The notes under the pieces are model-generated. The model saw only the letters and a list, made by a program, of their open reading frames with translations. It did no database searches and was not told the origin of the DNA. Shown here piece after piece: positions 1 to 55,829 of a stretch of 55,829 bases of DNA. Position 1 is the first letter of the stretch, and each line of letters starts with the position of its first letter. The translations under genes and the position numbers were made by a program. This stretch comes from a virus. The stretch covers positions 1-55,829 of the IMG/VR virus record IMGVR_UViG_3300042541_001626. One strand, written 5' to 3'.

Positions 1-274
1 ACTAAATCCTTATGTTCATTGTCACTGAAGTCTCTCTAATAATGAACACCATAGTAACTACCTCATAACTTACTCTATCCGTTACTTATATAATACCACA
101 CAATAAAAATATTACCATAGATTATATCTTATAACATATAATACCATTAAAAATTTACTATCTATATGTCCTTACATATAATGGGGATTTTATTCACCTA
201 CATAGAGACCTTCCTAAATAAATGGGGGATTAGTTTACACTAAACAATCTACTGTAAACACCCACATAAATGGG

Positions 275-343
275 GGGATATAATTATGAAGGAATGACGT
301 AGTGAATGAAATGAACGGGAGGAAGAGTGAGTAATTATATCCC
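275..343. repeat. Inverted repeat with competing stems, upstream of first gene
   Basis: A perfect 12-nt inverted repeat, GGGATATAATTA at 275-286 and TAATTATATCCC at 332-343, encloses 45 nt. A second pairing overlaps it: ATGAAGG at 285-291 with CCTTCAT at 342-348, so the two stems exclude each other. It lies just before the promoter at 375. The rest of 1-370 is AT-rich with no gene I can support. Confidence 0.5.
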
Positions 344-374
344 TTCATTTATTATATAATTAAAATATTATTAC

Positions 375-382
375 TATCTTTG
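375..382 (+). promoter_or_regulatory. Bacteroidota-type -7 box TATCTTTG
   Basis: TATCTTTG fits the Bacteroidota housekeeping consensus TAnnTTTG. The ATG of the next gene follows at 388, five bases later, so the mRNA would begin at or next to the start codon (leaderless). Confidence 0.6.
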
Positions 383-387
383 TGATT

Positions 388-843
388 ATGGTTAGTGATA
401 AATTAAAATCGATTATTTTTAAGAAGTTATACAGTGAGTTATCTCATTTGGAGATTATTAGGTTTAAGTCTGAGATATGGTTTATTGATAGAGAAGTTAG
501 ATGTTGGTATTTTATTTATAATGATAATGGAACTATGTGGTGGAAAAATTCTTTCTTTCGTAGTTTCTTTGAATTCTTTTCCATTACTGAAATCGATGAG
601 TTCGGATCAATTCTTTCTTCTTGGGTGGGAGAGGTCTTAAATTGTAAGGTAGACAGAGCCAGTTTTTTTCAATTGGCATTACCTTTACAGGTGGAAGAGG
701 TCTTAAATTGTAAGGTAATTACAACAGATCCAAGGAAAGAATTTTTTCTGTTCGCGGTGGAAGAGGTCTTAAAACATAAGTCAGAAAGGTTGGGTCATCC
801 CCCTGTTAGTGAGAATGTTGTTATTAATAATACAGAGAAATGA
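388..843 (+). CDS. Small-family protein with C-terminal CRISPR-like repeats (array gene A)
   Basis: I do not know its function. The first ~80 residues (MVSDKLKSII.., WFIDRE..CWYF, MWW, SFF..FFEFF) are shared with the genes at 840, 1314, 3081 and 15394. The C-terminus is the repeat unit W-VEEVLNCKV read in frame three times every 22 codons. The start is ATG 388 rather than GTG 382 because paralogues begin M(I/V)SD(R/K)LK. The N-terminus resembles tagged neighbours (ITESKL..II) but lacks their I-x-E tag. Its stop overlaps the ATG of the next gene (ATGA), indicating translational coupling. The sequence cannot say whether the protein or the repeat RNA is the useful product. Confidence 0.6.
   Translation: MVSDKLKSIIFKKLYSELSHLEIIRFKSEIWFIDREVRCWYFIYNDNGTMWWKNSFFRSFFEFFSITEIDEFGSILSSWVGEVLNCKVDRASFFQLALPLQVEEVLNCKVITTDPRKEFFLFAVEEVLKHKSERLGHPPVSENVVINNTEK
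624..791 (+). CRISPR. CRISPR-like array A (3 repeats, 2 spacers)
   Basis: Repeats lie at 624-659, 690-725 and 756-791 (last decayed), with 30-nt unrelated spacers at 660-689 and 726-755. The 36-nt repeat starts GGTGGAAGAGGTC, has a stem-loop core and ends GGTAATTACAAC in the middle copy. The array sits in the 3' end of a reading frame. No cas gene or leader is visible. Confidence 0.55.
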
Positions 844-1310
844 TTAGTGATAGATTGAAAGGTATTATACATAAGAAGTTGTGTGAGGATTTATCTCATT
901 TGGAAATTATTGAGTGGTATGGTGAGATGTGGTTTATTGATAGAGAGGAAAAGTTTTGGTACTTTATATATAATAAGTCTAATGGTGAGATGTGGTGGAG
1001 ATATTCTTTCTTTACCTCTTTCTTTCTTCTTTTCTCTTTACCCTCTGATGAATTTACCAGTATTCTTTCTTCTTGGGTGGAAGAGGTCTTAAATTGTAAG
1101 GTGTTGTCAATGCCTTCGGTTTTTTCATATCGTCATCTGTTGGTAGAAGATGTCCTAAATTGTAAGGTATCGTCAACCACACCAATAACAATCATCAATG
1201 TCGGAATGGTGGAAGATGTCCTAAATTGTAAGGTAACCAAAACTACCCACATGTACAATAATGGTGAAATTTGGGTGGAAGAAGTTTTAAATAATAATAT
1301 AACCGAATAG
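840..1310 (+). CDS. Small-family protein with C-terminal CRISPR-like repeats (array gene B)
   Basis: Paralogue of the genes at 388 and 1314 (MISDRLKGIIHKKL.., WFIDREEKFWYF, SFFTSFF, EFTSILSSW). After the conserved Trp the protein becomes 22-residue units (VEEVLNCKV, VEDVLNCKV twice, VEEVLNNNI), each followed by a different stretch. Its ATG overlaps the upstream TGA. Function unknown. It lacks the I-x-E tag found on related small proteins. Confidence 0.6.
   Translation: MISDRLKGIIHKKLCEDLSHLEIIEWYGEMWFIDREEKFWYFIYNKSNGEMWWRYSFFTSFFLLFSLPSDEFTSILSSWVEEVLNCKVLSMPSVFSYRHLLVEDVLNCKVSSTTPITIINVGMVEDVLNCKVTKTTHMYNNGEIWVEEVLNNNITE
1076..1309 (+). CRISPR. CRISPR-like array B (4 repeats, 3 spacers)
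   Basis: Repeats lie at 1076-1111, 1142-1177, 1208-1243 and 1274-1309 (decayed), exactly 66 nt apart. Spacers are at 1112-1141, 1178-1207 and 1244-1273. The last spacer is nearly identical to the last spacer of array C (1784-1813), so the 3' ends of the two arrays share ancestry. Several repeats carry changed 3' ends (GTCAAC, AAAAC). Confidence 0.55.
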
Positions 1311-1313
1311 ATT

Positions 1314-1856
1314 ATGATTAGTGATAGATTGAAAGGTATTATATATAAGAAGTTGTGTGGGGATTTATCTCGTGTGGAGATTATTCATTATAGAACTTAT
1401 GTATGGTTTATTGATAGAGAAGATAAGTGTTGGTATTTAAGGTACGATAACTCTGATGGTCAACTCCTATGGAAGTACAGTTTCTTTTGTGATTTCTTCA
1501 CCATCTTTACAATGGATCGTGACGAATTTACCCCCATCATTTCTTCTTGGGTGGAAGATGTTCTGAATTGTAGGGTAAACACAACGGGAGTTGGAATTGT
1601 TAGTAAAAAAGAGAGGGTGGAAGAGGTCTTAAATTGTAAGGTAGACACAACAGCAACAAGACACCAAAGGTTTTATTGTCTGGTGGAAGAGGTCTTAAAT
1701 TGTAAGGTAAACACAACAGGAAGTTCATTATTAGAATTAGGTGGTAAGGTGGAAGAGGTTCTGAATCATAAAGTAAACTCAACTACCCACATGTACACTA
1801 ATGGTGAAATTCAGTCGGGGGAAGTATTAAACCACAATGTGGTGAATAATGTATAA
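1314..1856 (+). CDS. Small-family protein with C-terminal CRISPR-like repeats (array gene C)
   Basis: Third tandem paralogue (MISDRLKGIIYKKL.., WFIDREDKCWYL, SFFCDFF, EFTPIISSW), starting 3 nt after the stop of gene B. It has five units: VEDVLNCRV, VEEVLNCKV twice, VEEVLNHKV, then a decayed SGEVLNHNV that keeps amino-acid similarity although its DNA has drifted. The first unit uses GTT-CTG-AAT and the next GTC-TTA-AAT for the same V-L-N. Function unknown. Confidence 0.6.
   Translation: MISDRLKGIIYKKLCGDLSRVEIIHYRTYVWFIDREDKCWYLRYDNSDGQLLWKYSFFCDFFTIFTMDRDEFTPIISSWVEDVLNCRVNTTGVGIVSKKERVEEVLNCKVDTTATRHQRFYCLVEEVLNCKVNTTGSSLLELGGKVEEVLNHKVNSTTHMYTNGEIQSGEVLNHNVVNNV
1550..1849 (+). CRISPR. CRISPR-like array C (5 repeats, 4 spacers)
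   Basis: Repeats lie at 1550-1585, 1616-1651, 1682-1717, 1748-1783 and a decayed copy at 1814-1849. The 30-nt spacers are at 1586, 1652, 1718 and 1784. The second and third copies are clean, starting GGTGGAAGAGGTC and ending GTA(G/A)ACACAAC. Hairpin arms GTCTTA and TAAGGT flank an AATTG loop (with G-U pairs). In the first copy both arms change (GTTCTG with TAGGGT) and still pair. Confidence 0.6.
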
Positions 1857-1884
1857 TTAAATTATTTCATTATATTTATACTAT

Positions 1885-2328
1885 ATGAAATGTCTAATTA
1901 CAGAGTCACAAAGGGATGATCTATTGAAGAATCTTATTAAAGAACATGGGTATTACTTTGTTAGTAAGATAGTTGGTACTGATTATTTGTCTGAGGAGGT
2001 CTTTCATAGTAACCCTATGGAATTCTTATCTTTGTATGATGACCTTGATCATTTTGAAAGCTCTGAGAAACCTGGTCTTACTATATATCGTTATGAGAAA
2101 GGCGATAATATTTTTCTTGTGGCGAACTCGACTGGTGATGTATATATTAACTATGACGCCATATATGGAGCCCTTGCTATGTTTAAAGAGTCTCAGATAT
2201 ACTCCGTTAGGACTAGACTGCTCTTAAATTGGTTGAGGGACTCATTTGGGATTAAGTCCGATAGAAACCATATGTGGACTATCCACCCTGATCAGGATTA
2301 CTTTTCAGATTATCTACACTTAACTTAA
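1885..2328 (+). CDS. Tagged protein, homologue of the gene at 12492
   Basis: 147 aa starting MKCLITESQ, with the I-x-E tag motif. It matches the 12492 product along its length: KEHGYYFVSKI against KKHGWEYASKL, then NPMEFL, TIYRYEKGDN and a C-terminal NWL. This copy has no repeats after the Trp, so it shows the ancestral end of that family. TATTTATA at 1873-1880 ends four bases before the ATG. Function unknown; inferred late, possibly packaged. Confidence 0.7.
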   Translation: MKCLITESQRDDLLKNLIKEHGYYFVSKIVGTDYLSEEVFHSNPMEFLSLYDDLDHFESSEKPGLTIYRYEKGDNIFLVANSTGDVYINYDAIYGALAMFKESQIYSVRTRLLLNWLRDSFGIKSDRNHMWTIHPDQDYFSDYLHLT

Positions 2329-2335
2329 CCTTATT

Positions 2336-2647
2336 ATGTCACACGAATTAGAAAATGAAAATCTTGAGAAAGAACTTAATAGATTCCTTGATAAGATTGT
2401 TCCCGTTAAATACCCCGAGGTTAACCATATAATTGTTCAGGGTGAACTTTGGAGAACTTCTGGTAATTTCTACTATACCATTAATATTAATCCCACCTTT
2501 GCTGGATCTAAGAGATTACAAGATGATCCTAAGTTTGAAAATGAACTATTCGGGTATATCTTTAAAACCTCTGATTTTGCCCTTAAAATGTTTAAGCAAG
2601 GAAACACTGGTCATTATACCACTGAGGTTAGATGGTTTTGGGATTAA
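2336..2647 (+). CDS. Hypothetical protein
   Basis: 103 aa, 7 nt after the previous stop and probably co-transcribed. It has an acidic N-terminal helix (ELENENLEKELNRFLDKIV) and then strand-like segments (HIIVQGELW, NFYYTININ). No motif I recognise and no tag. Downstream, 2648-2735 holds three copies of a TATA(A/G)TGGAAAA element and nothing else I can name. Confidence 0.6.
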   Translation: MSHELENENLEKELNRFLDKIVPVKYPEVNHIIVQGELWRTSGNFYYTININPTFAGSKRLQDDPKFENELFGYIFKTSDFALKMFKQGNTGHYTTEVRWFWD

Positions 2648-2735
2648 TCTATAATGGAAAATATTTGCCGTTTTTATCTCTATAGTGGAAAATAATCTCC
2701 ATATATAATCTTTTCCCCCATTATAATGGAAAACG

Positions 2736-3002
2736 TTAATTAATCCTTGCTGATTTAAGAATCACCTCTAACATCTGAATCTTGTCCCTGTCGTCCTTGG
2801 TCTTCTTTGATTTACCCTTAAGATAATTGATTGCGTCCATAATCTCATCCCGCTTGTTATTTGTCGGCTTTGGTTTGACAACCTCCTTATCCTTTACTAC
2901 CTTTACATCATTGTTACCAAACAATATGTCCAAAGCTCTCCTGATACGATCTTTGTCGTCTACAAATAACCATAAGAAAATGTGTACTACTAATTTATCC
3001 AT
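2736..3002 (-). CDS. Small charged protein, unknown
   Basis: 88 aa from the inner ATG at 3002 (MDKLVVHIF), preferred because a promoter-like TATCTTTA lies directly upstream on this strand. The N-terminus is hydrophobic, the middle is Lys-rich (KDKEVVKPKPTNNKRDE), and the C-terminal half is helical (IMDAINYLKGKSKKTKDDRDKIQMLEVIL). No family recognised. Confidence 0.5.
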   Translation of the reverse strand: MDKLVVHIFLWLFVDDKDRIRRALDILFGNNDVKVVKDKEVVKPKPTNNKRDEIMDAINYLKGKSKKTKDDRDKIQMLEVILKSARIN

Positions 3003-3056
3003 ATTGTAAAGATACAAAATATTCCCTAATAATTTACCTATATTAAAAAAAAATCC

Positions 3057-3064
3057 TATCTTTG
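3057..3064 (+). promoter_or_regulatory. -7 box TATCTTTG of the largest repeat gene
   Basis: TATCTTTG lies 16 nt before the ATG at 3081. It is identical to the boxes at 375 and 28002. The array gene therefore has a host-sigma-type promoter and no TATTTAT element. Confidence 0.6.
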
Positions 3065-3080
3065 TTATAACGAATAAATT

Positions 3081-3875
3081 ATGATTAGCAATAGACTCAA
3101 AAACCTCATCTTTAAAAAGTTATATAAACACTTAAGCGGCGTAGAAATAATCCACTATGATGACTGTATATGGTTTATCGATAGAGAAACTAAGTTTTGG
3201 TATTTTAACTATCATACACTAGAAAATAAATTATGGTGGAGAGGCGCCTTCTTCTTCGATTTTTTTTTCCTTTTCTCGATGGATCATTCTGAGTTTGTTC
3301 CCATTATTTCTGAGTGGGTGGAAGAGACCTTAAATTGTAAGGTAAGCACAACTCGAAGACGAAGAACTGAGAGAGTTAATGAGGTGGAAGAGGTCTTAAA
3401 TTGTAAGGTAAGCACAACCCAAGATGGTGCACATGCTGAGGATGATTTGGTGGAAGAGACCTTAAATTGTAAGGTAATCACAACACGCAACGGAAACTAC
3501 GATGCCACACTTTTGGTGGAAGAGACCTTAAATTGTAAGGTAATTACAACAATAAATGAGCAATTCAAATACATAAACAAGGTGGACGAGGTCTTAAATT
3601 GTAAGGTAGACACATCTAAAAAAGAAAGTGCTAATTATGAATTAAAGGTGGAAGAGGTCTTTTATCGTGGTGCATTATGTGGAAAGGTGGAAGAGGCCTT
3701 AAATTGTAAGGTAGACACAACAAAAAATTTATCAATCCCATTATACCCAATGGTGGAAGATGTGTTAAATTGTAAGGTAAACACAGCTAGTTCCAATCAA
3801 GGGTTTTTACCACCAAAGGTGGATGAGGTTTTAAATTGTAAGGTAGACACATCTGCGATGGAAAGACCACTTTAG
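3081..3875 (+). CDS. Small-family protein with nine C-terminal repeats (array gene D)
   Basis: 264 aa. Residues 1-79 are the family body (MISNRLKNLIFKKL.., WFIDRETKFWYFNY, LWW, FFFDFFFLFSMD, EFVPIISEW). From residue 80 the protein is 22-residue repeats (VEETLNCKV, VEEVLNCKV, VDEVLNCKV, VEEALNCKV..), with one short 13-residue unit (VEEVFYRGALCGK). The residues between repeats are unrelated to each other. Function unknown. It has its own promoter and no I-x-E tag. Confidence 0.65.
   Translation: MISNRLKNLIFKKLYKHLSGVEIIHYDDCIWFIDRETKFWYFNYHTLENKLWWRGAFFFDFFFLFSMDHSEFVPIISEWVEETLNCKVSTTRRRRTERVNEVEEVLNCKVSTTQDGAHAEDDLVEETLNCKVITTRNGNYDATLLVEETLNCKVITTINEQFKYINKVDEVLNCKVDTSKKESANYELKVEEVFYRGALCGKVEEALNCKVDTTKNLSIPLYPMVEDVLNCKVNTASSNQGFLPPKVDEVLNCKVDTSAMERPL
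3317..3853 (+). CRISPR. CRISPR-like array D (9 repeats)
   Basis: Repeats start at 3317, 3383, 3449, 3515, 3581, 3647, 3686, 3752 and 3818. All steps are 66 nt except one shortened 39-nt unit at 3647-3685. Full spacers are 30 nt. Copies at 3317, 3449 and 3515 carry GAGACCTTA..TAAGGT, where ACCTTA and TAAGGT pair perfectly around AATTG. The copy at 3449 ends GGTAATCACAAC. Every repeat is preceded in frame by a codon ending in G, whatever the amino acid. Confidence 0.65.
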
Positions 3876-3925
3876 TTTTTTTAACAATTGGGTAAATTAA
3901 CTATAAAACGCCATATTTATCTAAC

Positions 3926-4261
3926 ATGAAATACATTATAACAGAATCTAAACTTAATGCTGCGATTGATGAGTTCATCACAAAACAATTTGGTAAGTTG
4001 CATCATCAGTTAGACGGTAATAAACTTACATTGGTTAATGATAATGGTGACCCCATGATTATGATTACTGATAAAGATAATACTTATTTTGTTTGGGTGT
4101 TAGATGATGTTTGGAGAAGTGGATTTTTGATGTTCTCCATGAAACGTTTTGTGAATATGCAGCCCGTGTTACATAAATGGTTACATAAACATTATAACAT
4201 ACCTGTGGAAGAATCAAACATCTCCACATTTTCACGAGGTGAAGAAGAATACGTATACTAA
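3926..4261 (+). CDS. Tagged small-family protein (MKYIITESKL)
   Basis: 111 aa with tag MKYIITE-S. The body aligns loosely with the array genes: a hydrophobic strand region, then FSMKRFVNMQPVLHKWLHKHYNIPVEES, which matches FSMDHSEFVPIISEWVEETLNCKV. It is therefore a repeat-free relative showing that the first repeat of an array corresponds to the native C-terminal helix. TATTTAT at 3914-3920 lies five bases before the ATG. Confidence 0.7.
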   Translation: MKYIITESKLNAAIDEFITKQFGKLHHQLDGNKLTLVNDNGDPMIMITDKDNTYFVWVLDDVWRSGFLMFSMKRFVNMQPVLHKWLHKHYNIPVEESNISTFSRGEEEYVY

Positions 4262-4262
4262 T

Positions 4263-4712
4263 ATGAAATACATTATAACAGAAAATAAAATGTGTAGTAT
4301 TATGGAGAAGATGCTTAACGATGAGTTTGAAGGGTTCTCCGATATCTATTACTCTTGGGCTAACTTTAATTGTGGCATGGGAGAATGTTGTGATATGTAT
4401 GCCGTCGGTTTTGTTTTACCTAAAGCTCATTATGATAACTATCTATTTAAACTTGTTGATGGTGAACACTATGATGATGATGGTGATTACCCTGATGAAC
4501 TTTCTGATGATTTACCCGAACCTTGTTATGAACACCCTGATATCATGGAACCCAGGTTTGACACTATCCTTATCGGTGAGGAAATGTATGAAAAGATGGA
4601 AAACTATTTTAATTTCTTTAACGATTGGGAAAATGAATTACTACGTACTTTGAATCGTCTCTTCCATATGGACGCCAAAGAAATTATGACATTACCTTTG
4701 TCACCATTTTAA
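4263..4712 (+). CDS. Tagged acidic protein (MKYIITENK)
   Basis: 149 aa from ATG 4263, chosen because the tag MKYIITE-N starts there, right after the preceding TAA. The centre is very acidic (GEHYDDDGDYPDELSDDLPE) with several Cys (CGMGECCD). The C-terminus (FFNDWENELLRTLNRLFHMDAKEI) resembles the family's terminal helix. The 3' end overlaps the convergent gene at 4684 by 29 nt. Function unknown. Confidence 0.65.
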   Translation: MKYIITENKMCSIMEKMLNDEFEGFSDIYYSWANFNCGMGECCDMYAVGFVLPKAHYDNYLFKLVDGEHYDDDGDYPDELSDDLPEPCYEHPDIMEPRFDTILIGEEMYEKMENYFNFFNDWENELLRTLNRLFHMDAKEIMTLPLSPF

Positions 4713-5166
4713 ACCATTCAGGTGTTTCCCTATTCTTCCATACAGCAATCTTTGATTTCTCCCCCATGTAATAACTTCTATATGATTCAACCACGCAATT
4801 GGATTTATACTCATCGGGCATCGCCCTTGCTGGTTCGGTGAACTCTTTGTCCGCAATGTTTGGTTTGTTTATTAAACACCACTCTATTACATCCTGAGAC
4901 TTATGTCTTTTACCATAACGATATGTATACTCTTTACATAACTCCAAACCCAATTCACATAGGTATAAATAATTGGATAGTGACTCTCTTGCCCATATTG
5001 AACATGGATGATTCCTATGTGATAACTTGTATGGGGCTTCACCGCCTTGTACCCAATGAACACCACATAAAATTTGGGATGTCTCCAACACCATTTTTAC
5101 AACATGTTTGTCGCAGTGGTATTGTGCACACTTTTTTGTATCCGTATCTAATAAAAAAATATTCAT
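4684..5166 (-). CDS. Conserved phage protein (MNIFLLDTD..CAQYHCDKHVVKM)
   Basis: 160 aa. The motifs DTDTKKCAQYHCDKHVVKMVLE, HRNHPCSIWARESLSNYLYL, CKEYTYRYGKRHKS and PARAMPDEYK..SYRSYYMGEKS match a conserved family I have seen in many large phages. The conserved His, Cys and Asp suggest an enzyme. Some relatives may be labelled pyrimidine-dimer glycosylase-like; I cannot confirm that. No tag. Confidence 0.7.
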   Translation of the reverse strand: MNIFLLDTDTKKCAQYHCDKHVVKMVLETSQILCGVHWVQGGEAPYKLSHRNHPCSIWARESLSNYLYLCELGLELCKEYTYRYGKRHKSQDVIEWCLINKPNIADKEFTEPARAMPDEYKSNCVVESYRSYYMGEKSKIAVWKNRETPEWFKMVTKVMS

Positions 5167-5207
5167 ACCACAAATATATAAATTAATTATGGTACCACCA
5201 AGAAGTA

Positions 5208-6029
5208 TTATTTTTTAATTAAAGATAATCTTTCAGTTTCTATATCACAATATTCTTTAGATAATTCAGAACCTATGTAGTTTCTTTTTGTTAGTATACA
5301 CATTTTAGATGTAGTACCACTTCCCATAAATGGATCGTATACTACATCATCTTCATTCGACCAACTCACTATATGTCTTCTTACTAACTCTTCAGGGAAT
5401 ATTGCCGGATGTTTAAACGCCACTTTATCATTTGTTGTATTCCCACCTCCTACATAGAAATCCCATATATTATAATCAGGTACCATTTCTTTTACATAGT
5501 ATTCATTCTCGTTAAATTCACCATCTTGGTTTCTTGAAAACTTCTTTTTCCTATACGTTCTTTTGTCATTACATTTATTACTTCTTTCTCTTAAATCAAT
5601 GTTAGTGGTTTTTGGTTTACCCTTTGAAAAAACAAACATATACTCAAACATTTGTTGGTATCTTGTACCAGCATTTGGCATTGGGTTTAATTTACGGTAT
5701 ATCATAGTATCGTGAACCTTAAACCCTATATCCTTAAAGTACAACGCTTGTCTGAATGAGTTTAATGTTTCCGACCCATTAACCATACTATCATTCACAA
5801 CCCATACGACCACTCCGCCCTTTTTAGTCACTCGATATAACTCTCTCGCAATCTCCTCAAAAGGAAATGAATATCCATTAAGTTCATCACTTATCTTACC
5901 AACCCCATTATTATAATTTCTGATCTCATCATACGGTGGTGAAGTTACAGTTAAATCAATGGAGTTATCGTCCATAGATTTCATTGTTACTAAACAGCTC
6001 TCATTGTATGTTTTATTAATTTCTATCAT
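5208..6029 (-). CDS. DNA methyltransferase, TSPPY type (N4-C or N6-A)
   Basis: 273 aa. The TSPPY catalytic motif is at residues 29-33 and the SAM-binding motif FMGSGTT near residue 245, with YIGSELSKEYCDIE after it. This is the beta-class order, catalytic motif first. The SPPY form is commonest in N4-cytosine enzymes, but N6-adenine cannot be excluded. It probably masks phage DNA from host restriction. The gene overlaps the upstream 6016 gene by 14 nt, so the two are coupled. Confidence 0.85.
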   Translation of the reverse strand: MIEINKTYNESCLVTMKSMDDNSIDLTVTSPPYDEIRNYNNGVGKISDELNGYSFPFEEIARELYRVTKKGGVVVWVVNDSMVNGSETLNSFRQALYFKDIGFKVHDTMIYRKLNPMPNAGTRYQQMFEYMFVFSKGKPKTTNIDLRERSNKCNDKRTYRKKKFSRNQDGEFNENEYYVKEMVPDYNIWDFYVGGGNTTNDKVAFKHPAIFPEELVRRHIVSWSNEDDVVYDPFMGSGTTSKMCILTKRNYIGSELSKEYCDIETERLSLIKK

Positions 6030-6714
6030 TTAATATCATATTAACACATTTATCATAAATAATATCAAAATTTTCACATTTGTCAACCGCGTCGTACTCA
6101 TGGTTACGTTTTCTTAACTCCTTGATAACCCAATAATCTATCTCACAAATACCAATATTGGTTATCCCCATATAACTCAAATATTCATCATTTGACATGA
6201 CTTTTATTGTGTTACCATTTTTTTCTATTTTGTTTTCCCCACATGCTAAAACCATACCAATAATAACTTCAACCTTATAAGGTAAATTTGTTTTAATCGG
6301 GTTTAGATTATCAGGTAATAGATTAAAATAACTACATACCTTTTCTTCATGTATGAAATTAGCAATACAACTCAAAGTATTAGACAATGAAGAAGAATTA
6401 AAGGATGCATTATTACCTTTTTGTTGGGATATCCTTATATCTATAATCCCATCTATTATTTTTACAGACATTAAATCAACCTTATTATTGTCTTGTGGTA
6501 ATTTCACAATTAACCTATCCTCTTGGAACTCTATCATCGCATTTTCTCTAAGATTGGCAATGATAGTATCTTTAGATGTTTTAGAGTATACTGAATTATA
6601 CGTACTAATAACAGTCATTTTAAATCCGTCCGAATTAATATCCACACCCCCATCAATAAGCCTCTGAATTATTTCAATGATTTGAGCTGGTGACGCCCCC
6701 TTCTTAATAGCCAT
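6016..6714 (-). CDS. Unknown protein coupled to the methyltransferase
   Basis: 232 aa starting MAIKKGASPAQIIEIIQRLIDGG. The N-terminal half is helical. Residues ~75-90 (EDRLIVKLPQDNNKVDLMSVKIIDGIIDIRIS) are strand-rich. I see no clear nuclease motif. Because it overlaps the methyltransferase it could be a partner (specificity or restriction function) or an unrelated co-transcribed gene. Confidence 0.6.
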   Translation of the reverse strand: MAIKKGASPAQIIEIIQRLIDGGVDINSDGFKMTVISTYNSVYSKTSKDTIIANLRENAMIEFQEDRLIVKLPQDNNKVDLMSVKIIDGIIDIRISQQKGNNASFNSSSLSNTLSCIANFIHEEKVCSYFNLLPDNLNPIKTNLPYKVEVIIGMVLACGENKIEKNGNTIKVMSNDEYLSYMGITNIGICEIDYWVIKELRKRNHEYDAVDKCENFDIIYDKCVNMILNDRN

Positions 6715-6768
6715 AATAATACCTTTATTATAAAGATACGAAAAGTACTTTGAATTAACAATGGGGAT

Positions 6769-7278
6769 TTATAAATTATTCTCTATCTTATCCTTTTGGT
6801 AGTGCGTGTGTAGTATATGTATTAACATATGTAAGTGATATGTACATAGTATTATTATATTATAGATTTCGAAATATAACAAACCGAATAGTAATCCTAC
6901 TATGGGTGATGCCATGTATAAATACCCATAGAATTTAAGTCGTTTACTCTTGAATAAAGGGTATAGACAGGACACAAAAAATAAAACCGCTAATACGTTA
7001 TGTGTGTTGGGATATAATTTGGTGGAGAATGCGGTTACTAATACTAATAAAAAGGATGATATTTTCCAATTCTCTATTGATAAAAAGATATATGCTGTCA
7101 TTATGTTGGCAACTATAAATAATGGTTGTAGTGGGGTATTCCAATATTGCGATAATGATTTTAATTCCCCCTCGACGGATAATAATATAAATGGGTACAT
7201 CGCCGAGATAAGTATTACAATTATTTTAATACAGTGATCCAAATACTTCTTATAAAAACTTACAACCCTCCGATTCAT
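6769..7278 (-). CDS. Multi-pass membrane protein
   Basis: 169 aa with about five hydrophobic spans (CIKIIVILISAMYPFILL, PLFIVANIMTAYIFL, FLLVLVTAFS, VLAVLFFVSCLYPLF, MASPIVGLLFGLLYF). No signal peptide or family recognised. Placed after the methyltransferase pair. It could be an inner-membrane exclusion or host-modifying protein, but that is a guess. Confidence 0.6.
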   Translation of the reverse strand: MNRRVVSFYKKYLDHCIKIIVILISAMYPFILLSVEGELKSLSQYWNTPLQPLFIVANIMTAYIFLSIENWKISSFLLVLVTAFSTKLYPNTHNVLAVLFFVSCLYPLFKSKRLKFYGYLYMASPIVGLLFGLLYFEIYNIIILCTYHLHMLIHILHTHYQKDKIENNL

Positions 7279-7316
7279 TGTCTTATGTTTTTGTTATTTA
7301 TTGTTTCACCACCTGT

Positions 7317-8099
7317 TTAATCTCTAACTCTATCATCACCATATAGTTGATGATATCTTTCTGTCATCTCATCCGAGTACATCTCTAACAAAAACTCTTC
7401 AATTTCTTCATATGGAAAATGGTCTGTCCCCCAATTTGATAACTCACCATGAAGTCCGTCTATCATAAGACTAATAACTCTGTCTTTGAATAACTTTAGT
7501 CCGTAATTACCCTTTAACTTGTAAGACGCATAGTCTAAAGAATCCTTAAACTCATCATTTATTTTATCGGGAGTAACTCTTCTTAAGAGATAGACCTTAG
7601 ACTCAGCAACTAAACCCGTCATCGATTGAATTCTATACATATCTTCCTGTATATTAATATCATTATGATTGGCAATCTCTAAAGAGACTCTAAAAATATC
7701 ATCTAAAATCTTATCATTTAACTTAAAATAATTAACTTTATCTTCTCTAATTAAACTTTGATTTTTATATCCTCCCCATACATCAACATAAACACCAAAT
7801 TCTCCAATATAAGCAATTTCAGAGTATTCAGTTTTGGTTTCATTATAAGGAATTTGTCCATCACCTATTTCATCTAAACTAATCCCACCACCTAATTCCT
7901 CACAAACATTAACAATATATTGAATCTTTTCTCTTTTTGTTATAATATCACCGTATTCAGAAACAACATCATATCCACCAAAAACTTTTAGTGTTGATCC
8001 TAATCCCATTTTGTTAATACTGTCACGGATTAAGTTAACCATCCTGTTGTTAGTCTCTTCCCTTAATACTTTTCTTATGTTTTCCTGTAGGTTCATCAT
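7317..8099 (-). CDS. Tagged protein (MNLQENIRKVLREE)
   Basis: 260 aa. It begins M-MNLQENIRKVLREE, containing L-Q-E and L-R-E tag-type sites. A second similar stretch occurs inside: NIQEDMYRIQSMTGLVAESK at ~150-170. The ATG overlaps the upstream TGA (ATGA). The rest is soluble mixed alpha/beta and unrecognised. The internal second motif suggests fusion of two tagged genes. Confidence 0.65.
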   Translation of the reverse strand: MMNLQENIRKVLREETNNRMVNLIRDSINKMGLGSTLKVFGGYDVVSEYGDIITKREKIQYIVNVCEELGGGISLDEIGDGQIPYNETKTEYSEIAYIGEFGVYVDVWGGYKNQSLIREDKVNYFKLNDKILDDIFRVSLEIANHNDINIQEDMYRIQSMTGLVAESKVYLLRRVTPDKINDEFKDSLDYASYKLKGNYGLKLFKDRVISLMIDGLHGELSNWGTDHFPYEEIEEFLLEMYSDEMTERYHQLYGDDRVRD

Positions 8100-8518
8100 A
8101 CTACATAAATACCTTTCATTTTATCTCTAACCAATTCATCAAATGTATTTCCTGGTATCACAAATACTTCCCCCTGATTTTCACCAACAGGTTCTATGTT
8201 TGTAACCATTTGTTTTGATAATACAATCAATATGTTTTCATCAAACCTTTTAAATAGTTTTGTTGCAATTTTTTCAGCTTTACCTAAGTTAGATGTGTTA
8301 AGTATTGACTGTATAGCAAATCCCATATGATGTCCTTTACCAGGTTTAACCCAAAAATCAATATCTGTCTTGTTGAACTTGTCTACGTATTTTTTAAAGT
8401 TCTCATCTCCATGATCACAGAAATAAATGTAAATCAAAACCTTCTCACTTGTTTCTAATTCAGATTCATTAATCCCCATCATTGATTGGATCCTTTGTAT
8501 GTTTTCTTGTAGGTTCAT
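8096..8518 (-). CDS. Tagged protein (MNLQENIQRIQSMMG)
   Basis: 140 aa with tag MNLQE-NIQRIQSMMGINE. The body (VLIYIYFCDHGDENFKKYVDKF, GHHMGFAIQSILN) is unrecognised. TATTTAT lies just upstream of the ATG on this strand (AATAAATA at 8522-8529), the late-type element seen before other tagged genes. Confidence 0.65.
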   Translation of the reverse strand: MNLQENIQRIQSMMGINESELETSEKVLIYIYFCDHGDENFKKYVDKFNKTDIDFWVKPGKGHHMGFAIQSILNTSNLGKAEKIATKLFKRFDENILIVLSKQMVTNIEPVGENQGEVFVIPGNTFDELVRDKMKGIYVV

Positions 8519-8569
8519 ACTAATAAATATCGTATAATTTAAAATCCCCCATTGTTAGTGGAGGATCAT

Positions 8570-8743
8570 TTAAATCTCATCTTTTTCACTTACGCTCACA
8601 TCATCTTCGTAAGTTTTTCCTTCTTGGTAATCTAAAACTTTCTCCTCTAACCAACGGACATAATGATCACTATACTTTCCGTCGCCCTTGTAGTTTCCAT
8701 ACACTTTAAAGTACTCTTTTTGTAGTTCACATCTCTTACTCAT
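8570..8743 (-). CDS. Small protein, 57 aa
   Basis: Read directly from the sequence: MSKRCELQKEYFKVYGNY.., then HYVRWLEEKVLDYQEGK and an acidic C-terminus. The ATG at 8743 overlaps the stop of the upstream 8736 gene by 8 nt. It resembles the many short TAVEWLEE/EWL-type accessory proteins of Bacteroidota phages. Function unknown. Confidence 0.6.
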   Translation of the reverse strand: MSKRCELQKEYFKVYGNYKGDGKYSDHYVRWLEEKVLDYQEGKTYEDDVSVSEKDEI

Positions 8744-8927
8744 CTCTATACCCTCTAGTATTAATTTCCTTTGATAGTATATGTGCTGCCTTGGTTAAGT
8801 GCATCAGTATTTGGTGATACATATAATCTTGTGAATCTACTCCATGAGTTTTCATACTGTTCAGCGCCAAATCAACACTACGAATCGCTTCATTGAACTC
8901 TACCTCATGTGGTTTTAAAGCTTTCAT
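8736..8927 (-). CDS. Small helical protein
   Basis: 63 aa (MKALKPHEVEFNEAIRSVDL..), almost entirely helical, with HQILMHLTKAAHILSKEI. Lies in a tight minus-strand run of small genes. No family recognised. Confidence 0.55.
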   Translation of the reverse strand: MKALKPHEVEFNEAIRSVDLALNSMKTHGVDSQDYMYHQILMHLTKAAHILSKEINTRGYRDE

Positions 8928-8928
8928 A

Positions 8929-9015
8929 TCATTTACAGATTAAAAAATGTAATATACCTTGGGTTACCATAAACCCAATTAAAAATGCTACTATTGCTAT
9001 AATTATTTTTTTCAT
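8929..9015 (-). CDS. 28-aa single-span membrane peptide
   Basis: Read directly: MKKIIIAIVAFLIGFMVTQG followed by ILHFLICK. One hydrophobic span of about 18 residues after two Lys. It lies between two real genes with spacing typical of this operon. A phage micro-protein; function unknown. Confidence 0.5.
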   Translation of the reverse strand: MKKIIIAIVAFLIGFMVTQGILHFLICK

Positions 9016-9036
9016 AATGTTTTTACTTGCGGGTTG

Positions 9037-9249
9037 TTAATCTTCATCATAATTAAATTTAGTCCAATCATTAACATATTTTTGTTTATCCCCATCTTGT
9101 AGGTTCATAAAGATTGGTTCACCTTCATCAGTTCTAATAACAACCCAATCTTCACCTTCGGATTCAATAATACTACCTGTTAAATCATATCTTCTACCAG
9201 CGAAACCATTACAGTAGAAGTCCTTAATTTCTTTACCGATATTACTCAT
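9037..9249 (-). CDS. Small protein, unknown
   Basis: 70 aa (MSNIGKEIKDFYCNGFAGRRYD..) ending WTKFNYDED. The middle (SIIESEGEDWVVIRTDEGEPIFMNL) looks like a small beta-sheet. No known family. Part of the 8.6-11.3 kb minus operon. Confidence 0.55.
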   Translation of the reverse strand: MSNIGKEIKDFYCNGFAGRRYDLTGSIIESEGEDWVVIRTDEGEPIFMNLQDGDKQKYVNDWTKFNYDED

Positions 9250-9283
9250 ATTCTTTTAAGTATTAAACACCAGGTTTCATCTT

Positions 9284-9652
9284 TTAATTAAATGGATTAC
9301 ACTCTAGCTCGTGTTCAATACTTCTATTTATACAATATGATTGCCACGCAGCATTTATATCATACGCTTCGCTATCTAGTATATCAATAAAGTAATCAGA
9401 CTCATCTACTGATGCGAAATGTTTTGCAATCTTTTCTAATAGTTCGCGATCAATGTTCCATTCTATACTTAGAAGTCTTATTGTTAATTGAATTGCTTTT
9501 TCGTGAGTACAATCATCTGCAGTCTTAAATAGGTTAGGAACAGTTTCACCTTCTGGCACAATAAGTAAACCATTTGCTTCATTAATTGTTGGTGGATAAT
9601 CTGCTCTATTTTGAACTGAGCCATCTATTCTTGAAATGAATGTATTACTCAT
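9284..9652 (-). CDS. Hypothetical protein
   Basis: 122 aa. It opens MSNTFISRIDGSVQNRADYP and has two helical stretches (HEKAIQLTIRLLSIEWNIDRELLEKIAKHF; AWQSYCINRSIEHELEC). No recognised domain. Its ATG overlaps the stop of the upstream gene at 9649 by 4 nt, so the genes are coupled. Confidence 0.6.
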   Translation of the reverse strand: MSNTFISRIDGSVQNRADYPPTINEANGLLIVPEGETVPNLFKTADDCTHEKAIQLTIRLLSIEWNIDRELLEKIAKHFASVDESDYFIDILDSEAYDINAAWQSYCINRSIEHELECNPFN

Positions 9653-9951
9653 AATAACTCAAGATTTTCATATTTAAAAATATGTAGCGTTTCTTTTAGT
9701 AAATCTAGTTGTTCAATATTAGTATTACCTATTATGTATTGTGATAATATAATTTGAGTAAAGTTTAATACTTCTTCCTCACTGTACATCCTTTCAGCTT
9801 GGTAATTAGCAAATTTTTCCATCAAATCTGGTATATTATCAAAACCAAATCCAGAACAATTATCTAACTGTTCTGTCATAGATTCCATAAAATCACAATC
9901 TACATCCCAATAATCTTGTATAAACTCTTCCGCTGTTAATATTTTTTCCAT
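9649..9951 (-). CDS. MYSEEEV-family accessory protein
   Basis: 100 aa carrying YQAERMYSEEEVLNFTQIIL at ~50-70. The same AERMYSEEEV element occurs in the genes at 10150, 10871 and 11100. This module is common in small host-takeover-type genes of Bacteroidota phages. Function unknown. Confidence 0.65.
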   Translation of the reverse strand: MEKILTAEEFIQDYWDVDCDFMESMTEQLDNCSGFGFDNIPDLMEKFANYQAERMYSEEEVLNFTQIILSQYIIGNTNIEQLDLLKETLHIFKYENLELL

Positions 9952-9974
9952 AACTATTTATTTTTTATTTTTAT

Positions 9975-10148
9975 TTAATTTCCTTCTATATGATTATAAA
10001 TTAATTCCATTACCCAAGCATTTTTAAATTCATACATCCCACAAGTTTCAGCCGCTTCTTGTCTGGTGTCATAAAAATTTATTTTACCATCCTCATCTTT
10101 CATAAAGTCCATATCTCTAAGATCTATGATTACATATTGTCCTTTCAT
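9975..10148 (-). CDS. Small protein, unknown
   Basis: 57 aa from the inner ATG at 10148 (MKGQYVIIDLRDMDFMKDED..), one base after the upstream stop at 10150. It contains FYDTRQEAAETCGMYEF, a pattern seen in small phage proteins of unknown role. Confidence 0.55.
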   Translation of the reverse strand: MKGQYVIIDLRDMDFMKDEDGKINFYDTRQEAAETCGMYEFKNAWVMELIYNHIEGN

Positions 10149-10149
10149 A

Positions 10150-10869
10150 CTATTTCTTTTTAAGTTGTTCAAACCAATCCTCAACCGTTAACCATCTAGA
10201 ACCCAATGTTAGATTACCTAAATTATGTTTATCTCTTTTTTCTAGTATTTCTTTAACTTCTTCCTCACTATACATTCTCTCAGCTTGCCATTTAGCGCCA
10301 GCTATAAATGAATGTCTATCTGATGGGATACAGTTTATGTAATGTCTTTCAGCCGCTTCTTCTAATTTTTCTTGTTTAGGTTTAGCATAACAATCATCAT
10401 CTGACTGAGTAGTTTCAGCATCACAATATTTACAAATGTGTAATTCTTGTTTAGGTTCTTCTTGTGGTATAGTGATTTTGTAATATAAATCCCATTCTCC
10501 TTTAGTTTCCCAACTTTCTATTCTAACAAACTCACAGCTACTATTCTTAACAAACCACTCCAAGAACTCATCATCAATATCTTGAACACCATCTGCAATC
10601 AAATCTTGGTTTGTTGTTAGGATAATTTTAAATTCTTTATCAGTGGTATTGTAACCTGAATCTATAACTGCTTGGAAAATTTGATTTAATCTTTCATTGT
10701 AATACCAATCATCCTTTTTAATAGGCTCATCAGATGTGATGTACATGTTTTGATTATTACTTCTAGCTGTTTGTGGTAAAAATTGATTTGATAAACATAA
10801 ATCACCATCCCCATATTCTAAAAATAATCTACTTGATTGATCTGTTGGTAATAAAAATATATTTTTCAT
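10150..10869 (-). CDS. MYSEEEV-family protein with CxxC motif
   Basis: 239 aa from ATG 10869 (MKNIFLLPTDQSSRLF). It has three parts: an N-terminal alpha/beta domain with DDEFLEWFVKNSSCEFVRIE, a short metal-type motif ELHICKYCDAETTQ, and a C-terminal FIAGAKWQAERMYSEEEVKEIL..WFEQLKKK. It looks like the full-length form of which neighbouring genes are fragments. Function unknown. Confidence 0.7.
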   Translation of the reverse strand: MKNIFLLPTDQSSRLFLEYGDGDLCLSNQFLPQTARSNNQNMYITSDEPIKKDDWYYNERLNQIFQAVIDSGYNTTDKEFKIILTTNQDLIADGVQDIDDEFLEWFVKNSSCEFVRIESWETKGEWDLYYKITIPQEEPKQELHICKYCDAETTQSDDDCYAKPKQEKLEEAAERHYINCIPSDRHSFIAGAKWQAERMYSEEEVKEILEKRDKHNLGNLTLGSRWLTVEDWFEQLKKK

Positions 10870-10870
10870 A

Positions 10871-11113
10871 CTATTTCTTTTTAAATTGTTCAACTAACCA
10901 TTCTCTCGCATCATGTCTATGAGAACTTGCATACATATGAAATGCTCCATCAACTAACTTAATTACTTCTTGCTCACTATACATTCTCTCAGGTTTGTAA
11001 TTAACATTTAAAGTTGAGTCTTCACTTATCTTTTTATTAATTTTACTTATTTCACTTTGAGGGATAACGTCATAATGTACACCTTCAACCCATGTATTTT
11101 TAAAGTTTTTCAT
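10871..11113 (-). CDS. MYSEEEV-family short paralogue
   Basis: 80 aa from ATG 11113 (MKNFKNTWVEGVHYD). It contains YKPERMYSEQEVIKLVDGAF and ends EWLVEQFKKK, matching the end of the 10150 product (WFEQLKKK). A duplicated and shortened relative. Starts inside the stop region of the 11100 gene. Confidence 0.6.
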   Translation of the reverse strand: MKNFKNTWVEGVHYDVIPQSEISKINKKISEDSTLNVNYKPERMYSEQEVIKLVDGAFHMYASSHRHDAREWLVEQFKKK

Positions 11114-11348
11114 CGTATTTCTCTTTAAACCACTCTTCAAATGTATCTCCATGACCAGTTTCAATAATTGCAAACATACCGTGTTCATAAGCTTTTTTCA
11201 TATCTTCCTCACTATACATTCTATCAGCTTGCCATTTAGCTCCTAATTCAAACCCATTTTTAAATGATGTTGAATATAAATTACCCTCAACATGTTCATA
11301 TAACATCCACGCGGTTTGCTTGGCTTCTTCTAATGTTTCTTTGTCCAT
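11100..11348 (-). CDS. MYSEEEV-family protein, first gene of the operon
   Basis: 82 aa (MDKETLEEAKQTAWMLYEHV..) with FELGAKWQADRMYSEEDMKKAYEHG and a C-terminal TFEEWFKEKYDEKL. Fourth family member in a row, at the 5' end of the minus-strand run. Function unknown. Confidence 0.65.
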   Translation of the reverse strand: MDKETLEEAKQTAWMLYEHVEGNLYSTSFKNGFELGAKWQADRMYSEEDMKKAYEHGMFAIIETGHGDTFEEWFKEKYDEKL

Positions 11349-11444
11349 TAACTAATTGTTTTGACAAAAATAAACAAAAATTACAAACTTGTCATTAAAT
11401 TTACGAAATATTATTTAAATTGGTTTCATTATATTTATAATAAC

Positions 11445-11693
11445 ATGAAGACGTTTAATAGAAATAAAAATATTGATCAGGGTAAACACGGTGAATTAAT
11501 TGAAAGGATTGCTCTTCAATACTTTAAACATCCCGACCATATTTGTGATTTACTGTGTTTTAAGGACTCAGAAGATGGTTATATATTATTGGTCTTAAGT
11601 ACTCGATCTTTTGATGAACAAAAATTAGAAAGTTATATTAATCAATTTGTACCATTTAACATTATTGTTTTGTATCACAAGTGTACAGATTAG
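11445..11693 (+). CDS. Hypothetical protein
   Basis: 82 aa. The start is ATG 11445 (MKTFNRNKNIDQGKHGEL) because TATTTATA at 11432-11439 ends five bases before it. The body has ELIERIALQYFKHPDHICDLLCF and VPFNIIVLYHKC. No family recognised. It carries the late-type element but not a clear tag. Confidence 0.55.
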   Translation: MKTFNRNKNIDQGKHGELIERIALQYFKHPDHICDLLCFKDSEDGYILLVLSTRSFDEQKLESYINQFVPFNIIVLYHKCTD

Positions 11694-11741
11694 TTATTAA
11701 ACTAATCAACAATTTCACTATATAAATAATAAAAAAATCAC

Positions 11742-11749
11742 TATATTTG
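11742..11749 (+). promoter_or_regulatory. -7 box TATATTTG before the phosphatase
   Basis: TATATTTG fits TAnnTTTG. The ATG at 11754 follows after four bases, the same spacing as the box at 28002-28009 and its ATG at 28014. Predicted leaderless start. Confidence 0.55.
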
Positions 11750-11753
11750 TTGT

Positions 11754-12470
11754 ATGGAAAATTTAAATAAACTCATTGCTTTTGGTGATACTCACGGAAG
11801 AAGTAAATGGAAATATATTGTTGAGAAGGAGAAGGATATTAATCGAATAATATTTGTTGGTGATTACTTCGATGATAAAGATGGTAAATACGACCCTAAT
11901 GAACAAATTGAGAATTTTAAAGAGATTATCGAATTTAAAAGAAGTAATCCCGAAAAGGTAATTCTTTTAATTGGTAATCATGACTTCCATTACCTGAAAG
12001 GTGTTAATGAAGAATATTCCTCATACCAATTCGGTAATTCCAAAAATATCAATCAAGTGTTACAACCCGCTGTTGATGAAGGTTTGTTACAAATGTGTTA
12101 TAAACACGATAATAACTTCTTTAGTCACGCTGGAATAACTAAAACATGGTGTGAGAATTGTGGTATAGATACGAATAATTTACAGGAATCTGTTAATAAC
12201 CTATTTAAAACCGATATAACTAAGTTTAAATTCACCATTGGTGATAACTACAGTCGGAGCGGAAATGATGTTACACAATCTCCCATATGGGTTAGACCAC
12301 AATCTTTAGTGAAGGATATGGTGGAAGGTATTGTTTGTATTGTTGGTCATACTCAGGTTAAAGACCTAACTATCTTAAATGACGATAATCTAATTCTTAT
12401 TGATTGTTTGGGAACAACCAATAGTTATTTAGTTATAGAAAACCACACAGTTAAAATAGGTAATTCGTAG
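11754..12470 (+). CDS. Calcineurin-like metallophosphatase
   Basis: 238 aa with the full metal-site set: GDTHG at 11-15, GDYFD at 36-40, GNHD at 74-77, SHAG at 124-127 and GHT at 198-200. These bind two metals in protein phosphatases and related phosphoesterases. Phage members (e.g. lambda protein phosphatase) dephosphorylate proteins; a nucleotide or RNA-end substrate is also possible. It has its own host-type promoter, which suggests early expression. Confidence 0.85.
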   Translation: MENLNKLIAFGDTHGRSKWKYIVEKEKDINRIIFVGDYFDDKDGKYDPNEQIENFKEIIEFKRSNPEKVILLIGNHDFHYLKGVNEEYSSYQFGNSKNINQVLQPAVDEGLLQMCYKHDNNFFSHAGITKTWCENCGIDTNNLQESVNNLFKTDITKFKFTIGDNYSRSGNDVTQSPIWVRPQSLVKDMVEGIVCIVGHTQVKDLTILNDDNLILIDCLGTTNSYLVIENHTVKIGNS

Positions 12471-12478
12471 TACCACCA

Positions 12479-12486
12479 TATTTATA
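12479..12486 (+). promoter_or_regulatory. TATTTATA late-type element
   Basis: TATTTATA ends five bases before the ATG at 12492. The same element and spacing occur before 1885, 3926, 11445, 19516, 24733, 26511, 31707 and 38286. I read it as a phage-specific (probably late) promoter giving leaderless mRNA. It is the reverse complement of the T4 late box TATAAATA; that relation is only suggestive. Confidence 0.45.
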
Positions 12487-12491
12487 ATAAC

Positions 12492-13004
12492 ATGAAGATT
12501 ATTATATCAGAGAATCAAAAGAAAAATTTACTTAAATCTATTGTTAAAAAACATGGGTGGGAATACGCTTCCAAACTTGCCGGTAAACCAGAAGAGTTGG
12601 CAAAATTGACATTCGACAATGATCCGATGGAGTTCCTACATATGTTTAACGATATGGATTTTGTTCAGTCAAAAAGTGAAAAAGACTGGACATTGTATCG
12701 TTATGAAAAGGGACATAATCTGATGATTTACGATAGAAAAAATAAATATGTTTACATAGATTATTCTGACATTTGGTTATTTTTGGAAGATGGTTTCGGA
12801 CTTAACTACTCTGAGACACAGGAACTTACAACAAGATGGGTGGATGAAGCATACAATTTAAGGGGGGTTACAACGAGATTTGGTTTAGTTCAACAGAAAA
12901 TGGTGGTGGATGAAGCATACAATTTAAGGGGAGTCACTATTACCCCACAAGTACCCCACAAGTACCCCACAAGTACCCCAAAGTGGATGAATCATACAAA
13001 TTAA
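12492..13004 (+). CDS. Tagged protein with a second type of C-terminal repeat (array gene E)
   Basis: 170 aa. Tag MKIIISE-N, then a body homologous to the 1885 product (KKHGWEYASKL, NDPMEFLHMF, TLYRYEKGHN, YVYIDYSDIW). After LTTRW the C-terminus becomes VDEAYNLRGVTT units. Two units are 66 nt apart. A third lies 77 nt on, because an 11-nt sequence is repeated in the spacer; that shifts the frame and ends the ORF at 13004. This gene links the tag, the late element and a CRISPR-like repeat. Confidence 0.65.
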   Translation: MKIIISENQKKNLLKSIVKKHGWEYASKLAGKPEELAKLTFDNDPMEFLHMFNDMDFVQSKSEKDWTLYRYEKGHNLMIYDRKNKYVYIDYSDIWLFLEDGFGLNYSETQELTTRWVDEAYNLRGVTTRFGLVQQKMVVDEAYNLRGVTITPQVPHKYPTSTPKWMNHTN

Positions 13005-13017
13005 GAGGAGTCACTAT
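12839..13017 (+). CRISPR. CRISPR-like array E, different repeat (3 copies)
   Basis: The 36-nt repeats lie at 12839-12874, 12905-12940 and 12982-13017. They start GGTGGATGAAGCATAC; the first ends GGGTTACAAC and the others are changed to CACTAT. The first spacer (12875-12904) is 30 nt. The second gap is 41 nt and made of 11-nt tandem units (AGTACCCCACA). Sequence unlike arrays A-D, yet the same repeat and spacer lengths and the same GGTGGA start and ACAAC end. Confidence 0.5.
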
Positions 13018-13038
13018 CATACCATCCAAATTGAAAAA

Positions 13039-13299
13039 TCAATTAGTTTCATTATATAATCCAAGGTATTTGTTTCTAATCTCTAAAGCTAATTTTTTTT
13101 GAGAAAATGTGGGCACATTACCAAACCCATCTATTACATCCATAAATGTCTCATGTTCCTTATTGTCAGAATATCTATAAATGAAATTCATTTCATCCTC
13201 TGTAATGTTATACGTGGACATTACCACATCATCCATAACATTCATAAGGTTTGTCCCACCTTTAATACAATCAATCACTTCAGATCTAAGGATTTTCAT
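13039..13299 (-). CDS. Hypothetical protein
   Basis: 86 aa (MKILRSEVIDCIKGGTNLMN..), helical, with EDEMNFIYRYSDNKEHETFMDVIDGFG. No recognised domain. It starts just downstream of the 13301 membrane gene on the same strand and is probably co-transcribed. Confidence 0.6.
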   Translation of the reverse strand: MKILRSEVIDCIKGGTNLMNVMDDVVMSTYNITEDEMNFIYRYSDNKEHETFMDVIDGFGNVPTFSQKKLALEIRNKYLGLYNETN

Positions 13300-13300
13300 A

Positions 13301-13474
13301 CTACTTTTTTTTTATTGTACCAATGGTTATATATAAAAATATAACCAAGAGAACTGTAAAATACGCAATCCTATAACCTTCTTCCCATGAATCGGGGTTT
13401 AAGATTTTTTTTATAAAGCAAGATGTTAAATACGCCAGTATTATTAATACCAAATACACAATATACTTTTTCAT
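13301..13474 (-). CDS. Small two-span membrane protein
   Basis: 57 aa read directly: MKKYIVYLVLIILAYLTSCF, then IKKILNPDSWEEGYRI and a second span AYFTVLLVIFLYITIGTI before KKK. The Cys after TS gives a weak lipoprotein-like LTSC motif near residue 19. Stop directly before the next gene. Confidence 0.55.
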   Translation of the reverse strand: MKKYIVYLVLIILAYLTSCFIKKILNPDSWEEGYRIAYFTVLLVIFLYITIGTIKKK

Positions 13475-13519
13475 AATCTTCCCTTGTTTAATTTGTTTTA
13501 CAAATATATATAATCTATT

Positions 13520-13693
13520 TTAATTAACCAACGGTTTTTTAACTATTTCAAATGAATCTATAATCTGTTGCTTCTCCATTTCTTTAGCTTGTTTAATTAG
13601 TAAATCTAATTGTTCCCATTCTATTTTACAAAATTGTGGGTCACCATATGATTCTAATTCTTTGCCTAACCACTCTACAGCTGTTTGTTTCAT
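13520..13693 (-). CDS. TAVEWL-family accessory protein
   Basis: 57 aa from ATG 13693 (MKQTAVEWLGKELES..), ending EMEKQQIIDSFEIVKKPLVN. TAVEWL plus KEMEKQQIID is a widespread small family in Bacteroidota phages. Three copies (13520, 14333, 14550) and one remnant (15182) lie here. Function unknown. Confidence 0.7.
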   Translation of the reverse strand: MKQTAVEWLGKELESYGDPQFCKIEWEQLDLLIKQAKEMEKQQIIDSFEIVKKPLVN

Positions 13694-13694
13694 C

Positions 13695-13856
13695 TTATTC
13701 TGATTTAAATGTTTTACCACACCTGCTACATTTAGAAACTTTTGGCATTCTACCATCATTAGGTATAAATCCAAATTCATCTATACAATCTTTAATCTTA
13801 CATGTCCAATTATGCCATCCTAACTTACATTGGATTTTACCTATTAATTTTTTCAT
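13695..13856 (-). CDS. Small zinc-ribbon-like protein (DUF1660-like)
   Basis: 53 aa read directly: MKKLIGKIQCKLGWHNWTCK, then KIKDCIDEFGFIPNDGRMP and KVSKCSRCGKTFKSE. The pattern (C)KLGWHNW plus a terminal CxxC is the one I associate with DUF1660-type phage proteins, probably binding one zinc. One base separates it from the TAVEWL gene downstream. Confidence 0.65.
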   Translation of the reverse strand: MKKLIGKIQCKLGWHNWTCKIKDCIDEFGFIPNDGRMPKVSKCSRCGKTFKSE

Positions 13857-13857
13857 C

Positions 13858-14127
13858 TTATTCTGATTTATTTAATTCATCTTGAAATAATTTTGCTATT
13901 CTAGGACTAAAAGGTCCTATTGGTATTTTTTTTTTACTACCCCACCTGTTTGAGAAGTAAGTGTCGGTTTTAAGTCGGTATTTAAATTGCTCTTTAGTGT
14001 GAGGTTTTATTTTAATAGGTTCTATACTATAAACACTACCATCATTTGGGTCAATCTCAACAGACCAATTATTTAAATAATATTCATATGTCTCATCAAT
14101 AATCTGATTATTTCTTTCTTTATTCAT
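13858..14127 (-). CDS. Hypothetical protein
   Basis: 89 aa (MNKERNNQIIDETYEYYLNN..), with KPHTKEQFKYRLKTDTYFSNRWG and a C-terminal LFQDELNKSE. No family recognised. Its end reads NKSE-stop within the TTATTCTGATTT junction element that recurs between genes of this cluster. Confidence 0.6.
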   Translation of the reverse strand: MNKERNNQIIDETYEYYLNNWSVEIDPNDGSVYSIEPIKIKPHTKEQFKYRLKTDTYFSNRWGSKKKIPIGPFSPRIAKLFQDELNKSE

Positions 14128-14160
14128 ATATCACAAATTCTTTTTTCATCTTATTCTGAT

Positions 14161-14331
14161 TTAAAGGTTTTTACTTGTTGGTTTTCCTTTTGTTTCAACC
14201 CAAAGTTTTAACTCATTATATAAAATAATGTCATTATTAAATGTTGATCCAAATCCTTTAAACATATAAAGAAATTGTTTTGCCCACCATAGTTTAAACT
14301 TAAATGGTAATTTGTGAAAGTGTTTTTTCAT
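14161..14331 (-). CDS. Small basic protein
   Basis: 56 aa from ATG 14331 (MKKHFHKLPFKFKLWWAKQF), Lys/Trp/Phe-rich, ending WVETKGKPTSKNL. Preceded at one base by the stop of the 14333 gene. The repeated junction element TCATCTTATTCTGATTT marks its start. Function unknown. Confidence 0.55.
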   Translation of the reverse strand: MKKHFHKLPFKFKLWWAKQFLYMFKGFGSTFNNDIILYNELKLWVETKGKPTSKNL

Positions 14332-14332
14332 C

Positions 14333-14548
14333 TTATTCTGATTTAAAAGTTTCGTTGTAATATTGTTCAGGTAGATAAGATCCATCATAATTACATTCAC
14401 TACCAACATAAAATCCATCCATTATTTGTTCCTTTTCCATTTCTTTGGCTTGAAAAATTATATCTTTAAAATGATCTTCCATCTGTTTTTTAGACCAATT
14501 CATTGGAGTTAGTTTTTCTACTAACCATTCTACTGCTGTCTGTTCCAT
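14333..14548 (-). CDS. TAVEWL-family accessory protein
   Basis: 71 aa from ATG 14548 (MEQTAVEWLVEKLTPMNWSK..), with FQAKEMEKEQIMDGF and a C-terminal YNETFKSE. Paralogue of 13520 and 14550; its tail (YY.TFKSE) matches the 14550 product. Tandem duplication in a small-gene cassette. Confidence 0.7.
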   Translation of the reverse strand: MEQTAVEWLVEKLTPMNWSKKQMEDHFKDIIFQAKEMEKEQIMDGFYVGSECNYDGSYLPEQYYNETFKSE

Positions 14549-14549
14549 T

Positions 14550-14771
14550 TTATTCCGATTTGAATGTTTTATTATAATAGTCATTCGCCTCTCCATTTCT
14601 ACTTCTAGGACCAAATGGTGGACTATAAAATCCATCAATATGTGCATCAATAATCTGTTGCTTCTCCTTTTCTATGGCTTGTTTAAGTAATAACCCAAAA
14701 CCTGATTTACCTACGTTTAAATCGTAGCTGTTCCATTTTTCTTCTAACCATTCTACTGCCGTTTTTTCCAT
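14550..14771 (-). CDS. TAVEWL-family accessory protein
   Basis: 73 aa (MEKTAVEWLEEKWNSYDLNV..), with LKQAIEKEKQQIIDAHIDGF and a tail YYNKTFKSE. The best preserved copy of the three here. Function unknown; likely an early host-interaction protein given its widespread, variable copy number. Confidence 0.7.
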   Translation of the reverse strand: MEKTAVEWLEEKWNSYDLNVGKSGFGLLLKQAIEKEKQQIIDAHIDGFYSPPFGPRSRNGEANDYYNKTFKSE

Positions 14772-14772
14772 G

Positions 14773-15000
14773 TTATAATTTTTCTATTTCAGATTTAACT
14801 TCTTCCCAATAATTAAACTGATTCTCTGAGGTTGTAAGGTCAGTGATAACAATTGAATTAATAATCTCATCAACAGCAATTAAAGCACATCGTATCGCAT
14901 CAGCATATTCACCAGTCGTATCTTGTGCATGAACCGCAGTATAAGTCATTGGATGAAACCTTTTAACTAACAGCTCAGCCCTTTCTTTTGGTGTTGTCAT
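14773..15000 (-). CDS. Conserved small phage protein (CALIAVDEI)
   Basis: 75 aa (MTTPKERAELLVKRFHPM..), with DAIRCALIAVDEIINS and a C-terminal YWEEVKSEIEKL. This pattern is a common small family in flavobacterial phages; function unknown. Its ATG overlaps the upstream stop at 14997. Confidence 0.7.
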   Translation of the reverse strand: MTTPKERAELLVKRFHPMTYTAVHAQDTTGEYADAIRCALIAVDEIINSIVITDLTTSENQFNYWEEVKSEIEKL

Positions 15001-15176
15001 AACCCTTTAAAGTCTTTTTCATCTGTTATTAAATACCAATCACCATCATCCAATTTCATCTCATAACCATAATCCCTCATGCAGATGTGTAATTGTTTGC
15101 CCTCCTCAGTTTCAAGAGTAATAGAATTATATATCTCCTTTAAAACAATCTGATTCTCTATAGTTTCAATTCTCAT
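14997..15176 (-). CDS. Small protein, unknown
   Basis: 59 aa from ATG 15176 (MRIETIENQIVLKEIYNSIT..), with QLHICMRDYGYEMKLDDGDWYLI. A longer in-frame reading begins at TTG 15224, but that TTG is part of the promoter box, so the inner ATG is preferred. It follows the TAVE remnant by a few bases. Confidence 0.55.
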   Translation of the reverse strand: MRIETIENQIVLKEIYNSITLETEEGKQLHICMRDYGYEMKLDDGDWYLITDEKDFKGL

Positions 15177-15181
15177 AACTC

Positions 15182-15217
15182 TTAAAATATGTAATATTCG
15201 ACTGCCGTCTGTTTCAT
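15182..15217 (-). pseudogene. TAVEWL leader remnant (11 codons)
   Basis: ATG 15217 opens MKQTAVEYYIF-stop. The first seven residues equal the start of the 13520 product (MKQTAVE). It is either a truncated TAVEWL copy or a leader peptide left at the head of the operon. The promoter box at 15222-15229 ends four bases before this ATG. Confidence 0.5.
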
Positions 15218-15221
15218 ATTT

Positions 15222-15229
15222 CAAATATA
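15222..15229 (-). promoter_or_regulatory. Promoter TATATTTG of the TAVEWL operon
   Basis: On the minus strand, TATATTTG (TAnnTTTG) is preceded after 20 nt by TTTG, matching the -33/-7 spacing of Bacteroidota promoters. It drives the minus-strand small-gene cassette from 15217 downward. Confidence 0.6.
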
Positions 15230-15272
15230 GTGAAATTAAATTGGTTAGTCAAAAACAAAATTAAAATATTAC

Positions 15273-15305
15273 GATGTCACTAAGATGTCACTAAGATGTC
15301 ACTAA
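15273..15305. repeat. 11-nt tandem repeat, three copies
   Basis: GATGTCACTAA repeats three times, followed by GATGG. It lies in a 175-nt gap between divergent transcription units. It has the same unit length and copy number as the 11-nt expansion in array E. Nothing else is recognisable in the gap. Confidence 0.6.
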
Positions 15306-15393
15306 GATGGGGTTTACAAAACAGAATTAAAATAGTAATCTTTATAATGGATGGGGATTAATTATTTATTTTTAAATTGTCTATTTATTACAT

Positions 15394-15744
15394 ATGATTA
15401 GTGATCGATTGATAGATATTATACATAAGAAGTTATACACAGACTTAAATAATGTTGAGATAATCCATCACTATAATAGTATATGGTTTATCGATAGAAA
15501 AGAAAAGTTTTGGTATTTCAAATATGAAACCAATACTCATAAACTATATTGGAAAGGATCTTACTTCGCAAACTTTTTTACATTTTTCTCCATGGGTGAA
15601 CGTGAGTTTACTGGTATTCTTTCCGATTGGTCGGAAAAGATTTTCAACTGTAAAGTGAAAATAACCCAAAGACTTGAAATTAATATGGATCAACATTTGG
15701 AAGAGGTTCTTAATTATAAGAAAAGCGATGATCTCATTTCATAA
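15394..15744 (+). CDS. Small-family protein with decayed repeats (array gene F)
   Basis: 116 aa: MISDRLIDIIHKKL.., WFIDRKEKFWYFKY, LYWKGSYFANFFTFFSM, EFTGILSDW. Then come two degenerate units (SEKIFNCKVKIT and LEEVLNYKKSDD), still exactly 66 nt apart. Body clearly orthologous to genes A-D, 11.5 kb away. Function unknown. Confidence 0.65.
   Translation: MISDRLIDIIHKKLYTDLNNVEIIHHYNSIWFIDRKEKFWYFKYETNTHKLYWKGSYFANFFTFFSMGEREFTGILSDWSEKIFNCKVKITQRLEINMDQHLEEVLNYKKSDDLIS
15630..15731 (+). repeat. Decayed CRISPR-like repeats, array F
   Basis: Two units start at 15630 and 15696. They keep the 66-nt step and part of the coding sense (NCKV, EEVLN) but have lost the GGTGG start and ACAAC end. Probably a relic, or the state before expansion. 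Confidence 0.45.
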
Positions 15745-15820
15745 TTAAAATTACATTTAATATCCTCTAATTACACATTTACCATACATAAACAGATAAT
15801 TAATGTTATTATATAACCGC

Positions 15821-16087
15821 TTAAATATATGTAATTTCATAACGATTTTCAGGAATAAAATTTGAAATAAAATCCGATAAAATACGACCATTAATTTTAC
15901 GTAACGTATTTATCATTTCTTGGACAACCTTATCATCACTATGGTTATACCCCCATTTTATCATGATCTTATATATATTACCATCAAACTCAACGGTAAC
16001 ATCCTTATTAACACCTTCAAGGATATTCTCCATAGCTGTCTTTCTCTTTTTAATTAGAAATTCAACATGCCCACTTAAATCTTTCAT
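15821..16087 (-). CDS. Hypothetical protein
   Basis: 88 aa (MKDLSGHVEFLIKKRKTAME..), strand-helix mix with VTVEFDGNIYKIMIKWGYN. Overlaps the upstream gene (16062) by 26 nt. No family recognised. Confidence 0.55.
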   Translation of the reverse strand: MKDLSGHVEFLIKKRKTAMENILEGVNKDVTVEFDGNIYKIMIKWGYNHSDDKVVQEMINTLRKINGRILSDFISNFIPENRYEITYI

Positions 16088-16307
16088 CGTTATATCCCTT
16101 AATTAAATCCTGTAACACCTCATCATTTTTTGATAACTTCAATACTTTGATCCAAGAAGTTTTGGATAGACTATGTCCGAACCTACCTAAGACGTTGTTA
16201 GTCGTTCCGTAATACTTCTCAGGATAGTTCTCCTTAATATGTTGTTTAACTTTGTCCTCAACTTTCCCTATGGACATTGCTTGTTCGTATGTAAGATCTT
16301 TTATCAT
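16062..16307 (-). CDS. Hypothetical protein
   Basis: 81 aa (MIKDLTYEQAMSIGKVEDKV..), with HIKENYPEKYYGTTNNVLGRFG. Overlaps the downstream gene by 26 nt, so one of the two starts may be later. Function unknown. Confidence 0.55.
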   Translation of the reverse strand: MIKDLTYEQAMSIGKVEDKVKQHIKENYPEKYYGTTNNVLGRFGHSLSKTSWIKVLKLSKNDEVLQDLIKGYNDERFKWAC

Positions 16308-16433
16308 ATCACAAAAATAGTAAATAATTCGGATTATACGTTTTGAAATTAAATTAATTATTTAAATAATTGATAAAGTTATTTTAATTAAAAAAAAATA
16401 AGTATATTTATAGAATAATTAAACAGACGCATT

Positions 16434-16622
16434 ATGAACTCAAAACTTTCATTTAATTTCGGATACACAAAACAAATGTCAGACACGTTTAACAACGAGT
16501 TGAAAGAATCTGATAAATGTTCAGTTCAGAATCCTGATTTTTACGGTAAATGGAATTTGGTCAAATTTGGCACACCCGAATATGAATCGGCCTTCAATAA
16601 AAAAAGAAATAAAAAACGATGA
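16434..16622 (+). CDS. Small protein, unknown
   Basis: 62 aa (MNSKLSFNFGYTKQMSDTFN..) ending FGTPEYESAFNKKRNKKR. TATTTAT precedes it at about 16405. Its stop overlaps the ATG of the next gene (ATGA). No family recognised. Confidence 0.55.
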   Translation: MNSKLSFNFGYTKQMSDTFNNELKESDKCSVQNPDFYGKWNLVKFGTPEYESAFNKKRNKKR

Positions 16623-17236
16623 GAAGTTTAATTAAAGAACTATTAAATGAAATTAAATTTTCACAAGAAAGGGCTGACGAATTAAAAGATAAGTTTGGAT
16701 GGAGATTTGTACAAAGTCAAAACCCAAAATCTGATAAAAAATATAAAAAACTACACATCTATACGTTCAAAACCCCAAAATATAAATATAATGTTCATAT
16801 TGAGGAATATGAGTATGATTATTATTTAATCTCTTTTTTCCCAAAACTGAATAAAGATTTTTTTGTAAAACAATCAAATCTGGGATCCAAAGGCGCTGAA
16901 CATTATGATGAATATTCGTACCTAACTAAAGAAAACATACCACTACAAATCCTATCTTTAATGGTTTCCGAAATGAAACAGATTTTAAAAGAAAAACCTT
17001 ATGCGTCATTTGGTTATTTTGGTGCGGCCGATTATAAAACAGGTGGAGATGAAGATTTATTTAACACAAAAAGAGTTAGAATATATAATAAGATGATTGA
17101 AGACGAATTATCGAATACTCATGTGGTTTTGTCAGACCCTACGTTTAGCGGATCAGTTATTATAAATAAAGATGTTTTAAAAGAATACCCACATTACGAA
17201 CAATACTGTGTCGATGTATTAGTATCACACTTATAA
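16619..17236 (+). CDS. Tagged protein (MRSLIKELLNEI)
   Basis: 205 aa. The N-terminus MRSLIKELLNE-I contains L-N-E and resembles MRDLIKKILKEE of the 18654 product. Body: DELKDKFGWRFVQSQNPKS and then beta-rich IYTFKTPKYKYNVHIEEYEYDYYLISFF. Translationally coupled to the gene at 16434. Function unknown. Confidence 0.65.
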   Translation: MRSLIKELLNEIKFSQERADELKDKFGWRFVQSQNPKSDKKYKKLHIYTFKTPKYKYNVHIEEYEYDYYLISFFPKLNKDFFVKQSNLGSKGAEHYDEYSYLTKENIPLQILSLMVSEMKQILKEKPYASFGYFGAADYKTGGDEDLFNTKRVRIYNKMIEDELSNTHVVLSDPTFSGSVIINKDVLKEYPHYEQYCVDVLVSHL

Positions 17237-17255
17237 ATCCATACCCAATCGGTCA

Positions 17256-18032
17256 TTACTCTTTTATTTCAGGAAGTTTAGTATCTTTAATAAATTTACT
17301 GTGTGACTTTTCATAAGACTTTTGAGTCTCATCATATGCGTCTTTGGTGTATTGCCAATTCCAATATAAACTATCGTTTGGTTTGAATCCGTAGAATTTA
17401 TGCACTTCTTTTTGTGTTTTGTTAACGGTTTCTCCATTCCAATTCTGACCCACACAAATGAATCCTGTTTCAATATCTTTAATAATGTTGGCTTCACCCA
17501 ATGTTGTATGTCTATTCTCCAACCAATTTAATCTTTCAATTAAGTTTTGATAATACATATTTGTTTGACCCCATCTAATTGAACTAAAAAATACCACAAC
17601 ATCAGACTCAAATAACTCTTTTGATATCTTCCACAACTCATCTGAAGGTTCATTTATATTCACCCAACATCTGTGATTACCTGTGGGATTTTTATCTTTA
17701 TCTTTAAGTTTGGCTTTCAACAACCCACAAGAGTTCCCATCCTTTCTCGATACATTACCTTCACATGGCAATATCTTAAGTTCGGGAACATCAATTAAAA
17801 CGGCACTGTCACCCAACTCTTCTTTAAGGTACATCGCAATCATTTTTGACTTCGGTATGTCTATGTTCTTTTCATCAAAATTATATCTATTGGAACAACT
17901 TAATAGTAATACTTTCTTTTTCTTTTTAAGGATATCTAAAGTTTGTTTAATTTCATTCCAAGCGTCCGATTGAACCATCCCTTCGGATATCATCATTGAT
18001 TTAATTCTATGTATGTTTTCTTGTAAATTCAT
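17256..18032 (-). CDS. Tagged flavodoxin-like / FMN reductase-like protein
   Basis: 258 aa. Tag MNLQE-NIHRIKSMMISEG. From ~40 on it reads VLLLSCSNRYN, IPKSKMIAMYLKEEL, SAVLIDVPEL, ESDVVVFFSSIRWGQTNMYY, LIERLNWLENRHTTLGE and ETGFICVGQNWNG. This is the layout of flavodoxin-fold NAD(P)H-dependent FMN oxidoreductases: an S-x-S-x-R phosphate loop and a loop with SxRWG. A tagged redox enzyme could be packaged and ejected; that is inference. Confidence 0.65.
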   Translation of the reverse strand: MNLQENIHRIKSMMISEGMVQSDAWNEIKQTLDILKKKKKVLLLSCSNRYNFDEKNIDIPKSKMIAMYLKEELGDSAVLIDVPELKILPCEGNVSRKDGNSCGLLKAKLKDKDKNPTGNHRCWVNINEPSDELWKISKELFESDVVVFFSSIRWGQTNMYYQNLIERLNWLENRHTTLGEANIIKDIETGFICVGQNWNGETVNKTQKEVHKFYGFKPNDSLYWNWQYTKDAYDETQKSYEKSHSKFIKDTKLPEIKE

Positions 18033-18048
18033 ATCAGGTTTATTTTAG

Positions 18049-18657
18049 TTATCTATTATTATCTCTTTGTATATCAACAATTTGTAAATATAACCCTTTT
18101 AAGTCTTCATCACCTGATTCTATTCTATCCAAAACATTTTGTTCAGTATAAAGTGTATGGTCAACTATATAATCAATCATTTCTTCATCAGTAATACCTT
18201 CGGGTAATTCAGGTTCAGGAACACACTCATTATTACCCAAATAATAATCAGCCTCACCATTTAAATATAAACCACTCTCACCCATTCTTTCTTCAAATGA
18301 TGGTAATTTATAATCTTCGTACCAATCTTCAATAATACTCACTATAAATGATTGTCTTACTGAGAACATTTCCATAACAGAATTAATTAGTTCTTTAGAA
18401 ATAAGTAAAGAACCTTCATAAAAATCACCATTATCATCAAAATAAAAATGAACCGACAATCTTTCTATACCTGACACACATAAAGTATGTACTATAGATC
18501 CGTATGCACGATGTTTGGGTGTGTCCTGTTCAACGGAGCTTTTAAAATAAAAATTAAGGTATTTAATTATCGTTTGTATAGTTTTTTCACTAGGTCTTTG
18601 GAACTTTTTCTTAACTTCTTCCCTTAATATTTTTCTTATGTTTTCTTGTAAATTCAT
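18049..18657 (-). CDS. Tagged protein (MNLQENIRKILREE)
   Basis: 202 aa. The tag (LQE, LRE) is followed by VKKKFQRPSEKTIQTIIKYL and VHFYFDDNGDFYEGSLL, with an acidic C-terminal part (PEPELPEGITDEEMIDYIVD). Overlaps the upstream 18654 gene by 4 nt. Unrecognised. Confidence 0.65.
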   Translation of the reverse strand: MNLQENIRKILREEVKKKFQRPSEKTIQTIIKYLNFYFKSSVEQDTPKHRAYGSIVHTLCVSGIERLSVHFYFDDNGDFYEGSLLISKELINSVMEMFSVRQSFIVSIIEDWYEDYKLPSFEERMGESGLYLNGEADYYLGNNECVPEPELPEGITDEEMIDYIVDHTLYTEQNVLDRIESGDEDLKGLYLQIVDIQRDNNR

Positions 18658-19463
18658 ATTAATTCGGAGGTATTCAAAGCATTCAAAGCCTTTTGATAAT
18701 TATCCGATGATAAAGCGTTTTTTAAATTAACATATTCACCATTATCTTTTTTCGCCTCCCATTCCTTATCGTTGGTTAATCTATAAGACCATTGTGTATC
18801 ATCTTTCAGTTTATATTCCCCAGGTTTCCATGAACTAAACTTATCTAAAGAACCATCATCCTTTTGGGGTTTATCATTTTGAGTAATAACATTTTGATTA
18901 TCAATATTATGAACGTTATTACCATTACTACAATCAGTATACTTTAAGAAAAATTGTCTAATTTTAATTGGTTTACTAACATTTAAATCTAATACCTGTG
19001 TCCAATTACAAGATTTAGAGTTTTTAGATTTTAATCGTGAAATCTGTTGACTCGCTCTACCATCGGCATTTGATCCCGCGGAACCTCTGGATGACACACC
19101 AATATAAGCATTACCATCTTTACTTTCATCAATGGTTATTGACCAATTAACACTGTAATCATTATTAACTGTTACACTAATATCTGTTACATCAGGTTTA
19201 ACTCCAGATTTAACCAAATCCTTTAAAACTTGATTAACACCTTTACCTTGATCCAATTTAACGTAAGAACTCCACTTACTTGGAACAGGTGATCCTGTTA
19301 ACATGTAACCACCAAAACCATCCATCTTTCGTCTATCAAACGAATGTAAAGCATCTCCCTTACTAATAATATTTTTTGGGACTTGATAACTACCGCTTAA
19401 TTTCATCGGTAAGTTATTACTTCCATACTCTTCTTTTAATATTTTTTTAATTAAATCTCTCAT
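18654..19463 (-). CDS. Tagged protein (MRDLIKKILKEE)
   Basis: 269 aa. Tag MRDLIKKILKE-EYG, then a long beta-rich region (VTDISVTVNNDYSVNWSITID, NAYIGVSSRGSAGSNADGRA), a low-complexity Asn stretch (NGNNVHNIDNQNVITQND) and a C-terminal SSWKPGEYKLKDDTQWSYRL. Upstream it has AATAAATATA, i.e. TATTTAT on its own strand. Possibly a structural or ejected protein. Confidence 0.65.
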   Translation of the reverse strand: MRDLIKKILKEEYGSNNLPMKLSGSYQVPKNIISKGDALHSFDRRKMDGFGGYMLTGSPVPSKWSSYVKLDQGKGVNQVLKDLVKSGVKPDVTDISVTVNNDYSVNWSITIDESKDGNAYIGVSSRGSAGSNADGRASQQISRLKSKNSKSCNWTQVLDLNVSKPIKIRQFFLKYTDCSNGNNVHNIDNQNVITQNDKPQKDDGSLDKFSSWKPGEYKLKDDTQWSYRLTNDKEWEAKKDNGEYVNLKNALSSDNYQKALNALNTSELI

Positions 19464-19515
19464 TTTAAAAACTCATTACCAATAAATATAATGAAATTCT
19501 TATATTTATCATCAT

Positions 19516-19824
19516 ATGGAATATAATATTAGCTCAGAACAATTAGACCGAATAATTAAACCTTATTTTGATAGGGAATTTAAACATGCTAAGTGGGGTG
19601 AACATGACGCCAAATATGGTGGAGGAAAATGGTTTGGAATTATAAATCAAGACGATGTAATGTTAGTTGGTCATCCATCACACGATAGTGATACATTCTT
19701 TACTGACGGTCGACACTTCTCAAGTATGTGGGATTTCTTTAGTATCGACGCTAAAGATTTTAATAAAGCTATCGGTAGATATATTAAAAAGAAATACGGT
19801 TGTGATTTCGAAAAAATTATGTAA
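19516..19824 (+). CDS. Small-family protein without repeats
   Basis: 102 aa (MEYNISSEQLDRIIKPYFDR..). I-S-S-E-Q replaces ITESQ. The C-terminal part MWDFFSIDAKDFNKAIGRYIKKKYGCDFEKI aligns with FFLFSMDHSEFVPIISEWVEETLNCKV of array gene D. It is another repeat-free relative. TATTTAT at 19503-19509. Confidence 0.65.
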   Translation: MEYNISSEQLDRIIKPYFDREFKHAKWGEHDAKYGGGKWFGIINQDDVMLVGHPSHDSDTFFTDGRHFSSMWDFFSIDAKDFNKAIGRYIKKKYGCDFEKIM

Positions 19825-19828
19825 TCTC

Positions 19829-20092
19829 TTATCGTTTAACACTCTCAAGTCTATCGTTCCATACTTGGATTATCTTTATCGACCCATCGTTTTGTAATTC
19901 CTCATATTCCCTAACAACGAACAACGAACTATCCCCCACAATGCTCTTGTTATGTGTCTCCTTGTGATCATTATCCTTGTCAGTTGTAAAAATAGCAAAC
20001 ACATACACACCATAAATTAATATGAATAATAGTATGGTATACCAATGTTTAACTATACCACCGTTCTTTTGATCCATCGTATCTTCTGACAT
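19829..20092 (-). CDS. Single-span membrane protein
   Basis: 87 aa. After a short N-terminal segment comes one span (WYTILLFILIYGVYVFAIF), then a soluble tail with SSLFVVREYEELQNDGSIKIIQVWN. TATTTAT lies upstream on its strand. Next to an outer-membrane-type gene; function unknown. Confidence 0.6.
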   Translation of the reverse strand: MSEDTMDQKNGGIVKHWYTILLFILIYGVYVFAIFTTDKDNDHKETHNKSIVGDSSLFVVREYEELQNDGSIKIIQVWNDRLESVKR

Positions 20093-20136
20093 GATTGAGG
20101 GTTTACATATAAATACTTTTGTTTTATGTATAATTA

Positions 20137-20832
20137 TTATTTTTTAATTGATCCCCGTTTAATATTATAGTTAACCCCCAAACTGATCGTATGGATTAAT
20201 TTAATGGTATTAATACTTCGATAATTTACAATGTCGGTAATGGTAAATGATAGTTTGTTTTTCTGTTGGAATATTATTTTTAATGTCCCGTAAATTATCA
20301 CATCATTTGGTATAATCATATTTGGTTGATAATAATACTCGGCAGATATTGAATAGGATTTATAATCATATTTTAATTTACCTCGAATTGAATGTCTGAA
20401 AACGGTGGTTGTTGGCTTCTGGGAATATATCACATTCTCAACCATGGCAGCATAAGACATGGACACGTATTTCCACTTATGTCCATACCCTAACCCAATG
20501 AAATTATCGTATTTCAATCCCCTCGTTAGAGAATGATTAAAAATGTAACTAACAAATAATTTATCATACCCGATGTTTATTTTTTGTAACACATCATGAT
20601 TCATTACCTTCGTTGTATATCCGAATGAGTACGTGGTATTACTACTAATAAACCTGTTACGTTTAGTTATATTATTATCCCCACTAAAATTAAGATTAAG
20701 AGTCTTGGTATCATTGTTGATAAACATCCCAGTCAGGGCGTTGTTACAGACAAAAGATGTGGTGTCCGATTGGGGTAAGACTCTACCGCCCACCAATAAC
20801 ATTAATACGATTATGGAAATTAATTTAAACAC
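20137..20832 (-). CDS. Exported outer-membrane beta-barrel protein (DUF481-like)
   Basis: 231 aa with signal peptide MFKLISIIVLMLLVGGRVLP, cleavage probably near residue 20. The remainder alternates polar and aromatic residues in strands: SSNTTYSFGYTTKVMNHDVL, KINIGYDKLFVSYIFN, FIGLGYGHKWKYVSMSY, YKSYSISAEYYYQ, HTISLGVNYNIK. That is typical of small barrels such as DUF481. A phage-encoded outer-membrane protein would fit receptor masking or superinfection exclusion. Confidence 0.7.
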   Translation of the reverse strand: MFKLISIIVLMLLVGGRVLPQSDTTSFVCNNALTGMFINNDTKTLNLNFSGDNNITKRNRFISSNTTYSFGYTTKVMNHDVLQKINIGYDKLFVSYIFNHSLTRGLKYDNFIGLGYGHKWKYVSMSYAAMVENVIYSQKPTTTVFRHSIRGKLKYDYKSYSISAEYYYQPNMIIPNDVIIYGTLKIIFQQKNKLSFTITDIVNYRSINTIKLIHTISLGVNYNIKRGSIKK

Positions 20833-20838
20833 CTGTTT

Positions 20839-21033
20839 TTAGTTAATTAAAGAATCATCTTTCTTTTCTTTAAATAATTTCTCTAACTGATCAACATTTT
20901 TAACTGTCGACCAATTACCCCTATTTAAACGCATCCATTTACCATCACTAAATCGTTTATAAACGGAAGACTCATTTTCATTTTCAATATAAACTATTGA
21001 ATAATTATAATCCTCTATTTTTAAAATCTTCAT
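20839..21033 (-). CDS. Small protein, unknown
   Basis: 64 aa (MKILKIEDYNYSIVYIENEN..), with SVYKRFSDGKWMRLNRGNW and a Lys-rich end. Lies between the receiver gene and the outer-membrane gene on the same strand. No family recognised. Confidence 0.55.
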   Translation of the reverse strand: MKILKIEDYNYSIVYIENENESSVYKRFSDGKWMRLNRGNWSTVKNVDQLEKLFKEKKDDSLIN

Positions 21034-21038
21034 ACTAT

Positions 21039-21395
21039 TTAAATTAAACCGTTAACAATATCTGTTAGTTCATCTAGTTTGATTGGTTTATCAACAAATT
21101 GTGACGCTCCTGTTCTCATTGCATGCAATATTTTATAATCATCCGTAACTGCAGTTAAAAATATGATTGGTGTTGTGTCGTCTTGTTTTTTTATCTCACC
21201 ACACATTTCTATACCATCCATATTTGGCATACGTATATCTGTTATAACAATATCGAATTTTTTATTTTTAAATTCAGATAACCCTATGGCTCCATCTAAT
21301 GCTGTTGTAACATCGAAACCATTTTTATTGAAGTGATATGATAAAAATATTAAGATGTCCTCCTCATCGTCCACTATAAGCATTTTATTTTTCAT
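21039..21395 (-). CDS. Stand-alone response-regulator receiver (CheY-like)
   Basis: 118 aa, only a receiver domain. Acid pocket D9-D10, phospho-acceptor D53 in DIVITDIRMPNMDG, T81 in FLTA and K103 in VDKP are all present, so it should be phosphorylatable. No output domain. Phage receivers are rare. It could act as a phosphate sink or mimic in host two-component signalling. ATG overlaps the upstream stop at 21392. Confidence 0.85.
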   Translation of the reverse strand: MKNKMLIVDDEEDILIFLSYHFNKNGFDVTTALDGAIGLSEFKNKKFDIVITDIRMPNMDGIEMCGEIKKQDDTTPIIFLTAVTDDYKILHAMRTGASQFVDKPIKLDELTDIVNGLI

Positions 21396-21991
21396 AATCT
21401 TTTAAGTATTAAACATCCTGTTTTATCTAAATAAGGTATTTGCTCAGGATGGTTGCATCCATCTGCATCACAACCATATTCCATACCACATACGTATGTA
21501 TCTGATGGATGAGGACATATTAATTTAATCTCAACTTCTATTTCTGTTGGTTGTTGTAGTGAATTTAGATATTCTGAACATATTGGGTGTGTATTATCTT
21601 CACCCATATCGGTACTCATACCTCTAAGGTGTCCTGCCATAAACGCATCCACAATATTATTATCATTAAACTTGTTATTACCCATCAACTCCATTGCTTT
21701 GTTGTAACCTTTTAAATAACCTATCCTAAAATAAGGGTCTTGTTTATACTTCACGCTATCCAATCTTAATGGGTCAGTGTTATTACATTCTTCTAAAGCT
21801 AATGCTCCAACATCAACAACTCCAAATATCTCATCACAGTTTTCTTTTGATAGTTTGTATTTTGGAATGCCTGCACTTGTTTTGCACCACCCAAAATCAG
21901 TACTACCAATAGCATAGTAATTTGTATCATTAAGAAAATAATGACCCATGTGGTAATCTTCAAGTTCTGTCTTAATCAATTTTGCTTTCAT
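21392..21991 (-). CDS. Accessory protein with Cys-rich tail
   Basis: 199 aa (MKAKLIKTELEDYHMGHYFL..). It shows KLSKENCDEIFGVVDVGALA, GYNKAMELMG, SLQQPTEIEVEIKLICPHP and a Cys tail YVCGMEYGCDADGCNHPEQI. Paralogue of the 21993 product. Such MKAKLIKTE..KALELMG..SLQQ proteins are frequent in Bacteroidota phages. The Cys/His tail may bind zinc. Confidence 0.7.
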   Translation of the reverse strand: MKAKLIKTELEDYHMGHYFLNDTNYYAIGSTDFGWCKTSAGIPKYKLSKENCDEIFGVVDVGALALEECNNTDPLRLDSVKYKQDPYFRIGYLKGYNKAMELMGNNKFNDNNIVDAFMAGHLRGMSTDMGEDNTHPICSEYLNSLQQPTEIEVEIKLICPHPSDTYVCGMEYGCDADGCNHPEQIPYLDKTGCLILKRL

Positions 21992-21992
21992 A

Positions 21993-22754
21993 TCAAATTC
22001 TTTTTAAAATTAAGCAACCATCTGAATCTAAATAAGGTATTTGTTCAGGATGATTGCATCCATCTCCATCGCATCCATATTGCATTCCACATACATATGT
22101 ATCTAATGGGTGAGGACAGATTAATTCAATCTCAACCTCAATTTCTGTTGGTTGTTGTAGTGATTGGATAAATTTATCAGTATCTTCTGCATAGCTGTTA
22201 TCATATTCAAGTTTAAAGTTATACCTTTCTATCATTTCTTCTTTTGTTAAACCTTCATAATCCCAACCAAATGCTATTGCTTTTCTAATATCCTCAACAG
22301 TAAACAACTTATCATTCAACTCCATTGCTTTGTTGAAACCTTTTTTATAGCCAACTTGAATATCACTTTTAACTACATCAAATGTATTGAAATGTTCTGT
22401 AAACTTATTAGCCAACTTCTCAACATCAATAACTCCAAATATCTCATCACAGTTTTCTTTAGATAGTTTCATAACCTCATAATCAGTTTGAAAATCTGAA
22501 TCAGATGATGCAATCATTTTATCACCATCCATTAAGGTGTAAATATTATTAACTTTAATTAGTTTTTCTTTAAACCAAAATTCATATTCTTTAATATCTG
22601 GAATTTTATTAATTTTTTGTTCTTTTATTAGTTGCGATGCTTTTCCATCCATTAGTTTAGTCAAATCGATTTTATCTGACTTATCATCAAGATTATCTAA
22701 TAAACCACTTGCCTCCCATTTTTTAATTAAGTCTTCTTTTCTTTCTTTTTTCAT
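21993..22754 (-). CDS. Paralogue with a capsid-like N-terminal segment
   Basis: 253 aa. The C-terminal ~160 residues match the 21392 product (LSKENCDEIFGVIDVEKLA, GFNKAMEL, SLQQPTEIEVEIELICPHP, the Cys tail, CLILKR). The first ~50 (MKKERKEDLIKKWEASGLLD.., LMDGKASQLIKEQ) differ and resemble the N-terminal stretch of T4-type major capsid proteins (KAELLNKW..LLEG..). That resemblance is from memory. Confidence 0.65.
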   Translation of the reverse strand: MKKERKEDLIKKWEASGLLDNLDDKSDKIDLTKLMDGKASQLIKEQKINKIPDIKEYEFWFKEKLIKVNNIYTLMDGDKMIASSDSDFQTDYEVMKLSKENCDEIFGVIDVEKLANKFTEHFNTFDVVKSDIQVGYKKGFNKAMELNDKLFTVEDIRKAIAFGWDYEGLTKEEMIERYNFKLEYDNSYAEDTDKFIQSLQQPTEIEVEIELICPHPLDTYVCGMQYGCDGDGCNHPEQIPYLDSDGCLILKRI

Positions 22755-23227
22755 ATTTCTTTTAATAAAAGTTCTTCTCCAGTAAGAGCAAAGTATAGGT
22801 TTTGTAGTTGGTGTACGTATTTAATTTCTTTTCCAATCCAGCTAAACTTATTTTCTCTTTTTATATGTGGTGTAAACGAATTGTTTTCATTTTTAAAAAA
22901 ATACCATTTTCCCACTTCACTAGAACTTAATTTGTCACTTATTGAATAAATGGTATTGTTTTCTTTTTTAAAACCAAACTTCAACAACCACTCTTCTGTT
23001 AGTAGGATTAGTTCACATTCTATATCATAAGACCCACTAGTTGTAGTCCCAAAAACTTTATTTTTTATACTCCAAAATAAAATTTGTTTTGCTCCTTCTT
23101 CGTATCTTTTACTCCCATCATTAAACCCTTCAATTTGAAATTCTAATGTTTCTAAAGGAATGTCTCTTTCTGAAAACTCTTCTTTTATTTTTACCCAATT
23201 CCCAATCCTTAAATCATTCGCTTTCAT
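22751..23227 (-). CDS. Conserved 'LRIGNWV..YVHQLQNLYFALTGEEL' protein
   Basis: 158 aa. The start MKANDLRIGNWVKI, the middle TEEWLLKFGFKKE and the end YVHQLQNLYFALTGEELLL are the signature of a small family common in Bacteroidota genomes, phages and prophages; function unknown. A host-range clue. Overlaps both neighbours by a few bases. Confidence 0.8.
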   Translation of the reverse strand: MKANDLRIGNWVKIKEEFSERDIPLETLEFQIEGFNDGSKRYEEGAKQILFWSIKNKVFGTTTSGSYDIECELILLTEEWLLKFGFKKENNTIYSISDKLSSSEVGKWYFFKNENNSFTPHIKRENKFSWIGKEIKYVHQLQNLYFALTGEELLLKEI

Positions 23228-23534
23228 AATTTAAATCATTATTAATAATACCGTCAAATATAATTTTTGGGCTAATCTGTTTACCTCTCTGCTCTAACCA
23301 TTTTGTATATTTAAATCCATCATTATGTTGAACAATCCGTATTCCTCTCCACTTTACCTTACCTTTTGTAATCTCACCCTTTATTGGTGGTTCAGCCATT
23401 TTTCTTAAAGCTGATGTAAAAATTTCATCTTCCCTTTTTAGTTGCTCCTGAATGAATTCGTTTACAATATCGTCCAGATTAAAGTCTGGAGTTTCTGGTA
23501 AATCAAAATTTAATTTTTTAACTATTGGTTCCAT
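23214..23534 (-). CDS. Accessory protein (PPIKGEITKGKVKWRGI)
   Basis: 106 aa. Acidic N-terminal half (DLPETPDFNLDDIVNEFIQEQ), then EPPIKGEITKGKVKWRGIRIV and KYTKWLEQRGKQISP. I have seen the PPIKGEIT..KWRGI pattern in other Bacteroidota phages, unassigned. First gene of the minus operon ending at 20.1 kb. Confidence 0.65.
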   Translation of the reverse strand: MEPIVKKLNFDLPETPDFNLDDIVNEFIQEQLKREDEIFTSALRKMAEPPIKGEITKGKVKWRGIRIVQHNDGFKYTKWLEQRGKQISPKIIFDGIINNDLNYESE

Positions 23535-23572
23535 GTTATGTGGTTTAATTTTTAAATTATACCGTAAAACCC

Positions 23573-23605
23573 AACCACCTTTAGTGATTGGGATGAAAGG
23601 TGGTT
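23573..23605. terminator. Perfect 10-bp hairpin between operons
   Basis: AACCACCTTT at 23573-23582 pairs exactly with AAAGGTGGTT at 23596-23605. It sits between the end of the 23694 gene and the start of the 23534 gene, both minus. It may end the former or form a 5' leader for the latter. On the minus strand it is followed by GGGTTTTAC, a weak T run. Confidence 0.45.
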
Positions 23606-23693
23606 AATGTTCTATAACCATCTAACCTTAGAATTTAAATATAATGAAATTAATTTGATTAGTCACTTAAATTATTATTAATATTTTTAATAA

Positions 23694-24698
23694 TTACCAA
23701 GTACCAAATCTTTTATGCCAATACAACGGTGAAAATGGATCATTCGCTTTAGCTGAGTCTTTACCACCCATTCTACTCCAAAAATTCTTTCTTCTTTGTG
23801 GATCTTTATGTTGAGTAAAATCTTTCATACCTCTATATCCACCCTTAACTATTTTATAGTTATCACCCTTTTTAGCCAAAACTTCCCATTTATGACTATC
23901 ACCTGATGAAGCTCTTTTTTTAACCCCAACCTTAGTAAAACCTTTTTTCTTATATCGTTCAGGTACTTCCTCATTCATTTGGTTAACATCAGATTGTATT
24001 TTATCCTCACACTTAGGAAGATATGTCTTGTAAATATCGGTAGCGATGTCTAGGTAATTGTACACTGTGTCCCAAATATCATCCAACACATCATCATACA
24101 TTATTTGAATCCCTTGTGTTCTCGGCCATAGTTTTGTCCCACGTCCCCCAATAAAATAAACATCGATCTTATAGTGACGATACGGTCTTTTTCCGTCTAA
24201 GACTTCTCTATCTTTTGGTGAAGTAACTTTAAACCCACAAATTATGTGGCCATATTCTTTCATAGTAATTTTTTCCAATACCTTTGATATAAGGCTGTTA
24301 TAATCTTTTTCAACTTCTTCTTTAATAAATCTATATTGAGATTCGGTAATAACAAAGACGCTCTTAACATTCTCACCTAGTTTTTTCTTATCTTCATAGT
24401 ACGATTTAGTATTATTATAACTATTAACCGTTGAAGACCCATTAATAACTCCACCTTTTAGATAATCCCCAAACATCGACTGAACAAACATTCTACCTTT
24501 ACGCCCTATTTCATGCATAAGATCCGCGTCTTCACCGGTAAACGGCTTTTTCATTAAAAACGTAATATTACCTTGTTTGCCATACTTAGTCGGAAATATA
24601 TCAACTTTAACCCCATGAAAATTCTCAGGCATTTCTATTGTTTTAAAGTGAGTTTCAACCATTTTTTCGATAACTCTTTCCAATTTACTACTATCCAT
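23694..24698 (-). CDS. Conserved phage protein with internal ITESQ motif
   Basis: 334 aa from ATG 24698 (MDSSKLERVIEKMVE..), the start placed after TATTTAT on this strand. At ~113 it reads SVFVITESQYRFIKEEVEKD, the tag sequence inside the protein, preceded by an Asn/Lys linker. The C-terminus KIVKGGYRGMKDFTQHKDPQ..NDPFSPLYWHKRFGTW is a signature I recognise from Bacteroidota phage proteins. It looks like two fused modules. Function unknown. Confidence 0.65.
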   Translation of the reverse strand: MDSSKLERVIEKMVETHFKTIEMPENFHGVKVDIFPTKYGKQGNITFLMKKPFTGEDADLMHEIGRKGRMFVQSMFGDYLKGGVINGSSTVNSYNNTKSYYEDKKKLGENVKSVFVITESQYRFIKEEVEKDYNSLISKVLEKITMKEYGHIICGFKVTSPKDREVLDGKRPYRHYKIDVYFIGGRGTKLWPRTQGIQIMYDDVLDDIWDTVYNYLDIATDIYKTYLPKCEDKIQSDVNQMNEEVPERYKKKGFTKVGVKKRASSGDSHKWEVLAKKGDNYKIVKGGYRGMKDFTQHKDPQRRKNFWSRMGGKDSAKANDPFSPLYWHKRFGTW

Positions 24699-24713
24699 AA
24701 TGATAAATACTTT

Positions 24714-24728
24714 TATCTTTGTATTTAT
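24714..24728 (+). promoter_or_regulatory. Overlapping TATCTTTG and TATTTAT elements
   Basis: TATCTTTG (24714-24721) runs into TATTTAT (24722-24728), five bases before the ATG at 24733. Both promoter classes appear together only here, so this gene may be expressed early and late. Confidence 0.45.
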
Positions 24729-24732
24729 CACT

Positions 24733-25071
24733 ATGAAATACATTATCACAGAATCTAAATTAGATAATATTATTTATCAATACATCGAAGATATGTTTGA
24801 TGACTTACATTTTACTGCTGCGGAAGATGAAGAGGGTTATGAAATGAATTCTGCTCTACAGTTTTATTTTGGTGACTATGGGGACGATGAAAGCGCGTTT
24901 TATTGGTATGATAGCGATTACTTTAATAATGATTGTGAAAAATGTCCAATAGTTGTATTTGAAACAGACTTGTTAGATAAACTAAATTCGTTATTTTCAA
25001 ATAAATGGGAACCTATATTTAAAAAATGGTTATGGGAAACATTTCACATGAAGGTTAAAACCATTGAATAA
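24733..25071 (+). CDS. Tagged small-family protein (MKYIITESKL)
   Basis: 112 aa from ATG 24733 (tag MKYIITE-SKLDNIIYQYI). Acidic body (AAEDEEGYEMN, GDYGDDESAFYWYDSDYF). The C-terminus LLDKLNSLFSNKWEPIFKKW followed by LWETFHMKVKTIE shows the family's W-(L/V)..KV ending. Repeat-free relative of the array genes. Confidence 0.65.
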   Translation: MKYIITESKLDNIIYQYIEDMFDDLHFTAAEDEEGYEMNSALQFYFGDYGDDESAFYWYDSDYFNNDCEKCPIVVFETDLLDKLNSLFSNKWEPIFKKWLWETFHMKVKTIE

Positions 25072-25075
25072 TTAA

Positions 25076-25933
25076 TCATTCGATTCTTTCATTAATTGTG
25101 TCGTTATGAACCAACTTAACACTACCTTTTCCTGTTAATGTTTGTACTTGGTATTGAAGCTCCCATATTAAATCATCAATATTTTGATGTCTAATAGATT
25201 CGACATGGAAATTTAAAAATAAAACAATGATCCCCTTATCAATTTTATAATCAACAACTTTAACCCCATTGGTTGATGACAATTCATCACACGCTTCAAA
25301 ATTAACAATCTCTTCGGCATCAGCTCCTCGTTCTTCTTGGTCGTCACATTTTTCTCTAAGGATTGATAATGAACTGTCAATTAGTTTTTGGAATTTGTTC
25401 GGTCTATTGTCTTCTTTCAAGATTTTGAAACGTAATGCCGATGGTATGTTATTACCTTCATCAGATTCATTGATGTTTTGTTTTGATTCCCAAACTTCCT
25501 TTAAATAATCATAAAAATTATTACGAACATATTGGATTATCTGATTTCTAAATATAACCTTTTCATCACCCATTAAATTAAGTTCGTCTGCCATTTCGGT
25601 ACCAACATAATCAGATATATGTAATCTAAAATGTTCAAAAGGTATAGATTGAAATTCTTTGTTAGTTAAGTTATTTTGAATTATTGAATCTAATTTTTCT
25701 TTTATCATAGATTCTCTTCTACGCAAACGAATATTATTTTCTTTTATAATCCTAAATCGTAATAAAGGTTTACCGTTAATCGTCACATCCCCCTTTTCAT
25801 TTTTACCGATATCCTTAACTATCACTTTTTTATTCTTAAACTTACCACCCATGATAGTATCACCAACCTTGATATCAAGTTTAATCATTTCATTTAATTG
25901 ATAGTATTGTTGTTCTGTTATTATATATTTCAT
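25076..25933 (-). CDS. Tagged protein with VGDTI..GGKFKNK module
   Basis: 285 aa. Tag MKYIITE-QQYYQLNEM. Then KVGDTIMGGKFKNKKVIVKD and INGKPLLRFRIIKE, a short beta module often found at the start of late proteins in Bacteroidota T4-like phages. The larger C-terminal part (EKLDSIIQNN..; REKCDDQEERGADAEEIV) is unrecognised. ATG overlaps the upstream stop. Confidence 0.65.
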   Translation of the reverse strand: MKYIITEQQYYQLNEMIKLDIKVGDTIMGGKFKNKKVIVKDIGKNEKGDVTINGKPLLRFRIIKENNIRLRRRESMIKEKLDSIIQNNLTNKEFQSIPFEHFRLHISDYVGTEMADELNLMGDEKVIFRNQIIQYVRNNFYDYLKEVWESKQNINESDEGNNIPSALRFKILKEDNRPNKFQKLIDSSLSILREKCDDQEERGADAEEIVNFEACDELSSTNGVKVVDYKIDKGIIVLFLNFHVESIRHQNIDDLIWELQYQVQTLTGKGSVKLVHNDTINERIE

Positions 25934-26478
25934 TTTTCCCCAGAAATATCATCTGAATACACCACTATGTTATCAAAATTAAAACCTAAATCTATTTTTA
26001 AGTCTCCTTTTTCTACAAGATAATCATCGGATAATATTATGTTTATGTTTGGTTGATATACGGTATATTTAATTACATACGGAATTTCTTCAGCTCCTAA
26101 AGCATCCAACAATGGGTTATACACATCCGTATTATAATGTTCCCATCTAACTATTATATCAACCATTTCACCAAATAAAAAATACTTAGGTAATTCTTCC
26201 AATTTATCAGAAAGATAATCAGAATCAATTGAATTAATTAAGTCATTATATTCTTGAGAAAACTGTGGAGAATCCTCCCAGTACTTCTCATGGTCATTAA
26301 TAAAAGTATATTTTATTTTATATTTATCTGTAGACCCCTTATTATCCTCCCAATTATAATCAATCCATACAGAAAGGTCGATGTCAATTCTAAACTTAAC
26401 CCGACCTTTTATAACCACCGAATCAAACAATTTGGTCAATGATTTTTCAATATCTTCTGTGGATTTATCTTTGTTCAT
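25930..26478 (-). CDS. Hypothetical protein, divergent from 26511
   Basis: 182 aa (MNKDKSTEDIEKSLTKLFDS..). Mostly beta with VKFRIDIDLSVWIDYNWED and DYLVEKGDLKIDLGFNFDN. No tag. Its start codon lies in one arm of a perfect inverted repeat whose other arm holds the start of the 26511 gene. Confidence 0.6.
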   Translation of the reverse strand: MNKDKSTEDIEKSLTKLFDSVVIKGRVKFRIDIDLSVWIDYNWEDNKGSTDKYKIKYTFINDHEKYWEDSPQFSQEYNDLINSIDSDYLSDKLEELPKYFLFGEMVDIIVRWEHYNTDVYNPLLDALGAEEIPYVIKYTVYQPNINIILSDDYLVEKGDLKIDLGFNFDNIVVYSDDISGEK

Positions 26479-26515
26479 GACTATAAATATATTGAAACAT
26501 ATTTATAGTCATGAA
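26474..26515. promoter_or_regulatory. 17-nt perfect inverted repeat joining two divergent start codons
   Basis: The arms 26474-26490 and 26499-26515 are exact reverse complements around an 8-nt loop. Each arm reads ATATTTATAGTC-ATG-AA on its own strand, so both divergent genes have the same element and start. This looks like a bidirectional late promoter, or an operator. Confidence 0.6.
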
Positions 26516-26999
26516 ATATATTATAACAGAAAACCAATACAGACAAATTGTTGAAAATGTTGATGACATTTTAGATAAAATTAGTTCTGGAAAAAAGTTA
26601 AGTCTATCAGATAAACGAAAATTAGACTTCTTTCAAAAACATCTAAATAACGGAGGTAACGAAAATGATTTCGAATATTCCGAACAAGATGGTCATAGTA
26701 TTGATGAAAGAGAAGGTGAGAAATTTACATATAACTTAAATGGTCGACCATTCACTTTTACTTTTTCGGAAGAAACCACAAATGGTGATGTGATAGATTA
26801 TTTTGGTGAAATTAAATTTAATGGTGATGAATACTTAGGGATGATCTCAGCTGATAGTAGAGGGTATTTTGTGGATTACGATTTCTATAGTGTATTTGAT
26901 GAAGATGCCAGACTACAAGACGTTCTTAAAGAAGAAGGTAATGAGGCTGAAATTAAAAACTTTTTTCAAGAAGAAATTATTGATCGACTCAAAAAATAA
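26511..26999 (+). CDS. Tagged protein (MKYIITENQ)
   Basis: 162 aa. Tag MKYIITE-NQYRQIVENV, then DDILDKISSGKKLSLSDKRK, a short helical module like the 'LDKI...LT.EEK.FL' linker seen in many bacteroidete proteins, then a beta domain (RPFTFTFSEETTNGDVIDYF). Function unknown. Confidence 0.65.
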   Translation: MKYIITENQYRQIVENVDDILDKISSGKKLSLSDKRKLDFFQKHLNNGGNENDFEYSEQDGHSIDEREGEKFTYNLNGRPFTFTFSEETTNGDVIDYFGEIKFNGDEYLGMISADSRGYFVDYDFYSVFDEDARLQDVLKEEGNEAEIKNFFQEEIIDRLKK

Positions 27000-27046
27000 T
27001 TGTTTATCCATTAATTAATGGTTACATTTGTCTAAAACAATTTAAG

Positions 27047-27595
27047 ATGGGTGTTCAAGGTAGAGTTCAAAGTGGGAAATTATTTGAGCAATCATTAATT
27101 AAAGATGGTTGGATTGTAAAACCAAAATCACCCAGACTTAAATGGTTAGGCGATGGTAAAAGTTCTTTCCAAAAAATGAAACACTGTGGATATAATCCTA
27201 AGTTATTCAAATTGGACGAATCTTCTACCGTGGAAAAGTATGACATTATACATCCAGAAACAAATCGATATAGAGAAGTTAAGAAATATATGAAAAAAGA
27301 TCTATCAACATGGACTCTTTATTCTGAACCATTCTTTAAAGTCGCAACCAAATCACAACAACGTCAAATTACTACAGAAGTTTATAATAGCTTCTCAAAA
27401 GATTTCTTTAACTTTCATTTAAAAACTGGTTTATTTGATGAAATTGTTAATAATATGACATCCTACAGCGAGGGTATTATGGTTGAAGATGGATTCATTC
27501 CAAGTAAACAGTTAGAATTTAGAACAATATTAGTCGAAAATAATTGGGCTGGTTACCATAGAATAACAATACAATTTAGACTGAAGCATGAATAG
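27047..27595 (+). CDS. Hypothetical protein, possible PD-(D/E)xK-type fold
   Basis: 182 aa (MGVQGRVQSGKLFEQSLIKD..). EKYDIIHPETNRYREVKKYM at ~64-83 has an Asp followed by E-V-K, the spacing of PD-(D/E)xK nucleases, and there is an N-terminal GKLFEQSL helix. That is weak evidence; a DNA or RNA nuclease is only a possibility. No tag. Confidence 0.55.
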   Translation: MGVQGRVQSGKLFEQSLIKDGWIVKPKSPRLKWLGDGKSSFQKMKHCGYNPKLFKLDESSTVEKYDIIHPETNRYREVKKYMKKDLSTWTLYSEPFFKVATKSQQRQITTEVYNSFSKDFFNFHLKTGLFDEIVNNMTSYSEGIMVEDGFIPSKQLEFRTILVENNWAGYHRITIQFRLKHE

Positions 27596-27651
27596 TATAA
27601 TTTGTTAGGTGGCTTTTCATTCATTAGCGTATTTATCAATAAAACAATAAT

Positions 27652-27960
27652 ATGAAAAAAATTATAAAACTTACAGAATCAGACTTAACACGTATCGTTA
27701 GGCGAGTTATTAAAGAACAAGACGATAATTACATAACTTGTTCGGATTGTGATGGTGAAGGTGTTGGTGATTGTTCGGATTGTGACGGTGAAGGTATGAT
27801 AGAATGTCCAGAGTGTGGGGGTTATGGTGAAGATAAGTACGGTGACATTTGTGACACTTGCGATGGGGACGCATCCATTGAATGTAAAAGTTGTGATGGT
27901 ACGGGAGAAGATGATTGCGATACGTGCGGAGGTTTAGGTAAATACCAAAGTTGGGATTAA
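27652..27960 (+). CDS. Tagged zinc protein with six DnaJ-type CxxC motifs
   Basis: 102 aa. Tag MKKIIKLTE-SDLTRIVRRV.. is followed by CSDCDGEG, CSDCDGEG, CPECGGYG, CDTCDGD, CKSCDGTG and CDTCGGLG. These are CxxCxGxG repeats as in the DnaJ zinc domain, which has four; here there are six and no J domain. Likely binds two or three zinc ions. If packaged, it would be an ejected chaperone-like or RNA/protein-binding factor. TATTTAT at 27630. Confidence 0.8.
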   Translation: MKKIIKLTESDLTRIVRRVIKEQDDNYITCSDCDGEGVGDCSDCDGEGMIECPECGGYGEDKYGDICDTCDGDASIECKSCDGTGEDDCDTCGGLGKYQSWD

Positions 27961-28001
27961 AAAAATATTAAATAAAATTTTTGAAAAATGGAAAATTCTA
28001 T

Positions 28002-28009
28002 TATCTTTG
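28002..28009 (+). promoter_or_regulatory. -7 box TATCTTTG
   Basis: Fits TAnnTTTG. ATG 28014 follows after four bases; this spacing decides the start of the next gene over an in-frame upstream codon at 27981. Confidence 0.55.
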
Positions 28010-28013
28010 TTGT

Positions 28014-28238
28014 ATGAAAAATCTTATCACATATTATTGTTACTTTTTATATGACATTCTTTGGGGTTTAATCTTTATTGAATGGTCAATTAAATCGTTT
28101 AACGACCAATCTATATTTACGTTTGTTTTGTTTACCACCGTTTTATTTTTGGGTCTTAAAGATCTTATCAGGAAACACTCCAACTTTATGAAATATTACC
28201 CTTATTTTGAAAGTAAATGGAGTGGGGTTATTTTTTAA
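28014..28238 (+). CDS. Membrane protein, about 74 aa
   Basis: Starts MKNLITYYCYFLYDILWGLI. Two hydrophobic spans (FLYDILWGLIFIEWSI and FTFVLFTTVLFLGL), ending in a basic aromatic tail (KHSNFMKYYPYF). Start fixed by the promoter four bases upstream. Function unknown. Confidence 0.6.
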   Translation: MKNLITYYCYFLYDILWGLIFIEWSIKSFNDQSIFTFVLFTTVLFLGLKDLIRKHSNFMKYYPYFESKWSGVIF

Positions 28239-28269
28239 AAATGCGAGTATTTATTAATAAAATGATAAT

Positions 28270-28575
28270 ATGAAAAAAATTATAAAACTTACAGAATCAG
28301 ATTTAACACGTATCGTTAAACGTGTTGTTATTGAACAAAACGAAGAGGATAGAATGGAAGGTGAAGGTATGTCCATCACAGTAAAAGATATATTTGAGGA
28401 GGTTAAAGATGCTCTTGACGAGATGGGAGGGTATCGAGATTCAATGAAAACAGAAGCTATGAAATTGGCAAGAAATATTATGTCTAACATGCAAGACGAC
28501 TTGGCTTACATTACCGAGAATTATGAGGATCAACTTTATGATATTCGTGGTGACGAAGAAGAAGATGAATATTAA
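28270..28575 (+). CDS. Tagged acidic protein (MKKIIKLTESDL)
   Basis: 101 aa. Its first 18 codons are almost the same DNA as those of the 27652 gene. The body is helical and acidic (DIFEEVKDALDEMGGYRDSM, AYITENYEDQ) and ends GDEEEDEY. TATTTAT at 28248. A strong terminator follows at 28601. Candidate internal protein. Confidence 0.7.
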   Translation: MKKIIKLTESDLTRIVKRVVIEQNEEDRMEGEGMSITVKDIFEEVKDALDEMGGYRDSMKTEAMKLARNIMSNMQDDLAYITENYEDQLYDIRGDEEEDEY

Positions 28576-28600
28576 ATAACTTAACACATAAAAACTTTTA

Positions 28601-28640
28601 AAACCCCCCACTTTCTAATACAGGTGGGGTTTTTTATTTT
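28601..28640 (+). terminator. Rho-independent terminator
   Basis: CCCCAC (28606-28611) pairs with GTGGGG (28624-28629), extended by A-T pairs and followed by TTTTTTATTTT. Ends the tagged-gene unit just before the ncRNA promoter. Confidence 0.75.
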
Positions 28641-28659
28641 TAAAAAAGATTAAAAAAGG

Positions 28660-28691
28660 TTTGGCAAATCAAAGATGATTACATATCTTTG
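28660..28691 (+). promoter_or_regulatory. Promoter of the non-coding RNA locus
   Basis: TTTG at 28660-28663 and TATCTTTG at 28684-28691 are separated by 20 nt, the full -33/-7 Bacteroidota promoter. Transcription should begin near 28696-28700, at the start of a 12-bp stem. Confidence 0.65.
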
Positions 28692-28696
28692 TAAGA

Positions 28697-29130
28697 CAAA
28701 CAACGGGGGTAGGAAAGTTAGAGATGAGTGTCCTACTCCCGTGATAAGAAAAGAAGTTCATTGAAATAAAATACGTGGTAGTAAAAAACGGGAAACTCGT
28801 AAAGTGTATCAACCTGTTAACACAAGATAGTGAAACGAGAGTGTGTGTTAACTACTAAACTACAAAGGTTTTAAACCCCGCTTTGAAGTAAACAGATAAC
28901 AAGCGACAGCAGAGGTGTAGTAAACCATGTAAGCAACTTAATAAGTGCGGGGACTTTATCCTTTTGGAGCTGGCATCACAAATGAATATGAAGAGGTTAT
29001 TATCCACAGTCAAGGGTGGAGTTGTTTATGGAGAAGATGTTATCTACAGTCTTCAGTGTAGACCCCTTAACCATAAGGCGGAAAGGAAGTAAAATCTAAC
29101 ATTCACTACTTGAGGTGACGGGGTTTATTT
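28697..29130 (+). ncRNA. Large structured non-coding RNA (candidate)
   Basis: No credible ORF. Stems I can pair: 28703-28714 with 28731-28742 (12 bp), 28816-28824 with 28844-28852 (9 bp), ACCCCGC at 28875 with GCGGGG at 28947, enclosed by AAAGG/CCTTT, and two tandem look-alike hairpins TCCAC..GTGGA and TCTACA..TGTAGA (29000-29065). It begins right after a promoter and leads into tRNA-like elements. Large ornate phage RNAs (GOLLD, ROOL) also sit next to phage tRNAs; I cannot tell whether this is one of them. Confidence 0.6.
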
Positions 29131-29132
29131 AT

Positions 29133-29236
29133 AGTCAGGTGGCGGAATTGGTAGACGCTAAATTAATGGGTGGATAGCGTGCCATTGGGGAAGAACCAAG
29201 AAAGTTACGCGTGTAGGTTCGAACCCTACCCTGGCT
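29133..29236 (+). tRNA. tRNA-Leu-like element 1, abnormal anticodon region
   Basis: Acceptor AGTCAGG (29133-29139) pairs with CCTGGCT (29230-29236). D arm GGCGGAATTGGTAGACGC and T arm GTAGG-TTCGAAC-CCTAC are canonical class II (Leu/Ser type). Between them are ~54 nt with no normal 5+7 anticodon arm; possible stems are AATGG/CCATT and TTGG/CCAA (loop GGAAGAA). No CCA encoded. A true tRNA, an intron-bearing tRNA or a tRNA mimic are all possible. Confidence 0.5.
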
Positions 29237-29267
29237 CATAATTAAATGATTGTTAAATAAAAAAGAT

Positions 29268-29525
29268 ATGAGATTATTATACACGGTGTTAGGGTTTTTT
29301 AGGTTATTTAAAAACGTTTTAATTATTGGATTATTTATTGGATTATTTACGTGGTATATTAAATGTCACGACCCTAAAAATTCGAAATATAGTTGGTTGT
29401 TTTGGAGTTGTTCAATATATACTGTAATAATATGTATCTATAGATCACATAACCCCCATGATTATTCACATTCAAGTACTGATTCGGATTTTATGTTTTG
29501 GGTTAAACATATGTTTAGTTTATAA
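29268..29525 (+). CDS. Small membrane protein inside the RNA locus
   Basis: 85 aa from ATG 29268 (MRLLYTVLGFFRLFKNVLII..). Two hydrophobic spans (VLIIGLFIGLFTWYI and WLFWSCSIYTVIICIY), then a His/Asp/Ser-rich tail (SHNPHDYSHSSTDSD). The only protein gene I accept between 28.6 and 30.9 kb, placed between two tRNA-like elements. Confidence 0.55.
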   Translation: MRLLYTVLGFFRLFKNVLIIGLFIGLFTWYIKCHDPKNSKYSWLFWSCSIYTVIICIYRSHNPHDYSHSSTDSDFMFWVKHMFSL

Positions 29526-29531
29526 AAATAT

Positions 29532-29644
29532 GGTCAGGTGGCGGAATGGTAGACGCCCTACTGAAAGAAGGTAGAGAAAGTGTTGGTTCGACTCCAATCG
29601 ATGAAATGGTTTCATTAGTTACAGGTTCGAATCCTGTCCTGGCC
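29532..29644 (+). tRNA. tRNA-Leu-like element 2 (apparent anticodon AAG), very long variable region
   Basis: Acceptor GGTCAGG/CCTGGCC and D stem GCG/CGC are normal. Anticodon stem CTACT/GGTAG closes the 7-nt loop GAAAGAA, with AAG at the anticodon position but A instead of U33. T arm is ACAGG-TTCGAAT-CCTGT. The variable region is ~46 nt and holds a T-arm-like hairpin (TTGG-TTCGACT-CCAA) plus ATGAAA/TTTCAT. Much longer than a normal Leu variable arm. Confidence 0.55.
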
Positions 29645-29645
29645 A

Positions 29646-29807
29646 CTAAGTAAATTTTATCAATTTGATATACTTGTAAAACTTATAATAAATTGATGAT
29701 ACAATGTTGGGTTTCCTAGTAGTAACGGTATTAACCATGGTAAGTAAGCTACAAGATTCTAGTAAAAGCTCCAGATGGATTCCGAGCGACTAAAGTGTCT
29801 GGTTTAA
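29646..29807 (+). other. Spacer in the RNA locus
   Basis: 162 nt without an ORF. It starts AT-rich and becomes more GC-balanced (GTTTCCTAGTAGTAACGG.., CCAGATGGATTCCGAGCG). Probably part of a precursor transcript between tRNA-like elements. No tRNA fold found. Confidence 0.4.
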
Positions 29808-29957
29808 AGTCGGGTAGTGTGATGGTTAGACACAAATTGACGGTTATGGTACGTACCGCTATCAAGAGAGCCGAGTGTCCGTAAACACTCTATGACTTCG
29901 GAAGGTGGATAGAAACGTTCAAATAGTATCTTGTAGGTTCGATTCCTACTCTGACTA
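29808..29957 (+). tRNA. tRNA-like element 3 with ~95-nt insertion
   Basis: Acceptor AGTCGGG (29808-29814) pairs over 7 bp, with two G-U pairs, to TCTGACT (29950-29956). D stem GTGT/ACAC and T arm GTAGG-TTCGATT-CCTAC are intact. The space for the anticodon arm holds ~95 nt with its own hairpins (GGTAC/GTACC; GAGTGT/ACACTC; TTGA-CG/CG-T-TCAA at the base). Either an intron-like insertion or a tRNA scaffold carrying another RNA. Confidence 0.5.
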
Positions 29958-30027
29958 CAAAGGAAGTATATGAGAGTCCTGAATGTACACAAAAGATCCC
30001 TATTGACAGCTGGAAAGACAGCAACAT

Positions 30028-30112
30028 AGTCAGGTGGCGGAATTGGTAGACGCATGCATCCCGTAAGATTTGCACACTTTTAACGGTTACAGGTTCGAAT
30101 CCTGTCCTGGCA
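30028..30112 (+). tRNA. tRNA-Leu-like element 4, enlarged anticodon loop
   Basis: GTCAGG/CCTGGC acceptor (first pair mismatched), D arm GGCGGAATTGGTAGACGC and T arm ACAGG-TTCGAAT-CCTGT. The middle hairpin is TGCA-(12-nt loop TCCCGTAAGATT)-TGCA rather than 5+7. T arm identical to element 2. Confidence 0.5.
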
Positions 30113-30116
30113 ACAT

Positions 30117-30240
30117 CGGTTATTTGATCTAGCACTAGGAAAATAACAGCCATTGGATGAAGCTAGCGTCGTGAATGGAGGTGTAAGATAAGACAGACTT
30201 ACAACGTTGGGGTACCAATAGATACAAATCCCCAACACAA
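30117..30240 (+). ncRNA. Structured RNA segment
   Basis: Consecutive perfect hairpins: GTTATTT/AAATAAC (30119-30147), CCATT/AATGG (30150-30178), GTAAG/CTTAC, and GTTGGGG/CCCCAAC (30206-30236). No ORF. Boundaries are approximate; it may be one transcript with tRNA-like element 4. Confidence 0.45.
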
Positions 30241-30329
30241 AACAGATAGTTCTCGTTTACACTGTATAAAAGGAAGCGGTAGCTTAAAGTTGAAGTTGAA
30301 TGGGACATAACGTTGTCTAAAACTTAAAA

Positions 30330-30450
30330 CAGATTGACCCAAAGGCATGGGTTGAAGCAGAGAGAAAAGATGTTGGTGATTAAATTCCTCACATATAAGC
30401 TATACTTTAAGCTCTACAATCTGAACAGGTGCTTCCTGTTTATTTATTTT
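30330..30450 (+). ncRNA. Small RNA, family copy 1, with terminator
   Basis: CAGATTG (30330-30336) pairs with CAATCTG (30417-30423), closing a domain that contains ACCC-AAAGGCAT-GGGT. It is followed at once by AACAGG-TGCTT-CCTGTT and TATTTATTTT, an intrinsic terminator. The same outline recurs at 30703. Confidence 0.55.
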
Positions 30451-30459
30451 AATATTAAA

Positions 30460-30550
30460 TGTGTTGTTCCCTTGAGAAAGGTACTAGGGTCAAAACGGAG
30501 CATAGGAAAGGTGAAGATTGCTACAACACAGAGGTTCTCAACCTTATTCC
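30460..30550 (+). ncRNA. Small RNA with 8-bp closing stem
   Basis: TGTGTTGT (30460-30467) pairs with ACAACACA (30523-30530), then AGGTT-CTC-AACCT and TTATT form a terminator-like end. Same plan as its neighbours (closed domain plus terminator) but different sequence. Between 30551 and 30700 there is another terminator-like hairpin, GGGAG/CTCCC plus TTTATTA at ~30670-30696. Confidence 0.45.
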
Positions 30551-30702
30551 ATGGGGGGAATTAAATTACTCCGTGTACTTTTGTAGTTAAAGTCATGTAG
30601 CTGTGTAAACAGAAAATTACAAAAAACGTAATAAGAAACAAAGGGCAGGGCACAAAGACACTGAACATTGGGAGAGGTTGAGGAACTCCCTTTATTACAA
30701 AA

Positions 30703-30805
30703 CAGATTGACCCAAAGGCATGGGTGGGAAGAAAGTAGTAAATAAGTTATCTGATAACTGAAGTCCCCTTTACAATCTGAACAGGTGCTTCCTGTTTATT
30801 TTTTT
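30703..30805 (+). ncRNA. Small RNA, family copy 2, with terminator
   Basis: CAGATTG (30703-30709) pairs with CAATCTG (30773-30779). The first ~20 nt (CAGATTGACCCAAAGGCATG) and last ~25 nt are identical to copy 1, while the middle differs and is shorter. Terminator AACAGG/CCTGTT followed by TATTTTTTT. Confidence 0.55.
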
Positions 30806-30895
30806 AATTTTACATAATACTTTATTGATAGTTTGAAATAATTTGTTTAATTAAAATATTATAAATATATTTGTTAAAATAATAATAATTAAGTT

Positions 30896-31144
30896 ATGGG
30901 AAAGGTAATTTTAGAATTTGATTCAGTTGAAGAAAGAGATGATATCAAATCAGCATTAGATGGTTACAAATGGAAATTGGCAATGTGGGATTTAGATCAA
31001 AAATTAAGATCAACCGCTAAATATGGTGTCTCTATATTAGGTAATAATCAAGAGACTAGTACAATGGAATATGATATTACTGAAAAATATCGTGAACTTA
31101 TACGTGAAATACTTGACGAGTATTCGCTTAATATTAATGATTAA
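30896..31144 (+). CDS. Conserved small phage protein (WDLDQ.LR)
   Basis: 82 aa: MGKVILEFDSVEERDDIKSA, then KWKLAMWDLDQKLRSTAKYG and EKYRELIREILDEYSLNI. The MWDLDQ.LR..TKY pattern is a family conserved across many large phages; function unknown. Overlaps nothing. Confidence 0.75.
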   Translation: MGKVILEFDSVEERDDIKSALDGYKWKLAMWDLDQKLRSTAKYGVSILGNNQETSTMEYDITEKYRELIREILDEYSLNIND

Positions 31145-31160
31145 TTTTTATAAAAATAAG

Positions 31161-31388
31161 ATGACATACGAAGAACAAGATGAATGGAATGCTGTTCGAT
31201 ACAGAATGGACAACGAGGGTATTGACTATTGTTTTGAACATTATAGTAGTTTCGAGGAGATTAAAGATGAGAAGTTCCACGAACTTAGATTACAATTTTT
31301 AAAATCTTTGAAAGAAATTCGAAATTATGTTAACGAAAAATGCCAAGAAGAGGTAGAAGAAGATGATGAGTATGAGGGAGATGTTTAA
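31161..31388 (+). CDS. Conserved small phage protein
   Basis: 75 aa from ATG 31161 (MTYEEQDEWNAVRYRMDNEG). It contains DYCFEHYSSFEEIKDEKFHE and LRLQFLKSLKEIRNYV and an acidic tail. The 'RYRMDNEG.DYCF..YS.F..I.D..FH' pattern recurs in phages; function unknown. Confidence 0.7.
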   Translation: MTYEEQDEWNAVRYRMDNEGIDYCFEHYSSFEEIKDEKFHELRLQFLKSLKEIRNYVNEKCQEEVEEDDEYEGDV

Positions 31389-31662
31389 ATTTAAAACACT
31401 AAAGGAACAGTATGAAGAGTTGATTCTCTCCAAACTGTTTCCTGATAGAAAAATTGAGTTTGTTAGGGAAGAACTAACCGATAATGAAAAAATGATTATC
31501 GAGTTTACATACGAACTATTTCAAGAAAAAATGGATGATATGAAGATACTCAAAGACGAAATAACAAGAGTCTCAATTGAGAATGCGAATCTAAAATCAT
31601 TCAACGATAATAAAGATTATTATTACGACAATGATAAATACGATGAAGACGTAGATAATTAA
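31363..31662 (+). CDS. Coiled-coil-like small protein
   Basis: 99 aa. Helical with FQEKMDDMKILKDEITRVSI then ENANLKSF, and a Tyr/Asp-rich tail (DYYYDNDKYDEDVD). Start ambiguous among ATGs at 31363, 31366 and 31372; all overlap the previous stop. Confidence 0.6.
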   Translation: MMSMREMFKFKTLKEQYEELILSKLFPDRKIEFVREELTDNEKMIIEFTYELFQEKMDDMKILKDEITRVSIENANLKSFNDNKDYYYDNDKYDEDVDN

Positions 31663-31706
31663 ACTTAAGACTCCAAATATTTGTCCCATATAGTATATTT
31701 ATTATT

Positions 31707-32210
31707 ATGGAACAATATAAGGATTCTTCTAAATTAGAACAATTAAGCGAAAAAGGTTTATCCCAATTTTTCAAACAATTGCGAAAATCATATGGTCAAG
31801 ATTTGGTTAACTCACCATTACCGTTAGCCAATGATGACGACTTTCTCAATGATTGTGATTCCACATCTACCATATTTGGTTTGGGTAAATGTGAATATAT
31901 TGATATTGATTATATCATATCAATAATTGTTGCAAATTCAAAAACAATTAACGATGGTATCATTACCCACATACCCAAACTTTCCAGATACTCTTTCGAT
32001 ATTAATGTTCATGAAACGGTTCGTCAAACAACAACCTATACTCACAAAAATTATTCATATGACTCAAAAGTTGTTGTCGAAATCGCAAAGAAAATGGATC
32101 TCGATGGGGATGTTAGTCATTGGGAGGGTGAGATTACAAATACGGACATTCACGACTCAGATGTAATAAATGTTGATTGGAATAATTTATCATTACACAG
32201 ATTAAGTTAA
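31707..32210 (+). CDS. Hypothetical late-type protein
   Basis: 167 aa (MEQYKDSSKLEQLSEKGLSQ..). TATTTAT at 31696-31702, five bases before the ATG. An L-S-E-K site at ~12-15 could act as a tag-type motif, but the usual tag helix is absent. C-terminal part beta-rich (KVVVEIAKKMDLDGDVSHWE). Unrecognised. Confidence 0.6.
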   Translation: MEQYKDSSKLEQLSEKGLSQFFKQLRKSYGQDLVNSPLPLANDDDFLNDCDSTSTIFGLGKCEYIDIDYIISIIVANSKTINDGIITHIPKLSRYSFDINVHETVRQTTTYTHKNYSYDSKVVVEIAKKMDLDGDVSHWEGEITNTDIHDSDVINVDWNNLSLHRLS

Positions 32211-32228
32211 AAAAATAGTTTGTTAATT

Positions 32229-32594
32229 ATGAAATATCTAATCACAGAATCCAAATTAAAAAATGTTATATATAACTTTTTAAATAACTATAATGATTTT
32301 AAAGATCTAAAGGAATTTGACGGTGACTTTATGGACTGGGAAAATGGTAAATGGGTTGAAGCTGCTGAGTTTGGTCATTTTGATTGGGATCCTATTATCA
32401 CTTATTACAAATACCCAAGTGAGACCGAAAAATACGATGATATAGATTTAGAAATCCTCCCGTTAGTCCATGTTAATGATAGTAATTTTAGAACTATGAT
32501 GGGCTCATTGTTTGGAGGTATGGATAAATATGAAGACATTTTTTTAGATTGGTTTGAAGATACTTATGGATATCGAGCAAACAATCTTACATAA
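32229..32594 (+). CDS. Tagged small-family protein (MKYLITESKL)
   Basis: 121 aa from ATG 32229. Tag MKYLITE-SKLKNVIYNFL, acidic-aromatic body (DGDFMDWENGKWVEAAEFGH), C-terminus KYEDIFLDWFEDTYGYRANN, again W-F..Y like the family. No TATTTAT in front; probably co-transcribed with 31707. Confidence 0.65.
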   Translation: MKYLITESKLKNVIYNFLNNYNDFKDLKEFDGDFMDWENGKWVEAAEFGHFDWDPIITYYKYPSETEKYDDIDLEILPLVHVNDSNFRTMMGSLFGGMDKYEDIFLDWFEDTYGYRANNLT

Positions 32595-32623
32595 AAATAA
32601 TAAAAATAATAAAAATAATTAAT

Positions 32624-33223
32624 ATGTTTAAATTAGAAGAAATTAAAAATACCCTACTTAAAAAAAATTATATTTGGTTTAACGATGATTCAAATAAAGG
32701 GTTTGATGTTAATATTGTTGGCGTCAGAAATGATTCTACAGGTAATAAAGTAACAAACTCATTCGATGATTATATTACCGTATCATATAAAGAGATGGGT
32801 GTTTGGAAATTCCATTCTTGGCCAGCAACCACCGATCCAGGTACTAAAGGGATCCTTGAGACAACTAATAAAAGTGGTATCGCTAGATTAGTTGAAGGTC
32901 AGTATCGTGGGTCTCACACCATCAGATTACATCAAGGTAAATACGAGGCATTAGGTCAAGCTAAGAATGTGAAAGTTTACCGTGACGCAAATCGTGATAT
33001 GAAATATGATGAGACAAAAATTCAAGAGGGCGTATTTGGTATTAATATCCACCACGCCGGAGTTGATTCAACATATGTCAATAACTGGTCGGAAGGTTGT
33101 CAGGTATTTAAAAAATTATCAGATTTTGAGGAATTCATGAAGATATGTAGAAAGGCTAGAGATATTCACGGTAACTCATTCACCTACACTTTAATCGGAA
33201 GTGACGATATTAAACAAATTTAG
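32624..33223 (+). CDS. YkuD-like (L,D-transpeptidase-type) enzyme
   Basis: 199 aa. The C-terminal half has GIARLVEGQYRGSHTIRLHQ, GVFGINIHHAGVDSTYVNNW and SEGCQVFKKLSDFEEFM. H143-H144 and C159 in an H..S.GCQ pattern match the His/Cys site of YkuD-type peptidases that act on peptidoglycan cross-bridges. A phage lysis or entry enzyme is a reasonable reading. No signal peptide; no tag. Confidence 0.65.
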   Translation: MFKLEEIKNTLLKKNYIWFNDDSNKGFDVNIVGVRNDSTGNKVTNSFDDYITVSYKEMGVWKFHSWPATTDPGTKGILETTNKSGIARLVEGQYRGSHTIRLHQGKYEALGQAKNVKVYRDANRDMKYDETKIQEGVFGINIHHAGVDSTYVNNWSEGCQVFKKLSDFEEFMKICRKARDIHGNSFTYTLIGSDDIKQI

Positions 33224-33833
33224 TCGCAACATACTGAACCATCCAATCTGGATCCACTAACGATTCTTGTTGATGATCCAAAATATCATCAATTTTTTCA
33301 TAATTTTCTTCAGTCTCGTTATATTTGCCTTTTCTTTGGTAATCTTCATATAATCGAACAGCCTTTTCGATTTCCGACTTTTCCCTGCCACCAATACCAT
33401 AGACGAACGCCTTTAAAGGTTTAACATAATTAATAACTTTTAATGTATCATCCATCTCCATGATTATTTTAACGTTGACAGACTTAACAATAATTTCATG
33501 CGTCTTAGTTCTTAAAACTTTAACACTTTTAAGAAATTTTGTTATTTCTTGGGTTAATCCTTGGTTAACGTAAACTTCCTCATCATTAACAGATCTAAGA
33601 ATAGGACGATTAACCTTATTATTTAAACCAGTCAACTCTTGAAATGATCGTATACTATCCTCCGCGAAAGGAGCTAACGCAGAATAACTATACGACACAT
33701 CATTAGGATTACTCATCTCAAACATCATCACCCCATCATCACTATAACTAAACGGATACAATAAAATATCATTAATGGTCAAATGTCCTTTTATATATCT
33801 AAGGTATAATTCTAAGTATTTTTCAGATTTCAT
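33210..33833 (-). CDS. Hypothetical protein
   Basis: 207 aa (MKSEKYLELYLRYIKGHLTI..). NDILLYPFSYSDDGVMMFEM, then LTQEITKFLKSVKVLRTKTH and a helical tail ending DWMVQYVATKFV. Similar 'LRYIKGHLT.NDI..YPFS' wording occurs in other large phages; unassigned. 3' end overlaps the convergent 32624 gene by 14 nt. Confidence 0.6.
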   Translation of the reverse strand: MKSEKYLELYLRYIKGHLTINDILLYPFSYSDDGVMMFEMSNPNDVSYSYSALAPFAEDSIRSFQELTGLNNKVNRPILRSVNDEEVYVNQGLTQEITKFLKSVKVLRTKTHEIIVKSVNVKIIMEMDDTLKVINYVKPLKAFVYGIGGREKSEIEKAVRLYEDYQRKGKYNETEENYEKIDDILDHQQESLVDPDWMVQYVATKFV

Positions 33834-33916
33834 TTATTTTTTTTATCTTTAGTTACATATTTAAAAATAAATATTGTTATTTATATAAAAACTTACTCAG
33901 GATTATTTAAATTCGA

Positions 33917-34135
33917 TTACGAAATAATGAACATGTTTGTATTCGCGATTGGTAATCTCATAACAGGGAGTGCGTTACTGTTCTCGTTAGGTTTTTGCAT
34001 GACCTCGTAGAAACCCTCAGGAGCAACCTTAACGGTACTCACGTTATCCATTGTTTCTATGATTGTAGAATCTCCTCGTCGTCCGTCTGTAAGAACAATT
34101 GTCTTTGATTTTGTGTTGAATGTCAAACTTTGCAT
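33917..34135 (-). CDS. Small beta-rich protein
   Basis: 72 aa (MQSLTFNTKSKTIVLTDGRR..), with TVKVAPEGFYEVMQKPNENS and LPVMRLPIANTNMFII. Common-looking small phage protein. Function unknown. Confidence 0.6.
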   Translation of the reverse strand: MQSLTFNTKSKTIVLTDGRRGDSTIIETMDNVSTVKVAPEGFYEVMQKPNENSNALPVMRLPIANTNMFIIS

Positions 34136-34199
34136 ATTTCTTTTTTTTATTTAATATTAGTTAATTAAATAGGGAGAGTCAACCTCTCCCCTTTTTGAA

Positions 34200-34643
34200 T
34201 TAAATCATCTTCAAGATGACTTCGGTCTTACCGTCCCATTTAATAATTTTGGATTTAGGTACCCAAAATTCTAAAACCCCAATTTCTTCAACTTTTTCCA
34301 AATACTCGTTACGGAAACGTTCTGCTTGACTTGAGTCAGTAATGTATTTAATATTCAAGTGTTTTGCACATGTTTTACCCATTTTAGTTAACATAGAATG
34401 TTCATCTGTTAGAGTTTTAGCACAACATACACAAACATCCCCACGTTTTATTGTCATCTTACCTGCGAACTTAACGGCTCTTGGAGATACTGCTAAAACT
34501 TTAGTGATGTCCAATAAGATTGGGTTGAATTTCAAATTGTAATCTTCCTTCATTTTTTGACCAATAGTTCGGCCAACTTTGATTGTCTCACCTATAGTAG
34601 GGATATTTAATTTACGAACGTTTGATGTAACTGTAGTTGTCAT
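34200..34643 (-). CDS. DUF6011-like zinc-finger protein
   Basis: 147 aa. GDVCVCCAKTLTDEHSMLTK followed by MGKTCAKHL has the C-x2-C..(G).. C..H layout of DUF6011-type treble-clef fingers. The flanks are a basic N-terminus and a beta tail. Possibly nucleic-acid binding. Confidence 0.65.
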   Translation of the reverse strand: MTTTVTSNVRKLNIPTIGETIKVGRTIGQKMKEDYNLKFNPILLDITKVLAVSPRAVKFAGKMTIKRGDVCVCCAKTLTDEHSMLTKMGKTCAKHLNIKYITDSSQAERFRNEYLEKVEEIGVLEFWVPKSKIIKWDGKTEVILKMI

Positions 34644-34710
34644 ATGTCTCTGTTTTAGTTTTGTTTAACAAAGATATATAACTTTTCCTGATTACAAAAA
34701 TTTATTTTAA

Positions 34711-35670
34711 TTATTTTGGATGTTGGAATACAAAAGTGGCGTTATCTCTAGATATAAAGTCTTTATTATCCGAAATGATCTTATCAGTGATTCCTTTTTC
34801 CAGATCTTCCGAGAATGGACTTGGATGAACATACCCATCAGGATTAATAACCATCTTGTTGGTTCCTTCAACAGTTCCCGCCTTGTTAATATTAACCTCA
34901 AACTTTATCTTATCTCTTATTTTTTTAACATTCATGATTGTATAATCAACTTTCTTCCTATCATCACCCCATCCAATTGTTAATAATTTTTTAGTTCCTT
35001 TCAAAGATTTGGCAAACCTATCATTGAAATTGGTCACTCTATTTGTTTTAATATTGGATAAACTTTCACCATTCATGATAGATTTTATCTCTTCAGGTGT
35101 CACAGTAATAACATCATCTTTTATTCTACTATCATAAGATTGTCTTCTAGGGTCAGCATGTGACATTTGTTTTGATGTTGATGATGAATAAGTATTACTT
35201 ACTCGGTACCATTGTTTTTCTATATATAAATAAATTGGATACCAATTATATGATTTTACAACATAATACCATTCATTATTACGGTTAACATCCCAAATCC
35301 CCTCTAAATTAGACCCTTTGAATGGGATTCTACCAATTGTATAAGTATACGCGTTATTGTTTGGTGTTTTTCTTTGTTTAAAACCTTTATAATCAACGAA
35401 GTTTTTACCATCCAAATTTTCATAGTCACCTTCTGGTCTGTAGTTGGCCGTATACACCTCATAATAGAATCTTGCGTCATAAGGACTTCTGTCAATCATA
35501 GGCATCATTGTCTTTATTAACTCAATTAATTCTGATTGAGTTTTGGCACTCCCCTTATGTTTGTTAAGATATCTAAACAATCTAATTTCTTTCTCAGACA
35601 ATGGTTTATCTTCCGATCCATCCAATCCATCCAATTGTTCTTTTAATATTTTTTTTATTAGGTCTTTCAT
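34711..35670 (-). CDS. Tagged protein (MKDLIKKILKEQ)
   Basis: 319 aa from ATG 35670. Tag MKDLIKKILKE-QLDG, nearly identical to 18654. Then EKEIRLFRYLNKHKGSAKTQ (helix), a Tyr/Trp-rich central domain (NEWYYVVKSYNWYPIYLYIE) and a C-terminal module KLLTIGWGDDRKKVDYTIMN. TATTTATA upstream on this strand. Unrecognised; candidate virion protein. Confidence 0.65.
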   Translation of the reverse strand: MKDLIKKILKEQLDGLDGSEDKPLSEKEIRLFRYLNKHKGSAKTQSELIELIKTMMPMIDRSPYDARFYYEVYTANYRPEGDYENLDGKNFVDYKGFKQRKTPNNNAYTYTIGRIPFKGSNLEGIWDVNRNNEWYYVVKSYNWYPIYLYIEKQWYRVSNTYSSSTSKQMSHADPRRQSYDSRIKDDVITVTPEEIKSIMNGESLSNIKTNRVTNFNDRFAKSLKGTKKLLTIGWGDDRKKVDYTIMNVKKIRDKIKFEVNINKAGTVEGTNKMVINPDGYVHPSPFSEDLEKGITDKIISDNKDFISRDNATFVFQHPK

Positions 35671-35702
35671 ATTATCTATAAATATACCTAAAAAAGTATT
35701 TC

Positions 35703-36050
35703 TCACCAGACCTCATAAAATACTAAAGAGAATTTAGTACCCCTAATTTGATCGGATAATTTATTTAATTGTTTTTGTAGGTTTGAGTTTATATCTTGTT
35801 CACTTAAAATAGTTGATTCAGTAAAACCAAACATCTCTTTATATAACACAATCGATTTGTTTATATCATTACTTAACTTATTAGAAATCTCATGTTCAGG
35901 CACAACAATAAACAAATACTCACTAATTTCAGGATAATCAGTATACATATAATAAAACCTATAGTCAGGATGGTTCTTGACATCAGGATATTCCCCATAA
36001 ATCCGATCCATAAACAATCGTAATCGTTTAGGGTGAATAAGTTCATTCAT
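35703..36050 (-). CDS. Hypothetical late-type protein
   Basis: 115 aa from ATG 36050 (MNELIHPKRLRLFMDRIYGE), with TATTTATG just upstream. Body YLFIVVPEHEISNKLSNDIN. An I-L-S-E-Q near residue 82 is probably chance. Function unknown. Confidence 0.6.
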   Translation of the reverse strand: MNELIHPKRLRLFMDRIYGEYPDVKNHPDYRFYYMYTDYPEISEYLFIVVPEHEISNKLSNDINKSIVLYKEMFGFTESTILSEQDINSNLQKQLNKLSDQIRGTKFSLVFYEVW

Positions 36051-36065
36051 AATCATAAATATAAT

Positions 36066-36092
36066 AAAAAACCCCCACTTTATCAGTGAGGG
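36066..36092 (-). terminator. Terminator of the 36113 gene
   Basis: On the minus strand CCCTCAC-TGATAAA-GTGGGGG is followed by TTTTTTATT, directly after the stop at 36113. Confidence 0.65.
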
Positions 36093-36112
36093 CTCCTATT
36101 ATTTTTCAATTT

Positions 36113-36553
36113 TTACTTTAAGAATCTTAGTTTATATAATGTTGAATTAATCAACTTACAAACATTATCAATCTCATTTTGAATGTACGAATCTTTACAA
36201 CAATCTCTTAAGTCTTCAACTTTACTGCATAAGTCTTTAAAATAGTTAATTGTTGTTGTGGTGTCTTTATAATCCTCAATGTCATATTTTTTGTATCCTT
36301 TAATAATACTATATTTACCTTGATATGACTCTATTAACCCATCAATTAATTCAACAATTTCATCGTAGTAATCGTTTAACGCTTTATGTTCTGCAAATGA
36401 TTTAGTTTGTAAATGTAAAGTATGAGCCTGAGTTCTTGAATGAAACAATAACGACGCCATTTCAATAAAATCTTTGGTACCTGTTTTTTGTTCAGAAAGT
36501 AAACCTCTTTTTTTCACTTCTTCAAATAATTTATCTTTAAAATCTTGATCCAT
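36113..36553 (-). CDS. DUF5856 / Dps-like protein
   Basis: 146 aa. FIEMASLLFHSRTQAHTLHL, QTKSFAEHKALNDYYDEIVE, LIDGLIESYQGKYSI and SYIQNEIDNVCKLINSTLYK are the four-helix signature of the phage DUF5856 family (ferritin/Dps-like: H..H, E.H.A). The N-terminus has LLSE-Q. It may bind or protect DNA or bind metal. TATTTATA lies upstream. Confidence 0.8.
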   Translation of the reverse strand: MDQDFKDKLFEEVKKRGLLSEQKTGTKDFIEMASLLFHSRTQAHTLHLQTKSFAEHKALNDYYDEIVELIDGLIESYQGKYSIIKGYKKYDIEDYKDTTTTINYFKDLCSKVEDLRDCCKDSYIQNEIDNVCKLINSTLYKLRFLK

Positions 36554-36609
36554 AATAATTGTTTTATTATAAATACTTGATAGTTAAGAAAAAATAATTG
36601 TCACAAAGA

Positions 36610-36927
36610 TTATTTACCAATAATTAAATCATTAAAACTTAGTTTCCCCATACCATCAGTCGATTCTTTACTTGTAACCTCGTCATACATAAATGTTTTT
36701 GCAACGGAGATAATACTTTGTTCAGCCTGAGCAATCTTTGTTTCCATCCAATCTTCTAATTGGGTACCATCTTCCATCTCTTCCCACATTTTGTGAGCGA
36801 CGGTTGCAATCACATATAACTGTTCTTTTGCCATATATGAACCCTCTTGTTCATTCTCATTAACACGATCTTTAATTTTAAAAACCAAATTATTCAATTG
36901 ATCCTCAGTTATAATAATATTTTTCAT
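36610..36927 (-). CDS. Tagged conserved protein (MKNIIITEDQ)
   Basis: 105 aa from ATG 36927. Tag MKNIIITE-DQLNNLVFKI. Then SYMAKEQLYVIATVAHKMWE and QLEDWMETKIAQAEQSIISV match a small family common in T4-like and cyanophage genomes (M(A/V)..QLY.I...A..L...I.DG..L..W...KI..A...I). Normally in virion-gene surroundings. TATTTATA upstream. Confidence 0.75.
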   Translation of the reverse strand: MKNIIITEDQLNNLVFKIKDRVNENEQEGSYMAKEQLYVIATVAHKMWEEMEDGTQLEDWMETKIAQAEQSIISVAKTFMYDEVTSKESTDGMGKLSFNDLIIGK

Positions 36928-36961
36928 ATTCACCTTTACATATAAATATAACAAACAAACA

Positions 36962-36990
36962 TAAAAAAAGGAGGTAATTTCTTACCTCCC
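36962..36990. terminator. Perfect hairpin terminator
   Basis: GGAGGTAA (36970-36977) and TTACCTCC (36982-36989) pair exactly around a 4-nt loop, with an A run on the left that is a T run on the minus strand. It ends the minus transcript of the 37053 gene. A second hairpin (GCCGA/TCGGC) follows at about 37000. Confidence 0.65.
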
Positions 36991-37052
36991 TTATATGGGG
37001 CCGACAATTCGGCGAAACCACCACCTTATTTTTCTAAACAAGGAAACAATGT

Positions 37053-37277
37053 TTATTCCTCAACCAACCCACCATCAATTTGGTTATTTGATGACGTAGA
37101 TATAGTTTGTTCAGTTTGTATTAGTGTAGGGGTTAATAAATAATCATACGCCTCTTTTAACTTTACAACAGCGAATGCAAAAATAAGAATAAATGATATG
37201 AAAACCAATTTAACTATTTGTTTCCAATTTTTAATCGCCATGTATAATATTATACCCAAAAAGATAAGAAATCCCAT
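37053..37277 (-). CDS. Small membrane protein
   Basis: 74 aa with two hydrophobic stretches (MGFLIFLGIILYMAI and LVFISFILIFAFAVV) and a polar tail (TISTSSNNQIDGGLVEE). Function unknown. Confidence 0.55.
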   Translation of the reverse strand: MGFLIFLGIILYMAIKNWKQIVKLVFISFILIFAFAVVKLKEAYDYLLTPTLIQTEQTISTSSNNQIDGGLVEE

Positions 37278-37288
37278 AATTTTTAATT

Positions 37289-37564
37289 TTAATTAGTTAC
37301 TAATGCCTCTACTTTACTTTTCATGTGATCAGCCAACCCATAATTATCAATTGATGTTAATATAATAGAGTTAACTAAATATAAATATGGGATATGTATC
37401 AAAAAATCAACCCCATTAAAAAATGTTAAATCGTTCTTAAGTTCCAAACATCCCTGAACCATTTTTAAAAATAATTTAAATTGAACATCATTAACAAAGG
37501 TCTCATCAATTAATTTCCCAAATTTTTCATTCTCAATTCTAATGTTGTATGTTGAAGTCGTCAT
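37289..37564 (-). CDS. Hypothetical protein
   Basis: 91 aa (MTTSTYNIRIENEKFGKLID..), helical with VQFKLFLKMVQGCLELKNDL and IPYLYLVNSIILTSI. Resembles the gene at 50593 only in hydrophobic pattern. Function unknown. Confidence 0.55.
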   Translation of the reverse strand: MTTSTYNIRIENEKFGKLIDETFVNDVQFKLFLKMVQGCLELKNDLTFFNGVDFLIHIPYLYLVNSIILTSIDNYGLADHMKSKVEALVTN

Positions 37565-37632
37565 ATCTATTTATATTTAATACAAATCTACAAAAAATTT
37601 ATTATTCTACCAAATTAAGTTATTCACATAAC

Positions 37633-37743
37633 TCAATTATGAGTTTTATGTTTATCCTTACGGGTATATTTTTTCTTATTACGATAAACGTTAGGTCTTG
37701 TCGCCATTAAAATCTCCGCTTGTGTAATCTCTATTGTTCTCAT
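37633..37743 (-). CDS. Small basic protein, 36 aa
   Basis: Read directly: MRTIEITQAEILMATRPNVY followed by RNKKKYTRKDKHKTHN. Strongly basic C-terminus. Very similar short peptides (..I..EE(I/L)..RPNVYRNKKKYTRK.KHK) occur in other Bacteroidota phages. Possibly nucleic-acid binding. Confidence 0.6.
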   Translation of the reverse strand: MRTIEITQAEILMATRPNVYRNKKKYTRKDKHKTHN

Positions 37744-37781
37744 CGTTTATCAATTATTTTTAACAAAGATATAAATTAAAT

Positions 37782-38207
37782 TCAAATATCACGCTTCATT
37801 TCACGACTAATATCTCTCTCTTTAATATTTTCTCTTTTATCCCAAAGTTTTTTACCTTTTGCTAACACAATATCCATTTTCAATAGACCCCTCTCATTCT
37901 CATAAAGAATATGAGGAATGATAGTATATCCCTTGATCAATTCCGATTCTAATTTTCTTAATTGTTTTTTCTTTAATAACAATTTTCTATCAGCCCCAAT
38001 ATTATCATTCCCAATTCCTTGGATAAGTATTCCTTTCATAAATAATTCCCCATTCCTGAAATAACAGAACGAATCAGTCATAGACACCTTCCCTTCTCTA
38101 ATTCTCTTAACCTCAATACCAGTCAACTTAATTCCAGCTGAGAGTGTTTCCTCAATGAAATATTCAAACTTAACCTTCCTATTCTCTATACGAACCCTAT
38201 TCTTCAT
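37782..38207 (-). CDS. smpB: SmpB (SsrA-binding protein)
   Basis: 141 aa from ATG 38207 (MKNRVRIENRKVKFEYFIEE). The family blocks are in order: N-R-K..F.Y.IEE, G-I-K-L-T-G-I-E-V-K-R-I-R-E-G-K, SDSF-type (TDSFCYFRNGEL), RKLLLKKKQL, YTIIPHILYENERGLLKMDI, LAKGKKLWDKRENIKERD. Length is near the usual ~150 aa. SmpB binds the tRNA-like part of tmRNA and brings it to stalled ribosomes. Phage copies are unusual. No tmRNA was identified here, but tRNA-like RNAs lie 8 kb upstream. Confidence 0.9.
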   Translation of the reverse strand: MKNRVRIENRKVKFEYFIEETLSAGIKLTGIEVKRIREGKVSMTDSFCYFRNGELFMKGILIQGIGNDNIGADRKLLLKKKQLRKLESELIKGYTIIPHILYENERGLLKMDIVLAKGKKLWDKRENIKERDISREMKRDI

Positions 38208-38285
38208 AAGCATAAAGATACAACAAAAAATAAAAAACCCTAACAAATTATTTCAGTTTTCTATCTCCGATCATATTTATATTAT

Positions 38286-38627
38286 ATGATAATTAAAATC
38301 AACAATAACAAATTTAAAGTAAAACCAATGATCACCAAAAAAGATACCCAAAAAGGTATGATGGGTCGTGATTTTGATACCACATTTAATGGTATGTTAT
38401 TTTTAATGGATAAGGGTCATCATAGTTTTTGGATGAAGGGATGCATAATCCCTTTAGACATAATCTTCATTAATGGAAATACAATAACCAAAATTAGCCA
38501 CAACTGTCAACCATGTAAAACCGACGAATGTCCAAATTATATGGGAAGTGGTGACACTATCTTAGAACTTAAAGGCGGTACCTGTAAAAAATTAGGAATT
38601 GAATCTGGAGATATTATCCGTTATTAA
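38286..38627 (+). CDS. DUF192 family protein
   Basis: 113 aa: TQKGMMGRDFDTTFNGMLFL, GHHSFWMKGCIIPLDIIFIN and the C-terminal SGDTILELKGGTCKKLGIES-GD are the DUF192 core (GMMGR..M.F, F.M..C.I.LD..FI). Two extra Cys (CQPCKTDECP) lie in the middle. Role unknown. TATTTAT lies five bases before the ATG. Confidence 0.85.
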   Translation: MIIKINNNKFKVKPMITKKDTQKGMMGRDFDTTFNGMLFLMDKGHHSFWMKGCIIPLDIIFINGNTITKISHNCQPCKTDECPNYMGSGDTILELKGGTCKKLGIESGDIIRY

Positions 38628-40068
38628 ATAAGAATTTTTCATTACCACAATTAAATATTCTATAATACCCTAACTGACCCATAATTTCCACTTCAGTCAA
38701 ACTTTTATCATAACCCTTTTTAACTAATTTATGTTTTTGATAATTAATCCTATTTTCTCGTTTTCCCTTAATAACATAATGATAGTTTGGTTTAGTTATC
38801 CCAATTGAATGAAATCCTAAATTTATATATAACCCACCATTCGCCCAAGAAAGATCACAATACGACAACACAGTAACTGGATTATATTCTTTAATAAATT
38901 GTTTAAATAATTTAGATGCCCCACCAATAACCGAAATACCCGTTTTATTACAAAATCTAACTAATTCATATTCACTTTCTTTATTAGTTTTATTTAAAAT
39001 TTTCCTTGTTTTCATAAAGGTCATCAATGAAACTAATTCACCATTATAATATAAACCATAATTAATATTTGTATTAACAAATCCTTGTAAATGATTTTTA
39101 GTTAAAAATTCTCGTATAAGGTCTTTATTAACAATTTGTTTGAGTATCGTTTTTCTAGCATATATTTTATCCGATAAATTTAAAACATTACTAATAATTG
39201 ATTTAACAATACTCAATTTATCGTCAAAATCATCCTCAAAAATATGGATTAGTCTAACCCCATTATCATTACACATTTGAGTTTTTTTAAGATGATAATC
39301 ATTATTTAAAAATAATTCAGAATGCCACCTAACCCCATTAAATTCAAACCCCAGTTTTAATTCAGGTAAATAAACGTCAATTTCTTTTCGACCAATTTTA
39401 TATGATTGAATAATCTCTCCACTATATAATTCACCGATTAATTTCAATAATAAAACTTCCTTTCCCGATATATTTTTGTTGATAGGATTACATTCATAAC
39501 AACACTCAGTTTTACATACTTTCCTATTACTAAAGATTTTTTTAGGTATTTTAACTTCTCCATGTATGTCACAGTTAATAATAAAATTTTCATCATCTTG
39601 ACCAACAACTTCTGAATTATCTTCTAAGAACTGTTTAAATATAGTGTTTTTTCGTTTGTCAATTTCCCCCCCCATAAGATTTTTCCACTTTTCACTACGT
39701 CTAAAATGTTCTGACCCCCATTTCAACAAACTACTTTCTCGACTCTTTTGTTTAAAATTTTCACTTTTAAATTGATTACTCTCACCATATTTTGTTAAAT
39801 TAGTTTTATTTCTTTTTTCTTTGGAACAACTTGAAGAACAGGTATAATACCCCCCTCGATTAATCGATTGATTATATCTCCTATATTGTATTTTAACTTC
39901 TTTACCACACACGTCACATATCGCATCGACAATTAAGTGACTTTGGGGATTAACAAATTCTATTGGTAAATCATTAACTTTATTAAAAGTTACATCAATA
40001 TTATTTTTTCGATAATAATCACAAACATTACCAGTAATTCTAATTTTAAGATTTTTTGTTATAAGCAT
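38614..40068 (-). CDS. Vsr-like (EDxHD-type) homing endonuclease
   Basis: 484 aa. N-terminal zinc-type segments (CDVCGKEVKIQ; CSSSCSKEKR), then a catalytic-type region LGFEFNGVRWHSELF.., LIHIFEDDFDDK and a C-terminal domain with FLTKNHLQGFVN, VRFCNKTGISVIGGASKLFK and YCDLSWANGGLY. This arrangement is that of free-standing Hef/I-Bth0305I-type homing endonucleases. Promotes its own spread; likely inserted here. Confidence 0.8.
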   Translation of the reverse strand: MLITKNLKIRITGNVCDYYRKNNIDVTFNKVNDLPIEFVNPQSHLIVDAICDVCGKEVKIQYRRYNQSINRGGYYTCSSSCSKEKRNKTNLTKYGESNQFKSENFKQKSRESSLLKWGSEHFRRSEKWKNLMGGEIDKRKNTIFKQFLEDNSEVVGQDDENFIINCDIHGEVKIPKKIFSNRKVCKTECCYECNPINKNISGKEVLLLKLIGELYSGEIIQSYKIGRKEIDVYLPELKLGFEFNGVRWHSELFLNNDYHLKKTQMCNDNGVRLIHIFEDDFDDKLSIVKSIISNVLNLSDKIYARKTILKQIVNKDLIREFLTKNHLQGFVNTNINYGLYYNGELVSLMTFMKTRKILNKTNKESEYELVRFCNKTGISVIGGASKLFKQFIKEYNPVTVLSYCDLSWANGGLYINLGFHSIGITKPNYHYVIKGKRENRINYQKHKLVKKGYDKSLTEVEIMGQLGYYRIFNCGNEKFLFNNG

Positions 40069-40122
40069 AAAAAATAGTTTACTATAAATATAGTAAACTA
40101 TTCAATTATGTCCTCCGAAATG

Positions 40123-41526
40123 TTAATTATTTATTTTATTTTGTAAAACTTTTACAAATTCACTTTGAATCATTTTTGTAAATTTAACATATGGTGAATC
40201 CTCACTTTCAGAATCATATTTATACGCTCCCGCTGGTGGTCTTTTTGACCTTCCAAGATAACTTAATCCAGAAATGTTAGTGATACATTTATGTCCACCA
40301 CTATTAGCCTGAATCAAATCCCAAGCATTAATACTTATCTTATCTAACATCTCTTTTTCCTCATCAGATAGATCAGTAAAAGGTTTCTCCATCATTTTAC
40401 CAATACGAGTTAACGTTTCTTTACCATTATCCATTGTCTTATATTTACTACCATACAACGCAACAAAATCTTTAAATGTAAATCCGACTGACTCCGATCC
40501 AAACCCTTTTGACCTTTCAGATATCCATTTAATCGATGATAAAGGAACCTCCCTTTCTTTTAAACTCCCTTCCCACTTAGAAAGTACTTCTTGAGCAATC
40601 TCCCCTAAGTTAACACCTTTTAACTCCCTTTCTTTCTTATATGGGTTACAAGACGCTTGAACTAAACCTAACGGCCAAGCAATAACAATAAAGTCAGCCT
40701 CAGGATTATTTTTAAATGGTGTATATCTATCATAAGAACCCGGCTTCATCATATTACCACCTCCATATTGAACAATGATATTACCCACAAGTTTAACATT
40801 GGGGTTGGTCTTCATTTGATTGATGTACGTTTCTTTATTCTTTTCTAATTCGGGTATTTTCGCGTACCCCTTTTCAACCATAATTCTTTTAATGTTTTGT
40901 AAAATATTCATTAAAGATGGTGTACATTTCATTATAAGTTCTTCTAAGAACCCTGGTTTATTTTTGAACGCTAATAACAATTTATTTGCAACTAAACCTA
41001 ATGCCATTTTGTTTTTGGCTAAAGATGAGTCTTTATCTAATTTAAATAAATAATTAATCACTTGATCAACAGATATATCATTCATTGCAAAATTTGCCGA
41101 ATCTACTGTTGATATTAAAAGAATATCTGATGATGGGAATAAATCTCTTGGTGAAACAATTTGTGAAATAGTTTCAACATTAGATCTAGCCTGTCTAAAA
41201 TTTGTTGTCGTCCCCACCTCAACTCCAGCTTGTCTATCGTGATGATCAAGGTGAACCGTAAACATAGGTTTTGAGTGGGCAAAATCACACAAACAATATA
41301 AAATTTTCTTATCTGGGTCAGATTTCTTTAATGACCATTCTTTGTCCCCATACTGAATTATTTGAGCATCAATAACATTAAACCCTTGATTCTCAAAATA
41401 ATGTTTCATCCCAATTCCACTAACCACTCCGTCAAGATCCTGATGGGTTACAATAACAACATCATTAAACATTTTCTTTAACTTATTAATGTCTCTAATA
41501 CCCGACTCTTTAATTAACTTTTTCAT
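40123..41526 (-). CDS. DHH-family phosphoesterase with tag-like start
   Basis: 467 aa. Starts MKKLIKE-SGIRD. HQDLDGVVSG at 28-37, DHHD at 94-97 and a C-terminal NSGGHKCITNISGLSYLGR (~415) are the DHH/DHHA1 signature. Family members cut nanoRNA, pAp or cyclic dinucleotides. A phage form could remove cyclic-nucleotide alarm signals or short RNAs; the substrate cannot be read from sequence. Confidence 0.75.
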   Translation of the reverse strand: MKKLIKESGIRDINKLKKMFNDVVIVTHQDLDGVVSGIGMKHYFENQGFNVIDAQIIQYGDKEWSLKKSDPDKKILYCLCDFAHSKPMFTVHLDHHDRQAGVEVGTTTNFRQARSNVETISQIVSPRDLFPSSDILLISTVDSANFAMNDISVDQVINYLFKLDKDSSLAKNKMALGLVANKLLLAFKNKPGFLEELIMKCTPSLMNILQNIKRIMVEKGYAKIPELEKNKETYINQMKTNPNVKLVGNIIVQYGGGNMMKPGSYDRYTPFKNNPEADFIVIAWPLGLVQASCNPYKKERELKGVNLGEIAQEVLSKWEGSLKEREVPLSSIKWISERSKGFGSESVGFTFKDFVALYGSKYKTMDNGKETLTRIGKMMEKPFTDLSDEEKEMLDKISINAWDLIQANSGGHKCITNISGLSYLGRSKRPPAGAYKYDSESEDSPYVKFTKMIQSEFVKVLQNKINN

Positions 41527-41682
41527 ATTGTTATTTCTTTTAATTTAATTGAACATTTTTTACTTTTAGAAAGGTTTTTAAATTTTTCAATAACTTCTAA
41601 ATTTTTATATCCTCCTATTATTTTAGGTGACACCCCATTCTTAAACCCCTCATACAATGAATATTTATGGTCTAAGTGATAA
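41523..41682 (-). pseudogene. C-terminal remnant of an endonuclease-type gene
   Basis: An open frame without a start codon reads YDYHLDHKYSLYEGFKNGVS, then PKIIGGYKNLEVIEKFKNLS and KSKKCSIKLKEITI, and stops at 41523. 'LDHKYSLYEGFKNG..P..I....NL..I....N..K' is the tail of HNH/GIY-type homing endonucleases. The rest is missing. A degenerate mobile gene. Confidence 0.5.
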
Positions 41683-42819
41683 TCATATTAATGCCCCCGC
41701 AATTTTACCAACGGATCCCCCACCCCCAAATAATGAGGTTAAGGTTGATATTGAATCTAAACCTCCTGATGAAGGTGATGGTGGTGGCGGTGTTAATGAC
41801 GGTAATGATCCTGGTGTGGATGATGTTTCACCCCCAACTTGATTTAAATCCATTTGAGCGAATTGTTTTGATTGGTCAGTTTTTTCATATTCATCAATTC
41901 TAGATTGTAAATCTCCATATTTTTCTTCTAATTCATCAGGGCCAACAAAATTTGCAACCCCTATATAATCTAATAAGCCTAAATACCATTTAGTTCTTCT
42001 CATGAGTGACCTTGTTGCTCGATTACCCCAAAGTCTACCCATACCACCTGAAACATATTTACTGGTTAAGGATTGACCCTCACCTTTATAGTTTCTAAAA
42101 CCACTGAACGATCCTTGTTTTTTCAATTCTGACGCTAACAATTCTTTTTCAGTTTTACTTAAAGCTGATTCTCCCTTAGACAATAGTTTACCCGTTATTT
42201 CGGTTGAAGCTTTCATTTCTTTTCCTGCTTTACCAAATATTGTAACAAATTCTTCAATCACTTTTACTAGACCAGTTCCTAATAATGGAACTTTTCCAAT
42301 CGACGCCCTTAACATCCCGATTAATTTCCCTCCCCACGTTGGCGCCGTCTCCACTAATTTAGCAACAGGCCCACCAGCAACTTTTGCGGTTTTAGCCATT
42401 TTAACGGCATCTCCAGCAATTGTGGCTGCTTTAAACGCTTTAGTCGCTCCACCCCCGACTTTCATAAGACCGATAACAGGTTTAGCGATTAAATCACCTA
42501 AATATGGAACTGCCGATATCCAAGATAAAATTGCAAATAATTTATCACCTTGTCTCCAATAACTAATTCCGTTAACAATATCAACAACCCCAGTAGGGTC
42601 AAAAATACCAACAATATCCCCTAAAGTATTATACCAACGAGATTCTGTTACTAATTTAGATTTTTTAGGATAAATAACTTTCAAGAATTCAACAACAAAT
42701 TGTTTATCATTAGTTGATAGTTTACTCCATTTTTCATTAAGAATTTTTAATTGTTCTTCTTTATATATTTGAACCATCGTTTCTTTTAATTCCGATTCAG
42801 TAAGTGATAATCTATTCAT
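41683..42819 (-). CDS. Tagged protein with hydrophobic pretoxin-like domain
   Basis: 378 aa. Tag MNRLSLTE-SELKETMVQIY. Then WYNTLGDIVGIFDPTGVVDI and VNGISYWRQGDKLFAILSWI followed by SAVPYLGDLIAKP, which resembles the hydrophobic 'pretoxin' segment of polymorphic toxins. Next come Ala/Gly/Lys-rich helices and a Pro/Ser/Gly-rich tail (LPSLTPPPPSPSSGG; LFGGGGSVG). It could be an ejected membrane-crossing virion protein. Confidence 0.65.
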   Translation of the reverse strand: MNRLSLTESELKETMVQIYKEEQLKILNEKWSKLSTNDKQFVVEFLKVIYPKKSKLVTESRWYNTLGDIVGIFDPTGVVDIVNGISYWRQGDKLFAILSWISAVPYLGDLIAKPVIGLMKVGGGATKAFKAATIAGDAVKMAKTAKVAGGPVAKLVETAPTWGGKLIGMLRASIGKVPLLGTGLVKVIEEFVTIFGKAGKEMKASTEITGKLLSKGESALSKTEKELLASELKKQGSFSGFRNYKGEGQSLTSKYVSGGMGRLWGNRATRSLMRRTKWYLGLLDYIGVANFVGPDELEEKYGDLQSRIDEYEKTDQSKQFAQMDLNQVGGETSSTPGSLPSLTPPPPSPSSGGLDSISTLTSLFGGGGSVGKIAGALI

Positions 42820-42885
42820 ATGGGATGTTTTACTATATAAATATCGTATAAATAAAAAAAGAGATATTAAACCTCTTTTTAAATT

Positions 42886-43992
42886 CTACTCTATATTAGT
42901 TAATGGTGGATTTTTAAATATTACAAAATGATTATCTTCAACTTTATAGTTTTTATTATCGAAGATTAACATTTTTTTACTATTGGTAAATATAATATAG
43001 TCTAAAGGTTTATTTTTATAATTCTTCATTTGATAAGATTTCACAACATGTTCATTTGTCTCCTCATTAAATTTATACCACAATAGTGGTTTTATTTGAG
43101 AATATTTAACACCGCTTTTTGTTATAATTTCAATATCTTTACTATCCCACCTATCTAAATTATTACCAGAACAATATTGTTTAATATTTTTAGGATCGAT
43201 ATTAAAAGGGTCTTCACTTAACATACTAACCGTTAAATTTTCAGTCTTGGTTCCTGAGACATAAGACTTGAAATTAATCTTAACAAGATCGTCCATCCTA
43301 TCACCTTTTGTAAATAATCTTACACGATTATTTGTTATCCAAGTTTCGAACGATTCAATACTTACATTGGTTGGGATATCCCCACCGGCAAACATTCCAT
43401 TCATATACCACTCAATCAGTTTTTTAATAACCATTGGGTTAGTATCAAAATAATTTAATATTGACCATGTCTGATTTGGAACATTAGTTCCTGGAATATT
43501 AATTAGTCCATCTTCACTTTCGCAAACACCTCCATTAATAAAACTATTCTTACCAATATTATTTGGGTATAAATCCAATAATGTTTTTATAATGAACTTT
43601 GGGAATCCTGATATTGATTTTTTTAAGAAGTTTTCATCTAATTTAATATCATGAGTTTTAAGACTTCCTTTTATCTTATCGTATTCATCAATAAAGATAT
43701 AAGGAACACTATTTAATTTAGTTAAATTAATTTTATCTAAAGAAAATTCAAATGTCTCATCTGTTAAAACATTAATAAACTTAACATTAATACCACTATC
43801 AACCGACTTTAATTCTTTAATTTTATTAACATCTTCTTTACTAACACCACTGACATAAACAAACTTTCTATTAAATTTTGTATCAGGAGCAAAATTAGTA
43901 TATCTCACCTCAATATCATTCGGAAAGTCCATTTCAAGTTGTTCTTCAAATAATAATTTAAAATATTGACTCTCCGTTATTAAAATTTTCAT
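42886..43992 (-). CDS. Tagged protein (MKILITESQ)
   Basis: 368 aa. Tag MKILITE-SQYFKLLFEEQ. Body has VRYTNFAPDTKFNRKFVYVS, PKFIIKTLLDLYPNNIGKNS and a C-terminal strand-rich region. No domain recognised. TATTTATT lies just upstream of the start. Candidate virion protein. Confidence 0.65.
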   Translation of the reverse strand: MKILITESQYFKLLFEEQLEMDFPNDIEVRYTNFAPDTKFNRKFVYVSGVSKEDVNKIKELKSVDSGINVKFINVLTDETFEFSLDKINLTKLNSVPYIFIDEYDKIKGSLKTHDIKLDENFLKKSISGFPKFIIKTLLDLYPNNIGKNSFINGGVCESEDGLINIPGTNVPNQTWSILNYFDTNPMVIKKLIEWYMNGMFAGGDIPTNVSIESFETWITNNRVRLFTKGDRMDDLVKINFKSYVSGTKTENLTVSMLSEDPFNIDPKNIKQYCSGNNLDRWDSKDIEIITKSGVKYSQIKPLLWYKFNEETNEHVVKSYQMKNYKNKPLDYIIFTNSKKMLIFDNKNYKVEDNHFVIFKNPPLTNIE

Positions 43993-44027
43993 AACAATAA
44001 ATATACAGGAAACAAAAAAGGGATCAA

Positions 44028-44909
44028 TTAAATCCCTTCTTCAAATACTAATCTAGATTGTTTTTTATCATCAACAAACGCCTGAATTCTTTTTCTAGCA
44101 ATTTCCGCATAATTTTCTGACAATTCAATACCTATCCATCTTCTGTCTAATACTTCAGCCGCCACTAAACTAGTTCCGCTTCCGGTAAATGGATCCAAAA
44201 TCACATCGTTTTTGTAGGACAATATTTTGATCGCCTTGGTCGGAATATCCATCGAGAATGTCGCTTTAGTTAATGATTTAGTATCAGCAAAGTAATTCCA
44301 CTGACCAAAAACAAGTTCCATAAATTCTTTCTTATCGGAATCTTCATACACAACTTTCTTTTTTATGGTTCCATCCTCTTGCTCAATGTCAGTTGGTGTC
44401 CCCTTCCATTGTGGTTCCCCCTTAACAAGTTTTTTAGGACTATTTTTATACGCAATAATTAGACATTCTTTTGGGTTATAAATATATGGTTGGCTACAAC
44501 TCATCCAAGAACCCCAAGCGGTAGTCTTACTTCTATGGGGACTATCTTCAGCCAAATCAATTAACCCAAACCAATTAAACCCTAATTTTTTCATAATATT
44601 CCATATTTCAGAAACAATAAATACCCTACCACCTCTTTCTTTTAGGTTAATTTCAAATGGTACGTTTACACATATTCTACCATCATCCTTTAATACCCTA
44701 AAAGATTCCTCTAACCATTTAGTGGAGAATTTTAAGTACTCTTCTAAAGTTGTATTATCATCATAAACGTCATAGGATATGTTAACCGAATATGGTGGGC
44801 TAGTCACAATTAAGTCTATTGACCCCTCAGGAAGATTTGACATAACTTCCACACAATTCCCGTTGATAACCTGATTCAACATTTTTTCGATATTCTTTGT
44901 ATCTTTCAT
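44028..44909 (-). CDS. DNA methyltransferase, TSPPY type
   Basis: 293 aa. TSPPY at 36-40, DPFTGSGTSLVAAEVLDRRW near 240, then IGIELSENYAEIARKR. Beta-class order, N4-C or N6-A. Start could also be ATG 44882 (MLNQVINGNCVEVM..). Its 5' end overlaps the LAGLIDADG gene by 56-83 nt. Second DNA methyltransferase of this type in the window; different sequence from the 5208 enzyme. Confidence 0.85.
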   Translation of the reverse strand: MKDTKNIEKMLNQVINGNCVEVMSNLPEGSIDLIVTSPPYSVNISYDVYDDNTTLEEYLKFSTKWLEESFRVLKDDGRICVNVPFEINLKERGGRVFIVSEIWNIMKKLGFNWFGLIDLAEDSPHRSKTTAWGSWMSCSQPYIYNPKECLIIAYKNSPKKLVKGEPQWKGTPTDIEQEDGTIKKKVVYEDSDKKEFMELVFGQWNYFADTKSLTKATFSMDIPTKAIKILSYKNDVILDPFTGSGTSLVAAEVLDRRWIGIELSENYAEIARKRIQAFVDDKKQSRLVFEEGI

Positions 44910-45687
44910 AATATTCTTTTTTTCTTTTTAAATAAATTTTAGAGTCGAAATAAATGTAATCTAAAAAACTTCTAATCCCAACTATATTAACAATCTTAAT
45001 GGTATATCTACCGCTATCTTCGTGTATTCTACCAATGTTGGGTAGTTTAGACATCACCTCAATTAGGAATTCTCTAAACTTTTCAGAGGCACAAACTATG
45101 GTGACTACGGACATCTTAGTGACTTCACTATAAAAAAAATTACCGTCACCATCATAATAACCCCTTATAAAATCTTTATAAAATTCCTCACTAATATTTG
45201 GATAATCAATAATAAACGTCTTTCTTGGGACACACCCTTGGTTAATTAAATCTTTAACCATTTCCCCACTATTGACTTGAATAACACAATTATTTGACAC
45301 TGAGGGGGTTCCCTTTTTTGATGTTGTTTTACTTACATTATAAAATATTTTATGTTCAGAATTTAAATCATTTTTAAATTTTATTAGATGGTTTTCATCT
45401 TTTACCGATAACTTTAACACTACTTGAGACCCGGTTTTAGTTTTTCTAACACAACCATCGGCAAATAAAAAACCTAACCAATACGCCTTATCTTCAGAGT
45501 CAATAACGTTAAAATAAGAATGGTTCACATTAAATCTACGATTAGTTAATTCTATGTTATTTTTATTTAGAATACGTTTTATTGGCCTTAAAGAGACCCC
45601 AAAACTTTTTGCAACTTTTTTTAAATTTTTCAATTCGTTATACCTTTCTATAACTAAATTATCATCTATATCTATTCTACTTCCCAT
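44827..45687 (-). CDS. LAGLIDADG homing endonuclease
   Basis: 286 aa. N-terminal helix-turn-helix (LKKVAKSFGVSLRPIKRILN). The two core motifs are at 69-80 (YWLGFLFADGCV) and 173-186 (FIRGYYDGDGNFF). Its C-terminus reads through the first codons of the methyltransferase in another frame. TATTTATA lies right before its ATG. A selfish element placed at the 5' edge of a methyltransferase gene. Confidence 0.8.
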   Translation of the reverse strand: MGSRIDIDDNLVIERYNELKNLKKVAKSFGVSLRPIKRILNKNNIELTNRRFNVNHSYFNVIDSEDKAYWLGFLFADGCVRKTKTGSQVVLKLSVKDENHLIKFKNDLNSEHKIFYNVSKTTSKKGTPSVSNNCVIQVNSGEMVKDLINQGCVPRKTFIIDYPNISEEFYKDFIRGYYDGDGNFFYSEVTKMSVVTIVCASEKFREFLIEVMSKLPNIGRIHEDSGRYTIKIVNIVGIRSFLDYIYFDSKIYLKRKKEYYERYKEYRKNVESGYQRELCGSYVKSS

Positions 45688-45733
45688 ATATATAAATATA
45701 TGTTAGTGTGTAGAAAGTCACATTTCTTTTTTT

Positions 45734-45940
45734 TTATTTAATGGTCTCTAAAAAATCCCATGTGTTATTTGAAAATTCTTCGAAAAGATCCCCATTTTCA
45801 TCATCCGATAAGTCAACAATGTCTTTGTCGATACAAATGTCCACAATGATTTCATGTACTTCACCAAGTGTTTGCTCATCATTTTTTAACCCATCATATA
45901 GATTAAGGATATAATTTTTTTGTTCTGGTGTTAGTTTCAT
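45734..45940 (-). CDS. Small acidic protein
   Basis: 68 aa (MKLTPEQKNYILNLYDGLKN..), helical and acidic, ending FEEFSNNTWDFLETIK. Lies directly after the DUF3310 gene. Function unknown. Confidence 0.6.
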   Translation of the reverse strand: MKLTPEQKNYILNLYDGLKNDEQTLGEVHEIIVDICIDKDIVDLSDDENGDLFEEFSNNTWDFLETIK

Positions 45941-45942
45941 CT

Positions 45943-46176
45943 TTATTTATTTTCTAATGTTTCAATGTAATGTTCTAAATAAAATTTAGCTTTCTTTAAA
46001 TCTTCTAACTCTTTAGTGGGGTCTTTTTTACCTGCTCTTGAGATGTACTTAACAGTATTTCCAAGTGAGAATCCTAAACCCCAAGCATCAATCACTTTGA
46101 TGGCTTCATAAACATTATCAGCTCCACCATAATGATCTGGGTGATTCACTTGTTCTTTTTTAATTTGGTTATCCAT
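45943..46176 (-). CDS. DUF3310 (SaV-like) protein
   Basis: 77 aa. VNHPDHYGGADNVYEAIKVI, AWGLGFSLGNTVKYISRAGK and DLKKAKFYLEHYIE are the DUF3310 signature, common in phages and sometimes labelled nucleotide-kinase related. Probably linked to nucleotide metabolism. Two bases separate it from the next gene. Confidence 0.9.
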   Translation of the reverse strand: MDNQIKKEQVNHPDHYGGADNVYEAIKVIDAWGLGFSLGNTVKYISRAGKKDPTKELEDLKKAKFYLEHYIETLENK

Positions 46177-46177
46177 A

Positions 46178-46372
46178 TTATTGTTTATTATTTCTTATTG
46201 AGTAGTAATTATTTTCTTCAACTATTATCCCTTCTTCGATTAATTTAGTTAAATATTTTTTAACTTCAAACTCATCAACATTTAAAATGTTATTACAAAT
46301 AAAGTTTAATTCTAATGGTTGTCTTAATTTAGACAAAAGTTTTTTGGTGTCATACAATTTCTCCATCTTCAA
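46178..46372 (-). CDS. Small winged-helix-like protein
   Basis: 64 aa: KLLSKLRQPLELNFICNNIL, VDEFEVKKYLTKLIEEGIIV, ENNYYSIRN. The helix-helix-wing order suggests a small winged HTH. The start may be the inner ATG 46366. Possibly a regulator; weak evidence. Confidence 0.55.
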   Translation of the reverse strand: MKMEKLYDTKKLLSKLRQPLELNFICNNILNVDEFEVKKYLTKLIEEGIIVEENNYYSIRNNKQ

Positions 46373-46547
46373 TCATTCTTAAAATTTCTTTATCTTCAAC
46401 ACCTTTTTTATATAACTCAAATATCCTTTGAGACTCATCATCAGTAAAAATAAGAGCATCCGCTCCAAAAACTTTAAATAACGGATAATCCCTTTTTAGA
46501 AATAATATAACATTCTCTAATTTAACAAATCGTTTATTGAATCCCAT
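46350..46547 (-). CDS. Small protein, unknown
   Basis: 65 aa (MGFNKRFVKLENVILFLKRD..), ending ELYKKGVEDKEILRMIEDGE. Overlaps both neighbours, so the three genes are translationally coupled. Function unknown. Confidence 0.6.
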   Translation of the reverse strand: MGFNKRFVKLENVILFLKRDYPLFKVFGADALIFTDDESQRIFELYKKGVEDKEILRMIEDGEIV

Positions 46548-47325
46548 CTGATGATATTTTTATAGTATTATCGTTATTTGTTTTAACTGTTTGAGCAATG
46601 TAAGCCACAATTTTTCTCTTGAATATAGGTATTAATGTTTCCTCTAATGGGAAAATTTCATCACAGAAAACTTCAAACAACGGATATTTATGAGTTCTAA
46701 CCTTCTCTTTGGTTGACAAAAAATTAAGAATAATATCATTAATTGTCAAATTATTTATATTTTCTTGATGGATTAATTTTAAGAACGTTTTGTCTTGACT
46801 ATCTATTTTAGAAACTTTTCTAGTGTGATACTTCCACACATATACTATCTCATGTGCTTTATAATAAAAAAACCCAGTCTTTGACTCTAAATTAATTCTA
46901 TTCTTCTTTACTTTAACATGTATTGAATCATAGACAATCGACCATATTGATTTAGTTATTCCAAAATAATCTTGTAATCTTGGGAGGCTATATTTAAGGA
47001 TTTTTCGATACTCCAAATATTCATCCTCCGCCATAATTGGTATATCCTTAAACTTAAGATCTGAAATTATTAATTCATCATCAAAGGAAGATAAAACTTT
47101 ATCTGTGTATAATATTTGATTTTGATTCATTAAAGTTTGGATGTTACCCAAATGTAATGATAATTCGGTGAACATAGGGTATACCTTCATCTCCTCAAGA
47201 TTTTTATTTAACTTTTGGAAATAGTTAAGGAGAATATATTGTTTTTGTTCAGAATCAATAATCCCTTCGAATAACCAATCGGTATCCATAACAAACTTTA
47301 CCTTATTTTTTTTAAGTGTACTCAT
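46534..47325 (-). CDS. Conserved phage protein (KVKFVMDTDWLFEG)
   Basis: 263 aa. KVKFVMDTDWLFEGIIDSEQ, YILLNYFQKLNKNLEEMKVY, PMFTELSLHLGNIQTL and ITKSIWSIVYDSIHVKVKKN match a conserved family in Bacteroidota T4-like phages that I know only as unassigned. Probably core rather than accessory. Confidence 0.7.
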   Translation of the reverse strand: MSTLKKNKVKFVMDTDWLFEGIIDSEQKQYILLNYFQKLNKNLEEMKVYPMFTELSLHLGNIQTLMNQNQILYTDKVLSSFDDELIISDLKFKDIPIMAEDEYLEYRKILKYSLPRLQDYFGITKSIWSIVYDSIHVKVKKNRINLESKTGFFYYKAHEIVYVWKYHTRKVSKIDSQDKTFLKLIHQENINNLTINDIILNFLSTKEKVRTHKYPLFEVFCDEIFPLEETLIPIFKRKIVAYIAQTVKTNNDNTIKISSDGIQ

Positions 47326-47370
47326 TTTACTTGAAAAGTATAACTGAACTTTTTGGATAAATGAATAGAT

Positions 47371-48783
47371 CTATTGAGTTATCATTATATAGTATTCTTC
47401 ACCATTAAAACTTTCTGAGTCATATTGCCCATCATTACTGTTCATTATCCCCCATCCATCAGACTCTACCAATCCTTTAGCCAACTCATCTTCATCAATA
47501 AAGTCCTTGATTTCCAAACCATAGTCTCTAATAAACCTTATTGGATCTCTCCTTACATTACGAACGTAATTCTCCACAACACTATCAATCATGTCTTGAG
47601 TTGGTTCGGTATCGGGTTCAATACTATCTAACTCCTCTTGAGCGTTATCACTATTTTCTGTCGCATCATCAATTCTAAGTTGAAGTTCCTCTTGTTGTCG
47701 TTCATACTCATCTTCATTATCGGTGTCATACTCCATTGATGTTTGTTCTTCCTCTAACCCACTGATATAAGTTTGTAATTCTTCAATATAAGTTTCTAAT
47801 TGTTCTTGTCGTTCTTCTTGTTCCGTAGTTAATTCAAAATCATCATCATTAAAAAAACTTTCAGGACTGTTATGAACATCATCACTAATCAGTTCATCGG
47901 CGTAACTTATAAGATAGTCCTCGTCAATATAATCTTCAAGAAACGAATCTCTATACCCTTCAATACCACTATCATCTATAATTTCTTTAGCATAATTTAA
48001 CGCTCCGTCTTCCATTTCTGAATATGTACCAACAGAATATTCTCTATCATCTAAGTCACTTACACCAATAACCTCAAATTGTTCCATACCAAAGAACTTA
48101 TATTTGAGTGGGGACATATTATAAACATCCGTGCTATTTTCTTCCAAATCACTTATCTCTTCCTCAATCTCACTAATTCTATCATACAATTCACTAATTC
48201 TATCAGACTCCTCTTCTTTGTCGTACTCTTCAGTTAATTGCTCTAACTCAATCTTTAAATTGTTAAGGGTTTCTTTGTCTTCATCATCTAACTCTTTAAT
48301 ATCACCTCTACCCACTAACCATTCAAACAACGCGTTGGCTTTAAGACCTTCTTCGTCAGCGTTTTCAATTGACCACTCATCATTCAACCTTCTTTCATCT
48401 GCTTCGGCCATTTTTACAGCAAGTATATCCGCAAGCCTTTTTCTTTCAATAGGTGTACCTCCATCCCATATACGACCTGTTACTTTTATCCCTGAAATAG
48501 TTGATACGTTTGTTCGAGATATATCTAATCGACCATCAACATACCCAACATTACCTAAGGAATCTGTTGGTGTATTACTAAGCTCTACGTCTCCTGTTAT
48601 CCATAATGGTTTACCTTGAAACTTAGGTAACTTACTAATTCCTTTACCGTGGTATCCAGATAGTCTCATTAATTTCAAATATTCTTCTGGACTTATTTTA
48701 TAATATTCCCCCTCAACCTGTTCGACAATAGTCTTAATTATGTCACGTAATTTAGTCTCAGTTATTGTGATCTGTCTTTTCAT
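47371..48783 (-). CDS. Tagged large acidic coiled-coil protein
   Basis: 470 aa. Tag MKRQITITE-TKLRDIIKTI. Residues ~50-110 carry short leucine-rich-like strands (LWITGDVELSNTPTDSLGNV, YVDGRLDISRTNVSTI), then two Glu-rich coiled coils (LEQLTEEYDKEEESDRISEL; EERQEQLETYIEELQTYISG). Very acidic overall. TATTTATT just upstream of the start. Likely virion or ejected protein. Confidence 0.65.
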   Translation of the reverse strand: MKRQITITETKLRDIIKTIVEQVEGEYYKISPEEYLKLMRLSGYHGKGISKLPKFQGKPLWITGDVELSNTPTDSLGNVGYVDGRLDISRTNVSTISGIKVTGRIWDGGTPIERKRLADILAVKMAEADERRLNDEWSIENADEEGLKANALFEWLVGRGDIKELDDEDKETLNNLKIELEQLTEEYDKEEESDRISELYDRISEIEEEISDLEENSTDVYNMSPLKYKFFGMEQFEVIGVSDLDDREYSVGTYSEMEDGALNYAKEIIDDSGIEGYRDSFLEDYIDEDYLISYADELISDDVHNSPESFFNDDDFELTTEQEERQEQLETYIEELQTYISGLEEEQTSMEYDTDNEDEYERQQEELQLRIDDATENSDNAQEELDSIEPDTEPTQDMIDSVVENYVRNVRRDPIRFIRDYGLEIKDFIDEDELAKGLVESDGWGIMNSNDGQYDSESFNGEEYYIMITQ

Positions 48784-48898
48784 ATTAATAAATACCTCGT
48801 AAGAATTAAAATATATAACATTTATTTACAAATTAAGATTATTGGAGATATTTATCTATATAATAAAACTAAAAATAAACCTTAAAAAATATTTTACC

Positions 48899-49051
48899 AT
48901 GGGATGTGGATGTAAAAACAAAAATAATGGAACTCAGGCTCAGCCAGCTCAAACGGCTCAACCTAGCCAACCACAACAACAACAAGTAAAAAACCCAACG
49001 ATTCAAGAGTCTATCAAGAAAGTTGTTGAGAAGTATTACAATAAGAAATAA
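48899..49051 (+). CDS. Small Cys-rich start protein (MGCGCKNK)
   Basis: 50 aa from ATG 48899. MGCGCKNKNNGTQAQPAQTA, a Gln/Pro-rich linker, then an amphipathic helix ESIKKVVEKYYNKK. I know MGCGCK-type small genes from other Bacteroidota phages. CGC may bind metal. TATTTAT lies further upstream (48849). A terminator follows. Confidence 0.65.
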   Translation: MGCGCKNKNNGTQAQPAQTAQPSQPQQQQVKNPTIQESIKKVVEKYYNKK

Positions 49052-49073
49052 GTGTGTTACATTATTAGAATTG

Positions 49074-49097
49074 AAGAGGGTTTATCCCTCTTTTTTT
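49074..49097 (+). terminator. Rho-independent terminator
   Basis: AAGAGGG-TTTAT-CCCTCTT followed by TTTTTG, 23 nt after the stop of the MGCGCK gene. Confidence 0.75.
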
Positions 49098-49155
49098 GTT
49101 TAATCTATTTAACATTATTATTTTTTTAACTATTAATTTCACATAACAAATGTGT

Positions 49156-49986
49156 ATGAGATATATTAATCCAAATTCAAGAAGAGGTATTGTTAACAAA
49201 TTGGCCGACTACATTCTAAATCAAATAGATAAATCACAAAAAACCCGATTACAGGTGACCGATTTTAAAACATTTTATGTCGTAAACGGTAACACCAATT
49301 CCGATAAAGTGTTAGACTTATCAATAATTAAAGAATCTTTTTATAATGAAAATAAAGAGATTTTAACATCCTTGGGGATTAAACAGATTAACATTATTGA
49401 CATTATCGAGTATAAAGAACCTGTTAACCAATTAGATTATTGTTTCGATTTTTACAATAGTGACAGACCCTTATATCATCAAAGCACTATTAACGAACTA
49501 AGAAATGGGTTGGATAAACAATATAACCAAAACCACCTTAACTCAATTAACTATTCCGATCGAGTTGAGATTGAGTTTAGTTATCCTTATAACTACGCAA
49601 ACTTAAACACATTTAACTATACTGAATTTATGTCGGTTTCATCAGAATTCCCATATGGATATAGTTTAAACATGGGTAGATTAGAACTATATTACTCAGA
49701 ATATATCTGTAACCATTTATTTACCCCATTAATCACAAATAAAATAGAATTTACTCTAACAAAACAAAAAGATAGTGAGGACGATTTAATCATTTCGATT
49801 AATTCAAAATCAATATATAATAAAGACCAAATTAAATCATTGGTGTTAGATACCTTTGATTTTAACTTTGGTAAATTTCAAAGCGATTTCTTAGATAATT
49901 ATGACTTAACAAAAGAAATTGATTTCCAATTATCTTCTAAACCATGGATGGTTAAAGATAAGACCAAAGACATGGTCTTATTCTAA
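49156..49986 (+). CDS. Conserved phage protein, unknown enzyme type
   Basis: 276 aa from ATG 49156 (MRYINPNSRRGIVNKLADYI). Contains SDRPLYHQSTINELRNGLDK, EFMSVSSEFPYGYSLNMGRL, YSEYICNHLFTPLI and IKSLVLDTFDFNFGKFQSDF. I recognise the block order from other Bacteroidota phages but not a function. 3' end meets the glutaredoxin gene tail to tail (adjacent bases). Confidence 0.65.
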   Translation: MRYINPNSRRGIVNKLADYILNQIDKSQKTRLQVTDFKTFYVVNGNTNSDKVLDLSIIKESFYNENKEILTSLGIKQINIIDIIEYKEPVNQLDYCFDFYNSDRPLYHQSTINELRNGLDKQYNQNHLNSINYSDRVEIEFSYPYNYANLNTFNYTEFMSVSSEFPYGYSLNMGRLELYYSEYICNHLFTPLITNKIEFTLTKQKDSEDDLIISINSKSIYNKDQIKSLVLDTFDFNFGKFQSDFLDNYDLTKEIDFQLSSKPWMVKDKTKDMVLF

Positions 49987-50271
49987 TTATATCATGAATG
50001 ATCTTATAATTCCAACACCTTCAGTAATTTCATTAAAATCATTTTCAGGGGAAAATAAATACGACTTGGGGGTTTCACTCTCAGCATCTTCAATAATCAT
50101 AAATGCTGGAACATAATCATTTCCCGTTATTTCAACAAATATGTTATGTTCTTCTTCATATTCATTAACGTCTCGTTCATAATAATCAATATTCTCATTC
50201 ACTAATTGATCCTTCATCATATCACAATAGGGACAACCTTTCATGGTATATAATACTACTAAATTATTCAT
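49987..50271 (-). CDS. Glutaredoxin-like protein
   Basis: 94 aa. LVVLYTMKGCPYCDMMKDQL puts the redox pair at C13 and C16. VPAFMIIEDAESE provides the cis-Pro loop. T4-like phages carry glutaredoxins that serve ribonucleotide reductase. Overlaps the thioredoxin gene by 8 nt, so the two are made together. Confidence 0.85.
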   Translation of the reverse strand: MNNLVVLYTMKGCPYCDMMKDQLVNENIDYYERDVNEYEEEHNIFVEITGNDYVPAFMIIEDAESETPKSYLFSPENDFNEITEGVGIIRSFMI

Positions 50272-50587
50272 TGATTAAATTATTTGCTAATTGTTTAATT
50301 TGTGTCTCTGTTTGTGAACCTACTTGAGTTCGTATTTCTTTACCACCTGAGAATAATTTGATGGTGGGAATTGACCGAATACCTAATTGAGAAGCGAATT
50401 CTTTATTTTCCTCAACATTTAATGTAAACAGTTGAACTTCCGAATTTTCATTTCTATAGTGTTCAGAAACTTTTTCAAAGTCTGGCTTCATTATGCTGCA
50501 GGGTCGGCACCACGGAGCCCAAAAGTCCACGATTAATTTTTCCCCATTTTCAATCTTTTGTTTTAATTCTTTTACCGTAATTTCCAT
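50264..50587 (-). CDS. Thioredoxin
   Basis: 107 aa. LIVDFWAPWCRPCSIMKPDF holds WCRPC (C27, C30; the usual form is WCGPC). LGIRSIPTIKLFSGG holds the cis-Pro. Normal thioredoxin length. Likely electron donor to phage or host reductases. Confidence 0.9.
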   Translation of the reverse strand: MEITVKELKQKIENGEKLIVDFWAPWCRPCSIMKPDFEKVSEHYRNENSEVQLFTLNVEENKEFASQLGIRSIPTIKLFSGGKEIRTQVGSQTETQIKQLANNLINE

Positions 50588-50592
50588 TTTTT

Positions 50593-50901
50593 CTATTTTA
50601 ACCTTTTTAACATTCCTATTGAGTATTTAGCAACCTCATACCTATCAATCGTTGTTAAGATAAATAGAGTCACCCCTTCTTTTATATATATCATAATACC
50701 ACTTGAATCATATAAAACAAATTTTTCTTTTACAATATTTTCACCGTCACCAATAGTTTCATTAACCCACACTAGTTCAGACTTACTTAAAAACTTATCA
50801 ACCAATTCTTTAGATTTTTGTGAATTAAATTCTATTATCGATGGGTAAGAATTAAAGTTATTAATAAAATTATCAATACAATGTTTTGGTATAGTTTCCA
50901 T
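50593..50901 (-). CDS. Hypothetical protein
   Basis: 102 aa (METIPKHCIDNFINNFNSYP..). Alpha/beta with EKFVLYDSSGIMIYIKEGVT and LFILTTIDRYEVAKYSIGML. Two bases from the 50904 gene; same transcript. Function unknown. Confidence 0.6.
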   Translation of the reverse strand: METIPKHCIDNFINNFNSYPSIIEFNSQKSKELVDKFLSKSELVWVNETIGDGENIVKEKFVLYDSSGIMIYIKEGVTLFILTTIDRYEVAKYSIGMLKRLK

Positions 50902-50903
50902 AT

Positions 50904-52634
50904 TTAAAAAAGTAAGTCATTATAAACCACATCTCCAAACAAATCATGACGTGGGGTATCTTTAGGTCTATTTAATATTCTAGGATCAACCCACGATAAA
51001 GATCTATTTGATCCTAAATCATAATGGGGATATAAGGGTTCAATAAAATGAGATTCTGATCTATAATTTTTATAACCGATTGTTAAAATTATCTTAGGTA
51101 ATTCAAATAGTTTAGATAAAACGATCTTACCTATCTTTAAATCAAGAATAGATAAAGGTTTTTTCCACTCATCACCCAAACTACGATTAAACCTACCCAA
51201 TGTTTGAGTTCTCCTTAAACATACTTCTCCATTATTTTCATAAATATTAAACTCAATGGTTCCTCTCACTTTAGAATCTTGACACCCCTCTCTAAGAGAA
51301 ATAATTATTGACGAAGCTCTATCGACATACCCTTTCACACAATTAGATTGAATAAAGGATTCCATGTTATAGTCATCAGAAGTCTTTAATAAAATTGGAT
51401 AATAAACTATCCCATCAACATTAAGAGGTTCCTGAACTCGATTATTAAATTCCTCACCATAAATCCTCTCAAACGTCCCATTAGTATAAAAAGAAATTTT
51501 TTCTGTCAAAGACATATGTTCACTAGTAAAACTCTCATAATCATTACTCAACCATTTTATAGGTTCAAATTGTCGTAATTGATTTATCATTTTGAAATGA
51601 TCATAATACGTATTAACATCTATCTCTCCACGTAAAACTTGTCGGAATATTTCAAAGGAATTCTTTTTCTCGTTTTTTGATAATTCATCAGAGTATTTCA
51701 TCATCCCCCCATCAATGTATAAACTACATCCAATAATTTCTTTACTGAGACTGTCGTCTTGAGACGCAATAAAGTCTTCACCAAAAAATTTGTGAGTAAA
51801 CTTAAGGAATTCTATACCACTAACATTATTAACCTGATGTAAAACTCTCCTAATTTTATCTCCTTGTAATTCATGTACCGCCATAAACGCATCCATAAAT
51901 TTTAATTTATGTTTAACATAATCTTTCTTCTTAGGCTGAGGGTAAACATTAATGAATGATTTCCAATTATTTGGGGTTTTTATCTTATGACCATCTAAAT
52001 ATAATTTATACAATACCTCACTAGGTGTACACGTATTATATTTATCAGAATTAGGGATGTTATTAATAAATTGTGTTATAATATCATTCACAATAGAATT
52101 ATTAATTAATAATTCTGGTGTTTTTTCAAAAACACTCCTAACCATTGATGATATCATACTAACCATTCGACTAATCGAATCATCATAAAAACAATTTCTA
52201 TTAACCTTTTTACGGAAATTTCTTTTCTTATGATAATTCATAATATATCCCGAATACAAAGAATGGGTAATATAATTAAAGGTTATATACTGAACCTTAG
52301 TTGAAACTCTAAAATATTTTTTACCTTGTAATCGACTCCTTTGATATTCAAAAAACTTAATTGCAACTTTTTTATCATCTTTAGTCACAACAACTGTTGG
52401 TCGATAAAGCATGACAGACGCCAACGGATTACCATAGTTTTTAACAAATTCTTCTTCAGTGAACAATGACTTATCCAAGTCCCATCTAAGTTGTTTTTGA
52501 GTATACATCGGAACTGCCTCGAATGGATCCCGTTCTCCATTTTCCCCAATAATACCACCACAATCATAAACACTACTACCTTTAAAGATTGTTGTTGTAT
52601 AATCTGAATGGGTAAATTTATATACTTCCGCCAT
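50904..52634 (-). CDS. Large conserved protein with PcfJ-like C-terminal region
   Basis: 576 aa. N-terminal MAEVYKFTHSDYTTTIFKGS; middle basic and helical. Residues ~440-520 read YNMESFIQSNCVKGYVDRAS, SIIISLREGCQDSKVRGTIE, FNIYENNGEVCLRRTQTLGR. The Q..CV..Y.....SIIISLR...R.TIEF pattern is that of PcfJ-like proteins, of unknown function in phages and plasmids. No tag. Confidence 0.65.
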   Translation of the reverse strand: MAEVYKFTHSDYTTTIFKGSSVYDCGGIIGENGERDPFEAVPMYTQKQLRWDLDKSLFTEEEFVKNYGNPLASVMLYRPTVVVTKDDKKVAIKFFEYQRSRLQGKKYFRVSTKVQYITFNYITHSLYSGYIMNYHKKRNFRKKVNRNCFYDDSISRMVSMISSMVRSVFEKTPELLINNSIVNDIITQFINNIPNSDKYNTCTPSEVLYKLYLDGHKIKTPNNWKSFINVYPQPKKKDYVKHKLKFMDAFMAVHELQGDKIRRVLHQVNNVSGIEFLKFTHKFFGEDFIASQDDSLSKEIIGCSLYIDGGMMKYSDELSKNEKKNSFEIFRQVLRGEIDVNTYYDHFKMINQLRQFEPIKWLSNDYESFTSEHMSLTEKISFYTNGTFERIYGEEFNNRVQEPLNVDGIVYYPILLKTSDDYNMESFIQSNCVKGYVDRASSIIISLREGCQDSKVRGTIEFNIYENNGEVCLRRTQTLGRFNRSLGDEWKKPLSILDLKIGKIVLSKLFELPKIILTIGYKNYRSESHFIEPLYPHYDLGSNRSLSWVDPRILNRPKDTPRHDLFGDVVYNDLLF

Positions 52635-52734
52635 AATTAAATAAAATGTAAGGGGTATTATTAATTTGAAAAAACTTAAGTCGTCCCCTAAAGTTTAGGA
52701 CACAAAGATACACCTTTTTCTATATAAAACTAAC

Positions 52735-53025
52735 TTAATTCAGAAAAATTAAACCAAAGCTGGTTTTTTGGACAATTTTAGATAATACATTTGTATCATA
52801 ATCAATTGATTTGTCTTTCTTAATGTCAATAACAATATTAATAATCTGTTTCTGAGTTAATGAGACTTCTCCGCCCTGTTCACTATTCTTAATACACTGC
52901 TCCCTAACTTTTTCATAAAAAGTTTCTTTTAGTAAATCACCAATTAGATCAATTAAATCATTTGGATTCTTATCGAAGAATCCAATTAATTGATTTAAAT
53001 AGATCTCAACGTCAACATTCTTCAT
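52735..53025 (-). CDS. Conserved small phage protein
   Basis: 96 aa (MKNVDVEIYLNQLIGFFDKN..), with DLIDLIGDLLKETFYEKVRE, QCIKNSEQGGEVSLTQKQII and a hydrophobic end. Similar small proteins exist in Bacteroidota T4-like phages. Function unknown. Confidence 0.6.
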   Translation of the reverse strand: MKNVDVEIYLNQLIGFFDKNPNDLIDLIGDLLKETFYEKVREQCIKNSEQGGEVSLTQKQIINIVIDIKKDKSIDYDTNVLSKIVQKTSFGLIFLN

Positions 53026-53050
53026 ATTTTTACTTTTTAATTAGAAATTC

Positions 53051-54451
53051 TTAAATAGCGTAATAAAACCCGTTTCCTTCATGACTTAATCTGGCCATTA
53101 AATCTTCAGGGATTTGAATATTAGGATTACTATTTTTCAAGTTAATGAACTCCAACGATTGAAGGTCTTTAATACTTGAAGGTAATGAATCTAAATGTTT
53201 GTTATCCGGTAACGCTAAGAAATTTAATTTAGTTAAATTACCAATACTTTCAGGTAATGACTTAACAATGTTTTGTAACAATAAAGCCTCTAATGATGTG
53301 AATCGACCTAACGACTCTGGCACATCCAACGCAATATCTTCTTTAGATTTATTATTAATTAATAAATGTTCAATATTTACAGGTAAACTTTCAAATAATT
53401 CGTCAAACCCGTATAACGCCACGAATTTACCCGCCGAACTATCAGGATAGTTAATTTCAACTTTATTACCACCTTTGTTAACCAAACCTTTTGCGAACTC
53501 AGGTTTAAAGAACTCTTTTAAATCAGACATAGGCCCGTTTAGGTACTCAACAAGATTGATTTGTCTATCATGTCTATCCATATATTGATTTGATGGGAAA
53601 TGGAATTGGAATCTCTCTTGAGGTAATCCTGTCTTTTTACCAACCAATCCTTTATCATCGTTAGGGAATATAACATATAATGGACCATCTTTAATATAAC
53701 CATCAAAATAAGTTAAACCAGGTGATGATGTACACCATCTTGATTCTCCTTGGTCATATTCGTGGAACCCACCATACCAAATAGCAGCATCTTTACCAAC
53801 TTGACCACCCTCCATAATACGAATCATAGTCCATTTTGGGCCTTCATATATTATTTCACCACCAGCGTGGTTAAAACCTTCTCTTGATTTCTTAACTTCT
53901 TTTTTCTCAAGTTTTGCTTGATTTTTTTCCGGTATTTGGAAATCCTTTAACGTGTCAAATAAAGTTCTTGGAGTAAACTTATTAATATCTCTCTGTTCTT
54001 GTGGTAAATATACCTTAGATCTTTCAAATTTCTTTAAATCATCCGTAGTCTTATATAAATCCTCAATGAACAATCGTTTAAACTCTATTGTTGCGTTTTT
54101 ATATGCTCTACCCGCACGGTCAACTTCTTGATCTTCAGGTAAACCCAATTCACTCTCATTTGGATTTATAAAATTTTTCAATAACCATTGAGCGTACTTA
54201 CCAACTTTGATTTTATCCATCTCAACTTCAGTTGCCGTATCAGGATTAAATCCTTCAGGAGCTTTAGTTGTTGGGTCAGCAAATATAATTGTTTTTAACG
54301 TGTCAAAATCCATCAAACCTTTTGATTTAGTTTTTTCCATTTCTGGACTAACAGGTTTTTTACTAACCTGAGGTTTAACTAATTTATCAAATAGAACTTG
54401 GAATCTTGATTGTTCCAAAATTAACTTAGATAATAGTGTCGTAATTCTCAT
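53051..54451 (-). CDS. Tagged protein with WCTSS domain and leucine-rich repeats
   Basis: 466 aa. N-terminus MRITTLLSKLILE-QSRFQV gives an I-L-E site. The middle has EGPKWTMIRIMEGGQVGKDA and ESRWCTSSPGLTYFDGYIKD followed by GPLYVIFPND, a block seen in many large-phage proteins. Residues ~365-450 are LRRs (SLPVNIEHLLIN; DVPESLGRFTSLEALLLQNI; SLPESIGNLTKLNFLALPDN; SLPSSIKDLQSLEFINLKNS). LRRs mediate protein binding; an ejected host-binding protein is possible. Confidence 0.7.
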   Translation of the reverse strand: MRITTLLSKLILEQSRFQVLFDKLVKPQVSKKPVSPEMEKTKSKGLMDFDTLKTIIFADPTTKAPEGFNPDTATEVEMDKIKVGKYAQWLLKNFINPNESELGLPEDQEVDRAGRAYKNATIEFKRLFIEDLYKTTDDLKKFERSKVYLPQEQRDINKFTPRTLFDTLKDFQIPEKNQAKLEKKEVKKSREGFNHAGGEIIYEGPKWTMIRIMEGGQVGKDAAIWYGGFHEYDQGESRWCTSSPGLTYFDGYIKDGPLYVIFPNDDKGLVGKKTGLPQERFQFHFPSNQYMDRHDRQINLVEYLNGPMSDLKEFFKPEFAKGLVNKGGNKVEINYPDSSAGKFVALYGFDELFESLPVNIEHLLINNKSKEDIALDVPESLGRFTSLEALLLQNIVKSLPESIGNLTKLNFLALPDNKHLDSLPSSIKDLQSLEFINLKNSNPNIQIPEDLMARLSHEGNGFYYAI

Positions 54452-54506
54452 TTTATTGTTTTTTTTATTATATAAATATTCAGTGAAAAGAAATAATTCG
54501 TTTTTT

Positions 54507-55355
54507 CTAATAATTCATGATTAAAAGTTCCTCCCCCATTGTTTGAGGTTTACCTTTTTTCGCAGCCGCAGCTTTAGCAAATTCTTTTCGTTCCCAAGAA
54601 TATTGATCTTTGGGAAACCATTCGGATAATTGAGGGAAGTCATAATAAGATAAAGAAAACTTACCTTTTATATCCTTTAAACAAACGGCTAATCTTTCAT
54701 GATCCTCTCTATTAAAATCGTGATTAGAGTAATAAGCCCCTTCACCAACAATATAATAAGGTGGATCAACATAAAAATATGTTTTTGGATTGTCATATTT
54801 TTTAATAACATCCTCAAAATCCATATTTTCAACGTCACTTATTTTTAAAAAATGTTCAACGTAATTAGAATTACTTAATTTATTTTTAAATGAAGTGAAT
54901 TTAGAATGATATTTACCTTTTAAATTAATAAATTTTGATTTTTCAGGATTAGCCCCTGAAAATACTTGACTTAAAACGTAAGAGTATTTTGCCGCCACTT
55001 CATAATCACCAGGTTTTACGCTGAAATTTTCCTTAAATATTTCAGCCTGAAACCTTATAAATTGTTCTTCACAAATCGGATCAGTCGGAAAAACCCCTTT
55101 TTCTTGGACGATTAATTTTTCACATTCTTCTAAAAGTCTTTGTGGGTTTCTAATACAATGAAATAAATTATAATTTAAAGGATTAAAGTCATTATACACA
55201 ACTTTTTTAAGATTAGGGTAATCCTGTAAGTTCATTTTAAGAAATACCCAAAACATTCCGCTAAAGCTCTCAACGTAAGTTTCAATATCATTAGGGATGA
55301 ACGGGATAATAAACGAAGATATTTTTGATTTACCCCCAATATAACTTAATGCCAT
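54507..55355 (-). CDS. Dam-type (D12 class) DNA adenine N6-methyltransferase
   Basis: 282 aa. LSYIGGKSKI at the start, ETYVESFSGMFWVFLKM, YNDFNP at 54-59 and YVDPPYY around 195-201 are the Dam/D12 motifs (GGK.., F.EPF.G, ND.N, DPPY). Slightly altered SAM loop (SFSGMF). Third methyltransferase in the window, different class from the two TSPPY enzymes. Confidence 0.85.
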   Translation of the reverse strand: MALSYIGGKSKISSFIIPFIPNDIETYVESFSGMFWVFLKMNLQDYPNLKKVVYNDFNPLNYNLFHCIRNPQRLLEECEKLIVQEKGVFPTDPICEEQFIRFQAEIFKENFSVKPGDYEVAAKYSYVLSQVFSGANPEKSKFINLKGKYHSKFTSFKNKLSNSNYVEHFLKISDVENMDFEDVIKKYDNPKTYFYVDPPYYIVGEGAYYSNHDFNREDHERLAVCLKDIKGKFSLSYYDFPQLSEWFPKDQYSWERKEFAKAAAAKKGKPQTMGEELLIMNY

Positions 55356-55506
55356 GTCATTTATTTTATTTAAAATTTATTATTTTTTTTAATAGGTTAG
55401 TTTCCTTTGATTAAATATAAGAATTAAATCCCAAAAAGGTAAATAATTTCCCCAAATTTATTGATAAAATTCCAAATCACCTATATTATTATATAAAAAG
55501 AAACAA

Positions 55507-55650
55507 ATGGAAAAAAAAGAAGGTTGTAAGACATGTAAAAAAGGATTATCAGGGAGTCATTGGTCAATGATTATATTATCATTTTACATTCTATTTGCCG
55601 CAATTTACGGTACAGTTAAATTAATTGGTGGAATGATGTCTAAGTTTTAG
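55507..55650 (+). CDS. Small membrane protein with CxxC start
   Basis: 47 aa read directly: MEKKEGCKTCKKGLSGSHWS, then MIILSFYILFAAIYGTVKLI and GGMMSKF. One span plus CKTC. Similar (CTSCKKGL..) small membrane proteins occur in other Bacteroidota phages. 3' end overlaps the next minus gene by 11 nt. Confidence 0.65.
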   Translation: MEKKEGCKTCKKGLSGSHWSMIILSFYILFAAIYGTVKLIGGMMSKF

Positions 55651-55829
55651 ATCGTTTAAATTTTACAAATAACTTAACAAACAAATCCCCAACACCATTA
55701 CCATTAAACCCTTTTGATTTAACTCTTAAGGGTTTTGACGTATCAAAATCCTCGGGTAGTTTAATTGAAATGTTTCCTGATGGGTGAGGTATCTCTAAAG
55801 TATTCTTACTTAAATCTTCCAAAGTTAAA
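55640..55829 (-). CDS. DnaJ C-terminal-domain-like protein (partial, cut by window edge)
   Basis: The frame is open to the window end; the visible start is not the true one. LTLEDLSKNTLEIPHPSGNI, SIKLPEDFDTSKPLRVKSKG, FNGNGVGDLFVKLFVKFKRS matches the end of DnaJ (I.IP.G...G..LR..GKG......GDL.V...V). It lacks visible J or zinc domains, which are upstream if present. Together with the CxxC protein at 27652 it suggests DnaJ pieces distributed in this phage. Confidence 0.6.
   Translation of the reverse strand, partial: LTLEDLSKNTLEIPHPSGNISIKLPEDFDTSKPLRVKSKGFNGNGVGDLFVKLFVKFKRSKT

Follow-up and report, generated by a model that had tools for sequence, protein, structure and literature searches.

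CRISPR-like repeat-spacer arrays within the 3' ends of phage protein-coding genes suggest spacer acquisition at gene ends

Six repeat-spacer arrays, with 26 repeat copies in total, were found in six paralogous genes of a 55,829-base virus record (referred to as the window, meaning the whole stretch of DNA analysed), each array consisting of the gene's own terminal codons repeated with unrelated 30-nt spacers in between. The first copy of the repeat codes for the final helix of the domain that the same gene encodes (SSWVEEVLNCKV). In the four genes at the left end the 36-nt repeat of family 1, GGTGGAAGAGGTCTTAAATTGTAAGGTARACACAAC, alternates with unrelated 30-nt spacers at an exact 66-nt step, in agreement with a preliminary description of the same genes (Table 1). 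The evidence from the window and from related phages suggests that these arrays behave like CRISPR arrays, with spacers of about 30 nt being added singly at the gene-proximal edge. Taken as a whole, the likely explanation is that a host integrase of the Cas1-Cas2 type treats the gene ends as CRISPR repeats and adds spacers to them, while a gain for the phage is put forward more weakly.

Table 1. Array-bearing genes of the window and the T-rich stretch preceding the array of gene 4.
Feature	Positions	Strand	Description
Gene 1, family 1	388..843	+	~80-aa domain and array; repeats 624-659, 690-725 and degenerate terminal 756-791
Gene 2, family 1	840..1310	+	Repeats 1076-1111, 1142-1177, 1208-1243 and degenerate terminal 1274-1309 with the gene's stop
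Gene 3, family 1	1314..1856	+	Repeats 1550-1585, 1616-1651, 1682-1717, 1748-1783 and degenerate terminal 1814-1849
Gene 4, family 1	3081..3875	+	36-nt repeats from 3317, 3383, 3449, 3515 and 3581; truncated 3647-3660; then from 3686, 3752 and 3818
Gene 5, family 1	15394..15744	+	Array of two decayed units (repeats at 15630-15665 and 15696-15731)
Gene 6, sister family 2	12492..13004	+	Repeat GGTGGATGAAGCATACAATTTAAGGGGGGTTACAAC at 12839-12874, followed after a 30-nt spacer by a second repeat (12905-12940) and then by a decayed copy, out of frame, at ~12982-13017
T-rich end of domain coding sequence (FFFDFFFLFSM)	3241..3316	+	Directly 5' of the first gene 4 repeat, where a CRISPR leader would lie (suggestive only)

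The four arrays reported at first were all recovered, and two more that had been missed were added, namely the degenerate array of gene 5 and that of gene 6, whose repeat differs from that of family 1 and whose step is likewise 66 nt. The shortened 39-nt unit of gene 4 was traced to a 27-nt deletion at 3661, and the last full spacers of gene 3 and gene 2 were found to be identical at 27 of 30 positions. In gene 6 an 11-nt unit (TACCCCACAAG) occurs four times (12941-12984), after the second repeat and before the decayed third one. Further genes sharing the MKYIITES-type start, with a W-containing C-terminus and lacking an array, are located at 1885-2328, 3926-4261, 24700-25071 and 32220-32594.

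Genes of family 1 were identified by pattern and profile scans in 25 further IMG/VR records, and the window together with related IMG/VR contigs provided 66 arrays with 182 spacers, counts that overstate the independent evidence, the arrays being of common ancestry. A period-66 signal was detected in nearly all of the phage contigs fetched, and the 22-codon step was kept in 131 of 138 consecutive unit pairs (167 units, related phage records). Arrays are present in many family members, often in several paralogs of one phage genome, and the repeat variant is particular to each phage. The protein of one relative (G022; L087, L088) reaches 494 residues, with an array among the longest followed by a further degenerate tail. 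No confident PHROGs or Pfam family was obtained, no CRISPR repeat or other RNA family of Rfam was matched, and a fold search against the PDB gave no match, the matches in BFVD being uncharacterised phage proteins only.

The repeat is a nucleic-acid unit and not a protein repeat. It starts and ends within codons. The base preceding it occupies position three of the last variable codon; in internal units this base is G 114 times out of 125, across about 15 different amino acids, compared with 8-19% G at the other variable codons. The decisive evidence was given by sister family 2, in which arrays run out of frame or beyond the stop codon with repeats that are still nearly perfect; internal repeats lying out of frame or after a stop were identical to the first copy at 34.8 of 36 positions. 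Across all 66 arrays, translated spacers were of 27, 30 or 33 nt only (114 of 117 being 30 nt), whereas untranslated spacers spanned 28-33 nt and were most often 30 nt long (Fisher p = 1.2e-22), so that spacer length is filtered by the reading frame. The spacer codons of family 1 contained no stop (0/1116, against 6.9% in random genomic 30-mers), indicating that the arrays of this family are kept open. This preserved frame, together with a slightly coding-like codon usage of the spacers, would also be expected of a tandem-repeat protein in which a 22-residue module with ten hypervariable residues arose through ordinary gene duplication and diversifying selection. Such an origin is, nevertheless, highly improbable in view of the codon-internal repeat edges, the conservation of repeats out of frame and after stops, the spacer lengths of 28-33 nt, and the lack of a continuum of drift among the spacers. 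In the AlphaFold model of gene 3 the translated array tail was predicted to be disordered (pLDDT ~28, compared with ~90 for the domain), and the protein-repeat hypothesis was rejected on this disorder and on the out-of-frame conserved repeats; a repeat both kept in the protein reading frame and folded was not found.

Pairwise spacer identity was distributed as in the shuffled null, the exceptions being a few orthologous pairs with 21/30 or more. Between gene 3 of the window and its counterpart in G010, the domain DNA was 83% identical and the best repeat pair 94%, while the best spacer pair (14/30) was at background. Spacers conserved between relatives with protein-like substitutions, the outcome named beforehand as counting against a CRISPR-like reading, were thus not encountered. 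Repeats are near-identical, spacers unique and spacer length near-constant, growth is polarised to one end, and distal spacers are common to relatives. Repeat divergence increased with distance from the gene body (20 arrays versus 5, p = 0.004), the terminal repeat matching at 28.5 of 36 positions and internal repeats at 33.3; the terminal copy is the most diverged and carries the gene's original end. Related phages have distal spacers in common and differ in the gene-proximal ones: G435 and G436 have spacers 2-5 in common and differ in spacer 1, G428 and G429 have spacers 3-4 in common and differ in spacers 1-2, G431 and G433 have spacer 2 in common and differ in spacer 1, and L028 has the two spacers of L031 preceded by one more. 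In one-spacer arrays, the original gene end is retained as the terminal copy.

This stepwise growth also bears on the idea that the phage took up pieces of host CRISPR arrays by recombination and that no integration took place in its own genome. The resemblance of the phage repeat to host repeats, and the existence of conventional non-coding VI-B-like mini-arrays in other viral contigs, would be in keeping with capture. Against it stand, besides the growth at one end and the retained gene ends of one-spacer arrays, the match of the repeats to the gene's own codons in a variant particular to each phage and the absence of any spacer in common with the 736 spacers of the host loci, so that capture is regarded as very unlikely. 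Of the origins considered, the one with the most support is now the integration of spacers into a gene end that resembles a repeat, as suggested at the outset.

The resemblance of the repeat to those of type VI-B systems was evaluated against Bacteroidota genomes. A GTDB search, with a pattern built from Cas13b repeats and from the phage repeat itself, returned 98 stretches, almost all in Bacteroidota (including Bergeyella zoohelcum, Segatella buccae and Flavobacterium columnare), which makes the resulting VI-B set partly phage-inspired. A Cas13b profile match was found beside a sample of these repeats. To offset the influence of the phage repeat on the pattern, a motif-free profile search for Cas13b genes was run on 395 genomes; the two repeats recovered in this way had at most 20/36 and 25/36 positions in common with a phage repeat. 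In an ungapped alignment the phage consensus agreed with the VI-B consensus at 25 of 36 positions (for shuffled sequences the best of 25 repeats averaged 12.5), and 30-nt spacers made up 79% of the 736 spacers in host arrays with VI-B-like repeats, upholding the VI-B-like 36+30 geometry initially proposed. When 2.87 million phage 36-mers were scored with a VI-B matrix, the array repeats were the top scorers. The likeness extends beyond the encoded peptide: with the peptide held fixed, 51 of the 60 distinct first repeats used codons that brought them closer to VI-B than 95% of their synonymous recodings. Family-2 ends with arrays also scored far above array-less ends (p = 9e-5), some of the array-less comparisons being mis-anchored. 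The arrays of G023, L027-L031 and the VENTLQ group were only weakly VI-B-like, and in family 1 the second repeat base is changed from T to G, which breaks one pair in the terminal stem of VI-B repeats. The repeats of loci of the Cas12f/sigma-factor type were equally similar by consensus (25/36), and VI-B is preferred as the system probably mimicked mainly because of the best individual matches and the host geometry.

A conserved RNA hairpin was considered and rejected, the repeats folding no better than their synonymous recodings; a crRNA repeat stem-loop of the VI-B kind was accordingly not found, which weakens a crRNA-mimic function. Several VI-B-like loci were observed in their own right. 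In Sphingobacterium and Parapedobacter (L144, L146, L170, L174, L191, L205, L214 and L235) many small, irregularly spaced VI-B-like 36-nt arrays lie near an ORF of ~370 aa; that of L191 is Cas12f-like, and in L191, L170 and L144 the ORF is located after an ECF-sigma-like ORF. In L241 (1-4377) a single ORF of 1459 aa adjoins a VI-B-like array; the middle of this ORF matches Cas13b, and its C-terminal third matches an NsnB/AAA-ATPase-like defence protein. The viral contigs L244, L250, L251, L254, L257, L258, L262 and L263 contain conventional, apparently non-coding VI-B-like arrays.

No Cas1 was detected in 20 phage records, and phmmer gave no Cas13b or Cas12f match in the phage records searched, so that no cas13b was found beside the arrays, consistent with the initial statement that cas genes are lacking. 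The accompanying statement on the leader held in part: there is no separate leader, and the gene body occupies the leader position. A run of at least five T between -100 and -35 was present in 70% of the 66 arrays, compared with 44% of host arrays and 23% of random phage segments, and the T-rich stretch at the place of a CRISPR leader is suggestive only. The exact phage repeat (that of family 2) was not found in the 395 genomes searched, and the putative host of the phage is placed by repeat resemblance only.

That no matching host repeat was recovered from these genomes, and that the units recur in a single gene superfamily, with several paralogs of a phage often involved, would be explained if a phage-encoded or other non-Cas integrase or recombinase added the units, the VI-B likeness then reflecting a common target preference or chance. 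This is considered unlikely, given that the 36+30 geometry, the gene-proximal growth and the VI-B-biased synonymous sites are all CRISPR-like and that no Cas1 was found in the 20 records. In F. columnare, the Cas1-Cas2 of a II-C system serves a VI-B array in trans, although the repeats differ (PMC8092290); with this precedent and no phage Cas1, recognition of the gene end by host Cas1-Cas2 is the simplest account, and we infer that the integrase belongs to the host.

The sources of the spacers were sought in the phages' own contigs, sister contigs, host loci and INPHARED, and none was found. The capture of foreign DNA was not observed directly, which counts against the integration account, as does the lack of an exact host repeat in the 395 genomes. 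INPHARED (50,697 phage records) gave no credible match, and four spacers compared with IMG/VR matched only their arrays of origin; the proposed search of phage and host collections therefore yielded no credible source. No spacer was common to the 736 host-locus spacers, and host spacers compared with the phages gave chance-level partial matches only. No self-derived spacer was found in the own contigs among those tested, as would be expected of guides with at least some function, or of spacers that are merely foreign in origin. The lack of self-matching spacers, the sense orientation of the arrays, which is the crRNA orientation, and a precedent in archaeal viral mini-arrays (PMC11656645) would favour arrays that supply host Cas13b (or Cas12f) with guides against competing phages or plasmids. 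With no credible match in 50,697 phage records and repeats that are not identical to any known host repeat, this role is judged improbable. The phage units may act as crRNA-like arrays or Racr-type decoys, as first suggested, and a decoy function is plausible, but the repeats fold no better than recodings, and neither a matching host repeat nor a spacer source was found.

In the sequence of events proposed, the 3' ends of the gene superfamily (final domain helix W-V-E-E-V-L-N-C-K-V-x-T-T) would use codons that form a 36-bp repeat like those of Bacteroidota VI-B systems, and an integrase of the CRISPR type (most likely Cas1-Cas2 of the host) would mistake the gene end for an array's first repeat. 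A spacer of ~30 bp would then be inserted at the gene-proximal edge, with 36 bp duplicated per insertion, the gene body taking the position of the leader and the oldest, terminal copy being the gene's original C-terminus and stop. Only frame-preserving, stop-free spacers would persist in family 1, while in family 2 the arrays would continue past the stop. The arrays may be kept because they help the phage, as a sink for new spacers and/or as non-self crRNA-like RNA that would load Cas13b with guides not targeting the phage, this part being held with less confidence than the integration itself. A more specific version, in which a dual-coding gene end (C-terminus and bait repeat) diverts host Cas1-Cas2 spacers into the phage and in-frame arrays then supply Cas13b with non-self guides, is offered tentatively and is on balance doubtful. 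The same integration origin could also have brought no benefit, the arrays being tolerated off-target scars with a tail that is disordered and either untranslated or in frame. The predicted disorder of the tail, the absence of fold conservation and the distal decay of many arrays are compatible with such scars, and the possibility is a substantial one, short of probable, because arrays occur in many family members and in several paralogs per genome, the codons chosen in 51/60 favour repeat likeness and no spacer among those tested is self-derived.

If integration by a host Cas1-Cas2-type enzyme is true, these arrays would represent the first CRISPR-type spacer acquisition into viral protein-coding genes, as far as the searched literature shows; no earlier description of gene-embedded arrays was found in a search that excluded most subscription papers and all preprints. 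They would also provide the type VI counterpart of viral repeat mimicry, which was missing in the Racr survey, where repeat mimics of all types except type VI were reported (PMC10651486). Confident ORFs were masked in that survey, which could therefore hardly have detected gene-embedded arrays, and the same holds for surveys that mask coding sequence in general. For uncultured phages the arrays offer a history of acquisition events that can be read directly, and they suggest that immune memory of bacteria is entering, and is perhaps being diverted by, protein genes of the virus itself. The baiting of adaptation machinery by a virus becomes directly testable and, if the bait-repeat reading is true, the arrays would be a spacer sink in which the immune memory of the host becomes cargo of the virus. 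As to a possible gain for the phage, a surplus of crRNA can lower Cas13b defence (PMC13187072), but the VI-B fold is not kept in the phage repeats.

Among known systems, the phage arrays are similar to the type VI-B (Cas13b) arrays of Bacteroidota in the ungapped 36-nt repeat (25/36), the mostly 30-nt spacers, the crRNA orientation, the growth at the upstream end and the degenerate terminal repeat, and differ from them in lacking cas genes, in lying inside a protein gene whose peptide is encoded by the repeat, in the changed second repeat base of family 1 and in the replacement of the leader by the gene body. The acquisition in trans described for F. columnare (PMC8092290) is comparable in that one Cas1-Cas2 serves arrays with different 36-bp repeats, although both of those arrays are chromosomal host arrays. 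Racrs and solitary repeat units (PMC10651486) are likewise cases of a virus mimicking a host CRISPR repeat, but they are single non-coding units, whereas the phage units form arrays inside ORFs and are coding. The viral CRISPR mini-arrays reviewed in PMC11656645 are also virus-borne repeat-spacer arrays without cas genes; unlike these, the phage arrays have repeats that are not identical to a known host array and, within the collections searched, spacers that do not match related viruses, and they reach up to ~14 units while being embedded in, and built from, protein-coding sequence.
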